Of a stretch of DNA of 64,000 nucleotides, positions 1 to 64,000 are shown in pieces. The DNA is from Prevotella sp. GTDB lineage: Bacteria; Bacteroidota; Bacteroidia; Bacteroidales; Bacteroidaceae. Location: contig JAFRYZ010000009.1 in assembly GCA_017442825.1 (NCBI GenBank), positions 1-64,000 on the forward strand, written 5' to 3'. A program made the translations under genes and the position numbers. Position 1 is the stretch's first letter. Every line of letters begins with the position of its first letter. The notes beneath the pieces are model-generated. The model was not told the origin of the DNA, searched no databases, and worked only from the letters and a program-made list of their open reading frames with translations.

Positions 1-57
1 CCTGGAGTCTATATTAGAAACGGAAAGAAATTTGTCGTTAGGAGGGGACAGTATTGA
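1..57 (+). CDS. C-terminus of a large surface protein (partial)
   Basis: The first 57 bases, read in frame 1, give 18 residues ending GVYIRNGKKFVVRRGQY and a TGA stop at 55-57. The gene begins left of the window. The tail matches in pattern the last residues of the two giant proteins further right (GIYIVNGKKVSVK and GIYIVNGKKVAIK), the kind of ending seen on Bacteroidetes type A C-terminal secretion domains. I infer a third surface protein of that class. The 69-residue gene at 60 starts two bases after this stop, as expected for a bicistronic unit. Only the tail is visible, so domain content and size are unknown. Confidence 0.6.
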   Translation, partial: PGVYIRNGKKFVVRRGQY

Positions 58-59
58 TT

Positions 60-269
60 ATGGAAAAGAAATTGTCATATATTGCTCCCACAGCGGAAAT
101 AGTGCGGTTGAATCTAACCGATCCCATCCAGCAAGATGGGTATGGAATTACATCAGGTGGAGATGAAACATTGGGTCGCGAAACCCGTGGCTCGTTCTTC
201 GATGAAGACGAGGTAGACGATGGCGGTTACAAGAAGTTTCAGCTATGGGATAGCGCGGACAGCTACTGA
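60..269 (+). CDS. 69-residue YIAP-motif small protein (copy A)
   Basis: This encodes 69 residues starting MEKKLSYIAPTAEIVRL and ending FQLWDSADSY. A TTG at 54 is in frame, but the ATG at 60 is preferred because a strong GGAGGGG ribosome site lies at 41-47. There is no signal peptide or membrane segment. The N-terminus is basic with a YIAP motif, the middle is rich in Gly, Asp and Glu, and the end is Trp followed by acidic residues. Two other genes in this window (27261-27470 and 37184-37393) share the length, the YIAP start and the Trp/acidic end. Each follows a large surface-protein gene on the same strand. The function is unknown; a role tied to the upstream protein is inferred from position only. 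Confidence 0.75.
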   Translation: MEKKLSYIAPTAEIVRLNLTDPIQQDGYGITSGGDETLGRETRGSFFDEDEVDDGGYKKFQLWDSADSY

Positions 270-300
270 TGTCAAGGAGTATAGGCTGATGTCTATATGA

Positions 301-342
301 GAAGAGGGGGATGCTTCACCACGGTGCGGCATCCCCCTCTTC
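301..342 (+). terminator. Long hairpin after YIAP gene A
   Basis: A perfect 14-base inverted repeat (GAAGAGGGGGATGC at 301-314, complement at 329-342) encloses a loop that can pair further (CACC/GGTG). It lies 31 bases after the stop of the preceding gene. The T-rich tract that follows is weak, so it may be a terminator of modest strength or a transcript-end stabiliser. Confidence 0.55.
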
Positions 343-395
343 GTAGGCTTCTACTTAATTTGACAATGTATAAATAGCAAAAAATCTGCTCATCA

Positions 396-430
396 TTTGT
401 AGGTATTTCAAAAATTAATATCTATCTTTG
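396..430 (+). promoter_or_regulatory. Bacteroidetes promoter for ferredoxin
   Basis: A TTTG at 396-399 and TATCTTTG at 423-430 match the -33/-7 pattern of the Bacteroidetes housekeeping sigma factor, though the 23-base gap is slightly long. The -7 box lies about 90 bases before the ferredoxin start. Confidence 0.55.
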
Positions 431-520
431 CACCTACAAAATGTAGGTATCTGTATGGCAGGACTGCATGGAGGAACAGAATTATACATTAACATTATTA
501 ACAATAAAAAGGAAAACATT

Positions 521-688
521 ATGGCTTACGTAATTAGCAACGACTGTATCGCATGTGGTACATGTATCGACGAATGTCCGGCAGGAGCAATCTCTGAGGG
601 CGACATCTATTCTATCGACCCGGATGCTTGCACTGAGTGCGGCACTTGTGCAGATGTTTGTCCGAACGAGGCTATCAGCCTTCCCTAA
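521..688 (+). CDS. 2[4Fe-4S] ferredoxin
   Basis: This is a 55-residue clostridial-type ferredoxin. Two CxxCxxCxxxCP motifs are visible: Cys 9, 12, 15 and 19, and Cys 37, 40, 43 and 47. Together these bind two [4Fe-4S] clusters. Such proteins carry low-potential electrons in the cytoplasm, for example to pyruvate:ferredoxin oxidoreductase or hydrogenase partners. The frame is open upstream to 428, but that extension is not ferredoxin-like. The ATG at 521 sits just after an AAAAGGAAAA ribosome site and gives the normal family length. It is a single-gene transcript with its own promoter and a strong terminator. Confidence 0.95.
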   Translation: MAYVISNDCIACGTCIDECPAGAISEGDIYSIDPDACTECGTCADVCPNEAISLP

Positions 689-720
689 GGACAACACGCT
701 TACTGATTAAATTCACTCGG

Positions 721-746
721 CGGCATCTTCGGATGCCGTTTTTTTT
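721..746 (+). terminator. Intrinsic terminator of ferredoxin
   Basis: CGGCATC at 721-727 pairs with GATGCCG at 732-738 around a TTCG loop, followed by eight T residues at 739-746. It lies 32 bases after the ferredoxin stop codon. This is a textbook intrinsic terminator. Confidence 0.92.
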
Positions 747-781
747 GTTTGTAGTTTGGAAAAGAACTCATAAAGTCCAAT

Positions 782-1270
782 ATGAACGAGGAAAAGCGAC
801 TACAACGGCGTCAGCGTCTAATGGATAATCGGGTTTATCAGACGATGCAGGAACTATCCCGCTACATGGATCGTTACTATCTTGATGCGCTCATCGGACT
901 CATTCCTGGCTGGGGTGATACCATAGCACTGGTCTGCGTTGTGCCGTTTGTCTATTTCTCGTTAAGGGTCATCAAGAGCATTCCTCTAACATTGGCAGTC
1001 TTGAATAACGCCCTCCGAGACGTTCTGATGGGCATGATACCCTTCTTTGTTGGTGACATAATCGATTTCTTCCACCGTGCCAACATACAGAACATGCAGA
1101 TGATACAGGGTTTTGTTGACGGTGACGAAGCCGTCATCAAGCAAGTGAATCAACGAGCCTGGCAGTCTGCCATCGTCCTCGTTGTCCTTCTGTTGCTTAT
1201 AGCCCTGATGGTATGGGCACTGATTAGTTTCGGCAGCTATCTGTATTCATTGGTAGCATCCATCTTCTGA
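782..1270 (+). CDS. DUF4112 membrane protein
   Basis: This is a 162-residue protein whose first half carries the DUF4112 pattern (YLDALIGLIPGWGD near residues 33-46, then GMIPFFVGDIIDFFHRAN near 84-101). Hydrophobic stretches occur near residues 46-62, 83-92 and 129-160, so it is probably an integral inner-membrane protein. The family has no known biochemical role. It stands alone between the ferredoxin terminator and a small ORF. Confidence 0.8.
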   Translation: MNEEKRLQRRQRLMDNRVYQTMQELSRYMDRYYLDALIGLIPGWGDTIALVCVVPFVYFSLRVIKSIPLTLAVLNNALRDVLMGMIPFFVGDIIDFFHRANIQNMQMIQGFVDGDEAVIKQVNQRAWQSAIVLVVLLLLIALMVWALISFGSYLYSLVASIF

Positions 1271-1276
1271 GCGTAT

Positions 1277-1298
1277 CACACGGGGATAGCCCCCGTGA
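1277..1298 (+). terminator. Possible terminator after the DUF4112 gene
   Basis: CACGGGG and CCCCGTG form a stem around a four-to-five-base loop right after the DUF4112 stop. Only a short T-rich stretch follows, so termination is uncertain. Confidence 0.4.
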
Positions 1299-1395
1299 TT
1301 TGTGGGCTTAACATCATGTTAAAGTCTGTCATTCCTGCAATACTTTGCGGAAAAATCAGTAACTTTATACAAATAAATATATCTGATGTAGCATA

Positions 1396-1557
1396 ATGAA
1401 TGATAATTTCGCTATAAATCCACGTGATTACATAAAGAAGAAACTTCAGAACGCAGGTAAGAATGTGAACTTCCTCTTGGCATGGAACCGTCCACATAGC
1501 GGCGACTATGCGCTTGATGAACTGTTTGCATGGATTGCATACATCGTGAAGAAATAA
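1396..1557 (+). CDS. 53-residue ORF joined to the DUF1593 gene
   Basis: The reading frame gives 53 residues (MNDNFAINPRDYIKKKLQNA at the start, LFAWIAYIVKK at the end). Its TAA stop shares one base with the ATG of the next gene (TAATG), an arrangement typical of translational coupling. A TAACTTTA box at 1360-1367 could be its -7 promoter element. The protein is basic and has no signal peptide. I do not recognise the family. The coupled start and codon usage like its neighbours favour a real gene, but a chance ORF of this size cannot be excluded. Confidence 0.5.
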   Translation: MNDNFAINPRDYIKKKLQNAGKNVNFLLAWNRPHSGDYALDELFAWIAYIVKK

Positions 1558-2906
1558 TGAAAATAACTATGCGTCATATCGTCTTTACCATATTAGTTTG
1601 TTGCCTCATTCTGCCAGTTGAAGCACAGCGGTATGCAGGGATCAAAAGCAACCCCTCCCTGCGGCCTCGAATCCTGATTTCCACCGACATCGGGGGAACT
1701 GACCCCGATGACAACCAGTCGATGATTCATCTGATGATGTACAGCGACTTGTTCCAGATAGAAGGACTGGTTTCTTCACCGTCGTTTGGCAATGGCTCAA
1801 AGGAGGAGTTGCTGCGCATGATTGGACTCTACGAGCAGGACTATCCGGCACTACGACGACATAATCCGCGATTGCTTCCGCCTGACTCATTGAGGGTGTT
1901 GTGCAAGCAGGGGCGGCATGGACTGATGCCACTGAAAGGCTTTGCCTCGCCAACCGAAGGCAGTAACTGGATTGTGCACTGTGCTCGTCGGCAGAGTGAC
2001 TCTCCGCTCTGGATACTCGTCTGGGGAACATTGGAGGATGTGGCTCAGGCTCTTCATGATGCCCCTGACATAGCCCCACGAATCCGTATCTACTATATCG
2101 GTGGTCCCAACAAGAAATGGGGCGTCAACAGTTATACATATATTGTCCGCAATTTCCCTAATCTGTGGATGATAGAGAACAATGCCTCTTATCGCGGCTT
2201 CATTACTGACAATGACAAGATGGAACTCATCGAACAGTACGAAGGGATGGAGCAGGATGCCAACCGTTACGGCACCGGTTACTATGACTATGCCATGAAG
2301 GGGCGGGGCACGATGGGACGTGACTTTGCGGGCTATTATAAAGGCATTGTGAAGATGGGCGATACGCCGTCGTTGCTCTATATGATGAGTGGAGACCCGA
2401 ACGATCCGACGGGAGAGAGTTGGGGAGGTCGGTTTGCTCCCATTAGTCACAGCAGTCACCGTGTCTTTACCTGTCAGACTACTGACTGTGACACCGTGCC
2501 AGTTTATAGTGTTGTGGAATGGCATTTCAAAGGACCCGTCAAACACGACATTGCAGAAGACAGCGTCTGCTTCCATGCTACCATTGACAAACAGCAGTGG
2601 GCGGGTTACTATATCGGTGATGGCATCTACATTTTACGTTATTGCCCCAAAGCGCCTGCGAGACTCAACTATGTCCTGTCTTCATCCATTCATCAACTTG
2701 ACGGGCTCCGCGGCTCATTCGTTGTCAGCGATGAATGGCCTGGCAATCCGCATCCCGTCGATTTCCTCCTTGGACGCTGTTGGTACAGTGACGTGCCAGA
2801 CCGCTCGCTGTATGAAGGCAAATGGCAGGGTGCAAAGACAACACGACGCTGGCGCCAGGCTGTACTTGAGGACTGGGCTGAGAGATGGAGATGGCTAACG
2901 GAATAG
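1557..2906 (+). CDS. Secreted DUF1593 nucleoside-hydrolase-like protein
   Basis: This is a 449-residue protein starting with a signal peptide (MKITMRHIVFTILVCCLILP, cleavage near VEAQ). Residues of about 36-300 fit the DUF1593 family (PF07632), related to inosine-uridine nucleoside hydrolases. The ISTDIGGTDPDDNQSMIHL segment is the aspartate-rich calcium/ribose-binding motif of that fold, and the YYIGGPNKKWGVNSYTYI region is also typical. The C-terminal ~130 residues look like a beta-sandwich. Family members in Bacteroidetes are often near glycan-degradation genes, and the substrate is not established. An earlier in-frame ATG at 1530 lies inside the preceding ORF and would bury the signal peptide, so 1557 is preferred. 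Confidence 0.85.
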   Translation: MKITMRHIVFTILVCCLILPVEAQRYAGIKSNPSLRPRILISTDIGGTDPDDNQSMIHLMMYSDLFQIEGLVSSPSFGNGSKEELLRMIGLYEQDYPALRRHNPRLLPPDSLRVLCKQGRHGLMPLKGFASPTEGSNWIVHCARRQSDSPLWILVWGTLEDVAQALHDAPDIAPRIRIYYIGGPNKKWGVNSYTYIVRNFPNLWMIENNASYRGFITDNDKMELIEQYEGMEQDANRYGTGYYDYAMKGRGTMGRDFAGYYKGIVKMGDTPSLLYMMSGDPNDPTGESWGGRFAPISHSSHRVFTCQTTDCDTVPVYSVVEWHFKGPVKHDIAEDSVCFHATIDKQQWAGYYIGDGIYILRYCPKAPARLNYVLSSSIHQLDGLRGSFVVSDEWPGNPHPVDFLLGRCWYSDVPDRSLYEGKWQGAKTTRRWRQAVLEDWAERWRWLTE

Positions 2907-2943
2907 CCATTGGTAGTAAATGAAACTTCAATGCATTAAGCGT

Positions 2944-3165
2944 ATGATTACAATCAGAGAATACAGGGTACAGGACATGGAATCAGCCATGAACATTTGG
3001 AATGAGGTGGTACGTGACGGTATTGCATTCCCTCAGGATGAAGAACTGACGGAACAGTCCGCTGACCGTTTCTTTAGCAGCCAGTCTTATACAGGAGTTG
3101 CAGAGGATAACAGTACAGGAGAACTTGTAGGGTTATATATCCTGCACCCCAACCTTTACTCATAA
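2944..3165 (+). pseudogene. Truncated GNAT acetyltransferase
   Basis: The 73 residues from MITIREYRVQDMESAMNIWN to GELVGLYILHPNLYS match the first beta-alpha-alpha-beta-beta units of a GNAT-family N-acetyltransferase. A complete protein is about 160 residues. The frame stops just after ILHPN, before the acetyl-CoA-binding motif A (R/QxxGxG/A), so no active enzyme can be made. The break falls about 12 bases before the palindromic repeat at 3178, which suggests that insertion of the neighbouring module cut the gene. An alternative start at 2920 adds eight residues. Confidence 0.7.
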
Positions 3166-3177
3166 TTGTTTTTATGT

Positions 3178-3265
3178 TCGACAAATCTGCCATATCTGCA
3201 ACGTCAACTGATAGCCAGGTAGTTATGGGTTGCAGATAGGTTGCAGATATGGCAGATAATTTGCG
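3178..3265 (+). repeat. Palindromic repeat, copy A (left boundary of primase module)
   Basis: An 18-base arm (ATCTGCCATATCTGCAAC) is mirrored by GTTGCAGATATGGCAGAT at the other end, with about 37 bases between. A related copy lies in opposite orientation at 5942-6027 and a third in this orientation at 47175-47257. Copies A and B bracket the two-gene module 3411-5941. Confidence 0.85.
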
Positions 3266-3323
3266 TTTTAACAAAATATTAACGAGATATTAACAAATAT
3301 TTCGACAGTTTTCTGTCTAAAAA

Positions 3324-3355
3324 TTTGCTTTTTAGGAGAATTTTTAGTAACTTTA
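3324..3355 (+). promoter_or_regulatory. Promoter of the DUF6078-like gene
   Basis: TTTG at 3324-3327 and TAACTTTA at 3348-3355 are separated by 20 bases, matching the Bacteroidetes -33/-7 spacing. The gene starts 56 bases later. Confidence 0.65.
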
Positions 3356-3410
3356 CGGTCGTAAAAAGAGAGTTTTTCCCGATAGTTTTACCTTTTAATT
3401 TTATACCATT

Positions 3411-3848
3411 ATGGACATAAATGTATTTGATTTCAACGATGTTTCCCCGCTTTTGGCACTTTGTTTCAACGATGGGTGTCAGCGGAAGGAGGAGTGTATG
3501 CGCTACAGGGTGGGGCAGCAGGTGCCCGAAAATGTGACATCGGGCAAGGCGGTATATCCCAATGCCCTGCGCGACGGCGACTGTGAGCATTTCTACCAGC
3601 TGCGCGTGGTGAAGGCGGCGCGCGGTTTCGGCAACATTTTCGCGGACGTGAAGCAGAAGCATTCAGCAGAGATGCGCATGCAGATAGAGCGCTATCTGGG
3701 CGGTCACGGCACGTATTACCGCTACAAGCGGGGCGAGCGGTTGCTGATGCCAGAGCAGCAGGAGTGGATCTGCAGCCTCTTTGAGAAGTATGGCTACGGC
3801 AGGAACGTGCAGTTCAACGACTATCTGCAAGTTTATGACCTGGGATAA
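3411..3848 (+). CDS. DUF6078-like protein of the primase module
   Basis: This is a 145-residue soluble protein with a cysteine pair near the start (CFNDGCQRKEECMRYRVGQQ, residues ~18-37), followed by a mixed alpha/beta region and no signal peptide. The spacing CxxxxCxxxxxC resembles the Bacteroidales DUF6078 group, whose function is unknown. The cysteines could bind zinc. It is the first gene of a two-gene module, 257 bases upstream of the primase, with an array of hairpins in between. The family name is from memory and should be treated as tentative. Confidence 0.65.
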   Translation: MDINVFDFNDVSPLLALCFNDGCQRKEECMRYRVGQQVPENVTSGKAVYPNALRDGDCEHFYQLRVVKAARGFGNIFADVKQKHSAEMRMQIERYLGGHGTYYRYKRGERLLMPEQQEWICSLFEKYGYGRNVQFNDYLQVYDLG

Positions 3849-3853
3849 CCGTC

Positions 3854-3990
3854 GTACCAGAATCGTACCAACGCTTGGTACGACGGTTACCAACGCTTGG
3901 TATGAGGGCTACCAACGTTTGGTATGAGGACGACCGAATAGTGGTATGTTAACGCCCAGATAATGGTCGCAGGACGACCAAACAGCGGTG
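3854..3990. repeat. Array of short palindromes upstream of primase
   Basis: Three near-identical palindromes occur at 3865-3881 (GTACCAACGCTTGGTAC), 3888-3902 and 3910-3924 (TACCAACGTTTGGTA), spaced by about 22 bases. They are followed by weaker ACC...GGT inverted pairs to about 3990. A relative of the whole array lies at 47323-47475 with the same 17-base palindrome. The periodic dyads suggest repeated protein-binding sites, for instance a replication-origin iteron set or an operator for the adjacent primase gene. Confidence 0.75.
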
Positions 3991-4105
3991 TCGGAGCTGC
4001 CGACGGCCGGTCGCAAAGCGGCGAAGCCTCGAAGTCAAAGGACGACAGGTTTTCTTGATATAGAAACTTCCTAAATTTGAATAACATCAACAAAAACGTA
4101 AACTC

Positions 4106-5941
4106 ATGAAAATATCAATTATCAGAACCGAGAAGGGTGTAACAAAGCACCTGTCAACTCGAGATTTGGATACGTTTATTGAGCGCATCAAGCGTGACAA
4201 CCGCAATGGCGACGTGGCAAGGCTGCGTAGTGAGCTGGAATTTCTGGGTAACGAAGAGCGCGAATATCAGCACCTGCTGTCGATGCCGCAGGTCTTTCCG
4301 GCGGTGTTGATGACGAGGGGTGCAGACGGCATGCTTGTCATGAAAGAGCTGAACGGCGTGGTGCTGCTCAGCGTCGGCAATCTGAAGGGTGACGACGAGC
4401 TGCGGCTGACGAAGCAGGCGGCTCAACTGTTGCCGATGACGCTGGCAGCTTTCGTCGGTTCCAGCGGCAGGAGCGTGAAGGTGTTGGTGAGTGTCGTGCC
4501 TGAAAACGGGCTCCTGCCTAACGATGAGGATGAGGCGACGCTGTTCTACCAGCGTGCCTACGAACTGGCGTCGCTTGTCTATGAGCGCGTGCTGCCCTTC
4601 ACGTTGACGCGGATAGACAAAGAAAACCTGTCGCCCATGAAGGTGGTTTTCCGCATGACGCAAGACGAAACACCTTACCTGAACCCGAAAGCTACCCCCT
4701 TGCGCGTGCCGGAAAGGGTGCTGATGGAGCGCATCACCACACGTATGGTGCCGGCTCCAATGCTCGTTGGCAAGGAAAACGACAAGATGAAGGTAGGCAA
4801 AGAGACGCGTGACCTCATTGACTTCTTTACCAAAAACTACCGTTTCCGCTTCAACAGCGTCATGGGCTACACCGAGTATTCGCTCAACAGAAGTCTCTCC
4901 GTAGGATGGCTGCCCGTAGATGAGCGCGTGCAGAACAGCCTGTCTATGGCGGCTCGGATGGCAGGACTGGACGTATGGGACAAGGACGTAAACCGATACC
5001 TCAAGTCGAGCATCATCCGCGAGTACAACCCCATACATGAATACCTCTGGCGACTTAAGGACACCTGGGACGGCAAGGACCATATCGGAAGGCTCGCCGC
5101 CACTGTTCCCACCGACAACCCACACTGGGCGCAATGGTTCCGCACGTGGCTGTTGGGTATGGTGGCGCAATGGTTGGGCAAGAGCCGCCAATATGGCAAC
5201 TCGGTGGCGCCGCTGCTCATCTCGCGACAGGGCTACAACAAATCGACTTTCTGCAAGTCGCTCATCCCCAACGAACTGCAATGGGGTTACAACGACAACC
5301 TGCAGATAGGCGACAAGAAAAGTGTGCTGCAGGCGATGGGACAGTTCCTGCTCATCAACCTGGATGAATTCAACGCCATCTCACCGAAGTTGCAAGAGGG
5401 ATTCCTGAAGAATGTCATCCAACTGGCATCGGTCAAGGTGAAGCGACCGTATGGCAAACATGTGGAAGAGTTCCCACGTCTGGCATCGTTCATCGCCACC
5501 GCCAACATGACCGATATTCTTGCAGACCCCTCAGGAAACCGCCGTTTCATCGGAATAGAGCTTACCGGACCTATCAACGTCAGCCGACGCATCAACCACA
5601 ACCAGCTCTATGCGCAGATTCTGAATGCCCTCGACAATGGCGAACCCTATTGGTTCGACCAGCAGCAGACGGAACTCATTATGGAAAGCAACCGCCAGTT
5701 CCAGAAAGTGCCGCCAGTGGTGCAGTTCTTCCATGAGTGTTTCGATATTCCCCAGAACGTTGAAGAGGGCGAATTTATGACTTCTGCTGCCATCTTTGCC
5801 GAAGTTAGGAAGATGGCGGGTAACGACCTCCACCTGAGTTCGCTCGTAGCCTTCGGCAGATTGCTCACCAACATGCCCGATCTGCAACGTCGCCGTGCAA
5901 AACAAGGAACGGTGTATCTCGTGAGAAAACGCAGAAAATAA
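4106..5941 (+). CDS. BT4734/VirE-type primase-helicase protein
   Basis: This is a 611-residue protein. The N-terminal ~300 residues resemble the BT4734/BF3469 domain (PF08800) found in Bacteroidetes mobile-element proteins. The C-terminal half resembles the VirE ATPase domain (PF05272): Walker A-like RQGYNKSTF near residue 375, Walker B-like LLINLDEF near 414, and the ATANMTDIL / GNRRFIGIEL signature at about 465-485. Such proteins are thought to act in replication of mobile elements as primase/helicase-type enzymes. The gene follows the hairpin array and ends exactly at repeat copy B. No integrase, transposase or HU gene accompanies it here, so how the module moves is unclear. Confidence 0.85.
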   Translation: MKISIIRTEKGVTKHLSTRDLDTFIERIKRDNRNGDVARLRSELEFLGNEEREYQHLLSMPQVFPAVLMTRGADGMLVMKELNGVVLLSVGNLKGDDELRLTKQAAQLLPMTLAAFVGSSGRSVKVLVSVVPENGLLPNDEDEATLFYQRAYELASLVYERVLPFTLTRIDKENLSPMKVVFRMTQDETPYLNPKATPLRVPERVLMERITTRMVPAPMLVGKENDKMKVGKETRDLIDFFTKNYRFRFNSVMGYTEYSLNRSLSVGWLPVDERVQNSLSMAARMAGLDVWDKDVNRYLKSSIIREYNPIHEYLWRLKDTWDGKDHIGRLAATVPTDNPHWAQWFRTWLLGMVAQWLGKSRQYGNSVAPLLISRQGYNKSTFCKSLIPNELQWGYNDNLQIGDKKSVLQAMGQFLLINLDEFNAISPKLQEGFLKNVIQLASVKVKRPYGKHVEEFPRLASFIATANMTDILADPSGNRRFIGIELTGPINVSRRINHNQLYAQILNALDNGEPYWFDQQQTELIMESNRQFQKVPPVVQFFHECFDIPQNVEEGEFMTSAAIFAEVRKMAGNDLHLSSLVAFGRLLTNMPDLQRRRAKQGTVYLVRKRRK

Positions 5942-6027
5942 CAAAATATCTGCCATATCTGCCACCCATCTGCCACCCGTAACAGACTGACAATCAGCAA
6001 GTGTTGCAGATATGGCAGATTTTTCGT
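5942..6027 (-). repeat. Palindromic repeat, copy B (right boundary of primase module)
   Basis: The reverse complement of this segment aligns with copies A (3178-3265) and C (47175-47257), including the ATCTGCCATATCTGCAAC arm and a tandem GGTGGCAGAT section. It starts immediately after the primase stop codon, so it may also end the transcript. Confidence 0.85.
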
Positions 6028-6060
6028 AAAAAAACATAGGGGCACTCATCCGAGTGCCCC
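6028..6060 (-). terminator. Terminator of the exbB-tonB-TPR operon
   Basis: On the minus strand GGGGCACTC pairs with GAGTGCCCC (6039-6060) around a four-base loop. A run of seven T residues follows at about 6028-6036. It lies 39 bases past the stop of the TPR gene. Confidence 0.85.
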
Positions 6061-6099
6061 CTGAACGTTGGGTGTATTATAAGTTGTTGTGAGTGGTCT

Positions 6100-7506
6100 T
6101 TACTCGATGCCGAGGGCAGCCTTGGCGTTCTTGTCCTCCGGGTCGAGCTTGATGAGCTGCTCGTAGTAGGGCTTAGCAGCATCGAGGTTGTTCTTCTCAC
6201 CCCAGTAGTAGTAACCCAGTTTGCGGAGAGCCTGCATGAGGTAGCCTTTCTGGTTGTCGCTGAGACTTGCCTTGCTACCCAGTTCGTCAACAATCTTCTG
6301 GTTATACTGAGCACCGAGGTCTTCCTTGCCAGCCTTGTCGGCGATGCCGGCAGCGATGCCGTTGGTCCAAGAAGCATAGTCGGGGAACTTGGTTACCATC
6401 TGGTCGTAGATGGAGAGCGCCTTCTCGTAGTTGGCAACCTTGTCACCCTTCTCAGCCTTGTTGACATAGATTTGTGCCAGGTTAGCATAGTCGAGGATGT
6501 TGGCGTTCTTGTTCTTTGCCAGATATTTCTCGCTGTACTCCAGTGCCTTGTCTTCCTGTCCCATCTTGGTGTAGGTTTCAGAGATGCGTGCCAGAGGCTC
6601 GGTAGCTTCGGGGTTTGCTTCGAGTGCCTTGTTGAACTTCTGGATAGCCTCTTCGTAGCGCTGCAAGCCTACGAGTGCCTTGCCGTGATAGGTGTGGTCG
6701 GTAGCGTTCTTCTCGCCTTCCATGGCGAGGTAGCGGTTGGCGTAAGCTTCAGCAGCCTGGAAACTCTCGGTTTCAACGGCAGACCACAGACCGAGCTGGG
6801 CGAAGGTGGCGTTCTTGGAGAACTTCTTGCCACCGAAGTCGGCAATCTTAAGTGCATCGGCATATTTGTTCAACTGGACGGCAGAAACAAGGTATTCAAC
6901 GAGTTTGCCTTCGTCGAGTTGGTTGATGTCGCACTTGGCAAAGTTCTCGAAAGCCTTGTCGAACTTGTTGCCGCTAAAGAAGGAGTGACCAGCCTCTGCA
7001 TCAATGGGGAAATCGGGGATATTCTTGCGCAGTTCGGCATAGGTCTGCTCTACAAGCGTAGGGTTAATCTTACGATAGATAGCGGCATAGCGCATGTAAC
7101 CCTGAGGATTCTTCGGGTCAACACTCATAGCTGTAGCGTAGTGTGATGCAGCACCACCACCGTTGCCACTTTCATCCTTAACGGCTTCAATGTCGCCCTT
7201 GAGGATATAGGCTTCAGCCTGTGCTTTCATGTTCTTCTTGTTGCGCTCCAGTACCATGTCAGCCATCTCGTTGGCTTTGTCATAGTTCTTGACGGTGAGG
7301 TACGTGCTTCCGAGAGCCAGGATAGCTTCGGGGTCTTTCTTGTACTCCTTGATAAAACTCTTAGCCATCTTCTCGCCGTTGGCGGGATTAGCTTTCAATT
7401 CCTGTGCAATTGGTGCGAGTGCTTTGCTGAACTCGACCTCCTGTGCCATTGTAGAAACAGAGATACCCATCAATGCTCCTACGAGTAAATATTTCATTGC
7501 TTTCAT
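6100..7506 (-). CDS. Periplasmic tetratricopeptide-repeat protein
   Basis: This is a 468-residue protein with a signal peptide (MKAMKYLLVGALMGISVSTM, cleavage near AQE). Repeated helix pairs of TPR type run through the mature part, for example ALVGLQRYEEAIQKFNKALE near residue 280 and NLDAAKPYYEQLIKLDPEDK near the end. TPR arrays are protein-interaction scaffolds. It is the last gene of the exbB-exbD-exbD-tonB-PBP set, about 215 bases downstream of the binding-protein gene and just before a strong terminator. Proteins of this kind follow TonB-system genes in several Bacteroidetes, but a specific role is not known. An ATG three codons later (7497) is an equally possible start. Confidence 0.8.
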   Translation of the reverse strand: MKAMKYLLVGALMGISVSTMAQEVEFSKALAPIAQELKANPANGEKMAKSFIKEYKKDPEAILALGSTYLTVKNYDKANEMADMVLERNKKNMKAQAEAYILKGDIEAVKDESGNGGGAASHYATAMSVDPKNPQGYMRYAAIYRKINPTLVEQTYAELRKNIPDFPIDAEAGHSFFSGNKFDKAFENFAKCDINQLDEGKLVEYLVSAVQLNKYADALKIADFGGKKFSKNATFAQLGLWSAVETESFQAAEAYANRYLAMEGEKNATDHTYHGKALVGLQRYEEAIQKFNKALEANPEATEPLARISETYTKMGQEDKALEYSEKYLAKNKNANILDYANLAQIYVNKAEKGDKVANYEKALSIYDQMVTKFPDYASWTNGIAAGIADKAGKEDLGAQYNQKIVDELGSKASLSDNQKGYLMQALRKLGYYYWGEKNNLDAAKPYYEQLIKLDPEDKNAKAALGIE

Positions 7507-7599
7507 AATCTCTTTGTTTTTATAGGTGATTAACTTGTTGTGATTTCTTATATTGATTTTGAATTATTTTCTGCTTTTGTTGATATTGACGCGGCAAGT

Positions 7600-7720
7600 T
7601 GTGAAAGGTTTAAGGTCTCAAGTCTCTCAACTCTCATCTCTCAACTCTAGTCTCTCAACTCTCATCTCTCTAATCGCGAAGCGCTTTCACCAAGCGAAGC
7701 GACTGAAAGAACTCTTGTCT
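7600..7720. repeat. CTCTCAACTCTCAT tandem repeat with GCGAAGCG motif
   Basis: Within the gap between the TPR and binding-protein genes there are imperfect tandem units of CTCTCAACTCTCATCT, followed by a GCGAAGCGCTTTC block. The reverse complement resembles the array at 63269-63430, including the words GAGAGACTAGAGTT and TTTCAGTCGCTTCGCTT. It is one of several dispersed intergenic repeat families here, and no gene is seen in it. Confidence 0.65.
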
Positions 7721-7721
7721 T

Positions 7722-8684
7722 TTATCTCTTCACCTTCACCGTTCGTATCATGATGTCGCCACGATAGGGTAGCAGGCCCGACTTAAAGATGATGAGCTGT
7801 CCCTTTGGTCCTGCTATCCAGTTTCCGAAACTGTTGGGCAGTCCTTTCTGTGGATCGACAACGATGGCGTATAAGGTTCTGACGAACGGATAACGTCCGT
7901 CGAGGAGGTATGCCTGATACGGTTTCCAACTGTTCATGGGGGTAGCCTTGTCTTTCACGGTGACAGACATCACATGGATGTTCTTCTTGAACGTCGTGTT
8001 AGTAGTGTCACGCTTGTCGTTGAGCCAATTGGAGCCGATGACGCCGATGGCGTTAGGTGTCTTATCGACATAATCGATAACTTCTTTACTGGTCTTGGCT
8101 GCGACAATGTTGGGGCTGTTGATAGGTTTGCCGTCAAGGATTGAGTCCACGACATAATGGAGTGTGGCAGATTGCTTGTTGTCGAAAACGACTTCAATGT
8201 CGCCACGAGTAGAGCCTGGAACGACATCGCTCCACTTCTGCGCTTGTCCAGAGAGAACGCGCTTCACATCTTTCACCGTGATACAGGTGTCGTTGTTCTG
8301 TTTGTTGACGATGAGTGCCAAGCCGTCGTAGCCGATAGGGAAGACTTGCGGCAGCTGCCGTTTGGTCTTCAGGTAGGAAACCTCACTGTCTAACAAGGGG
8401 CGTGATGTGATGAAAAGGCAAGTCTTCAGGTCTTTTATCATCTGAAGACCGGTAATCTCGTCCGTATATAGCGGTTCGAGATGTGCGTTGGGGTAAATAA
8501 ACTCGAACTGATTCTTCAGTTCTTCCATGATAGGACTAAAACTTTCGTCAGAGACGAACTGAATCGTCCCTGACGTCGGTGTATCGGTTCTACCGTTAAC
8601 CGGCTTCTTCTCGCCGGAGCAAGAAAAGATGCCGGTTAACAGTATCAATCCTACAAACGTGCTGTAGAATATCGTTCTCTTCAT
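7722..8684 (-). CDS. PstS-like substrate-binding lipoprotein
   Basis: This is a 320-residue protein with a lipoprotein signal (LLTGIFSC, lipidated Cys at about residue 22). The mature part has the PBP-like fold of phosphate-binding PstS proteins: SGTIQFVSDESFSPIMEEL at the start, then FPIGYDGLALIVNKQNND and the LSGQAQKWSDVVPG segment. No Pst ABC transporter genes are adjacent. Instead it sits four bases after tonB in an ExbB/ExbD/TonB operon, a conserved Bacteroidetes arrangement, so a link with outer-membrane energy transduction is more likely than simple phosphate import. The ligand is unknown. Confidence 0.8.
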   Translation of the reverse strand: MKRTIFYSTFVGLILLTGIFSCSGEKKPVNGRTDTPTSGTIQFVSDESFSPIMEELKNQFEFIYPNAHLEPLYTDEITGLQMIKDLKTCLFITSRPLLDSEVSYLKTKRQLPQVFPIGYDGLALIVNKQNNDTCITVKDVKRVLSGQAQKWSDVVPGSTRGDIEVVFDNKQSATLHYVVDSILDGKPINSPNIVAAKTSKEVIDYVDKTPNAIGVIGSNWLNDKRDTTNTTFKKNIHVMSVTVKDKATPMNSWKPYQAYLLDGRYPFVRTLYAIVVDPQKGLPNSFGNWIAGPKGQLIIFKSGLLPYRGDIMIRTVKVKR

Positions 8685-8688
8685 GTAA

Positions 8689-9543
8689 TTACTGCAATTT
8701 GAAGGTTACAGGCAGTGTGTATTTTACACGTGCCGGCTGACCGTTGTTCATACCCGGATTCCACCTCGGCATGCTCTTTACTACTCGGACAGCCTCGCGG
8801 TCGAGGGCGGGGTCAACAGAACGTACTACCTGTACGTTGCTGACGCTACCGTCTTTCTCAACGACGAACTGTACGATGACACGTCCCTGGACTCCGTTTT
8901 CGGCAGCTACTGCCGGGTAGGACAGGTTAGATGCCAGCCACTGGTTCACGTTACCCTTGAATGAAGGCATCTGCTCGGCAATGTCGAAGACTTTGTTCTC
9001 GACAACCTGCTTTACTTCTTCCTTCTTTTCAACTGGTGGTGGTGGAACGTTGACGGCGATGTCGTTACGAACGGCCTCTACGGTACGGTCTTTCGTACCT
9101 TCCTGATCCTGGTTGGAAACGGCAACGTCTTTCTTCAACGCATCCATCTGCTTCACCTGGTTCTCTTCTTTTACCAACTCGTCCTTCTTGATGACAGGAG
9201 CGGTAAACTTCTGAGACTCGCGAACTTCAGGAATCTCCTTCTTCGGTTCTACCTTCGGCTGAATCTTCTTTTCTTCCTTCTTTTGCTCTTTCTTAGCCTG
9301 CTCCTGCAGTTTAGAGAGTTCCAATGCTTCCATGTATGCACGCTGCTCTTCAGCAACTTTGTCTGCATGCACCTTATATGCAAGGAAACCGCCCACGAGA
9401 CCTGCAGCAATGACTAAGATGATAATGGACCTGATGTTTCGGCTGGAAGTACCCTTACGCAACTGATATGCGCCGTACTCCTTGTTTTTCTTCTCGAAAA
9501 CCATGTCCACCCATTTCGGGTCAATCAAATCAATTTTTGCCAT
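8689..9543 (-). CDS. tonB: TonB energy-transducing protein
   Basis: This is a 284-residue protein. A cytoplasmic N-terminus (residues 1-38) precedes one membrane anchor (SIIILVIAAGLVGGFLAYKV, ~39-58). A long Lys/Glu/Pro-rich linker follows (~60-190), and the TonB C-terminal domain occupies ~195-284, with YPAVAAENGVQGRVIVQFVV and SMPRWNPGMNNGQPARVKYT matching the family. TonB carries proton-motive energy from ExbB/ExbD to outer-membrane receptors such as SusC-type transporters. The N-terminal WVDMVFEKKNKEYGAYQLRK motif is the usual start of Bacteroidetes TonB proteins. It lies 35 bases after exbD. Confidence 0.93.
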   Translation of the reverse strand: MAKIDLIDPKWVDMVFEKKNKEYGAYQLRKGTSSRNIRSIIILVIAAGLVGGFLAYKVHADKVAEEQRAYMEALELSKLQEQAKKEQKKEEKKIQPKVEPKKEIPEVRESQKFTAPVIKKDELVKEENQVKQMDALKKDVAVSNQDQEGTKDRTVEAVRNDIAVNVPPPPVEKKEEVKQVVENKVFDIAEQMPSFKGNVNQWLASNLSYPAVAAENGVQGRVIVQFVVEKDGSVSNVQVVRSVDPALDREAVRVVKSMPRWNPGMNNGQPARVKYTLPVTFKLQ

Positions 9544-9578
9544 TGTTTTCTTGTTTTACTTGTGTTTTCATTCATCAA

Positions 9579-10226
9579 CTATTCAACGACTTTTCTTGCT
9601 GACAACAGTTTCTTGTCGTCGTCGCTGATTTTGTCGATGACATAAGTACCAATACTCAAGATCTGCATCTCGTCGAGAGCGTCAACCAAGTTCTTGTATG
9701 AAGCGTTGTCGGTTGCTTTGATGACGACGGTCAGCGTAGGAATCTTTCCGTCTTCAAGTTCACCGCCCTTAATCTTGATCAGTTCCCGCTGATAGATACT
9801 GTCGGGGTACATCTTCGGGTTCTGAGCCTTCTTTTGGTTGAGGGCCTTTACAGCCAACTCAATACGCTTTACAGGCTTGGTTCCATCTTCCGTAGCGTGT
9901 TCACGCAGCACCTTACGGATGCCCTGGTCGCCCCAAGTTGTTTCCTTGAGCCATTCGGGATTGTTATACTGCGGAATACCCTCACCATAATAGAGCTTAT
10001 TGTTAGCAGCCACATAGAGGGTGACAGCCTCAGAAGCCTTAGCCTCGTTCTTCTGTTCCTCTTGTGTGTTCTCGTCGTTACTCGGCATGGTCAGCTCCAT
10101 CGTCTGAGGCTTGCTCAGCGTGGTACAAAGCATGAAGAACGTAATGAGAAGCATGAGCATATCCACCATCGGTGTAAAGTCGACGCGGACATTGATCTTT
10201 TTCTGTTTGCTTTCTTTCTTAGCCAT
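9579..10226 (-). CDS. exbD: ExbD/TolR proton-channel protein (second copy)
   Basis: This is a 215-residue protein with the ExbD signature near the start: VRVDFTPMVDMLMLLITFFM forms the single membrane helix (residues ~14-33) with the conserved aspartate (D19 area). A periplasmic domain follows. ExbD works with ExbB as the proton-driven motor for TonB. Its ATG shares one base with the stop of the preceding exbD gene, implying coupled translation. Two different ExbD paralogues in tandem are usual in Bacteroidetes. Confidence 0.9.
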   Translation of the reverse strand: MAKKESKQKKINVRVDFTPMVDMLMLLITFFMLCTTLSKPQTMELTMPSNDENTQEEQKNEAKASEAVTLYVAANNKLYYGEGIPQYNNPEWLKETTWGDQGIRKVLREHATEDGTKPVKRIELAVKALNQKKAQNPKMYPDSIYQRELIKIKGGELEDGKIPTLTVVIKATDNASYKNLVDALDEMQILSIGTYVIDKISDDDKKLLSARKVVE

Positions 10227-10870
10227 TATTGGTCCTCCGATGTTTTGAGGTTCGTAATCATGTAGTAATGACTTTCGTCCATATCCTGGAGTTCGTTCAT
10301 GACTTTCTTCACCGTCTTGTAAGGTGTTGCTGCGTCAGCCTTCAAAGCAATTTTGATTTCCTCGTTAGCTGTACGGGCAGCATCAACCCACTGCTGGAAT
10401 TCGCTCATGCCACCGTCGATACTGTCGAGAGGGATACCTTTTGTCGGCAGAACCTTTGAACGGTTCTGGCTGGACATGGAAAGGTAGCCTGGCAGTTCCT
10501 TCATAGGAACACCGAACGTTGATTCCAAGCGGAAAGTCTTGATCTGATTTCCATTCAAACTGAGACCGAATCTGCCCGCCATGTCGTCAAGCGTAGCGCC
10601 GAGCTGATCGGTGTTGTCAATGCTCATAAACACCTGACCTTCGCCTGTCGGCTTTCCTGCTTTGTCCTTTTCAGGACTCACCAGGATGGTCAGAACGCCG
10701 TTTTCAGGCACCTTAATCTCCGAGATAGATCCTGGAGTATTGACTTTCACAGGCTCATTCTTGACGAATGTCGAGGTAAGCATGAAGAAAGTCAGAAGCA
10801 GGGTCATCACGTCAGACATAGGTGTCATGTCTATCCAGACGTCACTCTTCTTAACTTTTACTTTACCCAT
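10226..10870 (-). CDS. exbD: ExbD/TolR proton-channel protein (first copy)
   Basis: This is a 214-residue protein with the ExbD N-terminus: KSDVWIDMTPMSDVMTLLLT contains the membrane helix with its key Asp (near residue 20). The ~160-residue periplasmic domain differs clearly from the next gene, so the two are not recent duplicates. It lies 31 bases downstream of exbB. Confidence 0.9.
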   Translation of the reverse strand: MGKVKVKKSDVWIDMTPMSDVMTLLLTFFMLTSTFVKNEPVKVNTPGSISEIKVPENGVLTILVSPEKDKAGKPTGEGQVFMSIDNTDQLGATLDDMAGRFGLSLNGNQIKTFRLESTFGVPMKELPGYLSMSSQNRSKVLPTKGIPLDSIDGGMSEFQQWVDAARTANEEIKIALKADAATPYKTVKKVMNELQDMDESHYYMITNLKTSEDQ

Positions 10871-10901
10871 AGCGATAAAATGTTTAAAGGGTTAGCAAAA
10901 A

Positions 10902-11729
10902 TTAAGCCTCTTCTGCGTGGGTTGCTTCGTATGTCTGAGCGATTGAGTAACCAACTTCGTCGAGTGCGAATGTCAACTTGTCAACCTTGTTCGTGTAGTA
11001 GTTGTATGCTACAACGGCGCACCATGATGTACCGATACCGAACGCGGTATTGATAAGAGCCTCAGAAATACCGGCAGACAGTGCAGCAGAGTCAGCACCA
11101 CCACCTGCAGAAAGTGCGGAGAATGAACGGATCATACCGACAACGGTACCGAGAAGACCGGTCAGTGTACCGAGAGTTACGATGGTAGCAATCATCGGGA
11201 GGTTCATGGTCAGCGTCGGCATTTCGAGCTGAGAAGCCTCTTCGTGAGCCTGCTGGATCTTAGCAACCTTCTGTGCCTTCTTGATACCAGATGTAGCTTC
11301 CATTTCTTTGTAAGCATTCAGAGATGCAGAAACAACGTTTGCTACAGAACCCTTCTGCTGGTCGCAGAGCTGCTGAGCTTTTGCGAAGTCGTTTGCGTTC
11401 AAAGCTGCCTTGATGTTAGCGACGAACTTTGGCAGAGCACCCTTGCCGAAAGCGGTCTTGAGAGCCAACCAACGCTCGATAGAAAGAGCCAAAACGGTGA
11501 GCAACAGCGTGTGGATAACAGGCACGATGATACCACCCTTGAAGATTGTACCCCAGACGTTGACAGGAGTTTCTTTTGAAGCGTCAGCAAAGTTAGCTTC
11601 ACGTCCCATCCAGAAGTTGAACAGCAAGAATGCGATAATTGCGCAAACGACGATGATCCAGAATGCGCCTCTTACTCCCTGAAAGCCCTCAGACTTTTTC
11701 TTGGGGGCTGCTTTTTGATTAGTTGCCAT
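10902..11729 (-). CDS. exbB: ExbB/TolQ/MotA-family proton channel
   Basis: This is a 275-residue protein with three membrane helices: ~24-43 (GAFWIIVVCAIIAFLLFNFW), ~65-90, and ~175-240 with the family signature LGTLTGLLGTVVGMIRSF. The last of these precedes the small-residue stretch SAGISEALINTAFGIGTSWC. It forms the pentameric stator that powers TonB with two ExbD partners. It is the first gene of the operon exbB-exbD-exbD-tonB-PBP-TPR, and a -7 promoter element lies 131 bases upstream. The N-terminal 20 residues are Lys-rich and cytoplasmic. Confidence 0.92.
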   Translation of the reverse strand: MATNQKAAPKKKSEGFQGVRGAFWIIVVCAIIAFLLFNFWMGREANFADASKETPVNVWGTIFKGGIIVPVIHTLLLTVLALSIERWLALKTAFGKGALPKFVANIKAALNANDFAKAQQLCDQQKGSVANVVSASLNAYKEMEATSGIKKAQKVAKIQQAHEEASQLEMPTLTMNLPMIATIVTLGTLTGLLGTVVGMIRSFSALSAGGGADSAALSAGISEALINTAFGIGTSWCAVVAYNYYTNKVDKLTFALDEVGYSIAQTYEATHAEEA

Positions 11730-11859
11730 AATTACTTAATTTTTTTTAGTTATAAATGAATTAGAAGTTATTAATAAAGTCTTTTGATAAAACTCCGGTT
11801 GTTCTTTTTTCAACGAGAGAATAGTGCTTTTATTGCTTGGTATTACAGTAACATCTCCG

Positions 11860-11867
11860 CAAAGATA
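11860..11867 (-). promoter_or_regulatory. -7 box of the exbB operon
   Basis: The minus strand reads TATCTTTG here, a perfect TAnnTTTG box. No clean TTTG lies at the -33 distance. The leader to exbB would be about 125 bases. Confidence 0.5.
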
Positions 11868-11916
11868 GTAATAAACGGGAAAACAGCTCAGTAATTAAGA
11901 ACTTTTAACGAATAAT

Positions 11917-13110
11917 TTACTGTAACTTTGCCAATACCATCTTGATGCGACGCATGGCTTCGCGAATATTATCATCGCTGGTAGCGTAGCTCATACGGAA
12001 GCAGTCCGGATCGCCAAAAGCATCGCCTCCGACAGTTGCCACATGTCCTACTTCCAGCAAGTACATCGCCAGATCGGTAGCGTTGTTAATAGTGCGTTCG
12101 CCATCGCTCTTGCCGTAGAAAGAACTGCATTTCGGGAATAGGTAGAAGGCTCCTTGTGGCACGTTGACTTCCAGTCCGGGAATGTCTTTTGCCAGTTCTA
12201 CGATGAGGTTGCGACGACGTTCAAACGCCTGGCGCATTTCTTCCACACAAGCCTGTGATGCCACATAGGCTTCTATGGCAGCACGCTGACTGACAGAGCA
12301 GGGACCGCTGGTGTATTGCCCTTGCAGTTTGTTACAGCCTTTGACAATCCATTCGGGTGCGGCGATATAGCCGATGCGCCATCCTGTCATGGCGTAAGCT
12401 TTGGAGACACCGTTGACGATGATGGCACGTTCTTTCATGTCAGGGAACTGTGCAATGCTCTCATGCTTACCGATATAGTTGATGTGCTCATAGATTTCGT
12501 CAGCCAGCACGAACAGGTCGTCGTGGCGTTTGATGACCTCAGCCAGTCCTTCCAGTTCGTCTTTGCTATAGACACTACCTGTCGGATTGCTGGGCGAACA
12601 GAGGATGAGCATGCGTGTCTTCGGTGTGATGGCAGCCTCCAGCTGTTCCGGAGTCATCTTGAAGTCTTGTTCAAATCCGGCATTCACGATGACGGGCTCG
12701 CCTCCAGCCAGTTTCACCATCTGCGGATAGCTGACCCAGTAGGGGGCGGGGATGATGACCTCGTCGCCTGGGTTGATTAATGCCATGACCGTATTGCAGA
12801 CACTCTGCTTGGCACCATTAGAGACTAATATCTCGTTGGGGGTGTAGTGTAACTGGTTTTCGCGTTCCAACTTGCGGGCGATGGCTTGACGCAGGTCGGA
12901 GTAGCCAGGAACAGGTGAATATCTTGAGTAGTTCTCGTCGATAGCCAGCTTGGCAGCCTGTTTGATGTGGTCGGGTGTGTTGAAATCCGGTTCTCCGACA
13001 CTCATGTTGATTACATCGATGCCTTGTGCCTTCATCTCACTACTTTTCTGCGACATCGCCAAAGTTGCCGATGGTGCTAAGCGATTCAAACGATTGGATA
13101 ACTGTGCCAT
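11917..13110 (-). CDS. aspC: Aspartate aminotransferase (class I, PLP-dependent)
   Basis: This is a 397-residue cytoplasmic enzyme that transfers the amino group between aspartate and 2-oxoglutarate using pyridoxal phosphate. Visible family motifs are GEPDFNTPDHIKQA (~38-51), APYWVSYPQMVKLAGG (~122-137), CSPSNPTGSVYS (~171-182) and the PLP-lysine motif VSKAYAMTGWRIGY (~234-247). The last marks the AspB-type (Ib) subgroup. Its length is normal. It is monocistronic, and its promoter has TACTTTTG at 13142-13149. Confidence 0.92.
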   Translation of the reverse strand: MAQLSNRLNRLAPSATLAMSQKSSEMKAQGIDVINMSVGEPDFNTPDHIKQAAKLAIDENYSRYSPVPGYSDLRQAIARKLERENQLHYTPNEILVSNGAKQSVCNTVMALINPGDEVIIPAPYWVSYPQMVKLAGGEPVIVNAGFEQDFKMTPEQLEAAITPKTRMLILCSPSNPTGSVYSKDELEGLAEVIKRHDDLFVLADEIYEHINYIGKHESIAQFPDMKERAIIVNGVSKAYAMTGWRIGYIAAPEWIVKGCNKLQGQYTSGPCSVSQRAAIEAYVASQACVEEMRQAFERRRNLIVELAKDIPGLEVNVPQGAFYLFPKCSSFYGKSDGERTINNATDLAMYLLEVGHVATVGGDAFGDPDCFRMSYATSDDNIREAMRRIKMVLAKLQ

Positions 13111-13141
13111 GTTGTATTGTCTGTTTGTTTGGAAATCGGTG

Positions 13142-13149
13142 CAAAAGTA
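13142..13149 (-). promoter_or_regulatory. -7 box of the aminotransferase gene
   Basis: The minus strand reads TACTTTTG, matching TAnnTTTG, 32 bases upstream of the start codon. Confidence 0.6.
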
Positions 13150-13221
13150 ATCAAATTATTCTTTTTGCAGAAACATTCCGGTCTTAAATTTACGAAAAGT
13201 ATCTTTATCCTCGCTTTTTGT

Positions 13222-14430
13222 CTATAGGTGCAGGTCGTGTCCCATTCGTTCCTTCTTGGCTTTCAGGTAAGCGTAGTCATATTCGTTGGGTTGAATTTCT
13301 ATGGGAACATTCTCAACGATTTCCAATCCGTAGGCTTCCAGTCCTACACGTTTGGTGGGGTTGTTGGTCATGAGTCGCATCTTGTGAACGCCCAGTTTCT
13401 GTAAGATCTGAGCACCGCAGCCATAGTCGCGTTCATCAGCTTTGAAACCCAGACAAAGGTTTGCCTCAACGGTGTCCATGCCTTCCTCCTGTAGCTTGTA
13501 GGCAGCCAACTTATTCATAAGACCAATGCCACGACCTTCCTGTTGCATATAGACGATGACACCTTTCCCTTCCTGGTCTATCATTCGCATAGCTTTGTGC
13601 AGTTGGTCGCCACAATCGCATCGTTTGCTGCCGAGGATGTCGCCGGTAGCACACGAGGAGTGGACGCGTACAAGGACGGGTTCATCAGGTTCCCATGTTC
13701 CTTTGATGAGGGCAAAATGTTCCAGTCCGTTACTCTTCTGACGGAATGGGATGATATGGAAATGCCCGTATTCTGTCGGCATGTCAGCTTCAACACCCTG
13801 TTCTACAATCGACTCTTTCTTCAATCGATAGGCAATCATGTCTTTGATGGAGATAATCTTCATATCCCATTCCTTAGCCATCTTCATCAGTTCGGGCAGT
13901 CGTGCCATCGTTCCGTCTTCGTTCATGATTTCCATGAGGGCGCCGGCAGGATAGAGACCAGCCATGCGACAAAGGTCGATGGCAGCCTCGGTGTGTCCCG
14001 AACGTCGCAGTACGCCGTTGTCCTGTGCATACAAGGGGTTGACATGTCCCGGCCTGCCGAAAGTCTCGGGCTTGGAAGACGGGTCTGCCAGAGCCTTGAT
14101 GGTTTCGGCGCGGTCGTGGGCAGAGACACCCGTCGAACAACCTTCAATCTTGTCGATGGTTACGGTAAAAGGTGTACCCAGCAGCGAGGTGTTGTCTGCC
14201 ACCTGCCAGGGGAGGTCTAGTTCCTTACACCTGCTGATAGTCGTCGGTGCACACAGCAGTCCGCGTGCGTTCTTTAGCATGAAGTTCACCTTCTCGGCAG
14301 TAATCTTCTCTGCTGCCACGATGAGGTCACCCTCGTTCTCACGGTCTTCATCGTCAACGACAATGACGAATTTTCCTTCTTTGAAGTCTTTGACAGCCTC
14401 TTCGATGCTGTTCAACTTGAATTGCTCCAT
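13222..14430 (-). CDS. ribBA: RibBA: DHBP synthase / GTP cyclohydrolase II
   Basis: This is a 402-residue bifunctional riboflavin enzyme. Residues 1-~200 are 3,4-dihydroxy-2-butanone-4-phosphate synthase: [18 protein letters not shown] near 24-41 holds the acidic metal site, and [10 protein letters not shown] and GHTEAAIDL follow. Residues ~205-402 are GTP cyclohydrolase II, with the zinc cysteines in [19 protein letters not shown] and the [11 protein letters not shown] loop. Together they make both precursors of the lumazine step. No FMN riboswitch pattern is visible in the 77 bases upstream, which hold a tandem repeat instead. It lies downstream of the LptF/G-family gene and may be co-transcribed with it. 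Confidence 0.95.
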
Positions 14431-14467
14431 ATCAATAGTTGTTGTTTTTTATACCTTATTTATATAT

Positions 14468-14512
14468 ACTCCCTTTTACCTCCCTTTTACCTCCCTTTTA
14501 CCTCCCCTTAAT
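14468..14512. repeat. 11-base CCCTTTTACCT tandem repeat
   Basis: About four copies of an 11-base unit (CCCTTTTACCT) lie between ribBA and the upstream permease gene. The last copy runs into the permease stop. On the minus strand it reads AGGTAAAAGGG, close to the AAGGGGAGTTA units found before the glycosidase genes at 47515-47700 and 50500-50570. Confidence 0.8.
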
Positions 14513-16415
14513 TATATTTGTAGATGCGTTTAATGATGACGCTGTTCGTCTGCCTGATGGTCTTTAAGTCTCGATATAGCCGTAATCGGAAACGCCACAT
14601 GCGGAAATAGAAGAACGTACCGACGGGAACGATAATGGCAGAGGCTATGTTGAGCCATTTGTATTCGAAAGGTCGTGTGTGTGCCTTGACTGCCAATACT
14701 GGATAGTTGTTGATACCGCTCAGTATGACCCTGTCTTTCGTGTTGGCAAGGTCTTCTATGACGGTTTCTAATTTTTCATTGATGCGCTCAATTTCGTTGT
14801 CAGGCTTGTATTTGAAGAAAACCTTCACGATTCCTGGTGGTGATTTCAGGTTATGTTCCCGAGAATAGGAAGTGATCTCGTCGGTAATATCAGACAGCAA
14901 CTGTGCATCCCGTAGGTAGTCTGGGTCGTTAATAATGACCTCTTTGCTCGCAATATGTCGTTTCGTCCGCAGTCCGAGTGCTTTCATGATGATATTCCGC
15001 CATGCATCCACATTGAATACCACCGAATCGTTGTTGGCTTTGTAGGTGATGAAGATAGCTGTAGGAATCAAGACCGCAGGAGAAAGTCCCTTGCCAAACC
15101 AAACTGCCCATGACCCGATGCGAGCCATGCGGTAGCCTGTATTGTCGAGGATATAGTAGATGATGAACACCAATACGGAAACAATGATAGGTACACCTAA
15201 GCCTCCTTTTCGGATGATGGCACCGAGAGGGGCGCCAATAAAGAAGAAGATGAGGCAAGAGAGTGCCATCGTGAACTTGTTGATACGTTCTATCTCATGT
15301 TCGCGTATGAGCCTGTCGCCGTCACTGGTAATCATACTCTTGAATTCCAAATCGCTCATTTCAGACTGTATTTTCCCAAGAGCGATATTGGCAACATTTC
15401 TGCGCACTTCTGGTCTCAAACGTTGGTACAGAGTGTCAATGTTGACCTTTTGCTTTTCCTGTAATGTCGCCGACCTCTGTTTTTCCGCAGCATTCAGTTC
15501 CCGTTCCTGCGAGTAGTAAGCAATCTTGGCATTGTCGTAATAGGCTTTTCCCAGACTGTCATAGACAAGTTTCAAAGAATCCATGTCGTGGCTGATTTGG
15601 TGCAGGCTCTTGGTACGTGCGTCCAAAGAGAATCCCGCTGCATCAGCCATGTTGAAGTCGCCGTCGAAATCCAATACGATAGTCTTGTGGGCAAATGTTT
15701 CTCGGCGGTAGGGAACACTAGCACTGTTTGCCAACTCCTGCGACCTCATGTTCTCAAACCATTCGCCGCTCCATAGGTTCAGCAAGAGGTGTTTTTTTTC
15801 TGCCGTTGACTGCAACATGCCCGAATCTGCCAGGATGATGGCTGCATCTTCAAAGCTGTTGGTCATCTTGTAAATCATGATGCCATACAGTCGTCCCGTT
15901 TCCAGATTCTTCTTTTGTACATAAATGTTAGTCTGCGGAATACCGTCGTAGAAGATGCCTTCAGGGATTTCCAATTCTGGGCTCTTCTGTTTCATGGAAA
16001 TCATCAGCTGTCCCAGTTTCTGTTGTGAGACAGGGCCGACTTTGTCTTGGAATACGAAAGAGATGGCTGCAATGATGACGCTCAGTACAATCAGTGAGCG
16101 AAACGATTGAATCAGCGATATTCCAGAAGCTTTGATAGCAGTCAATTCGGAACTTTCTCCGAGGTTTCCATAAGATATCAAGGAAGAAAGCAGGATGGCG
16201 AGTGGTAATGCCTGTGGCACCATCATCAGTGCCATGTACCAGAAAAACTGTGCCAGTACTTCTATGGAGAGTCCTTTGCCAATCAACGTATCAACATATT
16301 TCCATAGAAACTGCATCATCAGAACAAAAAGGCTGATGAAGAAGGTTCCGGCAAAGAGCAGTAGAAACTGCTTGGTGATGAATATGTCTAACTTTTTGAT
16401 ACGGAACATGTACAC
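14508..16415 (-). CDS. LptF/LptG-family lipopolysaccharide transport permease
   Basis: This is a 635-residue membrane protein of the YjgP/YjgQ family. Membrane helices lie near residues 12-32, 52-72 and 98-118 (KKLDIFITKQFLLLFAGTFF at the start). A periplasmic beta-jellyroll occupies ~125-330, and three more helices lie near 375-460 (FTMALSCLIFFFIGAPLGAI, VPIIVSVLVFIIYYILDNTG). In Proteobacteria LptF and LptG form the LptBFG ABC exporter that extracts LPS from the inner membrane. Bacteroidetes proteins of this type carry an extra C-terminal cytoplasmic/membrane extension, here from ~470 to 635. Which of LptF or LptG it equals cannot be told from one gene. Confidence 0.85.
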   Translation of the reverse strand: MYMFRIKKLDIFITKQFLLLFAGTFFISLFVLMMQFLWKYVDTLIGKGLSIEVLAQFFWYMALMMVPQALPLAILLSSLISYGNLGESSELTAIKASGISLIQSFRSLIVLSVIIAAISFVFQDKVGPVSQQKLGQLMISMKQKSPELEIPEGIFYDGIPQTNIYVQKKNLETGRLYGIMIYKMTNSFEDAAIILADSGMLQSTAEKKHLLLNLWSGEWFENMRSQELANSASVPYRRETFAHKTIVLDFDGDFNMADAAGFSLDARTKSLHQISHDMDSLKLVYDSLGKAYYDNAKIAYYSQERELNAAEKQRSATLQEKQKVNIDTLYQRLRPEVRRNVANIALGKIQSEMSDLEFKSMITSDGDRLIREHEIERINKFTMALSCLIFFFIGAPLGAIIRKGGLGVPIIVSVLVFIIYYILDNTGYRMARIGSWAVWFGKGLSPAVLIPTAIFITYKANNDSVVFNVDAWRNIIMKALGLRTKRHIASKEVIINDPDYLRDAQLLSDITDEITSYSREHNLKSPPGIVKVFFKYKPDNEIERINEKLETVIEDLANTKDRVILSGINNYPVLAVKAHTRPFEYKWLNIASAIIVPVGTFFYFRMWRFRLRLYRDLKTIRQTNSVIIKRIYKYN

Positions 16416-16443
16416 TCGTCGCGCGTATGCGCTATTCAGCTTG

Positions 16444-16474
16444 CAAAGGTACGACTAAGCAAGCACAACACAAA
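16444..16474 (-). promoter_or_regulatory. Promoter of the LptF/G-family gene
   Basis: The minus strand reads TACCTTTG at 16451-16444 and TTTG at 16474-16471, with a 19-base gap. This is a full Bacteroidetes promoter just upstream of the start codon. Confidence 0.7.
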
Positions 16475-16510
16475 AAGAAAACCAAAGTTTTTCCTTTTCG
16501 TCGTTTTGAG

Positions 16511-16909
16511 TTATAGTCCGGTATTACGATGCAGTTCTTCGTAGTTCTGGTCCCAAATGTCGCGTAGGGATTCTACGTCTTCAGCTAAGGCAAAGTCTGT
16601 GATTTCTAAAAGATAGTCGTTGGTAAGATCGCTCTTCACCATTCGTATTTCCCAATAAGCTTCCTCGTCTTCGTCATCGTCCCAACGCAGGCGTATATGT
16701 GAGTTTTTGACCAGTTCTTCTATGGTAGCGCGTCTTGTTTCGTGCTCGTGGTCGGGATCTCCCCATGTAAAGGTGAAGGAGTCACCGTCGCTTTCTACCA
16801 TGTCGGCAATCCACTTGTGCAATCCGCTTTCCGTGCTGATGAGCGCCCAGATGATGTTCTCTGAATTTGACCGTAGCGCGTATTCAAAGGCTAATTTTTG
16901 TTTTTTCAT
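16511..16909 (-). CDS. START-like domain protein
   Basis: This is a 132-residue soluble acidic protein (MKKQKLAFEYALRSNSENII start) with the helix-grip pattern of the Bacteroidetes START-like family (PF19569 type): KWIADMVESDGDSFTFTWGD and HIRLRWDDDEDEEAYWEIRM. Related proteins bind hydrophobic ligands, but no ligand is known for this group. It is a single gene with its own promoter at 17033-17063. Confidence 0.8.
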   Translation of the reverse strand: MKKQKLAFEYALRSNSENIIWALISTESGLHKWIADMVESDGDSFTFTWGDPDHEHETRRATIEELVKNSHIRLRWDDDEDEEAYWEIRMVKSDLTNDYLLEITDFALAEDVESLRDIWDQNYEELHRNTGL

Positions 16910-16961
16910 AGGCGTTAGTGTTAGTTGCGAGCTTTTCTATCGTTGGCTTTGTTTGCAATGC

Positions 16962-17014
16962 TGCGATTGAGCGAGTGAAAAACAGGCTTGCCTGAATTGT
17001 CGAGCGTGAGCAGC
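16962..17014. repeat. GCGATT(A/G)AGCGAG repeat in the START gene leader
   Basis: GCGATTGAGCGAGTGAAAAA, then a CAGGC/GCCTG hairpin, then GTCGAGCGTGAG. The same framework, with a different hairpin core (AAAGAAC/GTTCTTT), is repeated at 26953-27165 upstream of holB. A weaker relative (GACTAAGCAAGCACAA) follows the promoter at 16450. Confidence 0.65.
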
Positions 17015-17032
17015 ATCTTGGCATTCATGCCA

Positions 17033-17063
17033 CAAAGATAGTGTTTTTTTTTCTTGTGACAAA
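17033..17063 (-). promoter_or_regulatory. Promoter of the START-like gene
   Basis: The minus strand has TATCTTTG at 17040-17033 and TTTG at 17063-17060, with a 19-base gap. The leader of about 120 bases contains the dispersed repeat. Confidence 0.7.
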
Positions 17064-17079
17064 TAAAAGTTGAAATAAA

Positions 17080-17111
17080 TTTGCACATTTGGAAATATTG
17101 CTTTACTTTTG
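17080..17111 (+). promoter_or_regulatory. Promoter of the tRNA gene
   Basis: TTTG at 17080-17083 and TACTTTTG at 17104-17111 are separated by 20 bases, the preferred spacing. The tRNA begins 41 bases downstream. Confidence 0.75.
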
Positions 17112-17151
17112 CACCCGCAATTGAGAAATGCAGCTCTTTTGGAGCTATGTT

Positions 17152-17225
17152 GGCGAGGTAGCTCAGCTGGTTAGAGCGTCGGATTCATAATCCGGAGGTC
17201 GTGGGATCGTGACCCACCCTCGCTA
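17152..17225 (+). tRNA. tRNA with CAT anticodon (Met-type) and odd T-loop
   Basis: A 74-base cloverleaf can be drawn. The acceptor stem is GGCGAGG/CCTCGCT with one G-T end pair. The D-arm is GCTC/GAGC. The anticodon stem TCGGA/TCCGG carries the loop TTCATAA (anticodon CAT). The T-stem is GTGGG/CCCAC. No CCA is encoded. CAT can be elongator Met, or Ile after lysidine modification; the acceptor looks like Bacteroidetes elongator Met. The T-loop reads ATCGTGA rather than the near-universal TTCRANY, so positions 54 and 58 are both changed. It has its own promoter and terminator. Confidence 0.85.
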
Positions 17226-17231
17226 CAGAAC

Positions 17232-17265
17232 AGACCTTTCCTCTATAGGGAAGGTCTTGTTTTTT
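17232..17265 (+). terminator. Terminator after tRNA
   Basis: AGACCTTTCC at 17232-17241 pairs with GGGAAGGTCT at 17248-17257, with TGTTTTTT following. It starts seven bases after the tRNA end. Confidence 0.85.
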
Positions 17266-17371
17266 AGCCTGAAGGCGTTCTGCGGTATATGTGTTTCTTG
17301 ACTTGTGATAATTTTGCATTGTCTTTTGTTTTTTTTGCGCAAAAGATAGAAGTCGTATCAGAGTAATTTTG

Positions 17372-17379
17372 TACTTTTG
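17372..17379 (+). promoter_or_regulatory. -7 box of purH
   Basis: TACTTTTG matches TAnnTTTG, 41 bases upstream of the purH ATG. No clear TTTG lies at the -33 distance. Confidence 0.55.
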
Positions 17380-17420
17380 CAACCTATTTCGCATGATAAT
17401 ATATAAATAATGTACGTATA

Positions 17421-18017
17421 ATGGGTGAAAAGAAGCAAATCAAGACCGCATTGGTATCGGTCTTTCACAAAGATGGCTTGGACGAACTGCTTGCCAAGCT
17501 GAATGAAGAAGGAGTAAAGTTCCTGTCAACAGGCGGCACACAGGCTTTTATTGAGTCGCTTGGTTATGAGTGTAAGAAGGTTGAAGAGGTAACGACTTAT
17601 CCCTCTATCCTCGGCGGACGTGTGAAGACGCTGCATCCGAAAGTCTTCGGGGGAATCCTTGGACGTCGTGACAATGTCGGCGACCGTGAGCAGATGGCGC
17701 AGTATGATATTCCAGAAATCGACTTGGTTATCGTTGACCTCTATCCATTTGAGCAAACGGTTGCCAGCGGTGCTTCCGAGGCAGACATCATAGAGAAAAT
17801 CGATATCGGTGGCATTTCCCTTATTCGTGCAGGAGCCAAGAACTTCAACGATGTAGTCATCATCCCCAGCAAGGCAGAGTATGCTGAACTGTTGGCAATT
17901 CTCAAGGAACAAGGAGCCGCAACCACATTGGAGCAACGCCGCCAGTTTGCTGCCAAGGCCTTTGGCGTGAGCAGCCATTATGACACCGCCATCAATCAGT
18001 GGTTTGTCAAGGGCTAA
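17421..18017 (+). CDS. purH: Stand-alone IMP cyclohydrolase (N-terminal PurH domain only)
   Basis: This is a 198-residue protein that matches only the MGS-like IMP cyclohydrolase half of PurH, the last step of purine synthesis (FAICAR to IMP). Motifs present are SVFHKDGLDELLAKL (~13-27), LSTGGTQAFIESLG (~35-48), PSILGGRVKTLHPKVFGGIL (~61-80), LVIVDLYPFEQTV (~102-114) and the IDIGGISLIRAGAKNF segment (~127-142). Bifunctional PurH is about 510 residues, with AICAR transformylase after residue ~200. Here a stop follows the domain boundary cleanly (INQWFVKG), and only 74 bases separate it from mreB. The transformylase must come from elsewhere, if present. The codons are intact, so this looks like a true short gene and not a frameshift. 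Confidence 0.9.
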   Translation: MGEKKQIKTALVSVFHKDGLDELLAKLNEEGVKFLSTGGTQAFIESLGYECKKVEEVTTYPSILGGRVKTLHPKVFGGILGRRDNVGDREQMAQYDIPEIDLVIVDLYPFEQTVASGASEADIIEKIDIGGISLIRAGAKNFNDVVIIPSKAEYAELLAILKEQGAATTLEQRRQFAAKAFGVSSHYDTAINQWFVKG

Positions 18018-18091
18018 AGTCTGAATGCCGGAATACCGTCATTTCGCCATACCGAAATAATTGAAATAACGTAATAAAGAAGAAATAGCAA

Positions 18092-19114
18092 ATGGGATTT
18101 TTTAGTTTTATCCAAGAGATTGCAATGGACCTCGGAACCGCCAATACCATTATTATCAGTGATGATAAGATTGTGGTTGACGAACCGTCCGTGGTTGCCC
18201 TCGATCGCCGTACCGACAAAATGATTGCTGTAGGTGAAGAGGCAAAGTATATGTATGAGAAGACGCATGACAACATCCGCACTATTCGTCCGTTGAAAGA
18301 CGGTGTCATTGCAGACTTCTCTGCTTGCGAGCAGATGATGCGCGGTCTGATAAAGAAAGTTCATATCGGCAAACGCATGTTCTCGCCCTCATTGCGTATG
18401 GTCATCGGCGTTCCGTCGGGTTCTACTGAAGTGGAACTTCGTGCCGTTCGTGATTCAGCCGAGCATGCCGACGGGCGTGATGTCTATCTGATATTCGAAC
18501 CGATGGCTGCCGCTATCGGTATCGGCATCGACGTCGAGGCTCCCGAAGGCAACATGATTGTCGATATCGGTGGTGGAACCACCGAGATTGCCGTTATCTC
18601 ACTGGGAGGTATTGTTGCCAACAACTCCATCAAGGTGGCAGGTGATGACCTCACAGCAGATATTCAGGACTATATGTCACGTCAGCACAACGTCAAAGTC
18701 AGTGAACGTATGGCTGAACGTATTAAGATTAACGTGGGTTCTGCACTCACCGACCTGGGTGAGGAAGCACCGGCAGATTATGTCGTACATGGTCCGAACA
18801 AGGTAACCGCCTTGCCTATGGAGGTTCCTGTATGCTATCAGGAGATCGCCCATTGCATCGACCGTACCGTTGCACGCATCGAAACAGCCGTACTCAATGC
18901 CTTGGAGAATACTCCGCCAGAGTTGTATGCCGACATTGTGAAGAACGGCATCTATCTTACCGGTGGTGGTGCTTTGCTCCGTGGCCTTGACCGTCGTCTC
19001 ACCGATAAGATTGGCATTCGGTTCATCGTAGCAGAAGATCCGTTGCACTGTGTGGCAAAAGGTGCTGGTGTCGCCTTACAGAATGTTGACCGCTTCTCGT
19101 TCTTGATGCGATAA
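18092..19114 (+). CDS. mreB: MreB actin-like rod-shape protein
   Basis: This is a 340-residue actin homologue that polymerises under the inner membrane and guides lateral wall synthesis. Phosphate-1 loop IAMDLGTANTIII (~10-22), VGVPSGSTEVELRAV (~110), phosphate-2 VDIGGGTTEIAVISLGG (~155-171) and the adenosine motif YLTGGGALLRGLDRRL (~291-306) are all visible. It is the first gene of mreB-mreC-mreD-mrdA-rodA, 74 bases after purH. The purH-mreBCD order is, as I recall, also seen in other Bacteroidales. Confidence 0.96.
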   Translation: MGFFSFIQEIAMDLGTANTIIISDDKIVVDEPSVVALDRRTDKMIAVGEEAKYMYEKTHDNIRTIRPLKDGVIADFSACEQMMRGLIKKVHIGKRMFSPSLRMVIGVPSGSTEVELRAVRDSAEHADGRDVYLIFEPMAAAIGIGIDVEAPEGNMIVDIGGGTTEIAVISLGGIVANNSIKVAGDDLTADIQDYMSRQHNVKVSERMAERIKINVGSALTDLGEEAPADYVVHGPNKVTALPMEVPVCYQEIAHCIDRTVARIETAVLNALENTPPELYADIVKNGIYLTGGGALLRGLDRRLTDKIGIRFIVAEDPLHCVAKGAGVALQNVDRFSFLMR

Positions 19115-19138
19115 GCAAGTCTCACCCCCTAAGTCCAG

Positions 19139-19996
19139 ATGAAGAATCTGATAGAGTTTTTTACCCAACACAGCCATTGGTTGCTGTTCCTGTTCTTGGA
19201 AACGGTGAGTCTGATTCTCTTGTTTCGCTTTAACAACTATCAGGGCAGCGTATGGTTTACGTCGGCAAATGCCTTTGCGGGTAAGGTTTATGAAGTCAGT
19301 TCCGAAGTAGAATCCTACTTCGGACTGTCTCATGTTAACCAACAGCTCACGGAGCGCAACTTGCAATTGGAGAAGCAGGTTACTTTCCTAACCAACCGCT
19401 TGAAGGCGCAGAAAGCACCTGATGACTCGCTGTTGCGTGCAGCTTTGCCAGCCGAAGACTATCGGCTTATTCCAGCCAAGGTCATCGACAACTCTATCTC
19501 CAAGCCCGACAATCTCATCACCATCAATAAAGGACGGGCAGATGGTGTCGAACCAGATATGGGCGTAGCCAGTGGTAACGGTATCGTTGGCATTGTCTAT
19601 ATGGCTTCCGAGCATTATGCGGTGGTGTTGCCGGTATTGAATGCCAAGTCCAACATCAGTTGTTCTATTCTAGGGCGCGACTATTTCGGTTACCTGCATT
19701 GGAACGGCGGACCATCCAACATCGCTTATGTTGACGACATTCCCCGCCATGCCCATTTCAAGTTGTATGAGAAAGTGGTGACAAGTGGCTTCTCTTCAGT
19801 ATTCCCTCCAGGCATCCTGGTAGGTAAGATCATACATGTCCATAACTCACAGGACGGTTTGTCCTATCGCTTACAGATAGAGTTGTCAACCGACTTCGCA
19901 CGTTTGCGTGATGTTTGTGTCATTGACGATGCTGCTGCTCGCGAACGGATCAAGATGATGCAGGCTGCACAAGACTCTCTTCGTTTGCGTGAATAG
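19139..19996 (+). CDS. mreC: MreC rod-shape protein
   Basis: This is a 285-residue protein with one N-terminal membrane helix (LLFLFLETVSLILLFRFNNY, ~15-34), a coiled coil (~60-95) and the periplasmic beta-barrel MreC domain (~105-270; INKGRADGVEPDMGVASGNG and VVTSGFSSVFPPGILVGKI are typical). It links MreB to PBP2 and RodA. It lies 24 bases after mreB. Confidence 0.94.
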   Translation: MKNLIEFFTQHSHWLLFLFLETVSLILLFRFNNYQGSVWFTSANAFAGKVYEVSSEVESYFGLSHVNQQLTERNLQLEKQVTFLTNRLKAQKAPDDSLLRAALPAEDYRLIPAKVIDNSISKPDNLITINKGRADGVEPDMGVASGNGIVGIVYMASEHYAVVLPVLNAKSNISCSILGRDYFGYLHWNGGPSNIAYVDDIPRHAHFKLYEKVVTSGFSSVFPPGILVGKIIHVHNSQDGLSYRLQIELSTDFARLRDVCVIDDAAARERIKMMQAAQDSLRLRE

Positions 19997-20034
19997 GGAA
20001 GTAGGGGTTTCACATGATAACAGGATAGTAACAG

Positions 20035-20538
20035 ATGAATATAGATACATTGAAACGACTGATAGGATTGGTGGTATTTGCCATAGTGCAGGTACTGATA
20101 CTCAACCGTGTCCATCTGTTTGGCGTTGCCACCCCGTTGCTTTGTGTCTATTTCGTCTTGCAGTACCGACTGGGTGAACCTAAGTGGGCTCTCCTGCTCT
20201 GGGCGTTTGCATTGGGAATCATTATCGACATCTTCTCCAATGCTCCGGGAGTGGCGTCGGCATCGCTGACTTTGTCGGCAGCCCTGCAACCCTATTTCCT
20301 CAATTTGTTTGTTTCTCACGATGCAGAAGAACGTCTGCGTCCCTGCATTGAAACATTGGGCATAGTATCTTTTATGTATTATTGCCTCATTCAGGTCTTC
20401 CTGTTCTGTCTGGTCTTTTTCACTCTCGACTTGTTCAGTTTCTTCAACTGGGTATATTGGTTGGAATGTGTGGTAGGAAGCACGGTGCTGACCCTGCTTC
20501 TGATACTTGTAATTGACAGTTTCAGGAGGAACGGATGA
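20035..20538 (+). CDS. mreD: MreD rod-shape membrane protein
   Basis: This is a 167-residue hydrophobic protein with about five membrane helices (LIGLVVFAIVQVLILNRVHL at ~8-27; ALLLWAFALGIIIDIFSNAP at ~53-72 is the most conserved MreD stretch). It is a component of the elongasome. It lies 38 bases after mreC, and its stop overlaps the mrdA start by four bases (ATGA). Confidence 0.9.
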   Translation: MNIDTLKRLIGLVVFAIVQVLILNRVHLFGVATPLLCVYFVLQYRLGEPKWALLLWAFALGIIIDIFSNAPGVASASLTLSAALQPYFLNLFVSHDAEERLRPCIETLGIVSFMYYCLIQVFLFCLVFFTLDLFSFFNWVYWLECVVGSTVLTLLLILVIDSFRRNG

Positions 20539-22670
20539 AGAACCTTGAATACGAAAAGCGGCAACAGATGATAGCCGGTGTGGCTATCTTCATTGTTGCA
20601 GTCTATATCATTCGGCTGTTCACGCTCCAGATTATGAGCGATGACTACCGAAAGAGTGCCGACTCCAATGCCTTTCTCAAGAAGATAGACTATCCTTCAC
20701 GTGGTGTTATCACCGACCGCAAAGGTCAGTTGTTGGTGTACAATCAGCCTGCCTACGACGTGATGGTGATAGAAAATGAGCAGCGTGGTCATTTGGACAC
20801 ACTTGACTTCTGTCAGACCCTTCATATCACCAAGGAAGATTTCATACGCCGGATGGCTGATATCAAAGACCGGAGTAAGAATCCCGGTTATTCTCGTTAT
20901 ACACAGCAGCTCTTCATGAGCCAACTCAACGACAAGGACTTCAGTATCTTTCAGGAAAAGCTCTTTCGCTTTCCTGGTTTCTATATCCAGCGTCGCAGCA
21001 TCCGCCAGTATAAGCGGGCAGTAGGAGCCCATGTGTTAGGCGATGTCGCAGAGGTGTCACAGACGGATATCGAAGAAGACGACTATTACCAGCCAGGCGA
21101 CTATATCGGAAAACTCGGAATTGAACGTGCCTATGAGAAGCAGCTGCGTGGTCAGAAAGGTGTGCAAGTACTGCTGCGCGATGCTCACGGACGTATCAAG
21201 GGCAGATATAAGAATGGTGAATACGACGTTAAACCTCAGGCAGGTAAAGATCTCCAGTTGAGTATTGATGCCGATTTGCAGGCCCTTGGTGAACGCTTGA
21301 TGGAAGGCAAGTTGGGAGCTATCGTTGCTATCGAACCGAAGACTGGCGAAGTACTCTGCATGGTGTCGTCGCCTACCTACGACCCACGTATGATGGTGGG
21401 TAAACTGCGTGGTAAGACCCAACGCGAATTGTCGGAAGACCCGGCAACGCCATTGCTCAATCGCGGCATCATGGGAATGTATCCTCCTGGCTCCACCTTC
21501 AAGACAGGTCAGGCGGTTACCTATTTTACCGAGGGCATCCTTGATGAGAACACCCTTTATCCCTGTCATCGCGGCTTTGTACATCAGGGATTGCGCGTCG
21601 GTTGTCATGGTCATGGCTCGCCCATCAATCTTGTTCCTTCTTTGGCAACCTCTTGTAACGGCTATTATTGTTGGGGATTATACTATATGTTGAACGACCG
21701 GAAGAAGTATAAGACCCTCGATGAGGCTATGGACACCTGGCGCGACTATATGGTGAGTATGGGGTTCGGTTATAAACTCGGCATCGACCTGCCCGGCGAG
21801 AAGCGTGGCATGATTCCCAATGCTCAATTCTATAACAAGGCCTTTGGGAAGTGGTCGGGCATTTCCGTAGTATCCATCTCTATCGGGCAGGGGGAGGTGA
21901 CGCTTACTCCTCTTCAGATAGCTAACCTTGGTGCTACGATAGCCAATCGAGGCTATTATATCACACCTCATGTGGTACGCCGTATCAAAGGCGAACCTCT
22001 CGACCCTAAGTATCAGGAAAAACATTATACGAAAGGCAGTAAGGCAGCTTACGAGTGGGTGGTCAAGGGTATGCGTGCTTCTGTTCTTGGTGGCACGTGT
22101 AAACATGCTAATACACCCATGTATGAGGTATGTGGAAAGACCGGAACGGCTCAGAACCGCGGTCGCGACCACTCTGCCTTTATGGGGTTTGCTCCTATGA
22201 ACAATCCTAAGATTGCTATCGCTGTCTATGTTGAAAATGGTGGTTTCGGTGCCGTTTTCGGCGTACCCATCGGAGCGCTGATGATGGAACAATATATCAA
22301 CGGCAAACTTTCACCAGGTTCCGAGGCCCGTGCAACAGCTATGCAAAACCGACATATAGAATATAACTTCCATCGTAAGATGACGCATGCCGACTCCTTG
22401 CGTTTGGACTCCATCAAGCGCATCAACCAGCAGCAAGACGAAATGAAGAAGCAGAAAGAGTTGCAGGAGAAAGGTGAACAGCAGCGTGAGTTGGAAAATA
22501 AGGTTCGTAAGGATAGCGAGCGCAAACAGCGTGACAAGAAACAACAGGAACAGCCTGCAGTACGAGTGGAAGAAGAACCAGCTGTCAAGAAGGAGGAAAA
22601 ACGCCGTGACGATGACCAGCCTTCAGGACACGGCAAGGAGGATGTAAAGAAGGAGGAGGACAATGGCTAA
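20535..22670 (+). CDS. mrdA: Penicillin-binding protein 2 with charged C-terminal tail
   Basis: This is a 711-residue class B PBP, the elongasome transpeptidase. It has a membrane anchor at ~13-30, a dimerisation domain at ~50-230 and a transpeptidase domain at ~250-600. The catalytic triad motifs are visible: STFK in MYPPGSTFKTGQ (~316), SCN in LATSCNGYYCWG (~372) and KTG in CGKTGTAQN (~532). Beyond residue ~610 there is an unusual ~100-residue Lys/Glu/Gln-rich tail that E. coli PBP2 (633 residues) lacks. It is probably a periplasmic coiled coil or disordered tether. Its end overlaps rodA by eight bases. Confidence 0.94.
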   Translation: MKNLEYEKRQQMIAGVAIFIVAVYIIRLFTLQIMSDDYRKSADSNAFLKKIDYPSRGVITDRKGQLLVYNQPAYDVMVIENEQRGHLDTLDFCQTLHITKEDFIRRMADIKDRSKNPGYSRYTQQLFMSQLNDKDFSIFQEKLFRFPGFYIQRRSIRQYKRAVGAHVLGDVAEVSQTDIEEDDYYQPGDYIGKLGIERAYEKQLRGQKGVQVLLRDAHGRIKGRYKNGEYDVKPQAGKDLQLSIDADLQALGERLMEGKLGAIVAIEPKTGEVLCMVSSPTYDPRMMVGKLRGKTQRELSEDPATPLLNRGIMGMYPPGSTFKTGQAVTYFTEGILDENTLYPCHRGFVHQGLRVGCHGHGSPINLVPSLATSCNGYYCWGLYYMLNDRKKYKTLDEAMDTWRDYMVSMGFGYKLGIDLPGEKRGMIPNAQFYNKAFGKWSGISVVSISIGQGEVTLTPLQIANLGATIANRGYYITPHVVRRIKGEPLDPKYQEKHYTKGSKAAYEWVVKGMRASVLGGTCKHANTPMYEVCGKTGTAQNRGRDHSAFMGFAPMNNPKIAIAVYVENGGFGAVFGVPIGALMMEQYINGKLSPGSEARATAMQNRHIEYNFHRKMTHADSLRLDSIKRINQQQDEMKKQKELQEKGEQQRELENKVRKDSERKQRDKKQQEQPAVRVEEEPAVKKEEKRRDDDQPSGHGKEDVKKEEDNG

Positions 22671-24138
22671 TATCTATACCAATAGCAAGCAGCCAGGTGT
22701 ATTGCGGTCGCTGGACTGGTGGACCATTGTCATCTATATCGCATTGATTGCCTTTGGATGGCTCAGCGTCTGCGGTGCCACCTTCTCGTTCGATAATACC
22801 GACATCTTCAGTTTTGCAACCAATTCCGGCAAGCAGCTCATGTGGATAGGAACGTCATTCCTTTTGGGATTGGTGCTCCTTTTGCTCGACGACCGTTTCT
22901 ATGAAACCTTTGCTTATTTCATTTATGCCCTGTTGGTAGTCCTGCTCTTTGCTACTATCTTCAATCCCGTCAGTACAAAGGGTTCGCACTCCTGGTTGGT
23001 TCTCGGTCCTGTAAAGATTCAGCCTGCCGAGTTTGCTAAGTTTGCCACGGCATTGGCTGTTGCCAAACTGATGAGCACCTATGGTTTCGACATGCACCGA
23101 TGGAAGCATTTTGTGGCAGCCTGTGCTGTCATCTTTATCCCGATGATCTGTATTGTCGGACAACGTGAAACGGGTTCAGCGTTGGTCTATCTCTCGTTCT
23201 TCCTGATGTTCTATCGTGAAGGCATGCCTGGTACCGTTCTCTTTACGGCAGTGGCGATGGTGGTCTATTTTGTTGTGGGCATTAAGTATCAAGATGTGAT
23301 GCTGTGGGACACGCCTACATCATTGGGTAAATTCTTCGTTTTGTTGTTGGTACAGGTTTTCACCTGTGTACTCATCTATATGTATGGAGAGGTACAAAAG
23401 CAGGCAAAGACCTTGTTGGCTTATGCCGTAGGCATCACGCTTTTCGTGTTGCTGTTCTCCGAGTTTGTCGTACCGTTCGACATCACTTGGGTACAGTATG
23501 TACTCTGTGCAGCCCTTATCGGCTATCTGGTCTATTTGTCTGTTTCCACCCGTTTCCGTCAATATCTGCTCATTGCAGCGTTCTCATTGGGTTCTGTACT
23601 CTTCTTCTCCGGCACCGATTATGTCCTCAACCACATCATGCAGCCTCACCAGCGTGTGCGCATCAATGTGCTGTTAGGGTTGGAAGAAGATTTGGCTGGT
23701 GCGGGTTACAATGTCCATCAGAGTCAGATAGCCATCGGCTCCGGTGGTCTGGGCGGCAAAGGGTTCCTCAATGGTACGCAGACCAAGTTGAAGTTTGTTC
23801 CTGAGCAAGATACTGATTTTATCTTCTGTACGGTAGGAGAGGAAGAAGGCTTTCTGGGTTCAGCTGCAGTATTGTTGCTTTTCATGGCATTGATTTTGCG
23901 ACTCATCAAGTTGGCAGAGCGACAGCCCTTGCCTTTCGGTCGAATCTATGGCTATTGTGTGCTCAGCATCTTCCTATTCCATGTCTTTATCAATGTCGGC
24001 ATGGTATTGGGCTTGACGCCGGTCATTGGTATTCCGTTGCCCTTCTTCAGTTACGGCGGTTCTTCTTTGTGGGGTTTCACCCTCTTGCTGTTCATCTTCC
24101 TGCGCATTGATGCTGGTCGCAACCTTATTCGGCAATAA
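22663..24138 (+). CDS. rodA: RodA SEDS peptidoglycan polymerase
   Basis: This is a 491-residue SEDS-family membrane protein that polymerises glycan strands together with PBP2. About ten to twelve membrane helices are visible. The conserved glycine-rich segments QIAIGSGGLGGKGFLNGTQ (~352-370), FVPEQDTDFIFCTVGEEEG (~375-393) and VIGIPLPFFSYGGSSLWGF (~452-470) identify the family. It is longer than E. coli RodA (370) because of extra helices in the middle (~185-320), as seen in other Bacteroidetes. It is the last gene of the rod-shape operon, and its stop overlaps the convergent gldH stop by 14 bases. Confidence 0.94.
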   Translation: MANIYTNSKQPGVLRSLDWWTIVIYIALIAFGWLSVCGATFSFDNTDIFSFATNSGKQLMWIGTSFLLGLVLLLLDDRFYETFAYFIYALLVVLLFATIFNPVSTKGSHSWLVLGPVKIQPAEFAKFATALAVAKLMSTYGFDMHRWKHFVAACAVIFIPMICIVGQRETGSALVYLSFFLMFYREGMPGTVLFTAVAMVVYFVVGIKYQDVMLWDTPTSLGKFFVLLLVQVFTCVLIYMYGEVQKQAKTLLAYAVGITLFVLLFSEFVVPFDITWVQYVLCAALIGYLVYLSVSTRFRQYLLIAAFSLGSVLFFSGTDYVLNHIMQPHQRVRINVLLGLEEDLAGAGYNVHQSQIAIGSGGLGGKGFLNGTQTKLKFVPEQDTDFIFCTVGEEEGFLGSAAVLLLFMALILRLIKLAERQPLPFGRIYGYCVLSIFLFHVFINVGMVLGLTPVIGIPLPFFSYGGSSLWGFTLLLFIFLRIDAGRNLIRQ

Positions 24139-24589
24139 GTTGCAGACCGATAGCGCTGATTCCAGGCAGCGATTCACGTCTCATACAGTGATACAAAGTG
24201 ACGTGAAGTGAATCGTTGTTGTTGAGTTCAAGGGTTCTGATGTAAAAACTCTGGTCATTGCTACTGATACCACTCTGTCCCATGGGTTTCCCCTCCTCTC
24301 CAAAAAGTTGGCAGCGGATGGTGTCTTTACGTGTCTTCCCTTTAGGATAAATACCTTGTTCCATGATTATGCTGATATCCTGATAAGGAAAGGATAGAGT
24401 AGTCCTTATGCCCATGTTCATCAGGTATGTACCCCGTTGTTGAGGTGGGATGGAAAAGTGCAGGGTGTCGTTGCGTTCCCATCCCTCTATGGGTGTCGGT
24501 ATATAGTAGTCGTAAGTACGTTTGTCTTCGTTACATGCCACCAACAGCATGCAACAACCTACGAACGCCAGCACGATTAGTCTTTTCAT
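24125..24589 (-). CDS. gldH: GldH-like lipoprotein
   Basis: This is a 154-residue protein with a lipoprotein signal (GCCMLLVAC, lipidated Cys about residue 19). The mature part has the GldH pattern: TYDYYIPTPIEGWERNDTLH (~26-45) and LSFPYQDISIIMEQGIYP (~65-82). GldH was first described as a gliding-motility lipoprotein in Flavobacterium. Non-gliding Bacteroidales keep it in this position next to the PSP1 and holB genes, so the role here may be a more general envelope one. It overlaps the upstream gene by four bases (24586-24589). Confidence 0.82.
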   Translation of the reverse strand: MKRLIVLAFVGCCMLLVACNEDKRTYDYYIPTPIEGWERNDTLHFSIPPQQRGTYLMNMGIRTTLSFPYQDISIIMEQGIYPKGKTRKDTIRCQLFGEEGKPMGQSGISSNDQSFYIRTLELNNNDSLHVTLYHCMRRESLPGISAIGLQLIAE

Positions 24590-25707
24590 TTCTGTGGGGC
24601 GGGTGGAACAACCTTCTTTTTGTTTTTCTTCTTTTTCTTTTTAGCCTTGTCAAATCGGCTGATATCCGCATCAGCCAACAAGTCTATCGGCTTCTTCACA
24701 GGTTTCGCTTTGCCGTCTTCCTGCAGTGACATGGGTTTCTCCCCTCGTTTGTTCATGGCAATCACCTCCTGTGCACGTTTGGCACTGATAGTCTCCAGAT
24801 TGGCAGCCAACCGCTTGTCGGTGGAGTATGTAACGATACCGGCAAGAATATCTGCCTTGAAGTGGTAATAGTCATTGTCCATGGTCTGGAGCACAACTTC
24901 TTTTGGGGGCATCTTGCGCGATGCTTCCATATAGTTATCCACCTCATAGTTCATGCAACACTTCAGTTTGGCGCACATGCCGGCAAGTTTCGTCGGGTTG
25001 AGGGAGATGTCTTGAACGCGGGCAGCCATGGTGCTGACCGAAGAAAAGCTCTTGATCCATGTGGCACAACACAGTTCCCGTCCGCAAGGACCGGTTCCGC
25101 CAATGCGTCCTGCTTCCTGTCGAGCTCCGATTTGCTTCATTTCTATGCGCACATGGAAAGCAGCGGCAAGGTCTTTGATGAGTTGTCTGAAGTCAACACG
25201 TTCATCGGCGATATAGTAGAAGATAGCCTTGTTGCCGTCTCCTTGGTATTCCACATCACCGATTTTCATTTTCAGTCCCAGTCCCTTGGCAATCTGTCGG
25301 CTCTCAATCATCGTGGCATGTTCGCGAGCTTTAGCCTCGTGATAGCGGTCTATGTCTGTCTGTCGGGCAATGCGGTAGATACGTTTGATATCATCTGGCG
25401 ACTTGATATTCGCTTTCTTGATTTGCAGTCTGACGAGGCGTCCGGTGAGTGTCACCACACCGATGTCATGCCCTGGTGATGCTTCTACAGCCACAATGTC
25501 GCCCTTCTTCAATTCCAAGTTGTTCACGTTATGGTAGTAACCTTTCCGTGTATTCTTGAACTGCACCTCCACCAAGTCGGTATCGTTGTTGTTGTCAGGC
25601 ACGTCAGCCAGCCAGTCGTAGGTGTTCAACTGTCTGTCTTGTCGTCCGACGGCATTTCTGCACAATCCTCTGTCGCAGCCCTGCCATATCTTGAATTTCG
25701 TATCCAT
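24586..25707 (-). CDS. PSP1/RicT-like iron-sulfur protein
   Basis: This is a 373-residue protein of the PSP1 C-terminal domain family (related to Bacillus RicT/YaaT). Cysteine-rich motifs PCGRELCCATW (~215) and MCAKLKCCMNYE (~250) match the family and likely bind [4Fe-4S]. The N-terminal GCDRGLCRNAVGRQ adds two more cysteines. In Bacillus, RicT works with RicA and RicF on RNase Y, but no such partners are visible here. The last ~45 residues are Lys-rich (low-complexity KKKKKKNKKK). It lies between holB and gldH, consistent with an operon. Confidence 0.85.
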   Translation of the reverse strand: MDTKFKIWQGCDRGLCRNAVGRQDRQLNTYDWLADVPDNNNDTDLVEVQFKNTRKGYYHNVNNLELKKGDIVAVEASPGHDIGVVTLTGRLVRLQIKKANIKSPDDIKRIYRIARQTDIDRYHEAKAREHATMIESRQIAKGLGLKMKIGDVEYQGDGNKAIFYYIADERVDFRQLIKDLAAAFHVRIEMKQIGARQEAGRIGGTGPCGRELCCATWIKSFSSVSTMAARVQDISLNPTKLAGMCAKLKCCMNYEVDNYMEASRKMPPKEVVLQTMDNDYYHFKADILAGIVTYSTDKRLAANLETISAKRAQEVIAMNKRGEKPMSLQEDGKAKPVKKPIDLLADADISRFDKAKKKKKKNKKKVVPPAPQK

Positions 25708-25779
25708 TCGCTATGTTTATTTTTTCGGTATGCCGGGATTTCCGGTATTTCCGGAAGCTCTGGCTTTCCCATTTTTCCG

Positions 25780-26937
25780 TTATTTCGTCACCAGCAAGAC
25801 AATCATCTGCAGGCAGAAGTCGTAGAACACGATCTTCGCGTTTGCATTCTGTCCGATGTCGCGATAGGCGCGTTCTATCAGTTCCGAGATGCCGATGATG
25901 TTTTTTTCGTTGATGTAAGGAGCAAATTTCTTCGAGAAATTTTCCTCTTCCTGCGTCATGTAGTTCAGTTCCGGTAGTTGAAAATTATACATGAAGTTCT
26001 CGCGCACCTGTTGCCCGAAGTACAAGAGCATGCGGCGTTGCTTTTCCCTTCCGTAGCTAAAAACCGCTTCGCTCCATTTTTTCAACTCCTTCAGATTCCG
26101 CATGTAAGCCAGTCTCATCAACATCGCAAACATGTCGTGAAACATCCTGTTCTCGTTGCCAGTGTCCAAGATGCTCAAGGCGCGGAGCCAGCTACCGTGC
26201 GCCGTACGAGCGATGTGTTGTGCGGCCTCTTCCTCAATGCCGCGTCTGGTGACGAGCGCCTCGCGGATTTCTTCTTCTTTCAGCGGTTTCAAGTCGATGC
26301 GTTGCGTGCGGCTCCTTATCGTCTCCAAGAGTTTTTCCGGTTCCTCACTCACCATGATGAATACCGTCTGCTGTGGTGGCTCCTCCAACAGCTTCAGTAT
26401 TTTGTTGGCACTGGTCAGGTTCATACGTTCTGGCAGCCATACCACAGCCACTTTGTATCCACCTTGGCTCGATTTCAGCGATAGTTTACGTGTCAACTCG
26501 TCACTCTCTGCTCCAGTGATGATGGCTTGTTGGTTCGCTGCTCCCATCTGGCTCATCCATTGTTCCAGGGTGAAGTAGGGACCTTCAGACAGCAGGTCCA
26601 ACCACTGACGTGCAAAGTCATTACTTACGGGTTGGTGGTCAGTTGACATAGAGGGCAGTTTGATGGTAGGGTAGGAGAAATGCAAATCAGGATGTCCCCA
26701 CTGTGCCAACATCGCCTTTGCTTTCGCTATGTGCGACGTGTCCGTCATGAACGAGTCAGCACCAGCCAACTGCCATTCTCCGCTGATTAGATAAGAGGCA
26801 AACGCCAGTGCTACAGCCATCTTGCCGCAGCCTGTCGGTCCGCACAGCAACAATGCGTGAGGCACATGTCCATCCTGTGCCATCAGCATGAGTCGTTTCG
26901 CTGTCTCTTGCTGTCCTATAACCTCTTTCCACTCCAT
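25780..26937 (-). CDS. holB: DNA polymerase III delta-prime subunit
   Basis: This is a 385-residue AAA+ clamp-loader subunit. A Walker A-like GPTGCGKMAVA lies near residue 33-43, VVWLPERMNLTSANKILKLL near 175-194 and EEPPQQTVFIMVSEEPEKLL follow, and the sensor region is SRTQRIDLKPL. The Walker A carries Met where Ser/Thr is usual; delta-prime is often not an active ATPase, so this is not alarming. Its start lies within eight bases of the -7 box at 26945, so the transcript has almost no leader. Confidence 0.9.
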   Translation of the reverse strand: MEWKEVIGQQETAKRLMLMAQDGHVPHALLLCGPTGCGKMAVALAFASYLISGEWQLAGADSFMTDTSHIAKAKAMLAQWGHPDLHFSYPTIKLPSMSTDHQPVSNDFARQWLDLLSEGPYFTLEQWMSQMGAANQQAIITGAESDELTRKLSLKSSQGGYKVAVVWLPERMNLTSANKILKLLEEPPQQTVFIMVSEEPEKLLETIRSRTQRIDLKPLKEEEIREALVTRRGIEEEAAQHIARTAHGSWLRALSILDTGNENRMFHDMFAMLMRLAYMRNLKELKKWSEAVFSYGREKQRRMLLYFGQQVRENFMYNFQLPELNYMTQEEENFSKKFAPYINEKNIIGISELIERAYRDIGQNANAKIVFYDFCLQMIVLLVTK

Positions 26938-26944
26938 TTCTTTG

Positions 26945-26976
26945 CAAAGGTACGATTAAGCGAGCACAAAAACAAA
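26945..26976 (-). promoter_or_regulatory. Promoter of holB operon, partly inside a repeat
   Basis: The minus strand reads TACCTTTG at 26952-26945 and TTTG at 26976-26973 with a 20-base gap. The -33 box lies inside the first unit of the 76-base repeat at 26953. Confidence 0.65.
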
Positions 26977-27165
26977 GAACTTGTTCTTTTTTTGTCGAGC
27001 GTGAGTACCTTCGGCGCAGCCAAAGTAGCGATTAAGCGAGCACAAAAACAAAGAACTTGTTCTTTTTTTGTCGAGCGTGAGTACCTTCTTGCGCCGTTTC
27101 CCTCTGCAAGCGCTTTGCGATTACGGCGCAGCCAAAGTAGCGATTAAGCGAGCACAAAAACAAAA
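26953..27165. repeat. Three tandem units of a hairpin-bearing repeat
   Basis: Units start at 26953, 27029 and 27141 with CGATTAAGCGAGCACAAAAA. The first two continue with AAAGAACTTGTTCTTTTTTT (a hairpin followed by Ts, able to terminate transcription) and GTCGAGCGTGAG. The second has a 36-base insertion around CTCTGCAAGCGCTTTGCGAT. The third is truncated after 30 bases. A related unit lies at 16962-17014. The block separates the holB operon from the giant-protein genes. Confidence 0.85.
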
Positions 27166-27260
27166 TAATATATAAAAAAACGTGAGTGAGAGCGCTTCAC
27201 AGCGTCCTCACCCCCTAAAAAACTAACTCAAACTTTAAAGCATATAAATCTGATTCATTT

Positions 27261-27470
27261 TCAATTCTTTTCATCATATTCCCAGCTCCAAGCAAAACTT
27301 TTCGCTCCAGGAGCAGGTGGGGTAGAACCGCCACCGCCGCCGCCCATGCCGGGTGTGCTGGTACCGCCGCCGGTGACATCTTCGCCTTCTATCTGACTGA
27401 GAACGCCTAACAACTGTTCTTGTTTCACAAGAATCAGCTCTGTTTCTGGTGCTATATATATCTTTCTCAT
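27261..27470 (-). CDS. 69-residue YIAPETE-motif small protein (copy B)
   Basis: It encodes MRKIYIAPETELILVKQEQL, then a Gly/Ser/Thr/Pro-rich middle (including GGGGGG) and an aromatic-acidic end (FAWSWEYDEKN). It is 69 residues, the same length as copies A and C. It starts 87 bases downstream of the 2088-residue giant gene on the same strand. There is no signal peptide. The Gly-rich centre could be a flexible linker between a conserved head and tail. I do not recognise a characterised family; similar YIAP-starting small ORFs are, as far as I know, common and uncharacterised in Prevotella. Confidence 0.78.
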   Translation of the reverse strand: MRKIYIAPETELILVKQEQLLGVLSQIEGEDVTGGGTSTPGMGGGGGGSTPPAPGAKSFAWSWEYDEKN

Positions 27471-27514
27471 GATTGCAAATACTAATCTTTAATAGTTTAC
27501 TTTCATTCCTTTCC

Positions 27515-27552
27515 CCAACACCCCTCCCTGGGGAGGGGCTGGGGGGAGGCCC
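27515..27552. repeat. C/G-rich palindrome after giant gene 1
   Basis: CCCCTCCCTGGGGAGGGG forms a strong dyad followed by CTGGGGGGAGGCCC. It starts five bases after the giant gene stop on the minus strand, so it may serve as its terminator or an RNA-stabilising hairpin before the small gene. Similar CCCC...GGGG dyads occur at 37437-37470, 35219-35236 and 45411-45425, and in frame at 51106-51160. Confidence 0.6.
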
Positions 27553-27557
27553 TTTTT

Positions 27558-30500
27558 TTATTTTACACTTACTTTTTTGCCGTTCACAATATAGATGCCC
27601 TTTGCGAGTCCTTCCAGCGATGTCGCATTCTTGCGAACCACCTGACCGTTGAGGTTATAGACGTTGCCGTCCTCGAAGAGCGTCATTTTCTTTGTTTCGG
27701 TGTCATAGACAGCCACGATAGGTGTTGTCGTCTCGTCATCATTAGAGGCAATAGTCAGTCGTGCACCCTCAGCGCCGAGGTTATGGGTGATGATGGCACG
27801 AGTGGCTTTCAGGTTTGTCGTTGCATTAGGCCAGTTCCAGATGTTGCCATCGCTACCGACATAGTAGTCGTATTGCTTCAGGTTGGCACCGAAGTCATAG
27901 AAACCAGTAAGCGTATAATCACCGAACGTCATATTGTCCACACTTGCCTTTTCAATCTGTGCATACAGGTCGAGGTCGTCAAGGTCAACTTCCTTCGACG
28001 GGCAGATGAATACCGGCGTACCGGCAACAATCATCTGGTAGTAGTGGCGTGTCATGTATATCTTATAGCCAACGATGTCGCTGATATGCAGAATCGATGT
28101 TTCCTCACCGAAGAGATTTCTGACAGCTGTTTCCGAGATGCTGAACGGCAGCACGAGCGTTGCCCATGTGTTAGCCGTGAACGTGCGGTCTGTCACCGGA
28201 CGGGCGAGCTTGTCAGCAGCCGATGCATGGGTGCTGATAGCAGTCGAGTTGCTTGTGCCTTCGTCCGAAATCATCATCTGGGCAGGAACAGTCTCCTCGT
28301 CAGCCAGGAACTGGAAGCCGCGCACTGCATTGTTGTTATGACCGAAGAAGTAGTAGGTCTTTCCAGCCTTCAGGTCGAACGAGTAGCGTACGAAACCGCC
28401 GGAGAGCATCACGTAGCCTGTGCCGTCGATGATGTCGTCGCCGATGGCAAGTTCACCTGCAGCCGTCTTGATGGCACTAGTATGCATGGGTACGGGATGT
28501 ATGTTCTCGCCTACGGCAAAGTTGTTGTCGGCGATGATCTTTTCGTACATCGCATAGATAGCTTCGTTCTCAGCCTTCGTGTAGAACGAGTTCGTCTCAC
28601 CGTTCTGCTTGCCACCCTTGTCCAGGAAGTTGTCAGGCTCCAGGTTATCCCAGTCGCTGCTCAGGCGTGCGGACGAAACAGCCTCTACAGCTTCGCAAGA
28701 CTTACCCTGTTCGTCAACCATATAGACAGGACGACGACGGATGAACTGGCTACAGAACTCGTTTTCACTGCTGTAGAAGAGAGCACCCTGCTGCAGAGCC
28801 CAGATGGTCAGCCTGCCGTTGCGCTCCGGTTCGAAGCGTACGAAGTCGCCCTGTGCGGGAATCTTGAACGTACGTTCTGCCGGTGTAGCAGCTTCGGTGT
28901 TCACATGCTTGTATTCGTTACCACGTTCGTCGTTGACGATGCCGTGGTTGGTAATGCTGTAGTCACCCACACCATCCATGGCAGGACCTTTGCTCTCTTC
29001 CTCCATGTTGATATGGTTCCAAGCGATGTTACCGAACTCTTCGCGATGTCCGCCGCCGAAGGTTGCGGTGATGTACGGCACAGCTTTCGGACTGTTGTTG
29101 GCAACAGAGATAACACGGTTGCCGCTGGCAAGGACACCACTCGGTGTGGTCTCTTCCACAGCCTCCCAGAGGTTGTGGTTGGCGAGCGTGAAGTTCATCG
29201 TCGTTACCGATGAGGATGCCTCACCGTCGATGGCGATGGCTTTCGCCGTCACACCCTTCACGATGTTGAACGGTCCGTCGTACTTCACACCATGTTCTTC
29301 AGACGGGTCACTGCCGTCCAGCGTATAGTAGATGTCACCCTGAGTAGCCTTCAGGAAGATGTTGGTGGCAGGTGTCACCTCCTTCGTCGATGCTGTAGCA
29401 GGGTAGAGGGTGGTCTCGTCACCGTCCAGATAGAATACCGGAGCTTCAATGTCTGTTGACCAGACATAGCGCGATACGGCAACCTCACTCTCCACACCGT
29501 CCTTCACAGCGATAGCGTAGATGGTCTGAGTACCCTTGATAGGACACTTACGCTGACCTTCATACAGTGTGCTCGAGGTAGATACGCGTGGGTCGTCGAG
29601 AGTGTAGTAAACGATAGCACCGTTGCTGCTTCGGATTTCCACCGTCAGCTGTTTCTCCGCATTGTAGTAGCGGTATGCCGTCTGTGTTCCGTCGGGGATG
29701 AAGGTTGGTTTGGCAACAGCCTCCTTCTTCGTATAAGTCTCATAGACCACGCGGCTCAGGCTACCGTCAACATCGGTGTAGCAAACTGCATATACCGTTA
29801 CCTGCTCGTCGATGGCGAGGTCGGCACCGACAGACGTCGTAATCTTGTTACCCTTGCTGATCAGCACACCATTGTTCTTGATAAACGTACTGGTGATGGA
29901 TGTGTCGCGCGGACCCTTCTTCACGTAGTACTTCACATAGTTGTCAGCATCCGGTGCTGCGATGGTCACCGACTGGCTGTTGGCAAAGTTGCGTGTCGGC
30001 GGCATAATGGTCGGCACCACATCGTTCGGGTTGATGACCTGAACCGTATAGGTGACCTCTGCCGGAGAACTGTAAGCCTCATACTTATCACCGCTGCTCT
30101 GCTTGCTGATGTAGCTGTCACCGGCAACCTTGCCACCAGGATAGCTAATCTTGACGGTAATCAATCCCGTCTTCGTATTCTGCGGGATGGTCAGTTCACC
30201 TGTTGCGCTGTTGATGCTGACACCTTCCGGCGGATTGCCCACCAGCTCGTAAGCCAGATATCCTGCCGATGAAGCAGCACTCGGAATGTCGATGTCCTGT
30301 TTCTTCGACTTGTTATAGTATGCACCAGAAATGGTCGGTTCAGTGAAGTCGTAGTTGCCGTCGGCAGCATTGTCAGTCACTGTGATTTCGTAAGCTGTCT
30401 GAGGTGCAACTTTCAGCGTTGTACCATAGTCGAAGAGGAACCAAACATAGTCCTGTTCGCTCATATAGTAATACACCTTTCCGCCTTCGATGGTCTTCTT

Positions 30501-33500
30501 GATTTGCATCGAAGAGTTTTTACGGTTATACACCTCCGTAGAGAAGACACCCACAGAGCCGTTGCCCTTCATGACGTTCGGCTGTGAAACGAGGTTGATG
30601 TTATCATAGGAATTGCTGGTCGAGAACTTACCGTAGATTTCGTTCTCCGGGTTCTTGTCCGTAGCGTTCACCGTTACCGGCTTCGTGGTATATCCGCGTC
30701 CGCTATACCAGTTTCCTGATTCGTCGGCTGCAGGGTCGAAGGTCGGCTTCTCAGCATAGTCATGTGCTGTGATGTGGAACGTCATGTTGATGAACGAACC
30801 ATATTTCTCCATGTTACCATTCTCTTCGTTCTTCTTGTATCCCGCTACCGTTACCCAGACATAGTCGGAAGCACCACCGTTGGCACCATTACGATAGACA
30901 GGCATACTGTAGGTATAAGGATAAAGTTTCTTGCTGGTATCCACCTTCGATGTGTACGATACCGTACGTGTAGGTTCGCTGGAAGATTTGTTGTCGTAGA
31001 AGAAGCAAACCTTATCCACCTTCGAGTAGTCCACCTTCATGTAGATGGTTCTACCGTTCGGGTGTTCAATCACATCCATGTCTTCAGCCTTGGCAGTCTC
31101 CAACTTGTGGGTGAATGCCGGGTCGTAGTAGAAGTCCACGAAGTCAATCTTGTCGTTGCCTTCCGAAGAAACGATGCTGACAGTTATTGTATTGCTGAAG
31201 TTGATGTCGCGTATGTTATTATCCAATGCTGCTTGTTTTGGACTTGCCGTAACGGTGATGGTTGCCGTCTGACCGGCAGTAGCAGCGTCAGCGGCTGTCA
31301 CCTTACCCGTAGCGTCAACGGAAATCGTTGCTGCGCCACTGGTCTTCTCGTATGTGAAGGTGAAATAATCGTTGTAGTCTATGTCAGCATCAGCATCCTG
31401 TCCGAAGGTCAGCGGGTTCCCCTGATGGTCGGTAATCACCGGAATGATGATGTCCCAGTTGCCCGCCTGAAGACTCATGTTGCTGAGTTGCATCATCGGC
31501 GTTATCACACCTGCATAGGTATAAGTTGCAGTCGTGATGGGGCTGTAGAAGTCTCCTGTGCCGTCGTTATACTTTGTCACGGCACTGATGACAACATTCT
31601 TGTCTTGGTAAGCCGTCAGGTCGATGGTAAACGGAGTTCCGCTGTTTGTCACTTCCGTGGTAATATTGGCAACATTCGTCTCTGCCGTCTCACCTATTTT
31701 ATAATAAGTATTACCACCATCCGCATTGGTTGTGGTAATGGTAATCGACTTGTCAGCCTGTGCGGTGTGCGTAGCATCGTCGTCACCCGTAGCAGGAGTA
31801 ATCGTCGGAGCCGTAACATTGACGACATTACCCTTGGTAATCAAGAACAATGACACGTTGCCATTCACCTTGAACTGTACCGTTCCTTTTGCATCCACGA
31901 CGAACGTAGAAGTACCCGTCTGACCACTTGTACTGATGGTTGCAGAAGAACCAGCCTTCAGCGTGGCATTTACAGGCGTCAGCGTACGGCTGCCGCCGTC
32001 AGCACGCCAGGAGATGGTGATTTCCGTTCCGGCATCCTGTTCCGGCAACTGAACATATTCATTCGATGACTTGATGTAGATTCGCTTGTCGTCGTCACCA
32101 TAGTAGTATCTGATGTCGGCAGCACTCAGCGAACCGCCAGACTTGCCGAACGTCAGTTCTTCAGTAACGTTGAGCTCGTTGCCGTCGCCACCGACAAACT
32201 TGTTGAAGCTACCCGTGTTAGAGAAGTACTTGTCGTCATTGTTCTCCTTCAAGTTCTTGGGCGATGTCGTCACGTTGGCACGCATGGCAGCAATCTCATC
32301 GCTGCTCAGCGTGGTGAAGTCCCATTTCGTACTACCTACCGATGCCGCGTTCACCGTCATGTTATAGTAGGCAGTATAGTCCGTACCACCTTGCGTATAG
32401 GTAGCCGTAATTTTAGTTGTACCAGCTGCTACGGCATGCACTTTTCCTGAGCCATCCACTGTTGCCACCGCCGTATTGCTGGAGGTATAGGTGATGGTCG
32501 AACCCGTAGCGTTCGTCAGTGTAGCTGTGTTCGTGACGTCAGCACCGTCAACCGTCATCGATGTTGTCGGGTTGTTGAAGGCAATCGAAGGAGGAAGAGC
32601 TGCGAACGTAGCCGTCACCTCCACAGCCTCTGCCGGCATGCTGAAGGTATATTTGTTCGTAGCACTCTGTGTCACCGTTCCGCCCGTAGAGAGCGTAACA
32701 CCCTCCGTCTGGTAGCCGGCAGCAGGAGTCGTCTCTACCGTTATCTGTTGTCCGGCAGTAGCTTCCGTCACCTCCGTGCTTCCGCTCTTCACCGTAAACG
32801 AGCCGTTTGATGTGGCAGCCTGCGTAATGGCATAAGTCGTTGTCGAAGGAATGTCGCCCACCTCAATCTGATAGATTCTCAGACTATTAGAGCCGCTGTT
32901 GTAGATATAGATGTCCGTAGCTTCACCCTCATAGTCCCAAGTATATACATCCGTGGTATTACCACTGGTGATGGTGAATTCTTTAGATGGAGAACCGTTG
33001 AAAGAACCAGCAGCCAACTTCAGTTTGCGGCTGCCGCCGGTAGCATAGGCATACACCGTGATGCGGCGGTTAGCAGCCACCTTCATCCTGATATAACGGT
33101 AGTCGCTAGTACCCGTTCCTTTCGTCTCAATGCACTTGGTAAAGCTCTTGCTGTTGATGGTTACAGTGCCAGAAGCAACAGCCATCTTATAGCTGGATGT
33201 TCCCACTAACTCCAGGTTATCGTTATGGAAGGTCGTGGCAATGTCTCCCGTGCTCCATGTGCTGCCCGTAGAGAAATTCCACGTCTTGGTGCTCACCTGT
33301 TCAATGTCGCTGCCACCGCCACCGGAAGCCTCCTCGTAAGTAACTTCTATCTGCGACAGCGTCACACCTCCACCGTTGTTCTTTACAGTCACCTCTTCCA
33401 GGCTATTGCTAAACGCCCATGTAGCTGTAGTGGTATTGTTTTCCGTAATCGTCGTTCCTGACGGTGCATTGGATGAACTGTTGAATCGGTTGCTGTTCGT

Positions 33501-33824
33501 TGTCTTTGTCATCACAATACTTTTGATGACATATCCTTCATCAGCAGTAAGGGTAAATGTGAAGCCCGAACCACCGGCATACAAACCGTCATTGCTCTTG
33601 GTAAATCCGTTAGAAGAGGGAAGTGACAATGTGATAACACCGACCTTATTAGCGGTAGTTCCCGTTTTCAGGTTAGCCTCTTTGGTAAACGTAGCCGTCT
33701 CTGCTGCCCATAGGCCTTGAGTGGCGGAGAGCATGCAAACCAACAAGAGGAGACGCGTCCAAACGCTCCGTGACAACTGTCCACCACGTGGTACAGCATG
33801 CCATAACGATAACAATTTTCTCAT
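27558..33824 (-). CDS. Giant secreted modular surface protein 1 (2088 residues)
   Basis: A long signal peptide (WTRLLLLVCMLSATQGLWAA, cleavage near residue 41) leads into beta-sandwich modules. A bacterial repeat domain lies at ~329-403 (SFTVKSGSTEVTEATAGQQI). A BIG_2-type Ig domain lies at ~411-493 (YTSSNTAVATVDGSGKV). Two chitobiase C-terminal-like modules with YYTLDDP and YYTLDGSDP lie at ~1363-1525. A ~500-residue region at the end is shared with giant protein 2 (NLWEAVEETTPSGVLASGNR onward). The last ~40 residues (VYNLNGQVVRKNATSLEGLA, then GIYIVNGKKVSVK) resemble a type A secretion/anchoring tail. I infer an exported, surface-attached or released adhesin-like or glycan-binding protein; no catalytic domain is recognised. 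Confidence 0.82.
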   Translation of the reverse strand: MRKLLSLWHAVPRGGQLSRSVWTRLLLLVCMLSATQGLWAAETATFTKEANLKTGTTANKVGVITLSLPSSNGFTKSNDGLYAGGSGFTFTLTADEGYVIKSIVMTKTTNSNRFNSSSNAPSGTTITENNTTTATWAFSNSLEEVTVKNNGGGVTLSQIEVTYEEASGGGGSDIEQVSTKTWNFSTGSTWSTGDIATTFHNDNLELVGTSSYKMAVASGTVTINSKSFTKCIETKGTGTSDYRYIRMKVAANRRITVYAYATGGSRKLKLAAGSFNGSPSKEFTITSGNTTDVYTWDYEGEATDIYIYNSGSNSLRIYQIEVGDIPSTTTYAITQAATSNGSFTVKSGSTEVTEATAGQQITVETTPAAGYQTEGVTLSTGGTVTQSATNKYTFSMPAEAVEVTATFAALPPSIAFNNPTTSMTVDGADVTNTATLTNATGSTITYTSSNTAVATVDGSGKVHAVAAGTTKITATYTQGGTDYTAYYNMTVNAASVGSTKWDFTTLSSDEIAAMRANVTTSPKNLKENNDDKYFSNTGSFNKFVGGDGNELNVTEELTFGKSGGSLSAADIRYYYGDDDKRIYIKSSNEYVQLPEQDAGTEITISWRADGGSRTLTPVNATLKAGSSATISTSGQTGTSTFVVDAKGTVQFKVNGNVSLFLITKGNVVNVTAPTITPATGDDDATHTAQADKSITITTTNADGGNTYYKIGETAETNVANITTEVTNSGTPFTIDLTAYQDKNVVISAVTKYNDGTGDFYSPITTATYTYAGVITPMMQLSNMSLQAGNWDIIIPVITDHQGNPLTFGQDADADIDYNDYFTFTYEKTSGAATISVDATGKVTAADAATAGQTATITVTASPKQAALDNNIRDINFSNTITVSIVSSEGNDKIDFVDFYYDPAFTHKLETAKAEDMDVIEHPNGRTIYMKVDYSKVDKVCFFYDNKSSSEPTRTVSYTSKVDTSKKLYPYTYSMPVYRNGANGGASDYVWVTVAGYKKNEENGNMEKYGSFINMTFHITAHDYAEKPTFDPAADESGNWYSGRGYTTKPVTVNATDKNPENEIYGKFSTSNSYDNINLVSQPNVMKGNGSVGVFSTEVYNRKNSSMQIKKTIEGGKVYYYMSEQDYVWFLFDYGTTLKVAPQTAYEITVTDNAADGNYDFTEPTISGAYYNKSKKQDIDIPSAASSAGYLAYELVGNPPEGVSINSATGELTIPQNTKTGLITVKISYPGGKVAGDSYISKQSSGDKYEAYSSPAEVTYTVQVINPNDVVPTIMPPTRNFANSQSVTIAAPDADNYVKYYVKKGPRDTSITSTFIKNNGVLISKGNKITTSVGADLAIDEQVTVYAVCYTDVDGSLSRVVYETYTKKEAVAKPTFIPDGTQTAYRYYNAEKQLTVEIRSSNGAIVYYTLDDPRVSTSSTLYEGQRKCPIKGTQTIYAIAVKDGVESEVAVSRYVWSTDIEAPVFYLDGDETTLYPATASTKEVTPATNIFLKATQGDIYYTLDGSDPSEEHGVKYDGPFNIVKGVTAKAIAIDGEASSSVTTMNFTLANHNLWEAVEETTPSGVLASGNRVISVANNSPKAVPYITATFGGGHREEFGNIAWNHINMEEESKGPAMDGVGDYSITNHGIVNDERGNEYKHVNTEAATPAERTFKIPAQGDFVRFEPERNGRLTIWALQQGALFYSSENEFCSQFIRRRPVYMVDEQGKSCEAVEAVSSARLSSDWDNLEPDNFLDKGGKQNGETNSFYTKAENEAIYAMYEKIIADNNFAVGENIHPVPMHTSAIKTAAGELAIGDDIIDGTGYVMLSGGFVRYSFDLKAGKTYYFFGHNNNAVRGFQFLADEETVPAQMMISDEGTSNSTAISTHASAADKLARPVTDRTFTANTWATLVLPFSISETAVRNLFGEETSILHISDIVGYKIYMTRHYYQMIVAGTPVFICPSKEVDLDDLDLYAQIEKASVDNMTFGDYTLTGFYDFGANLKQYDYYVGSDGNIWNWPNATTNLKATRAIITHNLGAEGARLTIASNDDETTTPIVAVYDTETKKMTLFEDGNVYNLNGQVVRKNATSLEGLAKGIYIVNGKKVSVK

Positions 33825-33902
33825 CTTTACCTGTAATTTGTTTTTTGTAATTAGGCTTTGTAGATAACAAGCTCAGCATACGACGCTTGTGTAATGTTTT
33901 TG

Positions 33903-33910
33903 CAAAGATA
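33903..33910 (-). promoter_or_regulatory. -7 box of giant gene 1
   Basis: The minus strand reads TATCTTTG, 79 bases upstream of the start codon, giving a leader of about 70 bases. This contrasts with the ~400-base leader of giant gene 2. Confidence 0.6.
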
Positions 33911-33984
33911 GGAAATAGTAGGATAACGACCACACTCACCCTGTCATCCATAATATATTTTAAGATAGTTTAACGAATAGCGCT

Positions 33985-34330
33985 CGTCCGTAACTAATGC
34001 TCTTATTTGTTGGATTTGTATAGATTTGTACGATTTCTCGCCCTAGGGCGACTGAATTCTTTTCCGTGCTTTTCGTGTTTTCCGTTGTTTTGTTAGTCAA
34101 AGGTCGTAACCGCGCAGCGCTTCGCTCGTCGAAGACATCCCACAAATCTAGTCAAAATCTCAAATCTAATGCTCTTATTTGTTGGATTTGTATAGATTTG
34201 TAAGATTTCTCGCCCTAGGGCGACTGAATTATTTTCCGTGATTTCTTTTAGTCGGCTGTCGCCTTTATAAAAGCGCTACGCGATTACCGTGTTTTCCGTT
34301 GTTCAAATTTCTAAGGAGCCAAGGAGTCAA
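33985..34330. repeat. Two direct copies of the TCGCCCTAGGGCGA repeat
   Basis: A ~65-base unit (ATGCTCTTATTTGTTGGATT through TTTGTATAGATTTGTA and TCGCCCTAGGGCGACTGAAT) occurs at 33994-34058 and 34166-34230. The self-complementary TCGCCCTAGGGCGA lies at its end. Between and after them are GCGCAGCGCTTCGCTCGTCG and GTCGGCTGTCGCC motifs found in other gaps of the accessory region. Other copies are at 35391-35451 and, inverted, at 49974-50040 and 50219-50280. No gene is seen in this 580-base gap. Confidence 0.85.
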
Positions 34331-34407
34331 GGAGTTTTTTCCGTTGTTTTGTCTCTATTTTCCTCCCCTAATCAGGAGAGGTTTGGAGGGGTCTTTCCTT
34401 TAGGAGG

Positions 34408-34725
34408 CTATACAGCAACACCTGTGCGCATGACGTCATTATAGAGTGGTGATTTGCGGTCTTCGGCTATGAGAACAGGTTCTATAAGGAAACTGACCTC
34501 TCGTACATCGCGCCAAAGTAATTTGGAAATGTCGAATTTGCGGTCACCATAGGTGGGTACGATAACTGCAACATCAATGTCGCTATCAGGATTGGCATAG
34601 CCCTTGCTGTAGGAACCAAACATCATGACGCGTGGTTCCACATCGAAACGTGGACGAATCACTTCCTTGTATCGACGTACGAGTGCCAAAGCCTCTTCAC
34701 GAGTCAGAGTTTGTCTTTTATCCAT
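34408..34725 (-). CDS. MNT-type nucleotidyltransferase (antitoxin-like)
   Basis: This is a 105-residue minimal nucleotidyltransferase. FGSYSKGYANPDSDIDVAVI (residues ~36-55) is the GSx(n)DxD active-site motif with both aspartates intact. It overlaps the HEPN gene by 22 bases, forming the MNT/HEPN two-gene unit. In characterised pairs the MNT protein can AMPylate and silence the HEPN RNase. Gene order is HEPN first, MNT second. Either a toxin-antitoxin system or a housekeeping nucleotide-modifying pair is possible. Confidence 0.88.
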   Translation of the reverse strand: MDKRQTLTREEALALVRRYKEVIRPRFDVEPRVMMFGSYSKGYANPDSDIDVAVIVPTYGDRKFDISKLLWRDVREVSFLIEPVLIAEDRKSPLYNDVMRTGVAV

Positions 34726-35096
34726 TGTTGTAATTGTTTGGTTTCGTCAATTATTTGTCTGCAAAATTGTGGGCTGAGAGTGCGGGAGAGGGATTCTTTA
34801 TCCTCAGGGTAACGTGCCTCTATGTTGTAATTTGTGATAATGTCGAGAAAATCTCGTTGGTTGTCATCCATCTGGTCGTAAAGCCCGCTGCCATAAGCCA
34901 GTCGTTGATGACTGTGTGTGTAAGGCGGGTCGCTAAGCTGTGATGAACACCAATAAGCTTTAAGCGTCTTTTCGATAACCTGATGGCACATAAATGCCAC
35001 ATAAAGCCAACGAGCTGTTTGGTGCATGGCTTCGGCGGTGTCAAGGTCGTAGTCAGCAATGTCAAGCCAATATTGCACTTGTTCTTCTCTTGTCAT
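34704..35096 (-). CDS. HEPN-domain protein (toxin-like partner of MNT)
   Basis: This is a 130-residue all-helical protein with HEPN features: YWLDIADYDLDTAEAMHQTA (~9-28), YVAFMCHQVIEKTLKAYWC (~32-50) and TNYNIEARYPEDKESLSR near 88-105. The classical Rx4-6H RNase motif of HepT toxins is not clearly present, so nuclease activity is uncertain. It is transcribed from a promoter inside a 186-bp inverted repeat (35123-35307) that also lies before a small gene at 45540. Confidence 0.85.
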   Translation of the reverse strand: MTREEQVQYWLDIADYDLDTAEAMHQTARWLYVAFMCHQVIEKTLKAYWCSSQLSDPPYTHSHQRLAYGSGLYDQMDDNQRDFLDIITNYNIEARYPEDKESLSRTLSPQFCRQIIDETKQLQQWIKDKL

Positions 35097-35122
35097 AACA
35101 ATATGAGTTTGGTTATCTCCGT

Positions 35123-35307
35123 TGCAAAAATAGAGATTATTGTTGAAACGGCAAAGAAATCGTGCATAAATTGTTTATGGTCTAAAGTTGAGAGTTTATA
35201 GTCTATAGTTTAGAGATATCCCCTTTAGGGGAGGGGTATTTTCTCTTTTTCCGTTTTTTGTGTTTTCTGTTTTTCTTATTTCTAAGGAGCCAAGGAGTTA
35301 AGGAGTT
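35123..35307 (-). repeat. 186-bp inverted repeat, left copy (carries the HEPN promoter)
   Basis: The reverse complement of this segment matches 45335-45520 with only about four mismatches and a one-base indel. It runs from AACTCCTT...GGCTCCTTAG to the -7 box TATTTTTGCA. The two copies bracket about 10 kb with the AAA ATPase and giant gene 2. The identity stops at the transcription start region, so the block is a promoter cassette without its gene. Confidence 0.9.
35125..35155 (-). promoter_or_regulatory. Promoter of HEPN-MNT
   Basis: The minus strand has TATTTTTG at 35132-35125 and TTTG at 35155-35152, spaced by 19 bases, 29 bases before the HEPN start codon. Confidence 0.7.
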
Positions 35308-35680
35308 CTCCTCGCTTCGCTCGTCGAAGTAACCGCGCAGCGCTTCGCTTGTCGAAGACATCCCACAAATATGTTCAAAATCTCTCAAATCTAATACTCT
35401 TATTTGTTGGATTTGTATAGATTTGTAAGATTTCTCGCCCTAGGGCGACTGCCCACATATGAACACAGATTATCTTTTTCCTCCATCTGCGCTATCCGTG
35501 GAATCTGCGAGCCTTTATTATCTCACGCTGATCTCGCTAATCCCACAGATTTTTTGCGCAGCGCTTCGCTTGTCGAAGAAATCATCCAAATCTATCCAAA
35601 TCTTTCAACCTGTATATCCACACTGATTTGTAGAATTTGTACTGATTTGTAAGATTTCTGCCACGAAGGGGCACTCCACC
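35308..35680. repeat. Repeat-filled gap between HEPN-MNT and ATPase
   Basis: It holds GCGCAGCGCTTCGCTTGTCG (twice), a third copy of the TCGCCCTAGGGCGA unit (35391-35451) and ATTTGTA-rich half copies (35590-35660). No convincing gene is seen. Confidence 0.7.
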
Positions 35681-35691
35681 CTTACCTAACG

Positions 35692-36816
35692 CTACATCAT
35701 TTCCCTTTTAAACCAATATTCGAAGAGAGGGTCAGTAAGGACATATCCATCTTCTTGCAAGTCGATGATTTCTTTCTCTATAAGAGCTTTTTTGATTTTC
35801 TCCAGATTCGATCTCGTTCCCATGTCGTATTGACTCGTTACCTCCGCCTTGCCGAACTCGCGGTGATACCCTTGGCATATAGCGCGAATGAAATTCAGTT
35901 GGTATGTAGTCAGAGCATTCGTCTTCTCGACGAAAAGAGGTGTGACCTGTGCCAGCGTTTCTTCCAGACCGTAGGTAAACGATTCTTCCGTCACTTGTTT
36001 TTCTGTTACCGCAAGGATATTCCAAGCTAATTGTTGGACGTATGCCGAATAGTTATCTACAATTTCGCAGATACGACGAGCCAGTTTTTCGTCAATATGT
36101 TTTCCTGCTCCAGCAAACCTATTGATAATAAATGGAATCCATTTCTCAGTAGTTATCTTTTTCAGGTAGAACATATCACCAAATTGGTAGAAGGGCATGC
36201 TCTGACTATAAAACAAGGTGGACATCAGGTGCTTCTTGCTGCCGAAGAGACAATAGGACGTGAGGCGTTGATGTTGCCAGACGCTTCTGATTTGCCGTTG
36301 TACGGAAATCGTGTCAGGAAATTCTCCTAATTGTTGGAACTCGTCAATACATACAACGATGCTGATTCCCCTTTTTTTCGCAATCAGCTCTGGCAGATTA
36401 AGCACTTCCTCAGGAGTATGTGTCTGTGGTGTGATTCCTAGAGATAGTGTAAAATCAGAGTTAGGTTCCGGACTATAAGATATTCTGGGCGTGATACTCA
36501 TCAGGAACTCCTTAGCCGTCTCCATCATCTTCTCCATTTTTGTTTCAGTAGCCTGGATAATGGAAGATGCGAATTTCTCATAAAAGTCGTATGCCGTCCG
36601 ACATTTGTAGATATCCATATACACCACCTTGATTTCCTTTCCGTCAACCAATTTCTGTACATGGCGTACCAGCGAAGTCTTTCCCATTCGTCGGTTGGAG
36701 ATGAGGATGCTGTTGACCCCATTTTCGAAATTCAGTTTCAGACGTTTCGTTTCCATTTCCCGGTCGGTGAAGTTTTCTCCTTCTACAGAAACTCCATAAA
36801 CAAAAGGCTTTTTCAT
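35692..36816 (-). CDS. AAA ATPase with C-terminal winged-helix region
   Basis: This is a 374-residue protein. Walker A is ISNRRMGKTSLVRH (residues ~39-52), Walker B is ISIVVCIDEFQQLG (near 150-163), and a likely sensor segment is SYCLFGSKKHLM. The last ~75 residues (LTTYQLNFIRAICQGYHREF to LTDPLFEYWFKREMM) look like a winged helix, as in archaeal-type ATPases of the PF01637 group. The frame is open to 36894, but the -7 promoter box at 36849-36856 and a GGAG ribosome site favour ATG 36816 (MKKPFVYG). The function is unknown. The DNA-binding-like tail and the operator-like repeats over its promoter suggest self-regulation. Confidence 0.82.
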   Translation of the reverse strand: MKKPFVYGVSVEGENFTDREMETKRLKLNFENGVNSILISNRRMGKTSLVRHVQKLVDGKEIKVVYMDIYKCRTAYDFYEKFASSIIQATETKMEKMMETAKEFLMSITPRISYSPEPNSDFTLSLGITPQTHTPEEVLNLPELIAKKRGISIVVCIDEFQQLGEFPDTISVQRQIRSVWQHQRLTSYCLFGSKKHLMSTLFYSQSMPFYQFGDMFYLKKITTEKWIPFIINRFAGAGKHIDEKLARRICEIVDNYSAYVQQLAWNILAVTEKQVTEESFTYGLEETLAQVTPLFVEKTNALTTYQLNFIRAICQGYHREFGKAEVTSQYDMGTRSNLEKIKKALIEKEIIDLQEDGYVLTDPLFEYWFKREMM

Positions 36817-36848
36817 ATCACTCCGTATTATCATCATGAATTTGTAGG

Positions 36849-36856
36849 CAAAGATA
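36849..36856 (-). promoter_or_regulatory. -7 box of ATPase gene
   Basis: The minus strand reads TATCTTTG. The -33 position falls inside the first CACCAAGTGGTG cluster, so a protein bound there would block RNA polymerase. Confidence 0.65.
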
Positions 36857-36870
36857 AGGTATAAAAAGAT

Positions 36871-36903
36871 GTTCACCAAGTGGTGTAACACCAAGTGGTG
36901 AAC
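36871..36903. promoter_or_regulatory. Operator-like 33-bp repeat, copy 1
   Basis: Two CACCAAGTGGTG dyads (CACCA/TGGTG around AG) are separated by TAA and flanked by GTT and AAC. An identical 33-bp copy lies at 36963-36995. It overlaps the -33 region of the ATPase promoter. Confidence 0.8.
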
Positions 36904-36962
36904 ATTTATATTACTTTAACTAATCCCTTTGTTTATCGTATGTTTGCAGTCTTATGTAATAT

Positions 36963-36995
36963 GTTCACCAAGTGGTGTAACACCAAGTGGTGAAC
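36963..36995. promoter_or_regulatory. Operator-like 33-bp repeat, copy 2
   Basis: Identical to 36871-36903 and starting 92 bases from it, about nine helical turns, compatible with DNA looping. The bases between the copies are unrelated and T-rich. Confidence 0.8.
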
Positions 36996-37004
36996 AAAAA
37001 GAGT

Positions 37005-37034
37005 CCCGCGCTTCACAGCGCAGGACTCAAAAAA
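37005..37034 (-). terminator. Terminator after YIAP gene C
   Basis: On the minus strand GAGTCC-GCGCT pairs with AGCGC-GGGACTC around a short loop, followed by TTTTTG. It ends the transcript of giant gene 2 plus the small gene, about 150 bases after the small gene stop. Confidence 0.75.
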
Positions 37035-37183
37035 ACTCAAATATAATATGATGTTTATGAAAAACATCCGACGTAATGTTTCGTGTCTCTCGTGCGTTTT
37101 CGTTTCGTTGTTACGGCATTGCTGTGTTTCGTTGCCGTCGTCACGCTACGTCTCGCACGGCAGTCACGAGTGGAGTGGGGAGG

Positions 37184-37393
37184 TTAATATTCATCCTCCA
37201 TCGTGTCCCACATCCAGTTGTTGTGCTGGCGGGCGTCTGGATTTTGTGTGCCATCGCCGAGACCTTCGTTGGTTGTACCACCTGTCTGAATGTTTTCGCT
37301 GGTACCACTACCATTGAATGTTCCAGCACATAGCGGAACTTCCTTGATGACGTGTAACTGTTCTGTTTCTGGTGCAATATATATCTTTCTCAT
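37184..37393 (-). CDS. 69-residue YIAPETE-motif small protein (copy C)
   Basis: It begins MRKIYIAPETEQLHVIKEVP, identical to copy B in its first 11 residues, and ends NWMWDTMEDEY. It is 69 residues again. The centre is Gly/Thr/Asn-rich and unrelated in sequence to copy B, so head and tail are conserved while the middle varies. It lies 157 bases downstream of the 2394-residue giant gene. An upstream in-frame ATG at 37489 would add 32 unrelated residues from repeat DNA and is rejected. The Cys at residue 22 is not shared by the other copies. Confidence 0.78.
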   Translation of the reverse strand: MRKIYIAPETEQLHVIKEVPLCAGTFNGSGTSENIQTGGTTNEGLGDGTQNPDARQHNNWMWDTMEDEY

Positions 37394-37436
37394 GATTGTA
37401 AATGCTATTTGTTGATGTTCTTTTTTATGTCCTCCC

Positions 37437-37470
37437 ACCTCCCCCCATGGAGGGGAAGGTAGGGAGGAAA
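37437..37470. repeat. C/G-rich palindrome between giant gene 2 and YIAP gene
   Basis: CCTCCCCCCATGGAGGGG-type dyad in the same place, relative to the genes, as the dyad at 27515-27552 in the other giant/YIAP unit. It could process or stabilise the bicistronic transcript. Confidence 0.55.
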
Positions 37471-37550
37471 CTTTGTTATTTAACTGCAACTTTAAGCTTC
37501 GCTCGAACTTGCTCTCGCTTGGAAGAGTCTGAGCAAGCTCAGCTCTTCAC

Positions 37551-40500
37551 TCACTTAATCGCAACTTTTTTGCCATTTACGATATATATACCCTTTGGCA
37601 GTCCTTCGAGAGAGGTGCTGTTCTTGCGTACCAGCTGACCGCTGATGGTGTATACATTCGCAGGTTTGTTGGTCTGGATGATGCCATCCTCCTCAACACC
37701 GTTGATGTATGTCACCACGTCTTCCTTCTGTACAAATGGCTGCGGGTTGCCGGCTACGTTCCACTCATCAGCACCGAAGGCATCAGCCGAGAACATCATC
37801 ATGTCTGTTCGTGCACCGGTAGATGGAGAAGAAATCCATGCACGTCCTGCTGACATAGCAACAGGTCCTGCTGAGCGGCAAGCCAACTGTCCACCTGCGA
37901 TGTAGTAGTCACCATCCTTGATAGTGCTGCCATTGGTGAAGTCGCCAGTCATCGTGTAGTTGCCATTTTCCATAGCAGTAACACTCTCTGCTTCGATGCG
38001 CACGCCCTCGAAGATGGCACCTGTTTCCTTGTCAATCGTCTTAGATGGTCTGATGAGTACCGGAGTACCAGCAACAATCATCGGGTACCAGTGACGCTTG
38101 AAGTTAATCTTCGAGCCTTCAATGCCTTCGAAATGCAGTACGTCAACGCTTTCGCCGAAGACCTTCTGCAATTGAGTACGGCTGACGCTGAACGGCAGTA
38201 CGATACCAGCCAGCTTGCCCGCAGTGAACGCACGCTTGTAGGTGACGTTGCAGATTTCATCAGCGGCGATAGGACCGTCAGTTCCACCAGCCTTGATGGT
38301 AGCCACTATGTTGTCAGTGTTGTCAGCGACGGTCACGCTCTTTGCCTCTGTCTCGTTTGATGGCTGGAAGCGGAAGCCGCGAACACCGAGTTTCGTGCGG
38401 AAGCCGAAGAGGTAGTAGCTCTTGCCACCCTTCACGTCGAAGTTGTAGCGGACGTATCCGCCGGAAGGCATCACGTAGCCGTAACCTGTCAGACCGAGAT
38501 TGCTCAGCATGGTCTTCACGTCGCCATCAGGAACTTCGAACGGTTCGATGGCATCGCCTGCACCCTTGCCGTCCAAGTAGTTGTTGTACATCGCATAGAT
38601 CTTATTCGACTCTTCTGTGGTATAGTAGATGTTGGTGACACCCAGCTGTTTTTCGTCCTTCGGTGTCCACTTGCCAACACCCTGCAGTTTGTCCCAGTTG
38701 CTGCTCAGTCGTGTTGACGACTTGATACCTCTGTTCGAAGATACCGGGATGCTGTTGCCCTGTTCATCGAACAGATATACAGGGCGCAGACGCATGAAGG
38801 CGTCACAGAACTCGCCGTCGTCGGTGTAGTTCAGACCACCCTGCTGCAACAGCCAGATGGTGAGCTGTCCGTCGCGCTCAGGCTCGAAGCGTACCATGTC
38901 GCCCTGTGCAGGCAGCTTGAAGGTGCGGTCGTGCAGCGCAAGCGTTGATGTGTTCTGCGGCTCCTTGCCACTCTCGTCCCAGGCGTCGATGACGTTGCGG
39001 ATGCTGTAGTTTCCAATACCGTCGAGCGGAGTTCCCTTGGTGCTTTCGCTGATGTCGGCGTGGCTCCAACCTGCGTTGTCCATGCCTCCGAAGGTGGCGG
39101 TCAGGTACTTCACAGCCTTGGTGCTGCTGTTACCCGTCTGCTTGCCATAGACCACATAGCGGTCGTCGTTAGCCATCTTGCCGCCCGGCGTGGTCTCCTC
39201 GACAGCCTCCCAGAGGTTCTCCAGGTCACTTTCGAGCACGAACTCAACCGTAGTGACGGGGCTGGAAGCATCGTCGAGGATGGCAAGTGCCCTACCCGTA
39301 GTGTTCTTCATGATGAGGAACGGAGCACTCTCGTCACTGACATCAAACTCTCTTGAAGCACCTGGTGTCGGTGTAGAACCGTCGAGGGTGTAGTAGAGCG
39401 TAGAACCACCAGGACCTTCTATCTTCACACGGTCGTTAGGACCAACGACTACCGTTCCCTCAATGTGTCCTTCATCCCAAGTTGATCCATCATCGTCGCT
39501 GACATAGAATTTCGGCTGAGTGATGTTACCCGTGTAGACATATACGCCAGACGCAATAGGACTGATACGTCCTGTAGATGGTTCGTAGGCAATAGCCTTC
39601 ACCGTGGTGGAAGCACCGCTGATCTTAATCTTCTCACTACCATTGAACAGTTCACCAGTGGTTGGTGTCGGGTCGGTGCCGTCGGTGGTGTAGTAAACCT
39701 CCAGACCTGAGATGGCATCCTTCAGCGTCACGTTGACTGTAAGGTCTTTCGTGGTGCGCACGTGCGGGTTACCGCTCGGAGAGAGCACCGGTGCCTGCAG
39801 CGGGTCAAGCTTGGTATAGGTTTCGTAGACCTCCTTGCTGGTGTTCGTGCCTGTCGACGTGGGTTCGTGGTTCTCTGTAAACTCGTTCTGATCGTAAGCG
39901 AAGGCACGGACACGTGCGCTCTCTGTAAGTGTCAGCATGACAAACTCTCCCTTTTCCAGCAAGAAGCAGTTCTTCTGCTCACCTGAGGAAATGTAGGTTA
40001 CATTGTCATAGATGGGGTTCTTATGCTCTGTATCCGTAGATTCATACGTTGGTTCTTGAATCATGTACAGCGTATTCCAGTCCTTCGGCGCCTGGACTCT
40101 CACTGCCTGTTCGTCGGTGAAGTTACGTGTTGTAGGCGTGATGTTCGGAATCTGTTCCGATGGGTCGGTGAGGTAGATGGTAAAGGTCTCTGTAGCCTCT
40201 GCGGTATAGCCCTCTTTTTTGTTCACCGTCTTCTTATAGGTTCCACCCGGATAGGTGAAGGTGATGATTACCTGACCAGAGTGTGCACCGATGGTGACAA
40301 TACCATTTTCCACCGTAGTTCCACCTTCGCCACCGGCACCGTTGCGGTACTCAACCTCGTAGGTGACGGTCTCCTTCTGTGTAGCCGTCGTTTCGCCATT
40401 ATTCGATTCCGTATTGGTGATGTCGATATCCTTCTTCTCATCCTTATTATAATAGGTGATAGACTGGATAAGGTCGTCCAAGTTAATGGTTTGTGCGTCG

Positions 40501-43500
40501 TCTCCACTCTTGACTACATTGGTATAGTGTGAGTTCTTCGTGAGGTTCAACTCCGTAGCAAAGCGGTAGGTGTAAGTCAGGTTCACCTGACCGCCGATAT
40601 AGTAGTAGCCGTCAGCGTTCTTCAATACCTGCGTAGCGGAAATCTTACGTTTGTTTACCTCAGTAGAGAACACAGCCACAGAGCTTACTCCACCCAATAC
40701 ACCCTTCTCGTTGATGAGGTTAGGAGTGGTGTATGTGGAGGAAGAACTGAACTTACCATAGACGTAGGCTCCCTCGGCACCCACTACAGCCACCGTCTGA
40801 GCGGTACTCAGCGGGTTGGTCGCCGTGCTCGGTTCCAGTCTGATGGGTGCGCTCGCACTGGGTCGCCTGCTATCGTTGTTCAGCACCGTGAACTTCGCCT
40901 TGATGGGCGATCCTTCGAAGGTCTTCGTGGAGTTGTTGTAGGTGTGTACGTTCAGATAGAAGAACTTCTCATTTGCACCTCCCCACTCATTATCGTCCTC
41001 GATGAGTATCGGCATACCATTGAACTCAATCGGTGCATCGGGATATTCGTCCGTCGGGTCGTTATAGGTGTACTTATAGTAGTTCACACCGTTCTTCTTG
41101 CTGTTTGAGCTGACATTGCTGACAGAACCAGAGTTGATACCGGCGGCGACGTAGATGGTGTAGCCGTCATCGGGTTTCGCATAGATCATGCGGCCGTTGT
41201 ACATCTTCTCGGAGAAGATGGTTACCGATGACTCGTCGCCAGTACCTAAGTTATACTCGCTGGGGTCTACCTGCTGCTTGTACTCCGGATCCCAGTAGAA
41301 GGTCATGTGGAAGCCGGTTTCCTTCGCAACGACCTTGATAGTAGCCTGGTTGAAGGTATAGCTGGTCTGGTTGAACGGCCACTTACCATCAGTGCTTTCA
41401 TTCCACCCGCTCTTCTTCGTTGCCGTCACGGTGAATACAGCCTCAGTACCCACAGTAGCCTTGGTGCCGGAAGCATCCTTGGTTTTCACCACGCCGTTTC
41501 CGTCGACGCTGATATAGCTATCTTGGTCAGTAGGAGTGACGCTGTTCTTCGTGAAGGTGAAGTCGAAGTAATCGTTGATGGAACTATGGATGTCATCGCC
41601 AGAGGGATCAAACTCTGTGCCGTCGTTATATTTGAAGACGGGTTTCAGCGTGCGTTCCTCACCATACTGAATGTCGAGGTGGTCAACAGTAAGGTTAGAG
41701 CTTTTCACACCTGTGTAAGGATAGGTAGCAGTGACGATGTCACTGTAATAGGTGCTGCTACCCTTCTCATACTTCGTAACGGCATTCAGTACCATCGTGC
41801 GCTCGTTGACATCGGCAGCAGTGATAGTTGCTGTAGCAGTATTAGTGGTGAAGCCATTGTTGGCAGCAACAATCTGTGCACGGGTCATCGCAGCCGTAGA
41901 GTATGCCCAGTAGGTCGTGACGGTGCCGCCATCCTCTGCCTGGGTGGTCGTTACGGTAGGACTGAGGGCGGTAGTACCGTCATATTCTGTACCATCAGCA
42001 GGATTGGTGATGGTTGGTGCCGATACCGTAACAGCCGTGCCGACAACAATCCTATAGATCTTGAAGCCGCTGGACTCGGTGGTAAGTGTCACATTTTTAC
42101 TGCCGTCAGTAACCACGATGGTTGCATTGGCGTTCTCACCGATAATCTTGGTAACGCCACTACTTCCCTTCACGGTAGCATTCTCTAGTTCGAAGCCCTT
42201 CGTAGACGAACCGCTATAATAAACGGTCAGTTCCGTATTGGCTTCAAGCAAAGGCAACTGGACGGAGATGCTGCTGTTATCCAACTGCAAGTAACCGTCG
42301 GTACCACCAGTAGTAGTAGGCTTGAATACCTTGACGGCATTGTCTTGCAAGCTTCCACCGCTCATTCGACCGAACTGCATACCGTAAATCTGCTCGATAT
42401 TCGTAGTAGAATAACTTGCATAACTACCTTTGCTCGCAGTAAAGGCATTGCCGTAGATGGGCTTGCTGTTAGAGGTGGTTGAGTTCCAATCGGAAGAAGC
42501 GTCGTAGAGTGCCATGTCGGAAGAGTTCATCGTCGTGAAGTTCCAACGGTCGCCAGCAGATACCTGCTGAGCTACGAACGTTGCCGTAACGGTGACGGTG
42601 TCGTTAGGCATGGTGAACTGGTTGTTCGTCACGGTGACAGCCTGGCTGTTGCCGTCGGTGACGGTGATGGCGTTGAGGGCATAGCCGCTGGCAGGTGTGG
42701 CGGTAATAGTTACCGTTGCACCTTCCTCAGCATAAGAAGCCGGACTGGTGGTTACCGTACCGTTAGAAGGAGCGGTAATCTTAATCTTCGGCAGAGCCAC
42801 GAACGTTGCAGTCACGTCGACAGCGTATGCCGGCATGGTGAACGAACGGCTGTTGCCCGTACCACTGACGGGAGTCGTCGTAGTGTCACCATTCTTCGTA
42901 ACGGTGACAGTATTCAGTTTATATCCGTTATCTGGATTAGCGGTTACGGTTACGGTAGCACCCGCAGCGGCAGAAGCTGGGGCAGAGATAGAGCCATTGG
43001 TAAGCCCCGTGGCACAATTGATGTTATAAGTGGTAGCCGAAGACTCCGTCAGAATGACAAGCACGTCGTATTCCTTTCCAGAGGAGTTCGATATGGTGAT
43101 GTCTGAATTGAACGTCTTGGTAATCGTTGCAAGGTGTGCATTCTTGTCACTGGTATCATATGCTGTACCGTCAATAGTGATTGACTTTGCATCAGTACTG
43201 GCACATCTATAGATGACATCCATCTTGGAGAACGTCTTGCTACCTATATCAATGGTCATGGTATTGCCACTTGTCAGCTTGATGGCCTGCATCGTCCTAT
43301 TTGATGATGAACCTGAAGCATAGTTGCTTGTATTTGTCAAGTCAGCGTATGCAGGCGATGTGGAATTGTAATAGTAGTTTGCAGCGGTTGTTAAGGATGA
43401 TGAGATGTCTGTTGTTGCAGTTACCGTTGAACCGTCCGATTTGAGTACTTGATATTTTGCATTGTTCATTCCTGCTGTCAGCGGAACATTACATAAAGCG

Positions 43501-44735
43501 CTTAAAATATAGTAATTAGTAGAAGAACCAGAAGCGTTTACGGTAATGGTAGCTGTTTTCTCTATGGAAGAGTAAGAACCAGAGACGGCTGCCTGTGTAG
43601 CTTTTACGGTTGCCGTTCCTGCTGTTGTTGCAGTAAAGTTAGAGCCAGAGATGGTTGCACCTGTACCGTTGGCATTGGTCACGGTATAGGTCACAGCACC
43701 AGAACTATTAGAAGTCCACAACGTGCTGAGGTCAAGGGCTGAGCCTCCAATCGTATAGCTGCCGTTGTTAAACGTAGCAGTCGGCTCAATAGCGGCAGCA
43801 ACCGTTGTAAAGGTGATGCCGCTTAGTGCTGCATTTTCGTTGTTAGCGGCATCCTCTACTGCACCCGCTGCGGTGTTAAGAGTGTAGGATGTGCTGTTGT
43901 CGAAACCTGTATAGGGAATTGTGACAACGGCACCACTTGCACTGATATTTGCTGTAGTCAGTGAGCCTGCGCCAGTTGTTGTAAGTGTAAATTTACTTGC
44001 GTCTTTAATTGTTACGTTCTCACTGAACGTCAAAGTGATGTTACCACTTGTGGCAACATCTGTTGCGCCATTGCCTGGGTTAGCGCTGCTGAGAGTGGGA
44101 GGTGTGGTGTCGCTACCACCGCCAGAATCTTCAGTATAAACTTTGATGCTACCTATCCATGTTTCTTTACTATTTTTGGCTATCTGTATATATTGAAGTG
44201 GTGTATCAAAGGTTACGACAACAGTTGTTCCTGCTGCATCATATCCAGCCATATTGATGTTTGTCAACGATGCAAGAGAACTACCATCTCTTGTTGCACT
44301 AAAACCAGAGGATACGACTGCGTATGTTCCATCTTGGGTGGCACATGATTTGACATCACACGCATTGCTCGCAGAACTGCTGTTTGCCCATCCTGTAAAT
44401 TCAATCTTCTTGATATTTGCTGAGGTTGATGAAATATATAAAGGATTAGAAGAAATTTGGATGTAAACATTGTTTGTATTGGAACTTCCGCCCCATTTAT
44501 GAGATGAGGTTTTTGCATTGTTGCCGCTACTAATACTAATAGATCCAACTGTAGCATTCACTGAAGAACCAGATGTCCAATCAGATGAAGATTTGCTGAG
44601 TGTTAGCGTCTCTGCTGCCCACCCCGCTTGTGTGGTAGCGAGCAAACAAAGAAGTAGGAAGAGTCGGGTGAGGACACTCCCGTAGCGGCTTCCGCCTTGC
44701 GGAAGGTCACGCCATAAGTTTCTTGCTTTTTTCAT
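37551..44735 (-). CDS. Giant secreted modular surface protein 2 (2394 residues)
   Basis: The signal peptide (VLTRLFLLLCLLATTQAGWA) resembles that of giant protein 1. Modules in order: an N-terminal beta domain (~45-205); a BIG_5/SbsA-like Ig domain at ~208-313 (PTLSSANPGNGATDVATSGN); two bacterial-repeat domains at ~570-723 (AAAGATVTVTANPDNGYKL and EEGATVTITATPASGYAL); long Ig-like segments; chitobiase C-terminal-like modules with YYTTDGTDPTP and YYTLDGSTPTP at ~1663-1790. The ~500-residue region shared with giant protein 1 follows, and then the tail GLPKGIYIVNGKKVAIK. Low-complexity Ser/Thr/Gly runs are frequent. No catalytic motif is recognised. A role as an exported adhesin or glycan-binding protein is inferred. 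Confidence 0.82.
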   Translation of the reverse strand: MKKARNLWRDLPQGGSRYGSVLTRLFLLLCLLATTQAGWAAETLTLSKSSSDWTSGSSVNATVGSISISSGNNAKTSSHKWGGSSNTNNVYIQISSNPLYISSTSANIKKIEFTGWANSSSASNACDVKSCATQDGTYAVVSSGFSATRDGSSLASLTNINMAGYDAAGTTVVVTFDTPLQYIQIAKNSKETWIGSIKVYTEDSGGGSDTTPPTLSSANPGNGATDVATSGNITLTFSENVTIKDASKFTLTTTGAGSLTTANISASGAVVTIPYTGFDNSTSYTLNTAAGAVEDAANNENAALSGITFTTVAAAIEPTATFNNGSYTIGGSALDLSTLWTSNSSGAVTYTVTNANGTGATISGSNFTATTAGTATVKATQAAVSGSYSSIEKTATITVNASGSSTNYYILSALCNVPLTAGMNNAKYQVLKSDGSTVTATTDISSSLTTAANYYYNSTSPAYADLTNTSNYASGSSSNRTMQAIKLTSGNTMTIDIGSKTFSKMDVIYRCASTDAKSITIDGTAYDTSDKNAHLATITKTFNSDITISNSSGKEYDVLVILTESSATTYNINCATGLTNGSISAPASAAAGATVTVTANPDNGYKLNTVTVTKNGDTTTTPVSGTGNSRSFTMPAYAVDVTATFVALPKIKITAPSNGTVTTSPASYAEEGATVTITATPASGYALNAITVTDGNSQAVTVTNNQFTMPNDTVTVTATFVAQQVSAGDRWNFTTMNSSDMALYDASSDWNSTTSNSKPIYGNAFTASKGSYASYSTTNIEQIYGMQFGRMSGGSLQDNAVKVFKPTTTGGTDGYLQLDNSSISVQLPLLEANTELTVYYSGSSTKGFELENATVKGSSGVTKIIGENANATIVVTDGSKNVTLTTESSGFKIYRIVVGTAVTVSAPTITNPADGTEYDGTTALSPTVTTTQAEDGGTVTTYWAYSTAAMTRAQIVAANNGFTTNTATATITAADVNERTMVLNAVTKYEKGSSTYYSDIVTATYPYTGVKSSNLTVDHLDIQYGEERTLKPVFKYNDGTEFDPSGDDIHSSINDYFDFTFTKNSVTPTDQDSYISVDGNGVVKTKDASGTKATVGTEAVFTVTATKKSGWNESTDGKWPFNQTSYTFNQATIKVVAKETGFHMTFYWDPEYKQQVDPSEYNLGTGDESSVTIFSEKMYNGRMIYAKPDDGYTIYVAAGINSGSVSNVSSNSKKNGVNYYKYTYNDPTDEYPDAPIEFNGMPILIEDDNEWGGANEKFFYLNVHTYNNSTKTFEGSPIKAKFTVLNNDSRRPSASAPIRLEPSTATNPLSTAQTVAVVGAEGAYVYGKFSSSSTYTTPNLINEKGVLGGVSSVAVFSTEVNKRKISATQVLKNADGYYYIGGQVNLTYTYRFATELNLTKNSHYTNVVKSGDDAQTINLDDLIQSITYYNKDEKKDIDITNTESNNGETTATQKETVTYEVEYRNGAGGEGGTTVENGIVTIGAHSGQVIITFTYPGGTYKKTVNKKEGYTAEATETFTIYLTDPSEQIPNITPTTRNFTDEQAVRVQAPKDWNTLYMIQEPTYESTDTEHKNPIYDNVTYISSGEQKNCFLLEKGEFVMLTLTESARVRAFAYDQNEFTENHEPTSTGTNTSKEVYETYTKLDPLQAPVLSPSGNPHVRTTKDLTVNVTLKDAISGLEVYYTTDGTDPTPTTGELFNGSEKIKISGASTTVKAIAYEPSTGRISPIASGVYVYTGNITQPKFYVSDDDGSTWDEGHIEGTVVVGPNDRVKIEGPGGSTLYYTLDGSTPTPGASREFDVSDESAPFLIMKNTTGRALAILDDASSPVTTVEFVLESDLENLWEAVEETTPGGKMANDDRYVVYGKQTGNSSTKAVKYLTATFGGMDNAGWSHADISESTKGTPLDGIGNYSIRNVIDAWDESGKEPQNTSTLALHDRTFKLPAQGDMVRFEPERDGQLTIWLLQQGGLNYTDDGEFCDAFMRLRPVYLFDEQGNSIPVSSNRGIKSSTRLSSNWDKLQGVGKWTPKDEKQLGVTNIYYTTEESNKIYAMYNNYLDGKGAGDAIEPFEVPDGDVKTMLSNLGLTGYGYVMPSGGYVRYNFDVKGGKSYYLFGFRTKLGVRGFRFQPSNETEAKSVTVADNTDNIVATIKAGGTDGPIAADEICNVTYKRAFTAGKLAGIVLPFSVSRTQLQKVFGESVDVLHFEGIEGSKINFKRHWYPMIVAGTPVLIRPSKTIDKETGAIFEGVRIEAESVTAMENGNYTMTGDFTNGSTIKDGDYYIAGGQLACRSAGPVAMSAGRAWISSPSTGARTDMMMFSADAFGADEWNVAGNPQPFVQKEDVVTYINGVEEDGIIQTNKPANVYTISGQLVRKNSTSLEGLPKGIYIVNGKKVAIK

Positions 44736-45151
44736 TTTTTGTAGTTTTATATTGTAAATTGAGTTTTCTGTTTGAACAACTCAGTTTGCCTATAAAACTC
44801 CCCAGATTCGGCGATGAATATCCTAAAAAAGCGCCCTGCTTTGAACGCGAAAGACGTGGGAGTCTCTACGATTTTCGCTTATCCCGCTGTCAGGCTCTAG
44901 CAACGCCACTCTCTAAGGATAAGCAACTGCAGTCAGCCCACGTCTGAGATATTATACGAACTTACACTTAAAATATGTACGCGCGTACATATTATAAACA
45001 ATCGAGTATAATAATCCCAACGCGGACGTTCCGGTTGCCGGTACCTTCGTAGAGATGTCGAATTTGCTAGATTTGACCGCCGAAGATAACGTTCGTAAAC
45101 GTCCTTTATGTTGAGACTCACCAGCCCACAGACGGACTGACTGAGACGATG
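44736..45151 (-). ncRNA. Candidate structured leader of giant gene 2
   Basis: Between the -7 box at 45152-45159 and the ATG at 44735 lie about 410 untranslated bases with several nested inverted repeats. These include GGACGTT with AACGTCC; the perfect self-complementary TATGTACGCGCGTACATA (inside 44973-44994); and GACGTGGG with CCCACGTC enclosing GCTTATCC with GGATAAGC. A GCGC-TTTTTT sequence at ~44826-44838 could be an attenuator. I do not recognise a known riboswitch class. No ORF of note lies within. Confidence 0.6.
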
Positions 45152-45159
45152 CAAAGGTA
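45152..45159 (-). promoter_or_regulatory. -7 box of giant gene 2
   Basis: The minus strand reads TACCTTTG, matching TAnnTTTG, about 417 bases upstream of the coding start. Confidence 0.6.
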
Positions 45160-45334
45160 TGAAGAATTTTTGAAACACCAAAGGATTATCAAAATATTTT
45201 TCAAAAAACAATACAACAAAGGTCATTTATAACTACGAAACAACGGAAAAACTCCTTGAATAACAAAACAACGGAAAACACAGAAAGCACGGAAATATTG
45301 AACACGAATCTCTCGAATTAAACGAAAAATCCTA

Positions 45335-45520
45335 AACTCCTTGACTCCTTGGCTCCTTAGAAATAAGAAAAACAGAAAACGCAAAAAACGGAAAAAGAGA
45401 AAATACCCATTCCCCTAAAGGGGATATCTCTAAACTATAGACTATAAACTCTCAACTTTAGACCATAAACAATTTATGCGCGATTTCTTTGCCGTTTCAA
45501 CAATAATCTCTATTTTTGCA
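45335..45520 (+). repeat. 186-bp inverted repeat, right copy
   Basis: This nearly identical inverse of 35123-35307 includes the TTCCCCTAAAGGGGA dyad at 45409-45424 and a complete promoter. Here it drives the small gene at 45540. The copies are about 10 kb apart and could support inversion of the segment between them. Confidence 0.9.
45488..45518 (+). promoter_or_regulatory. Promoter of the small gene at 45540
   Basis: TTTG at 45488-45491 and TATTTTTG at 45511-45518 are separated by 19 bases. This is the same promoter as that of HEPN-MNT, carried by the inverted repeat. Confidence 0.7.
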
Positions 45521-45539
45521 CACAGAAAAAGGAGAGAAG

Positions 45540-45683
45540 ATGACAACAGCAGTAAAAGAATCAAACAAGGCAGAGGTGCTGGCAGCGTGGAGAAAAGCGT
45601 TGCGGCATAAGAAAGAGGCCAAAGACACCTTCGAAAAGTGGTTGCAAGAAAAAGGAATTGCTGGTAAAGTTGTTATGTTATGA
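45540..45683 (+). CDS. 47-residue helical small protein (cassette 1, first gene)
   Basis: It encodes MTTAVKESNKAEVLAAWRKA and ends GIAGKVVML, preceded by AGGAGAG, a good ribosome site. It is strongly helical and basic. The WRKALRHKKEAKDTFEKWL stretch resembles WKHSLEIKREWERKVAERW in the small gene at 46392, so the two are probably paralogues. Its stop overlaps an ATG (ATGTTATGA), as in bicistronic toxin-antitoxin units, but the second frame stops after nine codons. I take it as the surviving first gene of a decayed two-gene cassette; the function is unknown. Confidence 0.6.
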   Translation: MTTAVKESNKAEVLAAWRKALRHKKEAKDTFEKWLQEKGIAGKVVML

Positions 45684-45709
45684 TAGACTTTTCCTTAAGT
45701 ATTAAGTAA
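45680..45709 (+). pseudogene. Nine-codon remnant of cassette 1 second gene
   Basis: ATG at 45680 overlaps the preceding stop by four bases and runs MIDFSLSIK to a TAA. It is probably the start of a deleted partner gene; the DNA after it turns into dispersed repeats. Confidence 0.35.
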
Positions 45710-46335
45710 GTAACTGGATTCCTAATATCAAGCCACTGACGAACAAAACAACGGTAACCGCGTAGCGCTTGCCAGAGCAAGAATCCCACAAATTTTACGA
45801 ATATTTTTGAACACGGATAGCTCGGATACACACCGAAAAACTCCTTAACTCCTTAGAATGAATAACAACAGTAACCGCGAAGCGCTTTTACGGCTCGAAC
45901 TTGTTCACTTATATGAGCAAAGCGAATCTTAAGAAGGCGACAGCCGACTAAAAGAAAGCACGGAAATTTTGAACACGGATTGCTCGGATATACACGGATA
46001 TGGATTATGTCACACAGAAATCACGGAAATTTTGAACACGGATTCTCAAGACCTTCGGAATGAGCGAGCAAAGCTCGAGCGGCTCGGATATACACGAATA
46101 TGGATGATGTCACACAGAAATCACAGTAATCGCGAAGCGCTTTTACAAAGGCGACAGCCGACTAAAAGAAATCACAGAAATTCTTCTTTTGAACAACAAA
46201 AAAAACTCCTTGACTCCTTAACTCCTTAGAATGAATAACAACGGAAATCACGGAAATCACGGAAAAATTGAACACGGATAATCTGTAGAATCGCATAAAT
46301 CGCCCGCAGGGCTTGTTTTTTCATTCGTATTTAGT
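45710..46335. repeat. Repeat-filled gap
   Basis: Imperfect repeats of GAACACGGAT, CTCGGATATACACG, GAAATCACGGAAAT, AACTCCTTGACTCC and GGCGACAGCCGACTAAAAGA fill about 620 bases. Several words recur at 34240-34330, 49880-50000 and 50120-50220. Reading frames here (for example 45969-46229) follow the repeats and are not convincing genes. Confidence 0.7.
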
Positions 46336-46357
46336 TGGTGAATTCGAAAGATATACT

Positions 46358-46365
46358 TAATTTTG
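46358..46365 (+). promoter_or_regulatory. Promoter of cassette 2
   Basis: TAATTTTG matches TAnnTTTG. The surrounding ~45 bases (AATTCGAAAGATATACTTAA region) are repeated inverted at 46831-46875 before the minus-strand gene at 46811. Confidence 0.55.
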
Positions 46366-46391
46366 CAGCGGAATACTAAAAGGTGATTACC

Positions 46392-46526
46392 ATGAATGTT
46401 ACAAAAATCTCACGCGAGGAGGCATTGCGCCGCTGGAAACATTCGCTGGAAATAAAACGCGAATGGGAACGCAAGGTTGCTGAACGCTGGGCTAATGAAG
46501 ACCAGCAAAAGATTGCTATAGCATGA
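46392..46526 (+). CDS. 44-residue helical small protein (cassette 2, first gene)
   Basis: It encodes MNVTKISREEALRRWKHSLE and ends NEDQQKIAIA. It is helical and highly charged, and similar in layout to the 45540 gene. The -7 box lies 27 bases upstream and the stop overlaps the next ATG (GCATGA). Such tiny helical proteins upstream of and coupled to a partner are common for antitoxins, but that is inference. Confidence 0.6.
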   Translation: MNVTKISREEALRRWKHSLEIKREWERKVAERWANEDQQKIAIA

Positions 46527-46660
46527 TTAAGATTACTCTTGAAGATATCAATTTAAAGTCGCCATACGAGATTACTCTCAATAATGGCGACTTTGATTTT
46601 ACTACGGATTATTTGTGTTTGATTTCTGCATCCACAACAAAGATGTCACCATCAGCATAA
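46523..46660 (+). pseudogene. Truncated second gene of cassette 2
   Basis: ATG at 46523 overlaps the preceding stop by four bases. The first 30 residues (MIKITLEDINLKSPYEITLN, then NGDFDFTTDY) look like the N-terminus of a small Bacteroidetes protein family in which the frame would continue with a Gly-Val-type segment (DUF6169-like, from memory). After TTDY the sequence changes character. The opposite strand of 46609-46659 reads YADGDIFVVDAEIKHK and a stop, which looks like the C-terminus of another gene. The junction near 46608 therefore fuses two remnants head to head. Confidence 0.45.
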
Positions 46661-46667
46661 TGCTACT

Positions 46668-46811
46668 TTACATCTTTTTGGCAATTTCCACGTTGCGCTT
46701 CATGTACTGAGCAAAGTCGCTCGAGTTCAGAGGCGATTCCTGCGATGCGGCTATTTTCCGCATCTTGCGCTCGGTCACTTCCTTGTGGAATGGGTTGAGA
46801 AATGTCATCAT
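46668..46811 (-). CDS. 47-residue helical small protein (cassette 3)
   Basis: It encodes MMTFLNPFHKEVTERKMRKI and ends KRNVEIAKKM. A longer frame exists (to 46905), but the -7 box TAATTTTG at 46846-46839 makes the 46811 start more likely and selects this reading frame, which has a natural, charged composition. It converges on cassette 2, whose promoter region is an inverted near-copy of its own. The function is unknown; possibly an orphan antitoxin-like protein. Confidence 0.5.
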   Translation of the reverse strand: MMTFLNPFHKEVTERKMRKIAASQESPLNSSDFAQYMKRNVEIAKKM

Positions 46812-46880
46812 ACATTCTGTGTAATGTTACTAACGCCGCAAAATTAAGCATATCTTTCGAATTTGCCAACAAAATATGAA

Positions 46881-47160
46881 TGAAAAACAATACAACAAAG
46901 GTCATTTATAACTACGAAACAACGGAAACATAGCCTGACGGCTAATTGACAATTCTCCAGACTCGCTGACGCTCGAAGGAGCGGCAAAGCCGAAAGGTAA
47001 TTGATAATTGACAATTCACAATTCTTTGCAAGCAAAGCGCTACGCGATTACATAATTGATAATTGACAATAAAACAACGGTGACTGCGGAGTGCAACTTT
47101 CCTTTTGGACATTCTTTCTTGGGGGACTCTGCGGCTCAGTGTGAGATACACAACATCCTG
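46881..47160. repeat. Mixed intergenic repeats
   Basis: 46881-46925 repeats 45205-45248 (ACAACAAAGGTCATTTATAA and neighbours). 46950-47000 (CTCCAGACTCGCTGACGCTC and GAGCGGCAAAGCCGAAAG) recurs at 53887-53930. Around 47000-47075 there are AATTGATAATTGACAATT units also found at 50430 and 52495. No gene is seen. Confidence 0.75.
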
Positions 47161-47174
47161 TTATTTTTTTTGCT

Positions 47175-47257
47175 TAAAAATCTGCCAATCTGCAACACTC
47201 GTTGATTGTCAGGTGGTTACGGGTGGCAGATGGGTGGCAGATATGGCAGATATTTCT
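47175..47257 (+). repeat. Palindromic repeat, copy C
   Basis: Related to copies A and B at the primase module (AATCTGCCAATCTGCAACA at one end, GTGGCAGATATGGCAGATAT at the other). It is closest to copy B. No primase gene follows; instead the palindrome array at 47323 begins 66 bases later. Confidence 0.85.
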
Positions 47258-47322
47258 TACTTTCCTGCCTTTTTATCGAAAAAAATGAGCATCATTGGAA
47301 TAATGTCTGAATCATTTCTGTT

Positions 47323-47475
47323 CGTACCAAAATCGTACCAACGCTTGGTACTCCTCGTACCAAAACTTGGTAGTCCTCATACCAAGCGTTGGTAGCCTCC
47401 CGACCACAGTGTGGTCTCTGGAATACCTAAACATGGTCGCACGCCGACCAAAAAATGGTCATGACCCGACCACGA
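47323..47475. repeat. Palindrome array, remnant copy
   Basis: GTACCAACGCTTGGTAC at 47335-47351 is identical to 3865-3881, and the preceding bases CGTACCAAAATC match CGTACCAGAATC. Further dyads follow: TACCAAAACTTGGTA, TACCAAGCGTTGGTA, GACCACAGTGTGGTC and GACC...GGTC pairs. It is probably the footprint of a primase module that lost its genes. Confidence 0.75.
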
Positions 47476-47700
47476 TGGGGTATTACAAAAATGAGGATGG
47501 CGCGTCTTATTGTTGAAGGGGAGTTAAAGGGGAGTTAAAGGGGAGTGAATAGGGAGTTAAAAGGGAGTTGAAAGGGAGTTAAAGGGGAGTTAAAGGGGAG
47601 TTAAAGGGGAGTTCGAGGGGAGTGAATAGGGAGTTAAAAGGGAGTTAAAAGGGAGTTAAAAGGGAGTTAAAGGGGAGTGAAAGGGAGTGAAAGGGGAGTT
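47476..47700. repeat. Tandem (AAGGGGAGTTA)n array before the GH127-like gene
   Basis: More than fifteen imperfect 11-base units (AAGGGGAGTTA or AAAGGGAGTTA) follow a leader, GGATGGCGCGTCTTATTGTT, that is repeated at 50475-50494. The array ends 23 bases before the start codon, so it is probably transcribed. Each unit contains a ribosome-site-like GGGGAG. Confidence 0.9.
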
Positions 47701-47722
47701 AAATAAAAGAAGTGAAAAATAT

Positions 47723-49876
47723 ATGAGAAATCTATGGAAGACTGGAGCTGTCGGCATGTTGCTGATGGCAGTGAGCATGAGCGTGCCGGCACAGCATAGG
47801 GGGCTGACGGATATGTCGAAGAGTAAGCAGGCGGTGATGCAGAACACGCCGATGGGTGCGGTGCGATGGACAGGCGGTTTTTGGAAAGACCGCTTCGACG
47901 TGCTGGCGACAACGGGTGTGTGGGGCATGTGGGACACCTGGAACACGCCGTGGGAGGTGCTCGACGCCGACGGCAAGCACGGCAGTCATGGTTTCCGCAA
48001 CTTCGAGGTGGCTGCCGGTACGGTGAAAGGTAAGCACCACGGTCCGCCGTTCCACGACGGGGACATGTATAAGTGGCTGGAGGCTGCCGCCTCTGTCTAT
48101 GCCGTGACGAAAGACGCGAAGCTCGACGCGCTGATGGATAAGTTTATCGAACAGGTGGCGCTGGCACAGCGTGCCGACGGATATATCCATACGCCGGTGG
48201 TCATTTCCGAACGTAACTTGGGAATAGATTCTCACGCAGGTACGGAGAATGCGGCAGGCATTGAGATCGGCAAAGACCAGAAACACGCCTTTGCCTCGCG
48301 TCTGAACTTCGAGACGTATAACCTGGGTCACCTGATGACGGCAGGCATCATCCACAAGCGCGTGACGGGGAAGAACACCCTGTTTGACTGTGGACGGAAG
48401 GCTGCCGACTTCCTGTATAACTTCCTGAAGAGCGACGCGGCAGAGCTGTCGCGCAACGCTATCTGTCCCAGCCACTATATGGGGGCTGCGGAGATGTACC
48501 GTGAGACGGGTGACAAGAAATACCTGGAGCTGGCAGAGGGACTCATCGGCATTCGCGACTCGGTGAAGAACGGTGAAGACCATAACCAAGACCGTCATAA
48601 GCTGCGCGACCAATACGAGGCAATGGGACATGCTGTGCGTGCCAACTACCTCTATGCCGGCGTTGCCGACCTCTATGCGGAGACGGGCGAAGGGCAGCTG
48701 ATGAAGAACCTCTCAGCTATCTGGGACGACATCGTGAACCATAAGATTTATATCATGGGCGGATGCGGTGCCTTGTACGACGGCGTGAGTCCCGACGGCA
48801 CCACCTATAACCAGCCGAGCATACAACAGATACACCAGGCTTACGGCAGACAGTTCCAGTTGCCACAGGAGGCTGCCCACAACGAGATCTGTGCACAGAT
48901 AGGTATGCTGCTCTTCTCGTGGCGCATGTATCAGGTGACGGGCGACGGCAAGTATGTGGATAACATCGAGAACGAACTCTATAACGGTATTCTTTCGGGC
49001 ATTTCCCTCGATGGAAAGGACTATTTTTATACCGAGGCACTGCGCCGCACGAAGGAGTTTCCCTATACCATGCGATGGCCGAAACACCGCCAGCGCTACA
49101 TCTCCTGCTTCTGCTGTCCACCGAACACGCTGCGCACCCTGGCTCAGGCACAGGAGTATGCGTATTCGTTTGGAGAAAACGAGAACGGAGGAGAAAGAGA
49201 GAAAGGGAAAAGGGGAACGGAGGGAAAAGGCTGCGTGCTGAACGTGAACCTGTATGGCGAGAGTACGTTGAAGACGAAGGACCTGGAGGTGGAGCAGAAG
49301 ACGGACTACCCGTGGGACGGTAAGGTGACGCTGACGGTGAAGAAGGCGAAAAACCTTGGTGCAGTGAGACTGCATATCCCGAACTGGTGCGACAAATATA
49401 CGGTCAAGGTGAATGGAGAGACTTATCCCACTGAAGGTGGAACGAAAGGTGCCGCTGTGGTAGAAAAGAAGTTCAAAAAGGGCGATTTCATCGAAATAAA
49501 TATGAATATGCGCCCACGCCTGATAGAGGCGAACCCGCTGGTAGAGGAAGCGAAAAACCAGGTGGCTGTGATGCGTGGACCAGTGGTCTATTGCCTGGAA
49601 GGTCAGGACATAGAAGGTGGACACCGTATCAACGATATCGCTATCCCCGATGACATCGAACTGAAAGAGGTGCCGATGGAGATTGCCGGCCACAAGTTTG
49701 TGGCTTTGGAAGGGGAGGTCAAGGTGGTTGACAATGCCAAGTGGGACAACAACACGTTGTACCGTGAGATTGGCAAGATGAAGGAAAAGGAGGTGAAGAT
49801 ACGACTGATTCCTTACTATGCCTGGGACAACAGAGGCGTGCAGGATATGACGCTGTGGATGAACCGAGGAGAGTGA
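47723..49876 (+). CDS. GH127-like glycoside hydrolase
   Basis: This is a 717-residue secreted enzyme. The signal peptide is MRNLWKTGAVGMLLMAVSMS (cleavage near VPAQ). The (alpha/alpha)6 catalytic part (~30-480) has HNEICAQIG near 384 and CFCCPPN near 463. Together these give the Glu and three Cys that bind zinc in GH127 beta-L-arabinofuranosidases. Beta-sandwich domains follow to the end. The start at 47723 is chosen because the same leader and first codons occur at 50607. An upstream GTG at 47687 lies in the tandem repeat. Residues ~486-505 (GENENGGEREKGKRGTEGKG) are a low-complexity insertion. In rhamnogalacturonan-II loci GH127 enzymes also act on aceric acid, so the sugar is not certain. 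Confidence 0.87.
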   Translation: MRNLWKTGAVGMLLMAVSMSVPAQHRGLTDMSKSKQAVMQNTPMGAVRWTGGFWKDRFDVLATTGVWGMWDTWNTPWEVLDADGKHGSHGFRNFEVAAGTVKGKHHGPPFHDGDMYKWLEAAASVYAVTKDAKLDALMDKFIEQVALAQRADGYIHTPVVISERNLGIDSHAGTENAAGIEIGKDQKHAFASRLNFETYNLGHLMTAGIIHKRVTGKNTLFDCGRKAADFLYNFLKSDAAELSRNAICPSHYMGAAEMYRETGDKKYLELAEGLIGIRDSVKNGEDHNQDRHKLRDQYEAMGHAVRANYLYAGVADLYAETGEGQLMKNLSAIWDDIVNHKIYIMGGCGALYDGVSPDGTTYNQPSIQQIHQAYGRQFQLPQEAAHNEICAQIGMLLFSWRMYQVTGDGKYVDNIENELYNGILSGISLDGKDYFYTEALRRTKEFPYTMRWPKHRQRYISCFCCPPNTLRTLAQAQEYAYSFGENENGGEREKGKRGTEGKGCVLNVNLYGESTLKTKDLEVEQKTDYPWDGKVTLTVKKAKNLGAVRLHIPNWCDKYTVKVNGETYPTEGGTKGAAVVEKKFKKGDFIEINMNMRPRLIEANPLVEEAKNQVAVMRGPVVYCLEGQDIEGGHRINDIAIPDDIELKEVPMEIAGHKFVALEGEVKVVDNAKWDNNTLYREIGKMKEKEVKIRLIPYYAWDNRGVQDMTLWMNRGE

Positions 49877-50498
49877 GGTACACGGAAATTTTTGAACTAC
49901 AAATTCAACGAATTACACGAAAAATCCTTGACTCCTTAGAATAACAACGGAAAGCACGGAAAGCACGGAAAATAATTCAGTCGCCCTAGGGCGAGAAATC
50001 TTACAAATCTATACAAATCCTACAAATAAGAGCATTAGATTTGAGAGATTTTGAACAGATTTGTGGGATGTCTTCGACAAGCGAAGCGAGGAGAACTCCA
50101 TAACTCCAAAGAATAACAACGGTAACCGCGAAGCGCTTTTACGGCTCGAACTTGTTCGCTTATATGAGCAAAGCGAGTCTTAAGAAGGCGACAGCCGACT
50201 AAAAGAAAGCACGGAAAAGAATTCAGTCGCCCTAGGGCGAGAAATCTCACAAATCAGTACAAATTCTACAAATCAGTGTGGATATACAGGTTGAAAGATT
50301 TGGATAGATTTGTGGAAAGTCTTCGACGAGCGAAGCGCTGCGCGGTTACTTCGACAAGCGAAGCGAGGAGAACTCCATTACTGCGCGTAGCGCTTGCCAG
50401 AGCAAGAACGCACGGAAAGACACTGATTTAATTGACAATTGTCAATTGCCGAAAGCCGCTGTATTACAAAAATGAGGATGGCGCGTCTTATTGTTGAA
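49877..50498. repeat. Repeat-filled gap between GH127-like and beta-helix genes
   Basis: Two inverted copies of the TCGCCCTAGGGCGA repeat (49974-50040 and 50219-50280) lie here, with GCGAAGCGCTTTTACGGCTC and GACAAGCGAAGCGAGGAG words between. The leader block before the next gene begins at about 50461. No gene is seen in about 620 bases. Confidence 0.8.
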
Positions 50499-50570
50499 AG
50501 GGAGTTAAAGGGGAGTTAAAGGGGAGTTAAAGGGGAGTTAAAGGGGAGTTAAAGGGGAGTTGTAGCGGCT
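50499..50570. repeat. Tandem (AAGGGGAGTTA)n array before the beta-helix gene
   Basis: Six units of the same 11-base repeat as 47515-47700, preceded by the same leader and followed by AAATAAAAGAAGTGAAAAAT and then an identical gene start. Confidence 0.9.
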
Positions 50571-50606
50571 AACTCCCGAGACTTAAATAAAAGAAGTGAA
50601 AAATAT

Positions 50607-52502
50607 ATGAGAAATCTATGGAAGACTGGGCTTGTCGGCATGTTGCTGATGGCACTTTGTCCGTGGTTGGTTGCTGCGCAAGAGGTGATACTAGTTACAC
50701 CCGACTCGTCGCTGACCGATGCCGTGAGGAAGGCGCGGGAGATGCGGCGACTGGGTAAGGCTGAGCGCGTGACGATACAGCTGCAGCCAGGTACCTACGG
50801 GCTGTATGAGCCGTTGCGACTGCGCCCTGAAGACGAGGGGCTGACCATCGTGAGCGACGGTGCCGTTATCAGCGGTGGTATGACGGTGGACGGCTGGAGG
50901 AAACAAGGACGGCTGTGGGTGGCTGATGTGCCCGACTTCAACGGCAGACCTGTTGACTTCCGCCAGGTGTGGGTAAACGGCAGGAAGGCTGTGCGTGCCC
51001 GTGACGTGAGCGACTTCGAGAAGATGAACCGTATCATGACCTACGACAAGAAAAACCGCGTGTTGTGGGTGCCGACAAAGAGTCTGCCTGAGAGTTGGAG
51101 GACGCCCCCCAGCCCCCTAAAGGGGGTGAAAGCCCCCCAGCCCCCTAAAGGGGGTGGCGAAGGTCGGAGGAAGTGGAGTAATCAGAGTAATCGGAATAAT
51201 CGGAATAGTCGGAGTAATCAGAGTCTTTATCAATTTGCAGAACTCGTTCTGCACGAGATGTGGTGCGTCAGCAACTTGCGCATCAAGGACATCCGTGTTG
51301 ACGGTGATTCGGCAGCTGTCACCTTCCACGACCCTGAAGCGAAGATACAGTTTGAACATCCGTGGCCGTCGCCGATGACACCCGACACCAAACATCCGTC
51401 ACCGTTCTACCTGACGAATGCAAAGGTGTTGTTGGACGAGCCAGGTGAATGGTATCATGACATCCGTACGCACCAACTGTACTATCTGCCGCGAGCTGGG
51501 GAAGACATGGCTACGGCAGAAGTGGTCGTGCCCGTCTTGGAGACGCTGGTGGAGGTCATCGGTACGGCTGAAAGACCGGTGCGGAACATCACCTTCAAGG
51601 GCATTACCTTTGCCCATACCACGTGGATGCGTCCCAGCGAGAAGGGACATGTGCCGCTGCAGGCGGGTATGTTCCTGACGGAAGCCTACAAATTGCGTCC
51701 GCAGATAGACCGGAAAAACAACCACAAGCTGGATAACCAGGGATGGCTCGGCAGGGCTGATGCCGCCGTGGAGGTGCGCTACGGTGACGGCATCGACTTC
51801 AGCACGTGTCGTTTTACCCACCTGGGCGGAAGCGGCTTGGACTATGTGTGGGGATGTCGCGGGGGGGCGACGACAGGCTGCGTCTTTGAAGACATTGCGA
51901 TGAACGGCTATGTCAGCGGCTCTTTCTCACCCGAAGGACTGGAGACGCACCTGCCCTATCAACCTACTGACGGTCGGGAGGTGTGCCGCGGACAGGAGGT
52001 GAAGCAATGTTTGTTCCACAACGTGACGAACGAAGACTGGGGATGCGTGGCGATAGCTGCCGGCTATGTGGCTGAGATGAACATCGAGCACAACACCATT
52101 CATGATGTGTCTTATACGGGCATCAGCATAGGGTGGGGATGGAACCGCGACCTGGTGTGCATGAAGGACAACCGCATCCATGCCAACTTGATTTATGACT
52201 ATGCGAAGCACATGTATGACTGTGCCGGCATCTATACCCTCGGCAATCAGCCGGGGACGATGATTACGGAGAATGTGGTGCGCGACATCGCCAAACCATC
52301 GTATGTGCACGACCCGAACCATTGGTTCTATCTCTATACTGACGAGGGGTCGTCGAATATCACACTCAAGGACAACTGGACACCGGAGGAGAAGTTCCTG
52401 AAGAATGCGGTGGGCCCCAACAACGTATGGGAGAACAACGGTCCGATGGTGAGCGAGGAGATTAAAGCGAGAGCGGGAGCTCAATTCATAATTGACAATT
52501 GA
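50607..52502 (+). CDS. Secreted right-handed beta-helix enzyme, GH141-like
   Basis: This is a 631-residue protein with signal peptide MRNLWKTGLVGMLLMALCPW (cleavage near VAAQ). N-terminal LTDAVRKAREMRRLG and RVTIQLQPGTYGLYEPLRL (~34-70), then repeated beta-helix coils with NITFKGITFAHTTWM (~330), GDGIDFSTCRFTHLGGSGLD (~393) and HNTIHDVSYTGISIGWGW (~497), are typical of GH141/GH120-type proteins. GH141 has fucosidase and xylanase members. Residues ~165-206 are an insertion made from repeat DNA. The last residues (AQFIIDN) are encoded by an AATTGACAATT microsatellite that also supplies the stop. It is probably periplasmic or secreted. Confidence 0.72.
   Translation: MRNLWKTGLVGMLLMALCPWLVAAQEVILVTPDSSLTDAVRKAREMRRLGKAERVTIQLQPGTYGLYEPLRLRPEDEGLTIVSDGAVISGGMTVDGWRKQGRLWVADVPDFNGRPVDFRQVWVNGRKAVRARDVSDFEKMNRIMTYDKKNRVLWVPTKSLPESWRTPPSPLKGVKAPQPPKGGGEGRRKWSNQSNRNNRNSRSNQSLYQFAELVLHEMWCVSNLRIKDIRVDGDSAAVTFHDPEAKIQFEHPWPSPMTPDTKHPSPFYLTNAKVLLDEPGEWYHDIRTHQLYYLPRAGEDMATAEVVVPVLETLVEVIGTAERPVRNITFKGITFAHTTWMRPSEKGHVPLQAGMFLTEAYKLRPQIDRKNNHKLDNQGWLGRADAAVEVRYGDGIDFSTCRFTHLGGSGLDYVWGCRGGATTGCVFEDIAMNGYVSGSFSPEGLETHLPYQPTDGREVCRGQEVKQCLFHNVTNEDWGCVAIAAGYVAEMNIEHNTIHDVSYTGISIGWGWNRDLVCMKDNRIHANLIYDYAKHMYDCAGIYTLGNQPGTMITENVVRDIAKPSYVHDPNHWFYLYTDEGSSNITLKDNWTPEEKFLKNAVGPNNVWENNGPMVSEEIKARAGAQFIIDN
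51103..51227 (+). repeat. In-frame repeat insertion inside the GH141-like gene
   Basis: Two copies of CCCCCCAGCCCCCTAAAGGG (each with the CCCCCTAAAGGGGG dyad) are followed by a 9-base-type microsatellite of GTAATC/GGAATA words. They are translated without a stop as PPSPLKGVKAPQPPKGGG and then SNQSNRNNRNSRSNQS. The same CCCCTAAAGGGG dyad is intergenic at 35219 and 45411. Confidence 0.8.
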
Positions 52503-52538
52503 CAATTGACAATTGATAATTGACAATTCATAATTCAC
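52487..52538. repeat. AATTGACAATTGATAATTG microsatellite at gene end
   Basis: Tandem AATTGACA/AATTGATA words start inside the last codons of the beta-helix gene, give its stop, and run up to the start of the MFS gene. Similar words lie at 50430, 53880, 54150, 57306 and 57490. Confidence 0.8.
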
Positions 52539-52542
52539 AATA

Positions 52543-53880
52543 ATGGAAAAGAAAGAAAGTAGTTTGAAGAGTACGATAGCGGTGTCCTTGACCAATTATC
52601 TGGATGCCGGTGCTATCGTAGCTGGTGCCAGCGGACTGACGCTATGGCAGAATTACCTGGGATTGAGTGAGGTGCATCTGGGATGGTTGAACTTTATCAG
52701 TGCCAACTGTCTGGGGGCTGCCGTTGGTGCCATCATCGGCGGATTCCTTGCCGACAAGTATGGCAGGAAGTTTATCTTTACCTATAACCTGCTGGTGTAT
52801 ATGACGGGTGTGCTGCTCATCATGTTGAGTGTGAACTTCCCCATGCTGCTGGCGGGATTCTTGGTGACGGGTATCTCCGTGGGTGTCGGTGTGCCGGCAT
52901 CATGGACGTATATCTCTGAGAGTTCGGAAATCAACAACCGCGGACGTAACATCTGTATCTCGCAGATGTCGTGGGGCATCGGTCCGATGATTATCCTGTT
53001 GTTAGGAATGTTCTTCGCCCCTGGTGGTTATCTGTTTGGTTGGGTAGAGGCGGCAGCTCATGCCGTCGGCGGTGACCAGTTGGCGACAGATGCTGTCAAC
53101 GTGTTCAGTTCGCGTATCGTCTTCCTCTCGTTGTTCATCGTGGCGTTCATCGCCTGGAACCTGCAGCGCGGCTTACAGGAGAGTGCCGAGTTCGAGGCGC
53201 AGAAGAGTGAGGAGAAGAAAGCAGGACTGGTGGATAACATCAAGGTGCTCTTCCAGAACCATATCGCCGTGAAGACGGTTTGCTTCCTCGCTACCATCTA
53301 CCTGACATGGAACCTCGTGGCTTCGGTGATGGGTTTCTTCCAGCCCCATATCTACGAGACGGCAGGAGGGGTGAGCAACGAACAGGCAAACTGGATGAAC
53401 TTTATCCAGTGGGCGATTATCGTGGGAGTGACTCTTATCACGTCGCGGCTCATCGACAAGACCAGTCATAAGGGTATCTACATCTTCGGACTGGTGGCAG
53501 CACTGAGTGCCTGGCTCGTCATCGTCACCATCGGTGTGAACGGACCGGCGGGCTTGTGGGCTTTCGCTATCCTCTGGGGTATTCAAGGCGGTGCTTCGCC
53601 TCAGATCTTCTATGCCCTGTGGGGATCGGAGCTGTTCCCTGCCAAATTCCGCGCCGGTGCACAAGGACTGATGTTCTTCATCGTCCGCGGCTTGTCGGCT
53701 TTGTGGGGACTGGTGTTCACCTATATCTACGGCGAGAATGGTGAGGGCTTTACGATTGCCGCCTACTGCATGATTGCCCTACTGCTGATTTCGCTGATTG
53801 TAGGTGTGGCTCTCGCTCCGAAGACGCGCGGGAAGTCGCTGGAACAGATTACGAGAGAAAGATATGGGAGTCTTGGTTGA
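52543..53880 (+). CDS. MFS sugar porter
   Basis: This is a 445-residue transporter with twelve predicted membrane helices. Sugar-porter signatures are GGFLADKYGRKF (~66-77) after helix 2 and the related SRLIDKTSHKG (~302) between helices 8 and 9. The large cytoplasmic loop lies near 205-235. It probably imports a monosaccharide by proton symport. It sits inside the glycosidase cluster, 40 bases after the beta-helix gene, so its substrate is likely a sugar released by those enzymes, but which one cannot be read from sequence. Confidence 0.88.
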   Translation: MEKKESSLKSTIAVSLTNYLDAGAIVAGASGLTLWQNYLGLSEVHLGWLNFISANCLGAAVGAIIGGFLADKYGRKFIFTYNLLVYMTGVLLIMLSVNFPMLLAGFLVTGISVGVGVPASWTYISESSEINNRGRNICISQMSWGIGPMIILLLGMFFAPGGYLFGWVEAAAHAVGGDQLATDAVNVFSSRIVFLSLFIVAFIAWNLQRGLQESAEFEAQKSEEKKAGLVDNIKVLFQNHIAVKTVCFLATIYLTWNLVASVMGFFQPHIYETAGGVSNEQANWMNFIQWAIIVGVTLITSRLIDKTSHKGIYIFGLVAALSAWLVIVTIGVNGPAGLWAFAILWGIQGGASPQIFYALWGSELFPAKFRAGAQGLMFFIVRGLSALWGLVFTYIYGENGEGFTIAAYCMIALLLISLIVGVALAPKTRGKSLEQITRERYGSLG

Positions 53881-54160
53881 TAATTCTCCAGACTCGCTGA
53901 CGCTCGAAGGAGCGGCAAAGCCGAAAGACAATTGATAATTGACTCAACTTTCGGAAGTTACCGCGACTAAAGCCGCTTGGAAGTTATCGCGGTCTTTGAC
54001 CGCTTGGAAGTTAAAAAGGAGTTATCGCCCCTTCGGGGCTTGGACGTTAGATTTCCTTGTTTGAAGATACTATCGTCCTTTTAACTTCGCCGCATAGCGG
54101 CATAACTTCCTTTTAACTCCAGCCGCGTAGCGGCAAACTCCCGAAACTTAAATAATTGAT
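53881..54160. repeat. Array of varying hairpins with constant flanks
   Basis: After a copy of CTCCAGACTCGCTGACGCTC (also at 46955) come units of the form AAGTTA-stem-loop-stem-CTTGG. The stems are CGCGG/CCGC, GCCCC/GGGGC, GCCGC/GCGGC and CCGC/GCGG. The segment then ends in AATTGATAATTGATGG at the next start codon. The hairpin cores differ while the joins repeat. No gene is seen. Confidence 0.75.
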
Positions 54161-54165
54161 AATTG

Positions 54166-56403
54166 ATGGCAACATGGATATGGTATCCCGGAGACTTTGA
54201 AGTATGGTTAGGTAACCGGTTTAACAACAGGCGGACGGAGAGGGGGGCGATGTTTCCTCCTTTCTGGAAGCAGGACAGTCATTGGGTGACGGTGGAGTTT
54301 TCGAAAGCTTTTACGCTGGAGGAGGCGGAGGACATTGCCATTGGTTGTGAGGGACGGTACAACCTGATGTTGGACGGGAAGTTGCAGTTCCTGGCTGGGC
54401 GCAATACCTTCACCATTCCTGCCGGAGAGCACAAACTGAACTTGAAGGTGTGGAACCAGACCTCTCCGCCAGCATTGTTTATTGACGGGAAGACCGTGAA
54501 GACCGACAGCACGTGGCTGGCAACCTACGAGGACAAGATATGGATTGACGAGAATGGTGTTGCCCACGGGTCGGGCATCTATGTGCCTGCAGCTTCGTGG
54601 AACTTCGACAAGATGGAAACACCGCCTTCCAACTACCAACTGGAAAGAAAGGTGCAACGGCCGGTGGGTTGCGATGAAATCGCAACAAACGGGACGGAGG
54701 GGGTAACGGGCTGCGACAAATTTGCAACAAACGGGTCGGCAAGGGAGGCAAGAAGCACCGTTGCAACAAACGGGACAGGCAGGCTTTATGACTTTGGGAA
54801 AGAGACTTTCGGCTACTTGAGGGTGAAAGGGCTGAAAGGAAGGATACGTATCTATTATGGTGAGAGCCGTGAAGAGGCGCTGGACAAAGAGCACTGCGAA
54901 ACGCTGGACGTGATGGCGGGTTGCGACAAAGTCGCAACAAACGGAACGAAAAGAAACGGGACAGTAAGGGAGGCACCGAACGGGACAGCAGGGGAGGTGA
55001 CGAACGACGACGGACAGCTGGGCAGTAAGGCGTTCCGCTATGTATATATAGAAACGGAAGAGGGGAGTCGTTATGACGAGGTGTATATGGAATATGAGTA
55101 TGCACCTTTTGATGTTGACAAGAGTGGTTCGTTTTGTTGCAGCGATGGACTGTTGAACCAGATATGGGAGGTAGGAGCCTACACCATGGACCTGACGACG
55201 CGCGAGTTCTTTATGGACGGCATCAAGCGTGACCGATGGACATGGAGCGGTGATGCCATACAGTCGTATCTGATGAACTACTATCTGCGTTTCGATACGG
55301 AGTGTGTGAAGCGTACCATACGTCAGTTGCGCGGTAAAGACCCCGTGACGGCACACGTCAACACGATCATGGACTATACGTTCTATTGGTTTAAGTCGGT
55401 GCTGGACTACTATCTCTACACGGGAGACATTGACTTTGTGCGGGAGATATACCCGAAGATGCAGACGCTGATGGACTATGTGCTGGGGCGGACCAACGAC
55501 GATGGTATGGCAGAGGGACAAGCCGACGACTGGATTTTTGTGGATTGGGTGGATTTCCCGATGCACAAGCGAGGGGTTCTCTGTTTCGAGCAGATACTCT
55601 TCTGCAAGGCTTTGGAGACCATGCAACGGTGTGCGGAGGAATTGCGGAGCCATCCGCTGGAGCAAGCCCCGCAGGGTAGTATCACCGATGAGGCTTATGC
55701 AGCTGATGCCGAACGCTATCGGGAGTTGGCAGAACAGTTGTGGATCAAGGTGAAAAACCTTTTCTGGGACAAGGAAAAGAAGACTTTTATGCACGCTGTT
55801 GAAGACGGGAAGATGAATGAGCAAGTGACGAAGTTCCCGAATATGTTTGCCATGATTTACGGCTTTGCCAGTGAGGAAGAACAACGGCAGATCATGGAGC
55901 GGGTGATGTTGAACCCGCAGGTGGACGCTATCACAACGCCCTACATGCGCTTCTATGAGTTGGAGGCACTCTGCAGGATGGGACGGCAGCAAGAGGTGTT
56001 GAAGGAAATACGCGATTACTGGGGCGGTATGTTAGCGGAAGGAGCCACCACGTTTTGGGAGAAATACAACCCTGGAGAGAAGGGAACAGAGCATCTGGCG
56101 ATGTACGGCAGACCATACGGTAAGAGTCTCTGTCATGCGTGGGGAGCCAGTCCGGTGTATCTCTTGGGCAGGTACTATCTGGGTGTCAGTCCGCTGGCAC
56201 CTGGTTATGCGGAATATGAGGTGCGCCCTGTTTTGGGTGACCTGCAATGGATGGAGGGCGCCGTACCAACACCCTTTGGCTTGATACATGTGAAGATGAC
56301 CACCGACACCATCACCGTGGAGGCTGATGGCGGCAAGGGCATCTTGATTGCCCCTGACGGACAACGAATAGACATTCAAGGAAAGACAACCTATCATTAT
56401 TAA
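54166..56403 (+). CDS. GH78-like alpha-L-rhamnosidase, no signal peptide
   Basis: This is a 745-residue protein. Beta-sandwich modules occupy ~1-320. The (alpha/alpha)6 catalytic domain at ~325-690 contains FFMDGIKRDRWTWSGD (~347), the acidic motif of the family, and DWIFVDWVDFPMHKRG (~460). A C-terminal beta domain follows (SPLAPGYAEYEVRPVLGDLQ). The enzyme releases alpha-linked rhamnose. The start MATWIWYPGDFEVW has no signal peptide, unlike its neighbours, so it is either cytoplasmic or its signal was lost next to the repeat at 54150. Two stretches (~168-205 and ~252-285) are built from short palindromic elements and are unlikely to belong to the fold. Confidence 0.82.
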   Translation: MATWIWYPGDFEVWLGNRFNNRRTERGAMFPPFWKQDSHWVTVEFSKAFTLEEAEDIAIGCEGRYNLMLDGKLQFLAGRNTFTIPAGEHKLNLKVWNQTSPPALFIDGKTVKTDSTWLATYEDKIWIDENGVAHGSGIYVPAASWNFDKMETPPSNYQLERKVQRPVGCDEIATNGTEGVTGCDKFATNGSAREARSTVATNGTGRLYDFGKETFGYLRVKGLKGRIRIYYGESREEALDKEHCETLDVMAGCDKVATNGTKRNGTVREAPNGTAGEVTNDDGQLGSKAFRYVYIETEEGSRYDEVYMEYEYAPFDVDKSGSFCCSDGLLNQIWEVGAYTMDLTTREFFMDGIKRDRWTWSGDAIQSYLMNYYLRFDTECVKRTIRQLRGKDPVTAHVNTIMDYTFYWFKSVLDYYLYTGDIDFVREIYPKMQTLMDYVLGRTNDDGMAEGQADDWIFVDWVDFPMHKRGVLCFEQILFCKALETMQRCAEELRSHPLEQAPQGSITDEAYAADAERYRELAEQLWIKVKNLFWDKEKKTFMHAVEDGKMNEQVTKFPNMFAMIYGFASEEEQRQIMERVMLNPQVDAITTPYMRFYELEALCRMGRQQEVLKEIRDYWGGMLAEGATTFWEKYNPGEKGTEHLAMYGRPYGKSLCHAWGASPVYLLGRYYLGVSPLAPGYAEYEVRPVLGDLQWMEGAVPTPFGLIHVKMTTDTITVEADGGKGILIAPDGQRIDIQGKTTYHY
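54668..54776 (+). repeat. In-frame palindromic elements, copies 1-3
   Basis: Copy 1 (54668-54695) has GTTGCGAT/ATCGCAAC arms around GAA plus AAACGGGAC. Copy 2 (54710-54737) is degenerate. Copy 3 (54760-54776) is a half element. All are read in the same phase and give (C)D-x-(I/F/V)-ATNG(T/S). Confidence 0.88.
54920..54962 (+). repeat. In-frame palindromic element, copy 4
   Basis: GTTGCGAC/GTCGCAAC arms around AAA at 54920-54938 are followed by AAACGGAAC and a second AAACGGGAC. It is in the same codon phase as copies 1-3 and is translated GCDKVATNGT then KRNGT. Confidence 0.88.
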
Positions 56404-56409
56404 AGTGAG

Positions 56410-57318
56410 ATGAAGAAGCATACCTTATTATATTTAGTCTTCGTGGGTTTACTGATGTGTGCCTGCAAGAGTGAGGTTTTTGTTTATTCCTCCTTTCACG
56501 AGCCAGCCACCGACGGCCTGCGCTTCCTGACCAGTAAGGACGGCATACACTGGGATTCGATACCCGGCACATGGCTGACGCCGGCAGTGGGAAAGCAGCG
56601 TGTGATGCGTGACCCCAGCATACAGTCCACCCCCGACGGCACTTTCCATCTGGTGTGGACTTCCAGTTGGAGAGGAGACCTGGGTTTCGGCTATGCCTCG
56701 TCGAAAGACCTGAAGCACTGGACGAAAGAAGAGTTTATTCCCGTGATGACCGATACGACGACCGTCAATGTGTGGGCACCAGAGCTGTTCTGGGATGATA
56801 CCCGAAAGGAGATGATGGTGATTTGGGCAAGTTGCATTCCGGGGAAATTTGCCCGTGGCATTGAGGACGAGAAGAACAACCACCGTCTGTATTACACGAC
56901 CACCAGGGATTTCAAGACCTTTGCTCCGGCACAGTTGCTGATAGACCCCGGTTTCAGTAGCATCGATGCTACGTTGGTGAAGCGCGGTGAGCGTGACTAT
57001 GTGATGGTGTTGAAAGACAACACCCGCCCTGAGCGTGACCTGAAGATTGCTACGGCACGAGATCCGCGTGGCCCGTGGAGTGCTGCCGGTCCTGCTTTTA
57101 CGGAGAAACTGACCGAAGGACCGGCGACAGTACGGGTGAAAGAAGGGTGGGTGATTTACTACGACCGCTACGGCAACAAAGATTTTGGAGCTGTTTTCAC
57201 AAAAGACTTCAAATCTTTTGAAGATTGGTCGAAGAAGGTCAGCATTCCTCCCTTGCACAAGCATGGAACTATCTTCAAGGCGAAACGAATCATCGTAGAT
57301 GATTTAATTCATAATTGA
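56410..57318 (+). CDS. GH43-like lipoprotein glycosidase
   Basis: This is a 302-residue protein with a lipoprotein signal (GLLMCAC, lipidated Cys near residue 19). The five-bladed propeller pattern of GH43/GH117-type enzymes is seen: RVMRDPSIQSTPDGTFHLVW (~66-85, catalytic Asp), TVNVWAPELFWDD (~118-130) and FTEKLTEGPATVRVKEGWVI (~236-255, likely catalytic Glu). It probably removes arabinose- or related side chains at the cell surface. It starts six bases after the GH78-like gene. The last residues (DDLIHN) come from an AATTCATAATTGA repeat that provides the stop. Confidence 0.78.
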   Translation: MKKHTLLYLVFVGLLMCACKSEVFVYSSFHEPATDGLRFLTSKDGIHWDSIPGTWLTPAVGKQRVMRDPSIQSTPDGTFHLVWTSSWRGDLGFGYASSKDLKHWTKEEFIPVMTDTTTVNVWAPELFWDDTRKEMMVIWASCIPGKFARGIEDEKNNHRLYYTTTRDFKTFAPAQLLIDPGFSSIDATLVKRGERDYVMVLKDNTRPERDLKIATARDPRGPWSAAGPAFTEKLTEGPATVRVKEGWVIYYDRYGNKDFGAVFTKDFKSFEDWSKKVSIPPLHKHGTIFKAKRIIVDDLIHN

Positions 57319-57500
57319 TTCAACTTTCGGAAGTTAAAAGGGAGTTAAAAAGGAGTTAAAAAGGAGTTAAATGGACATCAGAACCTCCAAATAAAGAAAA
57401 GTATCGTCCCTTTCACTCCAGCAGCGAAGCTGCTAACTCCCCTTCCATTCCTTTCCACTCCAAAGTTGAGCAATAAGCGAAACTTGAATAATTGATAATT
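57319..57500. repeat. AAGGAGTTAAA repeat and AATTGATAATTG block
   Basis: Three to four AAAAGGAGTTA units (57333-57370) are followed by CAGCAGCGAAGCTGCTAACT (hairpin) and then AATAATTGATAATTGAAACA before the next gene. No coding potential is seen in these 200 bases. Confidence 0.75.
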
Positions 57501-57521
57501 GAAACACAATGATTATAACGT

Positions 57522-60500
57522 ATGAATAGACCTTTTTTATGTGTTCTTATTACGCTGATAGTTGCTGTATCTGCAACGGCACAAGTACACTATAGCGGTA
57601 GCCAGTTGAGTAATCCCAACCGGCATGACGGAGGCTTGTCGCCTGTAGTTGGTGTGCACAACATTCAGGTGATGCGTGCCAACCGGGAACATCCGGCAGC
57701 AGAGAATGGCGGTGGGTGGACGTATAACCACCAGCCGATGATGGCATATTGGAACGGACGGTTCTGGTTGCACTACCTCAGTGACCCGAAAGACGAGCAG
57801 GTTCCGCCATCACGCACGCTTCTCTTGTCGAGTGCCGATGGCTATACATGGACGACGCCTGAGATTCTTTTTCCCGAATACGACGTGCCGGAAGGGTTTA
57901 AAAAAGCTGGCGTTGAGGGTGAAGCCCACAACTTGAAAGCGGTGATGCACCAGCGACAAGGTTTTTACGTATCGAAAGACAACCACCTCTATGCGTTAGG
58001 AGGTTATGGTGTCTGCCTGAACAAGAAAGACCACAACAACGACGGTAACGGCATAGGGCGCGTTATCCGTGAGATTAAGCGTGACGGGTCGTTAGGAAAA
58101 ATCTATTTCATCTACTATAACCACGATTTCAACGAAAAAAATACCGATTTCCCCTATTATAAGAAAGGTGACAAATACCTGCGTAAAGCTTGTGAAGAAA
58201 TTCTTTCCAATCCCCGCATGCTGATGGGATGGGTAGAGGAAGCCGACCGCAACGAACCCCTGATACCCTTGCAGAAACCCTATAAAGCCTATTGCGACTA
58301 TACTCTTCCTGACGGAAGGCTGGTTGCTTTGTGGAAACATGCGCTGACCAGCATCAGCAGTGATGGCGGAAAGACATGGTCGGAGCCTGTTGAGCGTGCA
58401 CCTGGATTTGTCAACAGCAATGCGAAGATATGGGGACAGCGGTTGAGTGACGGCTCGTATGCCACCATCTATAATCCTTCCGAGTTCCGTTGGCCGTTAG
58501 GCATTTCCCTGTCGGAAGACGGACTGGACTATACGACGTTGAACCTCGTTTGCGGTGAGGTGCCGCCGATGCGCTATGGCGGCAACTACAAGAGTTACGG
58601 TCCGCAGTATGTGCGCGGCATCTTGGAAGGCAACGGTATGCCAAAAGACAGCGATCTGTGGGTGACCTGGTCGATGAACAAGGAGGATATGTGGGTATCG
58701 CACATCCCTGTTCCCGTACGGACAACTGCCCATGCCCATGCTGCCGATGACTTCAGTAAAATAGGACGAATAGCAGAACTCTCACAATGGAACATCTATT
58801 CACCGAAGTGGGCACCCGTCAGTCTTGATGGACAATGGCTGGTGCTGGCAGATGAAGACCCGTTTGACTATGCCCGTGTGGAGCGGAAGATACCAGCTAC
58901 GAGTGAGTTGAAGGTATCCTTCGACCTGCAGGCAGCACAAGACGACCAGGGATTGTTGCAGATAGAGTTCTTGGACGAGGCAGGAACCGCCTGTTCGCGC
59001 ATAGAACTGACTGCCGAAGGCATCATGCAGGCAAAGGGTGGAGCTCGTTATGGCGGACTGGGCAAGTACGAGGCAGGCAAGGTCTATCATATTGAGGTGG
59101 AGTTATCGGTAAGCAAACGTACTGCCACTTTCTTTGTGGACGGTAAAAAAGCCGGTCAGCGTATGTTCTATGCTCCTGTGAAAGCCATCGAGCGCATCAT
59201 GTTCCGTACAGGCAGTCAGCGTACTTTCCCCGATGTGGATACACCGGCAGACTGGGATGGCATCTTGGACCATGCCGGTGAGCATGCCCCCAAAGCCGTC
59301 TTCCGCATCGCTCACGTGAAGACCGTTTCAACAGACGAGAATGTCGGTGCTGCTTTTCTGAAATACGAAGACTTCAAGCATTATGTCGATGACTTCAACA
59401 CGATGGAGCCCGAAGGCATCGTCCAGGCGATACCCAACGGTAAGGCTTGGGAGTGGATGAAGGAGAATGTGCCGCTGTTTGAATGTTCGCAAAAAAACTT
59501 TGAAGAAATCTATTGGTTTCGTTGGTGGACCTTGCGCAAGCATCTGCGCAAGACCGATGACGGCAAGTATGCCATGACGGAGTTTCTCGTCAACCGCAGC
59601 TATGCGGACAAATACAATCTCATTGCCTCGGGAGTAGGGCATCATATCCATGAGGCTCGATGGTTGCGCAATCCGAAGTATCTCGATGAGGTGATGGAAA
59701 CGTGGTATCGCGGTAACGGCGGACAGCCGATGAAGAAGATTTGGAACTACAGTTCGTGGATGCCCGCTTCGTTGTGGGACCGTTATCTCGTGGATGGTCG
59801 CAAAGACTGGATTATCGGTATGCTTCCCGACTTGGAACGTGAATACCAGCATTGGGATACCACCCATCGGTGGATAGAGGATGGACAACGAACCCTCTTC
59901 TGGCAAGCCGACGTACAGGACGCGATGGAGGAAACCATCAGTGGCGGCAGGAAAAAGCAGTATGCCCGTCCGAGCATCAACAGCTATATGTACGGCAATG
60001 CCCGTGCGATAGCCCATATCGCAGCCTTGAAAGGTGATGAAGCCTTGGCACAGACCTACAACCAACATGCCGACACCATCAAGACGTTGGTGGAGCGTCG
60101 CCTGTGGAACGGAAAACAGCAGTTTTTCGAGACCCTCCGTAAAGACTCCTCGTCGAATGTGCGTGAGGCTATCGGTTTTCTGCCTTGGTATTTCAACCTG
60201 CCCAGTCGTGATGTGCGTTATGAGAATGCCTGGCTCCAGTTGGCAGATGTGGAAGGTTTCAGTGCCCCGTATGGGTTGACAACGGCAGAAAGGCGTCATC
60301 CGCAATTTCGTTCGCATGGTGTAGGAAAATGTGAATGGGACGGTGCCGTTTGGCCTTTTGCCACCAGTCAGACGCTCACAGCCCTTGCCAACTACCTTTA
60401 CGAACGGCGTAGCAACCAGATTTATCCGAAGTTGAACCAAGTTGTCCAGATGGATTCCGTCTTTTTCGATGAAATGGAGAAATATGTGCAGAGTCAGCAC

Positions 60501-60857
60501 ATGCGCGGTAAACCCTATATCGGCGAATATCTCGATGAAACCACAGGTTTTTGGTTGAAAGGAGACCAAGAACGCTCACGTTATTATAATCATTCCACTT
60601 TTTGCGACCTTGTCATCAGCGGACTCGTCGGTCTGCGCCCGCAAGCAGGTAACAAGTTGCAGGTGTGTCCATTGATTCCTCAGGGGAAATGGGACTGGTT
60701 CTGTTTGGATCGTGTACGCTATCACGGTCATGACATCACTATCCTTTGGGACAAGGACGGTTCCCGTTACCATGTGGGCAAGGGATTTTTCATCTTTGTC
60801 GATGGAGAAAAGAAAGCCCATCGTGAAATCTTAAACTGGCTGTCATGCGAACTATAA
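57522..60857 (+). CDS. Two-part GH143/GH142-like glycosidase
   Basis: This is a 1111-residue secreted protein with signal peptide PFLCVLITLIVAVSATAQ. Residues ~40-400 form a sialidase-like six-bladed propeller (SISSDGGKTWSEP Asp-box-like near 285, TLLLSSADGYTWTTPE near 103). About 410-620 looks like a lectin-type beta-sandwich (LLQIEFLDEAGTACSRIEL). About 640-1111 is an (alpha/alpha)6 domain (IYWFRWWTLRKHL, HHIHEARWLRNPKYLDE, SINSYMYGNARAIAHIAALK, GKCEWDGAVWPFATSQTL). This order matches the enzyme of rhamnogalacturonan-II loci that combines a DHA hydrolase (GH143) with a beta-L-arabinofuranosidase (GH142). The assignment is by architecture and memory; a GH33/GH63-like alternative is possible. 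It overlaps the next gene by 13 bases. Confidence 0.68.
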   Translation: MNRPFLCVLITLIVAVSATAQVHYSGSQLSNPNRHDGGLSPVVGVHNIQVMRANREHPAAENGGGWTYNHQPMMAYWNGRFWLHYLSDPKDEQVPPSRTLLLSSADGYTWTTPEILFPEYDVPEGFKKAGVEGEAHNLKAVMHQRQGFYVSKDNHLYALGGYGVCLNKKDHNNDGNGIGRVIREIKRDGSLGKIYFIYYNHDFNEKNTDFPYYKKGDKYLRKACEEILSNPRMLMGWVEEADRNEPLIPLQKPYKAYCDYTLPDGRLVALWKHALTSISSDGGKTWSEPVERAPGFVNSNAKIWGQRLSDGSYATIYNPSEFRWPLGISLSEDGLDYTTLNLVCGEVPPMRYGGNYKSYGPQYVRGILEGNGMPKDSDLWVTWSMNKEDMWVSHIPVPVRTTAHAHAADDFSKIGRIAELSQWNIYSPKWAPVSLDGQWLVLADEDPFDYARVERKIPATSELKVSFDLQAAQDDQGLLQIEFLDEAGTACSRIELTAEGIMQAKGGARYGGLGKYEAGKVYHIEVELSVSKRTATFFVDGKKAGQRMFYAPVKAIERIMFRTGSQRTFPDVDTPADWDGILDHAGEHAPKAVFRIAHVKTVSTDENVGAAFLKYEDFKHYVDDFNTMEPEGIVQAIPNGKAWEWMKENVPLFECSQKNFEEIYWFRWWTLRKHLRKTDDGKYAMTEFLVNRSYADKYNLIASGVGHHIHEARWLRNPKYLDEVMETWYRGNGGQPMKKIWNYSSWMPASLWDRYLVDGRKDWIIGMLPDLEREYQHWDTTHRWIEDGQRTLFWQADVQDAMEETISGGRKKQYARPSINSYMYGNARAIAHIAALKGDEALAQTYNQHADTIKTLVERRLWNGKQQFFETLRKDSSSNVREAIGFLPWYFNLPSRDVRYENAWLQLADVEGFSAPYGLTTAERRHPQFRSHGVGKCEWDGAVWPFATSQTLTALANYLYERRSNQIYPKLNQVVQMDSVFFDEMEKYVQSQHMRGKPYIGEYLDETTGFWLKGDQERSRYYNHSTFCDLVISGLVGLRPQAGNKLQVCPLIPQGKWDWFCLDRVRYHGHDITILWDKDGSRYHVGKGFFIFVDGEKKAHREILNWLSCEL

Positions 60858-63268
60858 AGAGCCTTTTTCTGTTTTTTGTCCTGTCTGGTATAGCTCTTCC
60901 TGTTGAGGCGCAGCAATGGATAGGTGCCATCACAAAGGCAGATGCCCACATCCCGGACGGTCGTTCCTTCTCCGGCGGGAAGTTGAAAGGGCAGGCAAAG
61001 CTGTTATGGGAGGGTGTTGACAGTTTGTCGCGGCGCAGTATCGTCGTTGCCAAGACCTTCAAGGCACAAGGCGTTGTGCGGAAAGCAGAGGCGAAGATCT
61101 GTGGATTGGGTTTCTATGAGTTTACCATCAATGGAGAGAAGGTAGGCGAGTCTGTGTTTGCCCCTTTGTGGAGCGACTACGACAAGACAGTATGGTATAA
61201 CACCTACGACGTAACGAAACAGTTGAAGAAAGGGAAGAACAGCCTTGCCGTGCTGTTGGGCAACGGCTTCTATAACGAGCAGGGCGGAAGGTATGCCAAG
61301 ATGCGCATCTCTTTCGGTCCGCCCACTCTTTGGTTGGATATGACGGTGACGTATCAAAACGGTACTACCGAACATATTGTCAGTGACGGCTCGTGGGCGT
61401 ATAGGTCCAGTCCGATTACCTTCAACAGCATCTATGGTGGCGAGGACTACGATGCACGGCTAGAAGGAACAGGCAACTGGCAACCGGTAGTGGTGCAAGA
61501 AGGACCGAAAGGAGTACTTCGCGAACAGATTGCCGAGCCCGTGAAAATCATGGAGCGGTTCGGGGTTGTTCGTTTAGTATGTTGCGATACAATCGCAACA
61601 AACGGGACACAAAAGCAAGATGGGGACGCAATCGCAACCAACTGGACGAAGAAGGTAGGAAGGAAAGCGCCTTTTGTAGTTTTCGACATGGGGCAGAACC
61701 TGGCAGGTTTTCCAGAGATTACCGTCAATGGGAAGGCTGGACAGACGGTGAAGCTCATGGTTGGCGAGACGTTGACAGCCGACGGGCATGTGAACCAACG
61801 ACAGACAGGTCGTCCACATTATTATGTCTATACGTTGAAGGGAGAGGGTGTGGAAACATGGCATCCACATTTCTCCTATTACGGTTTTCGTTATATTGAG
61901 GTAGAAGGTGCCGATTGTTCTGTCTTGGGTGGAAAGCAGACAGACCAGCAGTTGCCACAGTTGCTGGATTTGAAATCTTGTTTTGTATATAACAGTGCCC
62001 GTAAAATAGGAGAATTTGAATGTTCCAATCCGCTTTTCAATGAGACCTACCGCATCATCGACCGTGCCATCCGCAGCAATTGGCAGGGCGTATGGACCGA
62101 TTGTCCGCACCGTGAGAAGTTGGGGTGGCTGGAACAAGACTGGCTGAACGGGGAGGGTCTCATCTACAACTACGACTGCCGTAGGATGATAGAACAGACC
62201 ATGCAGGTCGTTGCCGATGCCCAGCATGCCGACGGCAGTATGCCAGAGATAGCGCCCGAATATACCGTTTTCGAAGGTTCGTGGGCGAAACCATTTTTGG
62301 AGTCGCCGGAGTGGGGCGGTGCCTTGGTGGCACTTCCCATGCTCTACAGGAGCTATTACGGTGACGACAAGCTGATACAGCGCTACTACGACCACATGAA
62401 ACGGTATGTCGATTACCTTCATACGCAGGACTCCTGCTATATCCTGAACCAAGGACTCGGCGACTGGTATGACTACGGTGAAGGGAAGGCTGGCTTTTCC
62501 AAGAATACACCCGTGACTTTGGTGGCAACAGCCCACTATGCCCTGTGGACCTACTACACGGCTTTTGCCGCAGAACAGTTGGGCAAGGCTGGGGATGTGG
62601 AAACGTTGAAAGCCCGCACCAGGAAGATTATTGATGCCTTCAACAAGGAGTTCTATCATCCCGACACCCATCAATATGGTACAGGCAGTCAGGCTTCCAA
62701 TGCCATTCCCCTTTCCTTAGGTTTCGTTCCGAAGGAATTGAAAGACTCCGTTTTGGCTCAGCTGGTGGCAGATATCCATGCCCATGGCGACCGTTTGACG
62801 ACAGGCGATGTCGGTACGCGCTACCTGTTCGATGCTCTATGGAAAAACCATCAAGGCGAACTCTTTTATAAAATACTGAACCACTACGATGTGCCCGGCT
62901 ACGGCTATCAGATTAAGAAAGGAGCCACGACGCTTACCGAACAATGGAATCCAGAACATGGTGCTTCGCAAAACCACTTCATGATGGCACATGTCAACAA
63001 CCATCTGATACCCCACATCGTAGGCATTGACATCATCAAAGGTAAGGTTGCCGTGATTCGTCCGCATGTATTGGGCGACATGACCTGGGCACGCGGAGCT
63101 ACCGAGGTGAACGGTAGGCGTGTAGCCGTCAGTTGGAAGGTGGAAGACGGCAAGTTCATCATCGACATCGACGTTCCTAACCCCGTTCTTCTTAGGTTGC
63201 CTTCAGGTAAACGTATCGAGGTGACCACGCCCGGACACCATCAGTATGTGGAAGTTTGGAAGAGATGA
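60845..63268 (+). CDS. Secreted GH78 alpha-L-rhamnosidase
   Basis: This is an 807-residue enzyme with signal peptide MRTIKSLFLFFVLSGIALPV (cleavage near EAQQ). An N-terminal carbohydrate-binding-like module (~45-240; GLGFYEFTINGEKVGESVFA) is followed by a Bac_rhamnosid domain (VVFDMGQNLAGFPEITVNGK) and the (alpha/alpha)6 catalytic domain. The catalytic domain carries the catalytic acid motif TDCPHREKLGWLEQD (~418) and GLGDWYDYGEG (~538). A C-terminal beta domain follows. It hydrolyses terminal alpha-L-rhamnose. Residues ~247-272 (CCDTIATNGTQKQDGDAIAT and following) are made of the palindromic element. It is translationally coupled to the preceding gene by a 13-base overlap. Confidence 0.92.
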   Translation: MRTIKSLFLFFVLSGIALPVEAQQWIGAITKADAHIPDGRSFSGGKLKGQAKLLWEGVDSLSRRSIVVAKTFKAQGVVRKAEAKICGLGFYEFTINGEKVGESVFAPLWSDYDKTVWYNTYDVTKQLKKGKNSLAVLLGNGFYNEQGGRYAKMRISFGPPTLWLDMTVTYQNGTTEHIVSDGSWAYRSSPITFNSIYGGEDYDARLEGTGNWQPVVVQEGPKGVLREQIAEPVKIMERFGVVRLVCCDTIATNGTQKQDGDAIATNWTKKVGRKAPFVVFDMGQNLAGFPEITVNGKAGQTVKLMVGETLTADGHVNQRQTGRPHYYVYTLKGEGVETWHPHFSYYGFRYIEVEGADCSVLGGKQTDQQLPQLLDLKSCFVYNSARKIGEFECSNPLFNETYRIIDRAIRSNWQGVWTDCPHREKLGWLEQDWLNGEGLIYNYDCRRMIEQTMQVVADAQHADGSMPEIAPEYTVFEGSWAKPFLESPEWGGALVALPMLYRSYYGDDKLIQRYYDHMKRYVDYLHTQDSCYILNQGLGDWYDYGEGKAGFSKNTPVTLVATAHYALWTYYTAFAAEQLGKAGDVETLKARTRKIIDAFNKEFYHPDTHQYGTGSQASNAIPLSLGFVPKELKDSVLAQLVADIHAHGDRLTTGDVGTRYLFDALWKNHQGELFYKILNHYDVPGYGYQIKKGATTLTEQWNPEHGASQNHFMMAHVNNHLIPHIVGIDIIKGKVAVIRPHVLGDMTWARGATEVNGRRVAVSWKVEDGKFIIDIDVPNPVLLRLPSGKRIEVTTPGHHQYVEVWKR
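61581..61647 (+). repeat. In-frame palindromic elements, copies 5-6
   Basis: 61581-61599 is GTTGCGAT/ATCGCAAC around ACA, followed by AAACGGGAC to 61608. A half copy ATCGCAACCAACTGGAC lies at 61631-61647. Copy 5 has the same codon phase as in the other GH78 gene, giving CDTIATNGT; the half copy gives AIATNWT. Confidence 0.88.
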
Positions 63269-63430
63269 GAGTCTAGAGATGAGAGTTTAGAGACTAGAGT
63301 TCTTTCAGTCGCTTCGCTTTGTGTAATCGGCTCTGCCGCTTCGCTAGTCGAAGAAAGCGAGCAAGCTCGAACGAGAGACGAGAGTCTAGAGATGAGAGTC
63401 GAGAGACTAGAGTTTAGAGATGAGAGTTAA
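63269..63430. repeat. GAGAGTCTAGAGAT repeat array
   Basis: Imperfect repeats of GATGAGAGTCTAGAGA / GAGAGACTAGAGTT surround a TTCTTTCAGTCGCTTCGCTT block with GCGAGCAAGCTCG. The array relates to the inverted one at 7600-7720. It separates the GH78 gene from the last gene. Confidence 0.75.
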
Positions 63431-63450
63431 ATGAAATAAACGATAGAAAG

Positions 63451-64000
63451 ATGAAAAAACTGATAGTAATCCTGTTGATGGGAGTTGTTTCAGCCGTCAG
63501 CTCTGCGCAGAACAACTATGCTGGTCAATACACCCGTTCCGTGTCCGACCTGATGCACGATGTGGAGCAACGTTTTGGTGTGCGTTTCAAGTATAATGTA
63601 GATACGGCAGGGGTGAAATTGCCGTATGCCGACTGGCGCATTCGTCCCTACTCGTTGGAGGAAACTCTGACGAACATTTGCAAATACTTCGATTGGAACT
63701 GGTGGAAGCAGAGCGGCAACTTATATAAAATAAAACCCTATGAATATCCGCGTCGCCATACGGAAGAGGGTGAGAAGATGCTCCAGTATCTCAGTTCGCT
63801 CTATGCCGACCGCAGAGCGTGGGAACAGCGCAGGGACAGCCTGCGGCGTGAAGTCCGCCAGCTATTAGAGATAGACTGCTACCTCGACTCCCTTGTCCAC
63901 GGCAAGCCCGTCTTGTCGAAAGTACGAAAATACGATGGTTACACCGTACAGAACATCTGTATAGAGACGCTTCCAGGTGAACACGTCTTCGGTTCTATCT
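63451..64000 (+). CDS. STN-domain secreted protein (partial, runs off right end)
   Basis: The frame from ATG 63451 is open to the end of the window (183 codons). A signal peptide (MKKLIVILLMGVVSAVSSAQ) is followed by a ~65-residue STN-like domain (SVSDLMHDVEQRFGVRFKYN, YSLEETLTNICKYFDWNWW). A charged helical linker comes next, then a start of a possible catalytic domain (YDGYTVQNICIETLPGEHVF). This last motif suits the beginning of an alpha/beta-hydrolase esterase of the acetylxylan-esterase or RG-II pectin-methylesterase type, but too little is visible to decide. It continues the glycan cluster. Confidence 0.65.
   Translation, partial: MKKLIVILLMGVVSAVSSAQNNYAGQYTRSVSDLMHDVEQRFGVRFKYNVDTAGVKLPYADWRIRPYSLEETLTNICKYFDWNWWKQSGNLYKIKPYEYPRRHTEEGEKMLQYLSSLYADRRAWEQRRDSLRREVRQLLEIDCYLDSLVHGKPVLSKVRKYDGYTVQNICIETLPGEHVFGSI

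Follow-up and report, generated by a model that had tools for sequence, protein, structure and literature searches.

In-frame palindromic units in two rhamnosidase genes belong to a REP-like hairpin family of Prevotella-type genomes, probably copied by a RAYT-like transposase

How does the same short DNA palindrome come to be translated in two rhamnosidase genes, in the same codon phase? The window, by which we mean the whole 64 kb stretch of Prevotella DNA analyzed here, contains on direct reading a 28-nt repeat unit, GTTGCGAY-NNN-RTCGCAAC-AWACGGRAC, that lies in frame in two GH78-type genes. Three of the copies in the two genes are full, two are degenerate, and one is a half copy; two further pieces consist of the tail alone. 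A preliminary description of this DNA placed full copies at 54668, 54920, and 61581, and degenerate or half copies at 54710, 54760, and 61631. Direct reading of the sequence confirms them all, the last being the right arm of a copy that spans 61620-61647. The codon phase it gave, CD-x-x-ATNG(T/S) with ATN(G/W)T for the half copies, is borne out by the translations of proteins A and B. The genes and units are as follows.

54163..56403, plus strand: host gene A, an open reading frame for a GH78-like alpha-L-rhamnosidase of 746 aa (PF21209, E 3.1e-73; PF17389, E 1.1e-25); the ATG given in the preliminary description is at 54166.
54668..54695, plus strand: full copy 1, 8-bp arms and GAA loop, GTTGCGATGAAATCGCAAC followed by the tail AAACGGGAC; reads GCDEIATNGT; not in 12 aligned homologues.
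54710..54737, plus strand: degenerate copy 2, GCTGCGACAAATTTGCAAC followed by AAACGGGTC; reads GCDKFATNGS.
54760..54776, plus strand: half copy, GTTGCAAC followed by AAACGGGAC; reads VATNGT.
54920..54947, plus strand: full copy 3, AAA loop and tail AAACGGAAC (one base off); reads GCDKVATNGT.
54954..54962, plus strand: tail-only unit, AAACGGGAC (NGT), an addition to the preliminary description.
54978..54986, plus strand: tail-only unit, GAACGGGAC (NGT), likewise an addition.
60845..63268, plus strand: host gene B, an open reading frame for a GH78 alpha-L-rhamnosidase of 807 aa (PF17389, E 9e-89; PF08531, E 3.5e-49; PF05592, E 5.1e-26).
61581..61608, plus strand: full copy 4, ACA loop and tail AAACGGGAC; reads CCDTIATNGT; not in 14 aligned homologues.
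61620..61647, plus strand: degenerate copy 5, left arm lost, right arm ATCGCAAC followed by CAACTGGAC; reads AIATNWT.

The units stand out from the composition of the window. A search for TCGCAACAAACGG with up to two mismatches gives seven matches in the 64 kb against a shuffle mean of 1.86, and 0 of 100 shuffles reach seven; six of the seven matches are the listed copies. The tail alone (AAACGGGAC, at most one mismatch) shows no excess in the window, with 19 matches versus 14.4 and 12 of 100 shuffles reaching 19. A hairpin of the form GTTG-(3 to 5 more bp)-short loop-CAAC is found in the window at the three full copies only.

The Pfam matches (PF21209 and PF17389 in A; PF08531, PF05592, and PF17389 in B) agree with the earlier assignment of both hosts to the GH78 type. 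Homologues were searched in 60 related genomes per protein at E 1e-60, giving 13 matches for A and 22 for B with the own genome included. The inserted residues occur in none of the 12 aligned homologues of A and none of the 14 of B, and the insert positions are linkers of variable length among homologues anyway. In the alignment, full copy 3 sits in a second length-variable loop of the gene A homologues, and full copy 4 lies between the Bac_rhamnosid_N match of protein B, which ends at aa 237, and a concanavalin-like match that starts at aa 278. The closest solved structure to protein A is 3cih_A (E 4e-257), in which 4 residues face the 33 residues 173-205 of A; the insert stretch of B falls in gaps of 6i60_A. 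The homologue and structure comparisons proposed in the preliminary description thus come out in favor of its likening to the logic of Rickettsia palindromic elements: the inserts are in-frame palindromic DNA units in variable linkers, absent from aligned homologues. This absence was compared for the two GH78 proteins and for one aminotransferase, discussed below. The two rhamnosidase genes would have received insertions into length-variable linkers, followed by decay and small duplications.

The units are members of a dispersed family. A 24-nt core, allowing up to two mismatches, is present in 142 of 398 same-genus genomes, and a reversed control pattern has 2 matches in all of them. Single genomes hold up to 34 pattern matches, a count that covers both strands, so that a symmetric copy can count twice. 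The exact 28-nt unit occurs in 27 stretches among 84,980 species genomes, all of them Bacteroidales by title (17 Prevotella or Prevotellaceae, 7 Bacteroidaceae, 2 Bacteroidales, and 1 Muribaculaceae). An order-wide sample of 257 genomes contains the core in two genomes besides G000, the window's own: G608, which lies outside the genus, has three copies with at most one mismatch and is the sole genome with clean copies among the 256 others of the order, and G519 has one match with two mismatches. A pattern scan of IMG/VR contigs yields 19 stretches with the core. G000 itself (2.3 Mb, 79% complete) has two further core matches at up to two mismatches. One, at C39:57582, is intergenic and just upstream of an apparent transporter gene; the other, at C61:104195, is in frame within a long open frame that, as read from its sequence, resembles an NRPS with a reductase domain. 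The earlier statement that no copy is intergenic was made for the window and holds there; the genome does have an intergenic copy. A second class, with the stem GTTGCTGY/RCAGCAAC and the same foot, is likewise present in 142 of 398 genomes; with 21 control matches, it includes more chance matches than the CGA core.

What is conserved in the unit was read from 147 unique copies, obtained after removal of those with less than 60 bases of context and of repeated 57-base contexts. They are a non-random sample, taken from search listings and five copy-rich genomes. Since the search patterns include the stem and the first six foot bases, the conservation of these in the 147 copies is no evidence. 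The prominent features are a flanking G/C pair and a foot on one side, A-[ATG]-A-C-R-G-R-A-C, mirrored more weakly on the other. The foot scores at least 9/10 on one side only in 92 of the 147 copies, on both sides in 17, and on neither in 38. Its last three bases, RAC, lie outside the search patterns that gave the loci of 113 copies; they are present in 62 of these 113, and in 22 of 22 in G176. The unit would be a REP-like mobile hairpin of a Prevotella-type genus, with a stem of 8-10 bp, a short loop, and a foot on one or both sides that reads outward AWACRGRAC (on the other strand, GTYCYGTWT ahead of the stem).

The loop bases differ in how far they are shared within a genome. All 16 copies of G071 have the loop TCA or its complement, and those of G176 have mostly GAC (15 of 22) or GGC (6). 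TCA is found in 9 of the 20 copies of G250, and the loops are mixed in G379 (commonest 4 of 8) and G392 (at most 4 of 14). The three full copies of the window have three different loops, GAA, AAA, and ACA. Recent copying within a genome is therefore plain in G071 and in most of G176, and it is not seen in the window's own genome.

Does the unit seek out genes? The preliminary description suggested selection for, or spread by, a coding context, and proposed counting copies in genes and in gaps. A codon model was applied to the flanks, with the element left out, at 144 sites (3 of the 147 are without 90 flanking bases per side). By this measure, 49 of 144 copies are flanked on both sides by DNA coding in one and the same frame, and 49 are expected from random positions in the same loci; a preference for coding DNA is not supported. 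Genomes vary around this mean. The in-frame coding share, with the value for random positions in brackets, is 0.50 (0.34) in G071, 0.70 (0.51) in G250, 0.88 (0.46, 8 copies) in G379, 0.29 (0.45) in G392, 0/22 (0.23) in G176, and 0.25 (0.29) in other loci. The four copy-rich genomes without G176 show a slight, non-significant excess (33 of 58 coding versus 26 expected, p 0.06). In G176 all 22 copies score as non-coding, a deficit relative to random positions (p 0.003). The REP trait of lying mostly outside genes is thus seen in the 22 of 22 non-coding copies of G176, and G071, G250, and G379 together have 29 of 44 copies in frame in coding DNA.

It is the reading frame that is restricted. Among 74 copies that are confidently coding by the joint score, 33 read CCDxxATNG, 39 read VATxSQQT, and 2 read LRxSRN, the third frame, in which one-third would be expected (p 7e-11, an optimistic value because certain sites represent one gene sampled in several species). 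Two of the three peptides thus account for 72 of 74 copies, and the equal use of all frames that the preliminary description had named as contrary evidence is not observed. A stop codon is present in 2 of the 74. Being a palindrome, the element yields the same peptides from either strand. The hosts, as named by reading their sequences, include leucyl-, isoleucyl-, and valyl-type tRNA synthetases, UvrA, MnmG, aspartate aminotransferase, threonine synthase, and urocanase. New copies would land in coding and intergenic DNA alike, and those in genes would survive, as near-neutral insertions, if the frame is kept, the linker is tolerant, and the peptide is CCDxxATNG or VATxSQQT.

One insertion site, a loop of aspartate aminotransferase (AspAT), was followed across 99 genomes around G250. 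The 31 sequences considered are 30 loci and the window's own gene; the loop motif is found in 18, and the other 13 are missed by the motif. One of the 18 loops contains the element (G250), one has a different hairpin at the same place (GTTGTGG-CACCG-CCACAAC, in G058), one may have a remnant (G033), and 15, among them the window's own enzyme, have an ordinary short loop without it. No empty and filled pair with an exact junction is found among the 18 loops. The net gain in G250 is 18 nt, not 28, which implies a loss of host bases or a later reshaping of the loop.

Which enzyme might copy such a unit? A generic IS200-like transposase was considered as the agent and rejected. Y1_Tnp matches at E 0.001 are found in 16 of 20 copy-rich and 9 of 20 copy-free genomes (p 0.048, several of the weak matches being the RAYT-like family described below), and matches over the cut-off in 13 of 20 and 9 of 20 (p 0.34). 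No Y1_Tnp match is found in G379, a complete genome with 16 element matches, and the CGA core is found in none of the 30 loci returned by the Y1_Tnp search.

Following the weak Y1_Tnp matches in copy-rich genomes reveals long HUH proteins that bear the motifs MPDHxH and YxxDNPRR. In nine sequences of this RAYT-like family the MPDHxH (HUH) and Y-x-x-DNPRR columns are invariant. The open frames are mostly about 340-430 aa, with a conserved part beyond the tyrosine. The best NCBIfam match of three members scanned is NF047646, REP-associated tyrosine transposase (E 9e-11 to 1e-7); none of the three reaches its cut-off, scoring 32-42 of 80 bits, about half. All four members scanned with PF01797 are below the cut-off, and two members from another scan (G392:C13 and G141:C108) pass.

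The family and the element co-occur. Profile A1, built from the nine sequences, matches in 233 of 398 genomes: 120 have element and RAYT, 113 RAYT only, 22 element only, and 143 neither (OR 6.9, p 1e-15, statistics that ignore phylogeny and genome quality). At E<=1e-130 the association is OR 13, p 7e-21, again uncorrected for phylogeny. Of genomes with at least five element matches, 43 of 44 have a RAYT match, partial or weak in G000, G071, and G326. The window's own genome, in its 79% complete assembly, has a RAYT-like C-terminal piece only. At E 1e-10, 22 of the 142 element-positive genomes are without a RAYT match, including G115 with 12 element matches. At E 1e-30 the family is found in 9 of the 256 other genomes of the order-wide sample, including G608.

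Many of the RAYT-like genes themselves contain a perfect in-frame hairpin between the HUH motif and the tyrosine, which reads VATxSQQTG, VAVxQQQT, or VALxTQQT according to the stem. The motifs delimit 42 HUH-to-Tyr segments in 66 loci examined, loci without both motifs in one open frame counting as misses. A stem of at least 8 bp is present in 35 of the 42 segments, and 29 of the 42 beat all 40 codon shuffles; some hairpins lie outside the linker (e.g. in L234). A GTTG-CAAC hairpin lies within the gene in 27 of 58 RAYT-hit loci, some of which overlap, and other RAYT loci hold different stems, such as TCCCGAAT/ATTCGGGA. No CGA hairpin is found inside the RAYT gene of the out-of-genus genome G608, and more distant members of the RAYT family are mostly without an internal hairpin.

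The stems vary by matched changes. The 19 internal hairpins chosen have 97.7% of cells paired, a value raised by the omission of broken or absent hairpins (L274, L279, and L302) and of near-repeats, and 30 cells with changes on both sides; neither figure is reached by any of 500 shuffles. Four stem positions change on both sides, and the independent paired changes are few because the 19 rows fall into three stem classes.

Hairpins also occur beside these genes. Same-stem hairpins lie inside and just outside L300, L293, and L301, and two lie beside the fragment L316. A flanking hairpin is present in 10 of 58 RAYT loci, and in four of these it may be the internal one, the contig being cut; as background, 339 kb of loci retrieved for other proteins contain 2 such hairpins. 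Within RAYT genes or next to them are 37 perfect TGTTG-CAACA hairpins, which have 74 feet. None of these is GTAG or GTGG, 60 fit [ACT]GT[ACT], and the commonest are CGTC (14), CGTT (12), TGTT (11), and AGTC (8), with TGTC in 2.

Taken together, a REP-like hairpin family copied by a RAYT-like HUH tyrosine transposase is the best explanation of these observations, and we consider it probable. The transposase would recognize the hairpin and is probably the copying enzyme, the element being copied to new sites probably as single-stranded DNA. The hairpin that many of the transposase genes themselves carry, translated within the segment from the HUH motif to the catalytic tyrosine, is part of this picture. 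The mixed loops of G392, G379, and half of G250, like those of the window, count against this explanation. So do the 22 element-positive genomes with no RAYT match, the mere C-terminal piece in the window's own genome, the RAYT gene of G608 with no CGA hairpin inside, the NCBIfam scores at about half the cut-off, and the 18-nt net gain at the AspAT loop. A match between the stem class of the RAYT gene and that of the dispersed copies was tried and is not supported: the dispersed class does not follow from that of the best RAYT (8 v 11 genomes, p 0.52), in a test that types only the best of several RAYT genes per genome and counts the broken hairpin L279 as CTG. No CGA-type hairpin is found in the four RAYT loci of G392, which has 29 CGA matches.

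The logic of such a system is already known. GTAG and CGTC REPs, and intragenic copies, have been described (PMC3733652), and subclass 2.4 TnpAREP genes, which are common in Cyanobacteria and Bacteroidetes, have internal REPs between HuH and Y that leave the frame undisrupted (PMC6006769); in-frame REPs in genes and inside RAYT genes are thus in print for other lineages. The Prevotella system resembles REP/RAYT systems in its short dispersed hairpins of several classes, its HUH-Y1 type enzyme, and its in-frame copies inside genes, including DNA repair and tRNA synthetase genes (PMC3733652, PMC6006769), and it resembles subclass 2.4 TnpAREP in having the hairpin in frame within the transposase gene, between HuH and Y (PMC6006769). 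It differs from REPs in that 0 of 74 feet have GTAG or GTGG, and from RAYTs in that the Prevotella proteins are longer (about 340-430 aa), with their conserved part post-tyrosine and scores about half of the NCBIfam cut-off. With IS200/IS605 it shares the HUH single-tyrosine transposase, and hairpin recognition is expected of that family (PMC6006769); it differs in that the generic Y1_Tnp model separates copy-rich from copy-free genomes weakly. CGTC-tagged REPs have CGTC, or TGTC/CCTC, at one end, with a stem of 8-9 bp and a loop of 4-5 bases; here, CGTC makes up 14 and TGTC 2 of the 74 feet.

The likeness to Rickettsia palindromic elements lies in the kind of insert: both are in-frame palindromic inserts in unrelated proteins. 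The host phylum is another, and the Prevotella-type element is shorter than RPE-1. RPE-4 and RPE-6 have been equated with CGTC repeats, which seem to be without a dedicated transposase (PMC3733652); in contrast, a candidate enzyme exists for the present element. We found no paper on the Prevotella element in the open-access library searched, and Prevotella goes unmentioned in the main text of PMC3733652 and PMC6006769. New, then, are the element family with its non-GTAG feet and frame rule, the greater length of the RAYT-like proteins, and the spread of copies to housekeeping genes.

A bolder form of the explanation can be offered tentatively, as conceivable though on balance doubtful. It describes a self-tagged REP system, in which the transposase gene would keep its own recognition hairpin translated between the two halves of the active site. 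The hairpin would diverge by matched changes, leaving the peptide free, and copies would spread through coding DNA with no penalty beyond the frame. The feet being of CGTC/CGTT type rather than GTAG, the RAYT-like family would in that case be the missing mobilizer of CGTC/RPE-type elements.

The leading alternative is that the insert, similar to a Rickettsia palindromic element, spreads independently of RAYT, through another enzyme or by template switching at hairpins, and that RAYT genes are merely frequent hosts. RAYT genes are hosts indeed, 22 of 142 element-positive genomes lack a RAYT match, and stem classes do not follow the best RAYT. We nevertheless regard this alternative as unlikely in view of the genome-wide association of the element with the RAYT family, the recurrence of the hairpin in the HUH-Tyr segment over several stem classes, and the same-stem hairpins beside some RAYT genes as opposed to 2 per 339 kb elsewhere.

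Alternatively, the hairpin could be a binding site for a host protein in chromosome organization, transcription, or mRNA stability, formed and kept by selection and not copied. The perfect stem, the non-coding appearance of all 22 scored G176 copies, and the mixed loops in several genomes would suit such a site. It is a very improbable origin, given that the loop bases shared in G071 and largely in G176 are explained by copying and not by site selection, and that there are several stem classes (CGA core and CTG core, each in 142 of 398 genomes).

It is scarcely credible that the inserted peptide is what is selected, NGT/NWT sequons or polar linkers tuning the enzymes and the DNA palindrome being a by-product. 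The element occurs in unrelated host genes, in both orientations and in two peptide frames; its stem bases differ between classes in matching pairs; and intergenic copies exist. These observations outweigh the NGT units adjoining copies in gene A, the tandem tail growth seen elsewhere (L047, L051, L264, and L280), and the tolerance of two of the three peptides. Chance or low-complexity repeat growth in these two genes only, to which the shortness of the units and the ordinary frequency of the tail in the window might point, is refuted by the 0 of 100 shuffles that reach seven matches and by a family present in 142 of 398 genomes versus 2 control matches.

In-frame palindromic inserts have hitherto been a curiosity of Rickettsia and of a few REP-rich genomes. 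An abundant gut and rumen genus now offers the element together with a candidate enzyme, and its housekeeping genes tolerate many copies; both the movement of the element and its acceptance by proteins thereby become testable. Some variable loops in Prevotella-type enzymes, including glycoside hydrolases, may be the remains of mobile DNA rather than adaptation.

The 24-nt core of the REP-like hairpin element was found by pattern scan in 19 stretches of IMG/VR contigs (L242–L260), and these holders may be phages or misbinned host DNA. At several loci (L051, L264, L280, L047, and L069), the tail or the right arm is tandemly expanded behind a hairpin copy in units of about 12–24 bases, for example as QQTG or VATNGTH repeats.

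Further genes of the RAYT-like family, the candidate mobiliser of the element, have different hairpins that are either internal, of the type TCCCGAAT..ATTCGGGA or similar, or adjoining, of the type TGCTGCAAC..GTTGCAGCA (L309, L311, L315, L317; L318, L382). These hairpins are perhaps additional element classes. The window's own genome also holds a solitary piece of this family:

C63, 78964–79428: C-terminal part of the RAYT-like family (L296)

The gene next to it resembles one for DNA polymerase I. The corresponding C-terminal part was compared with Pfam in four full-length relatives, and no family covered it above its cut-off.

Elsewhere in the window, an intergenic stretch at 57332–57371 consists of a unit of 11 bases, about GGAGTTAAAAA, whose copies overlap head to tail; the reverse complement of the unit recurs at 54103–54120. 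Three in-register copies of AGAGATGAGAGTCTAGAG (63261–63399) start at the end of the GH78 rhamnosidase gene B and run on into intergenic DNA. Two giant open frames also lie in the window:

27558–33824, minus strand: open frame of 2088 aa
37551–44735, minus strand: open frame of 2394 aa

Their C-termini are almost identical (VRKNxTSLEGLxKGIYIVNGKKV), and both are perhaps surface or secreted proteins.
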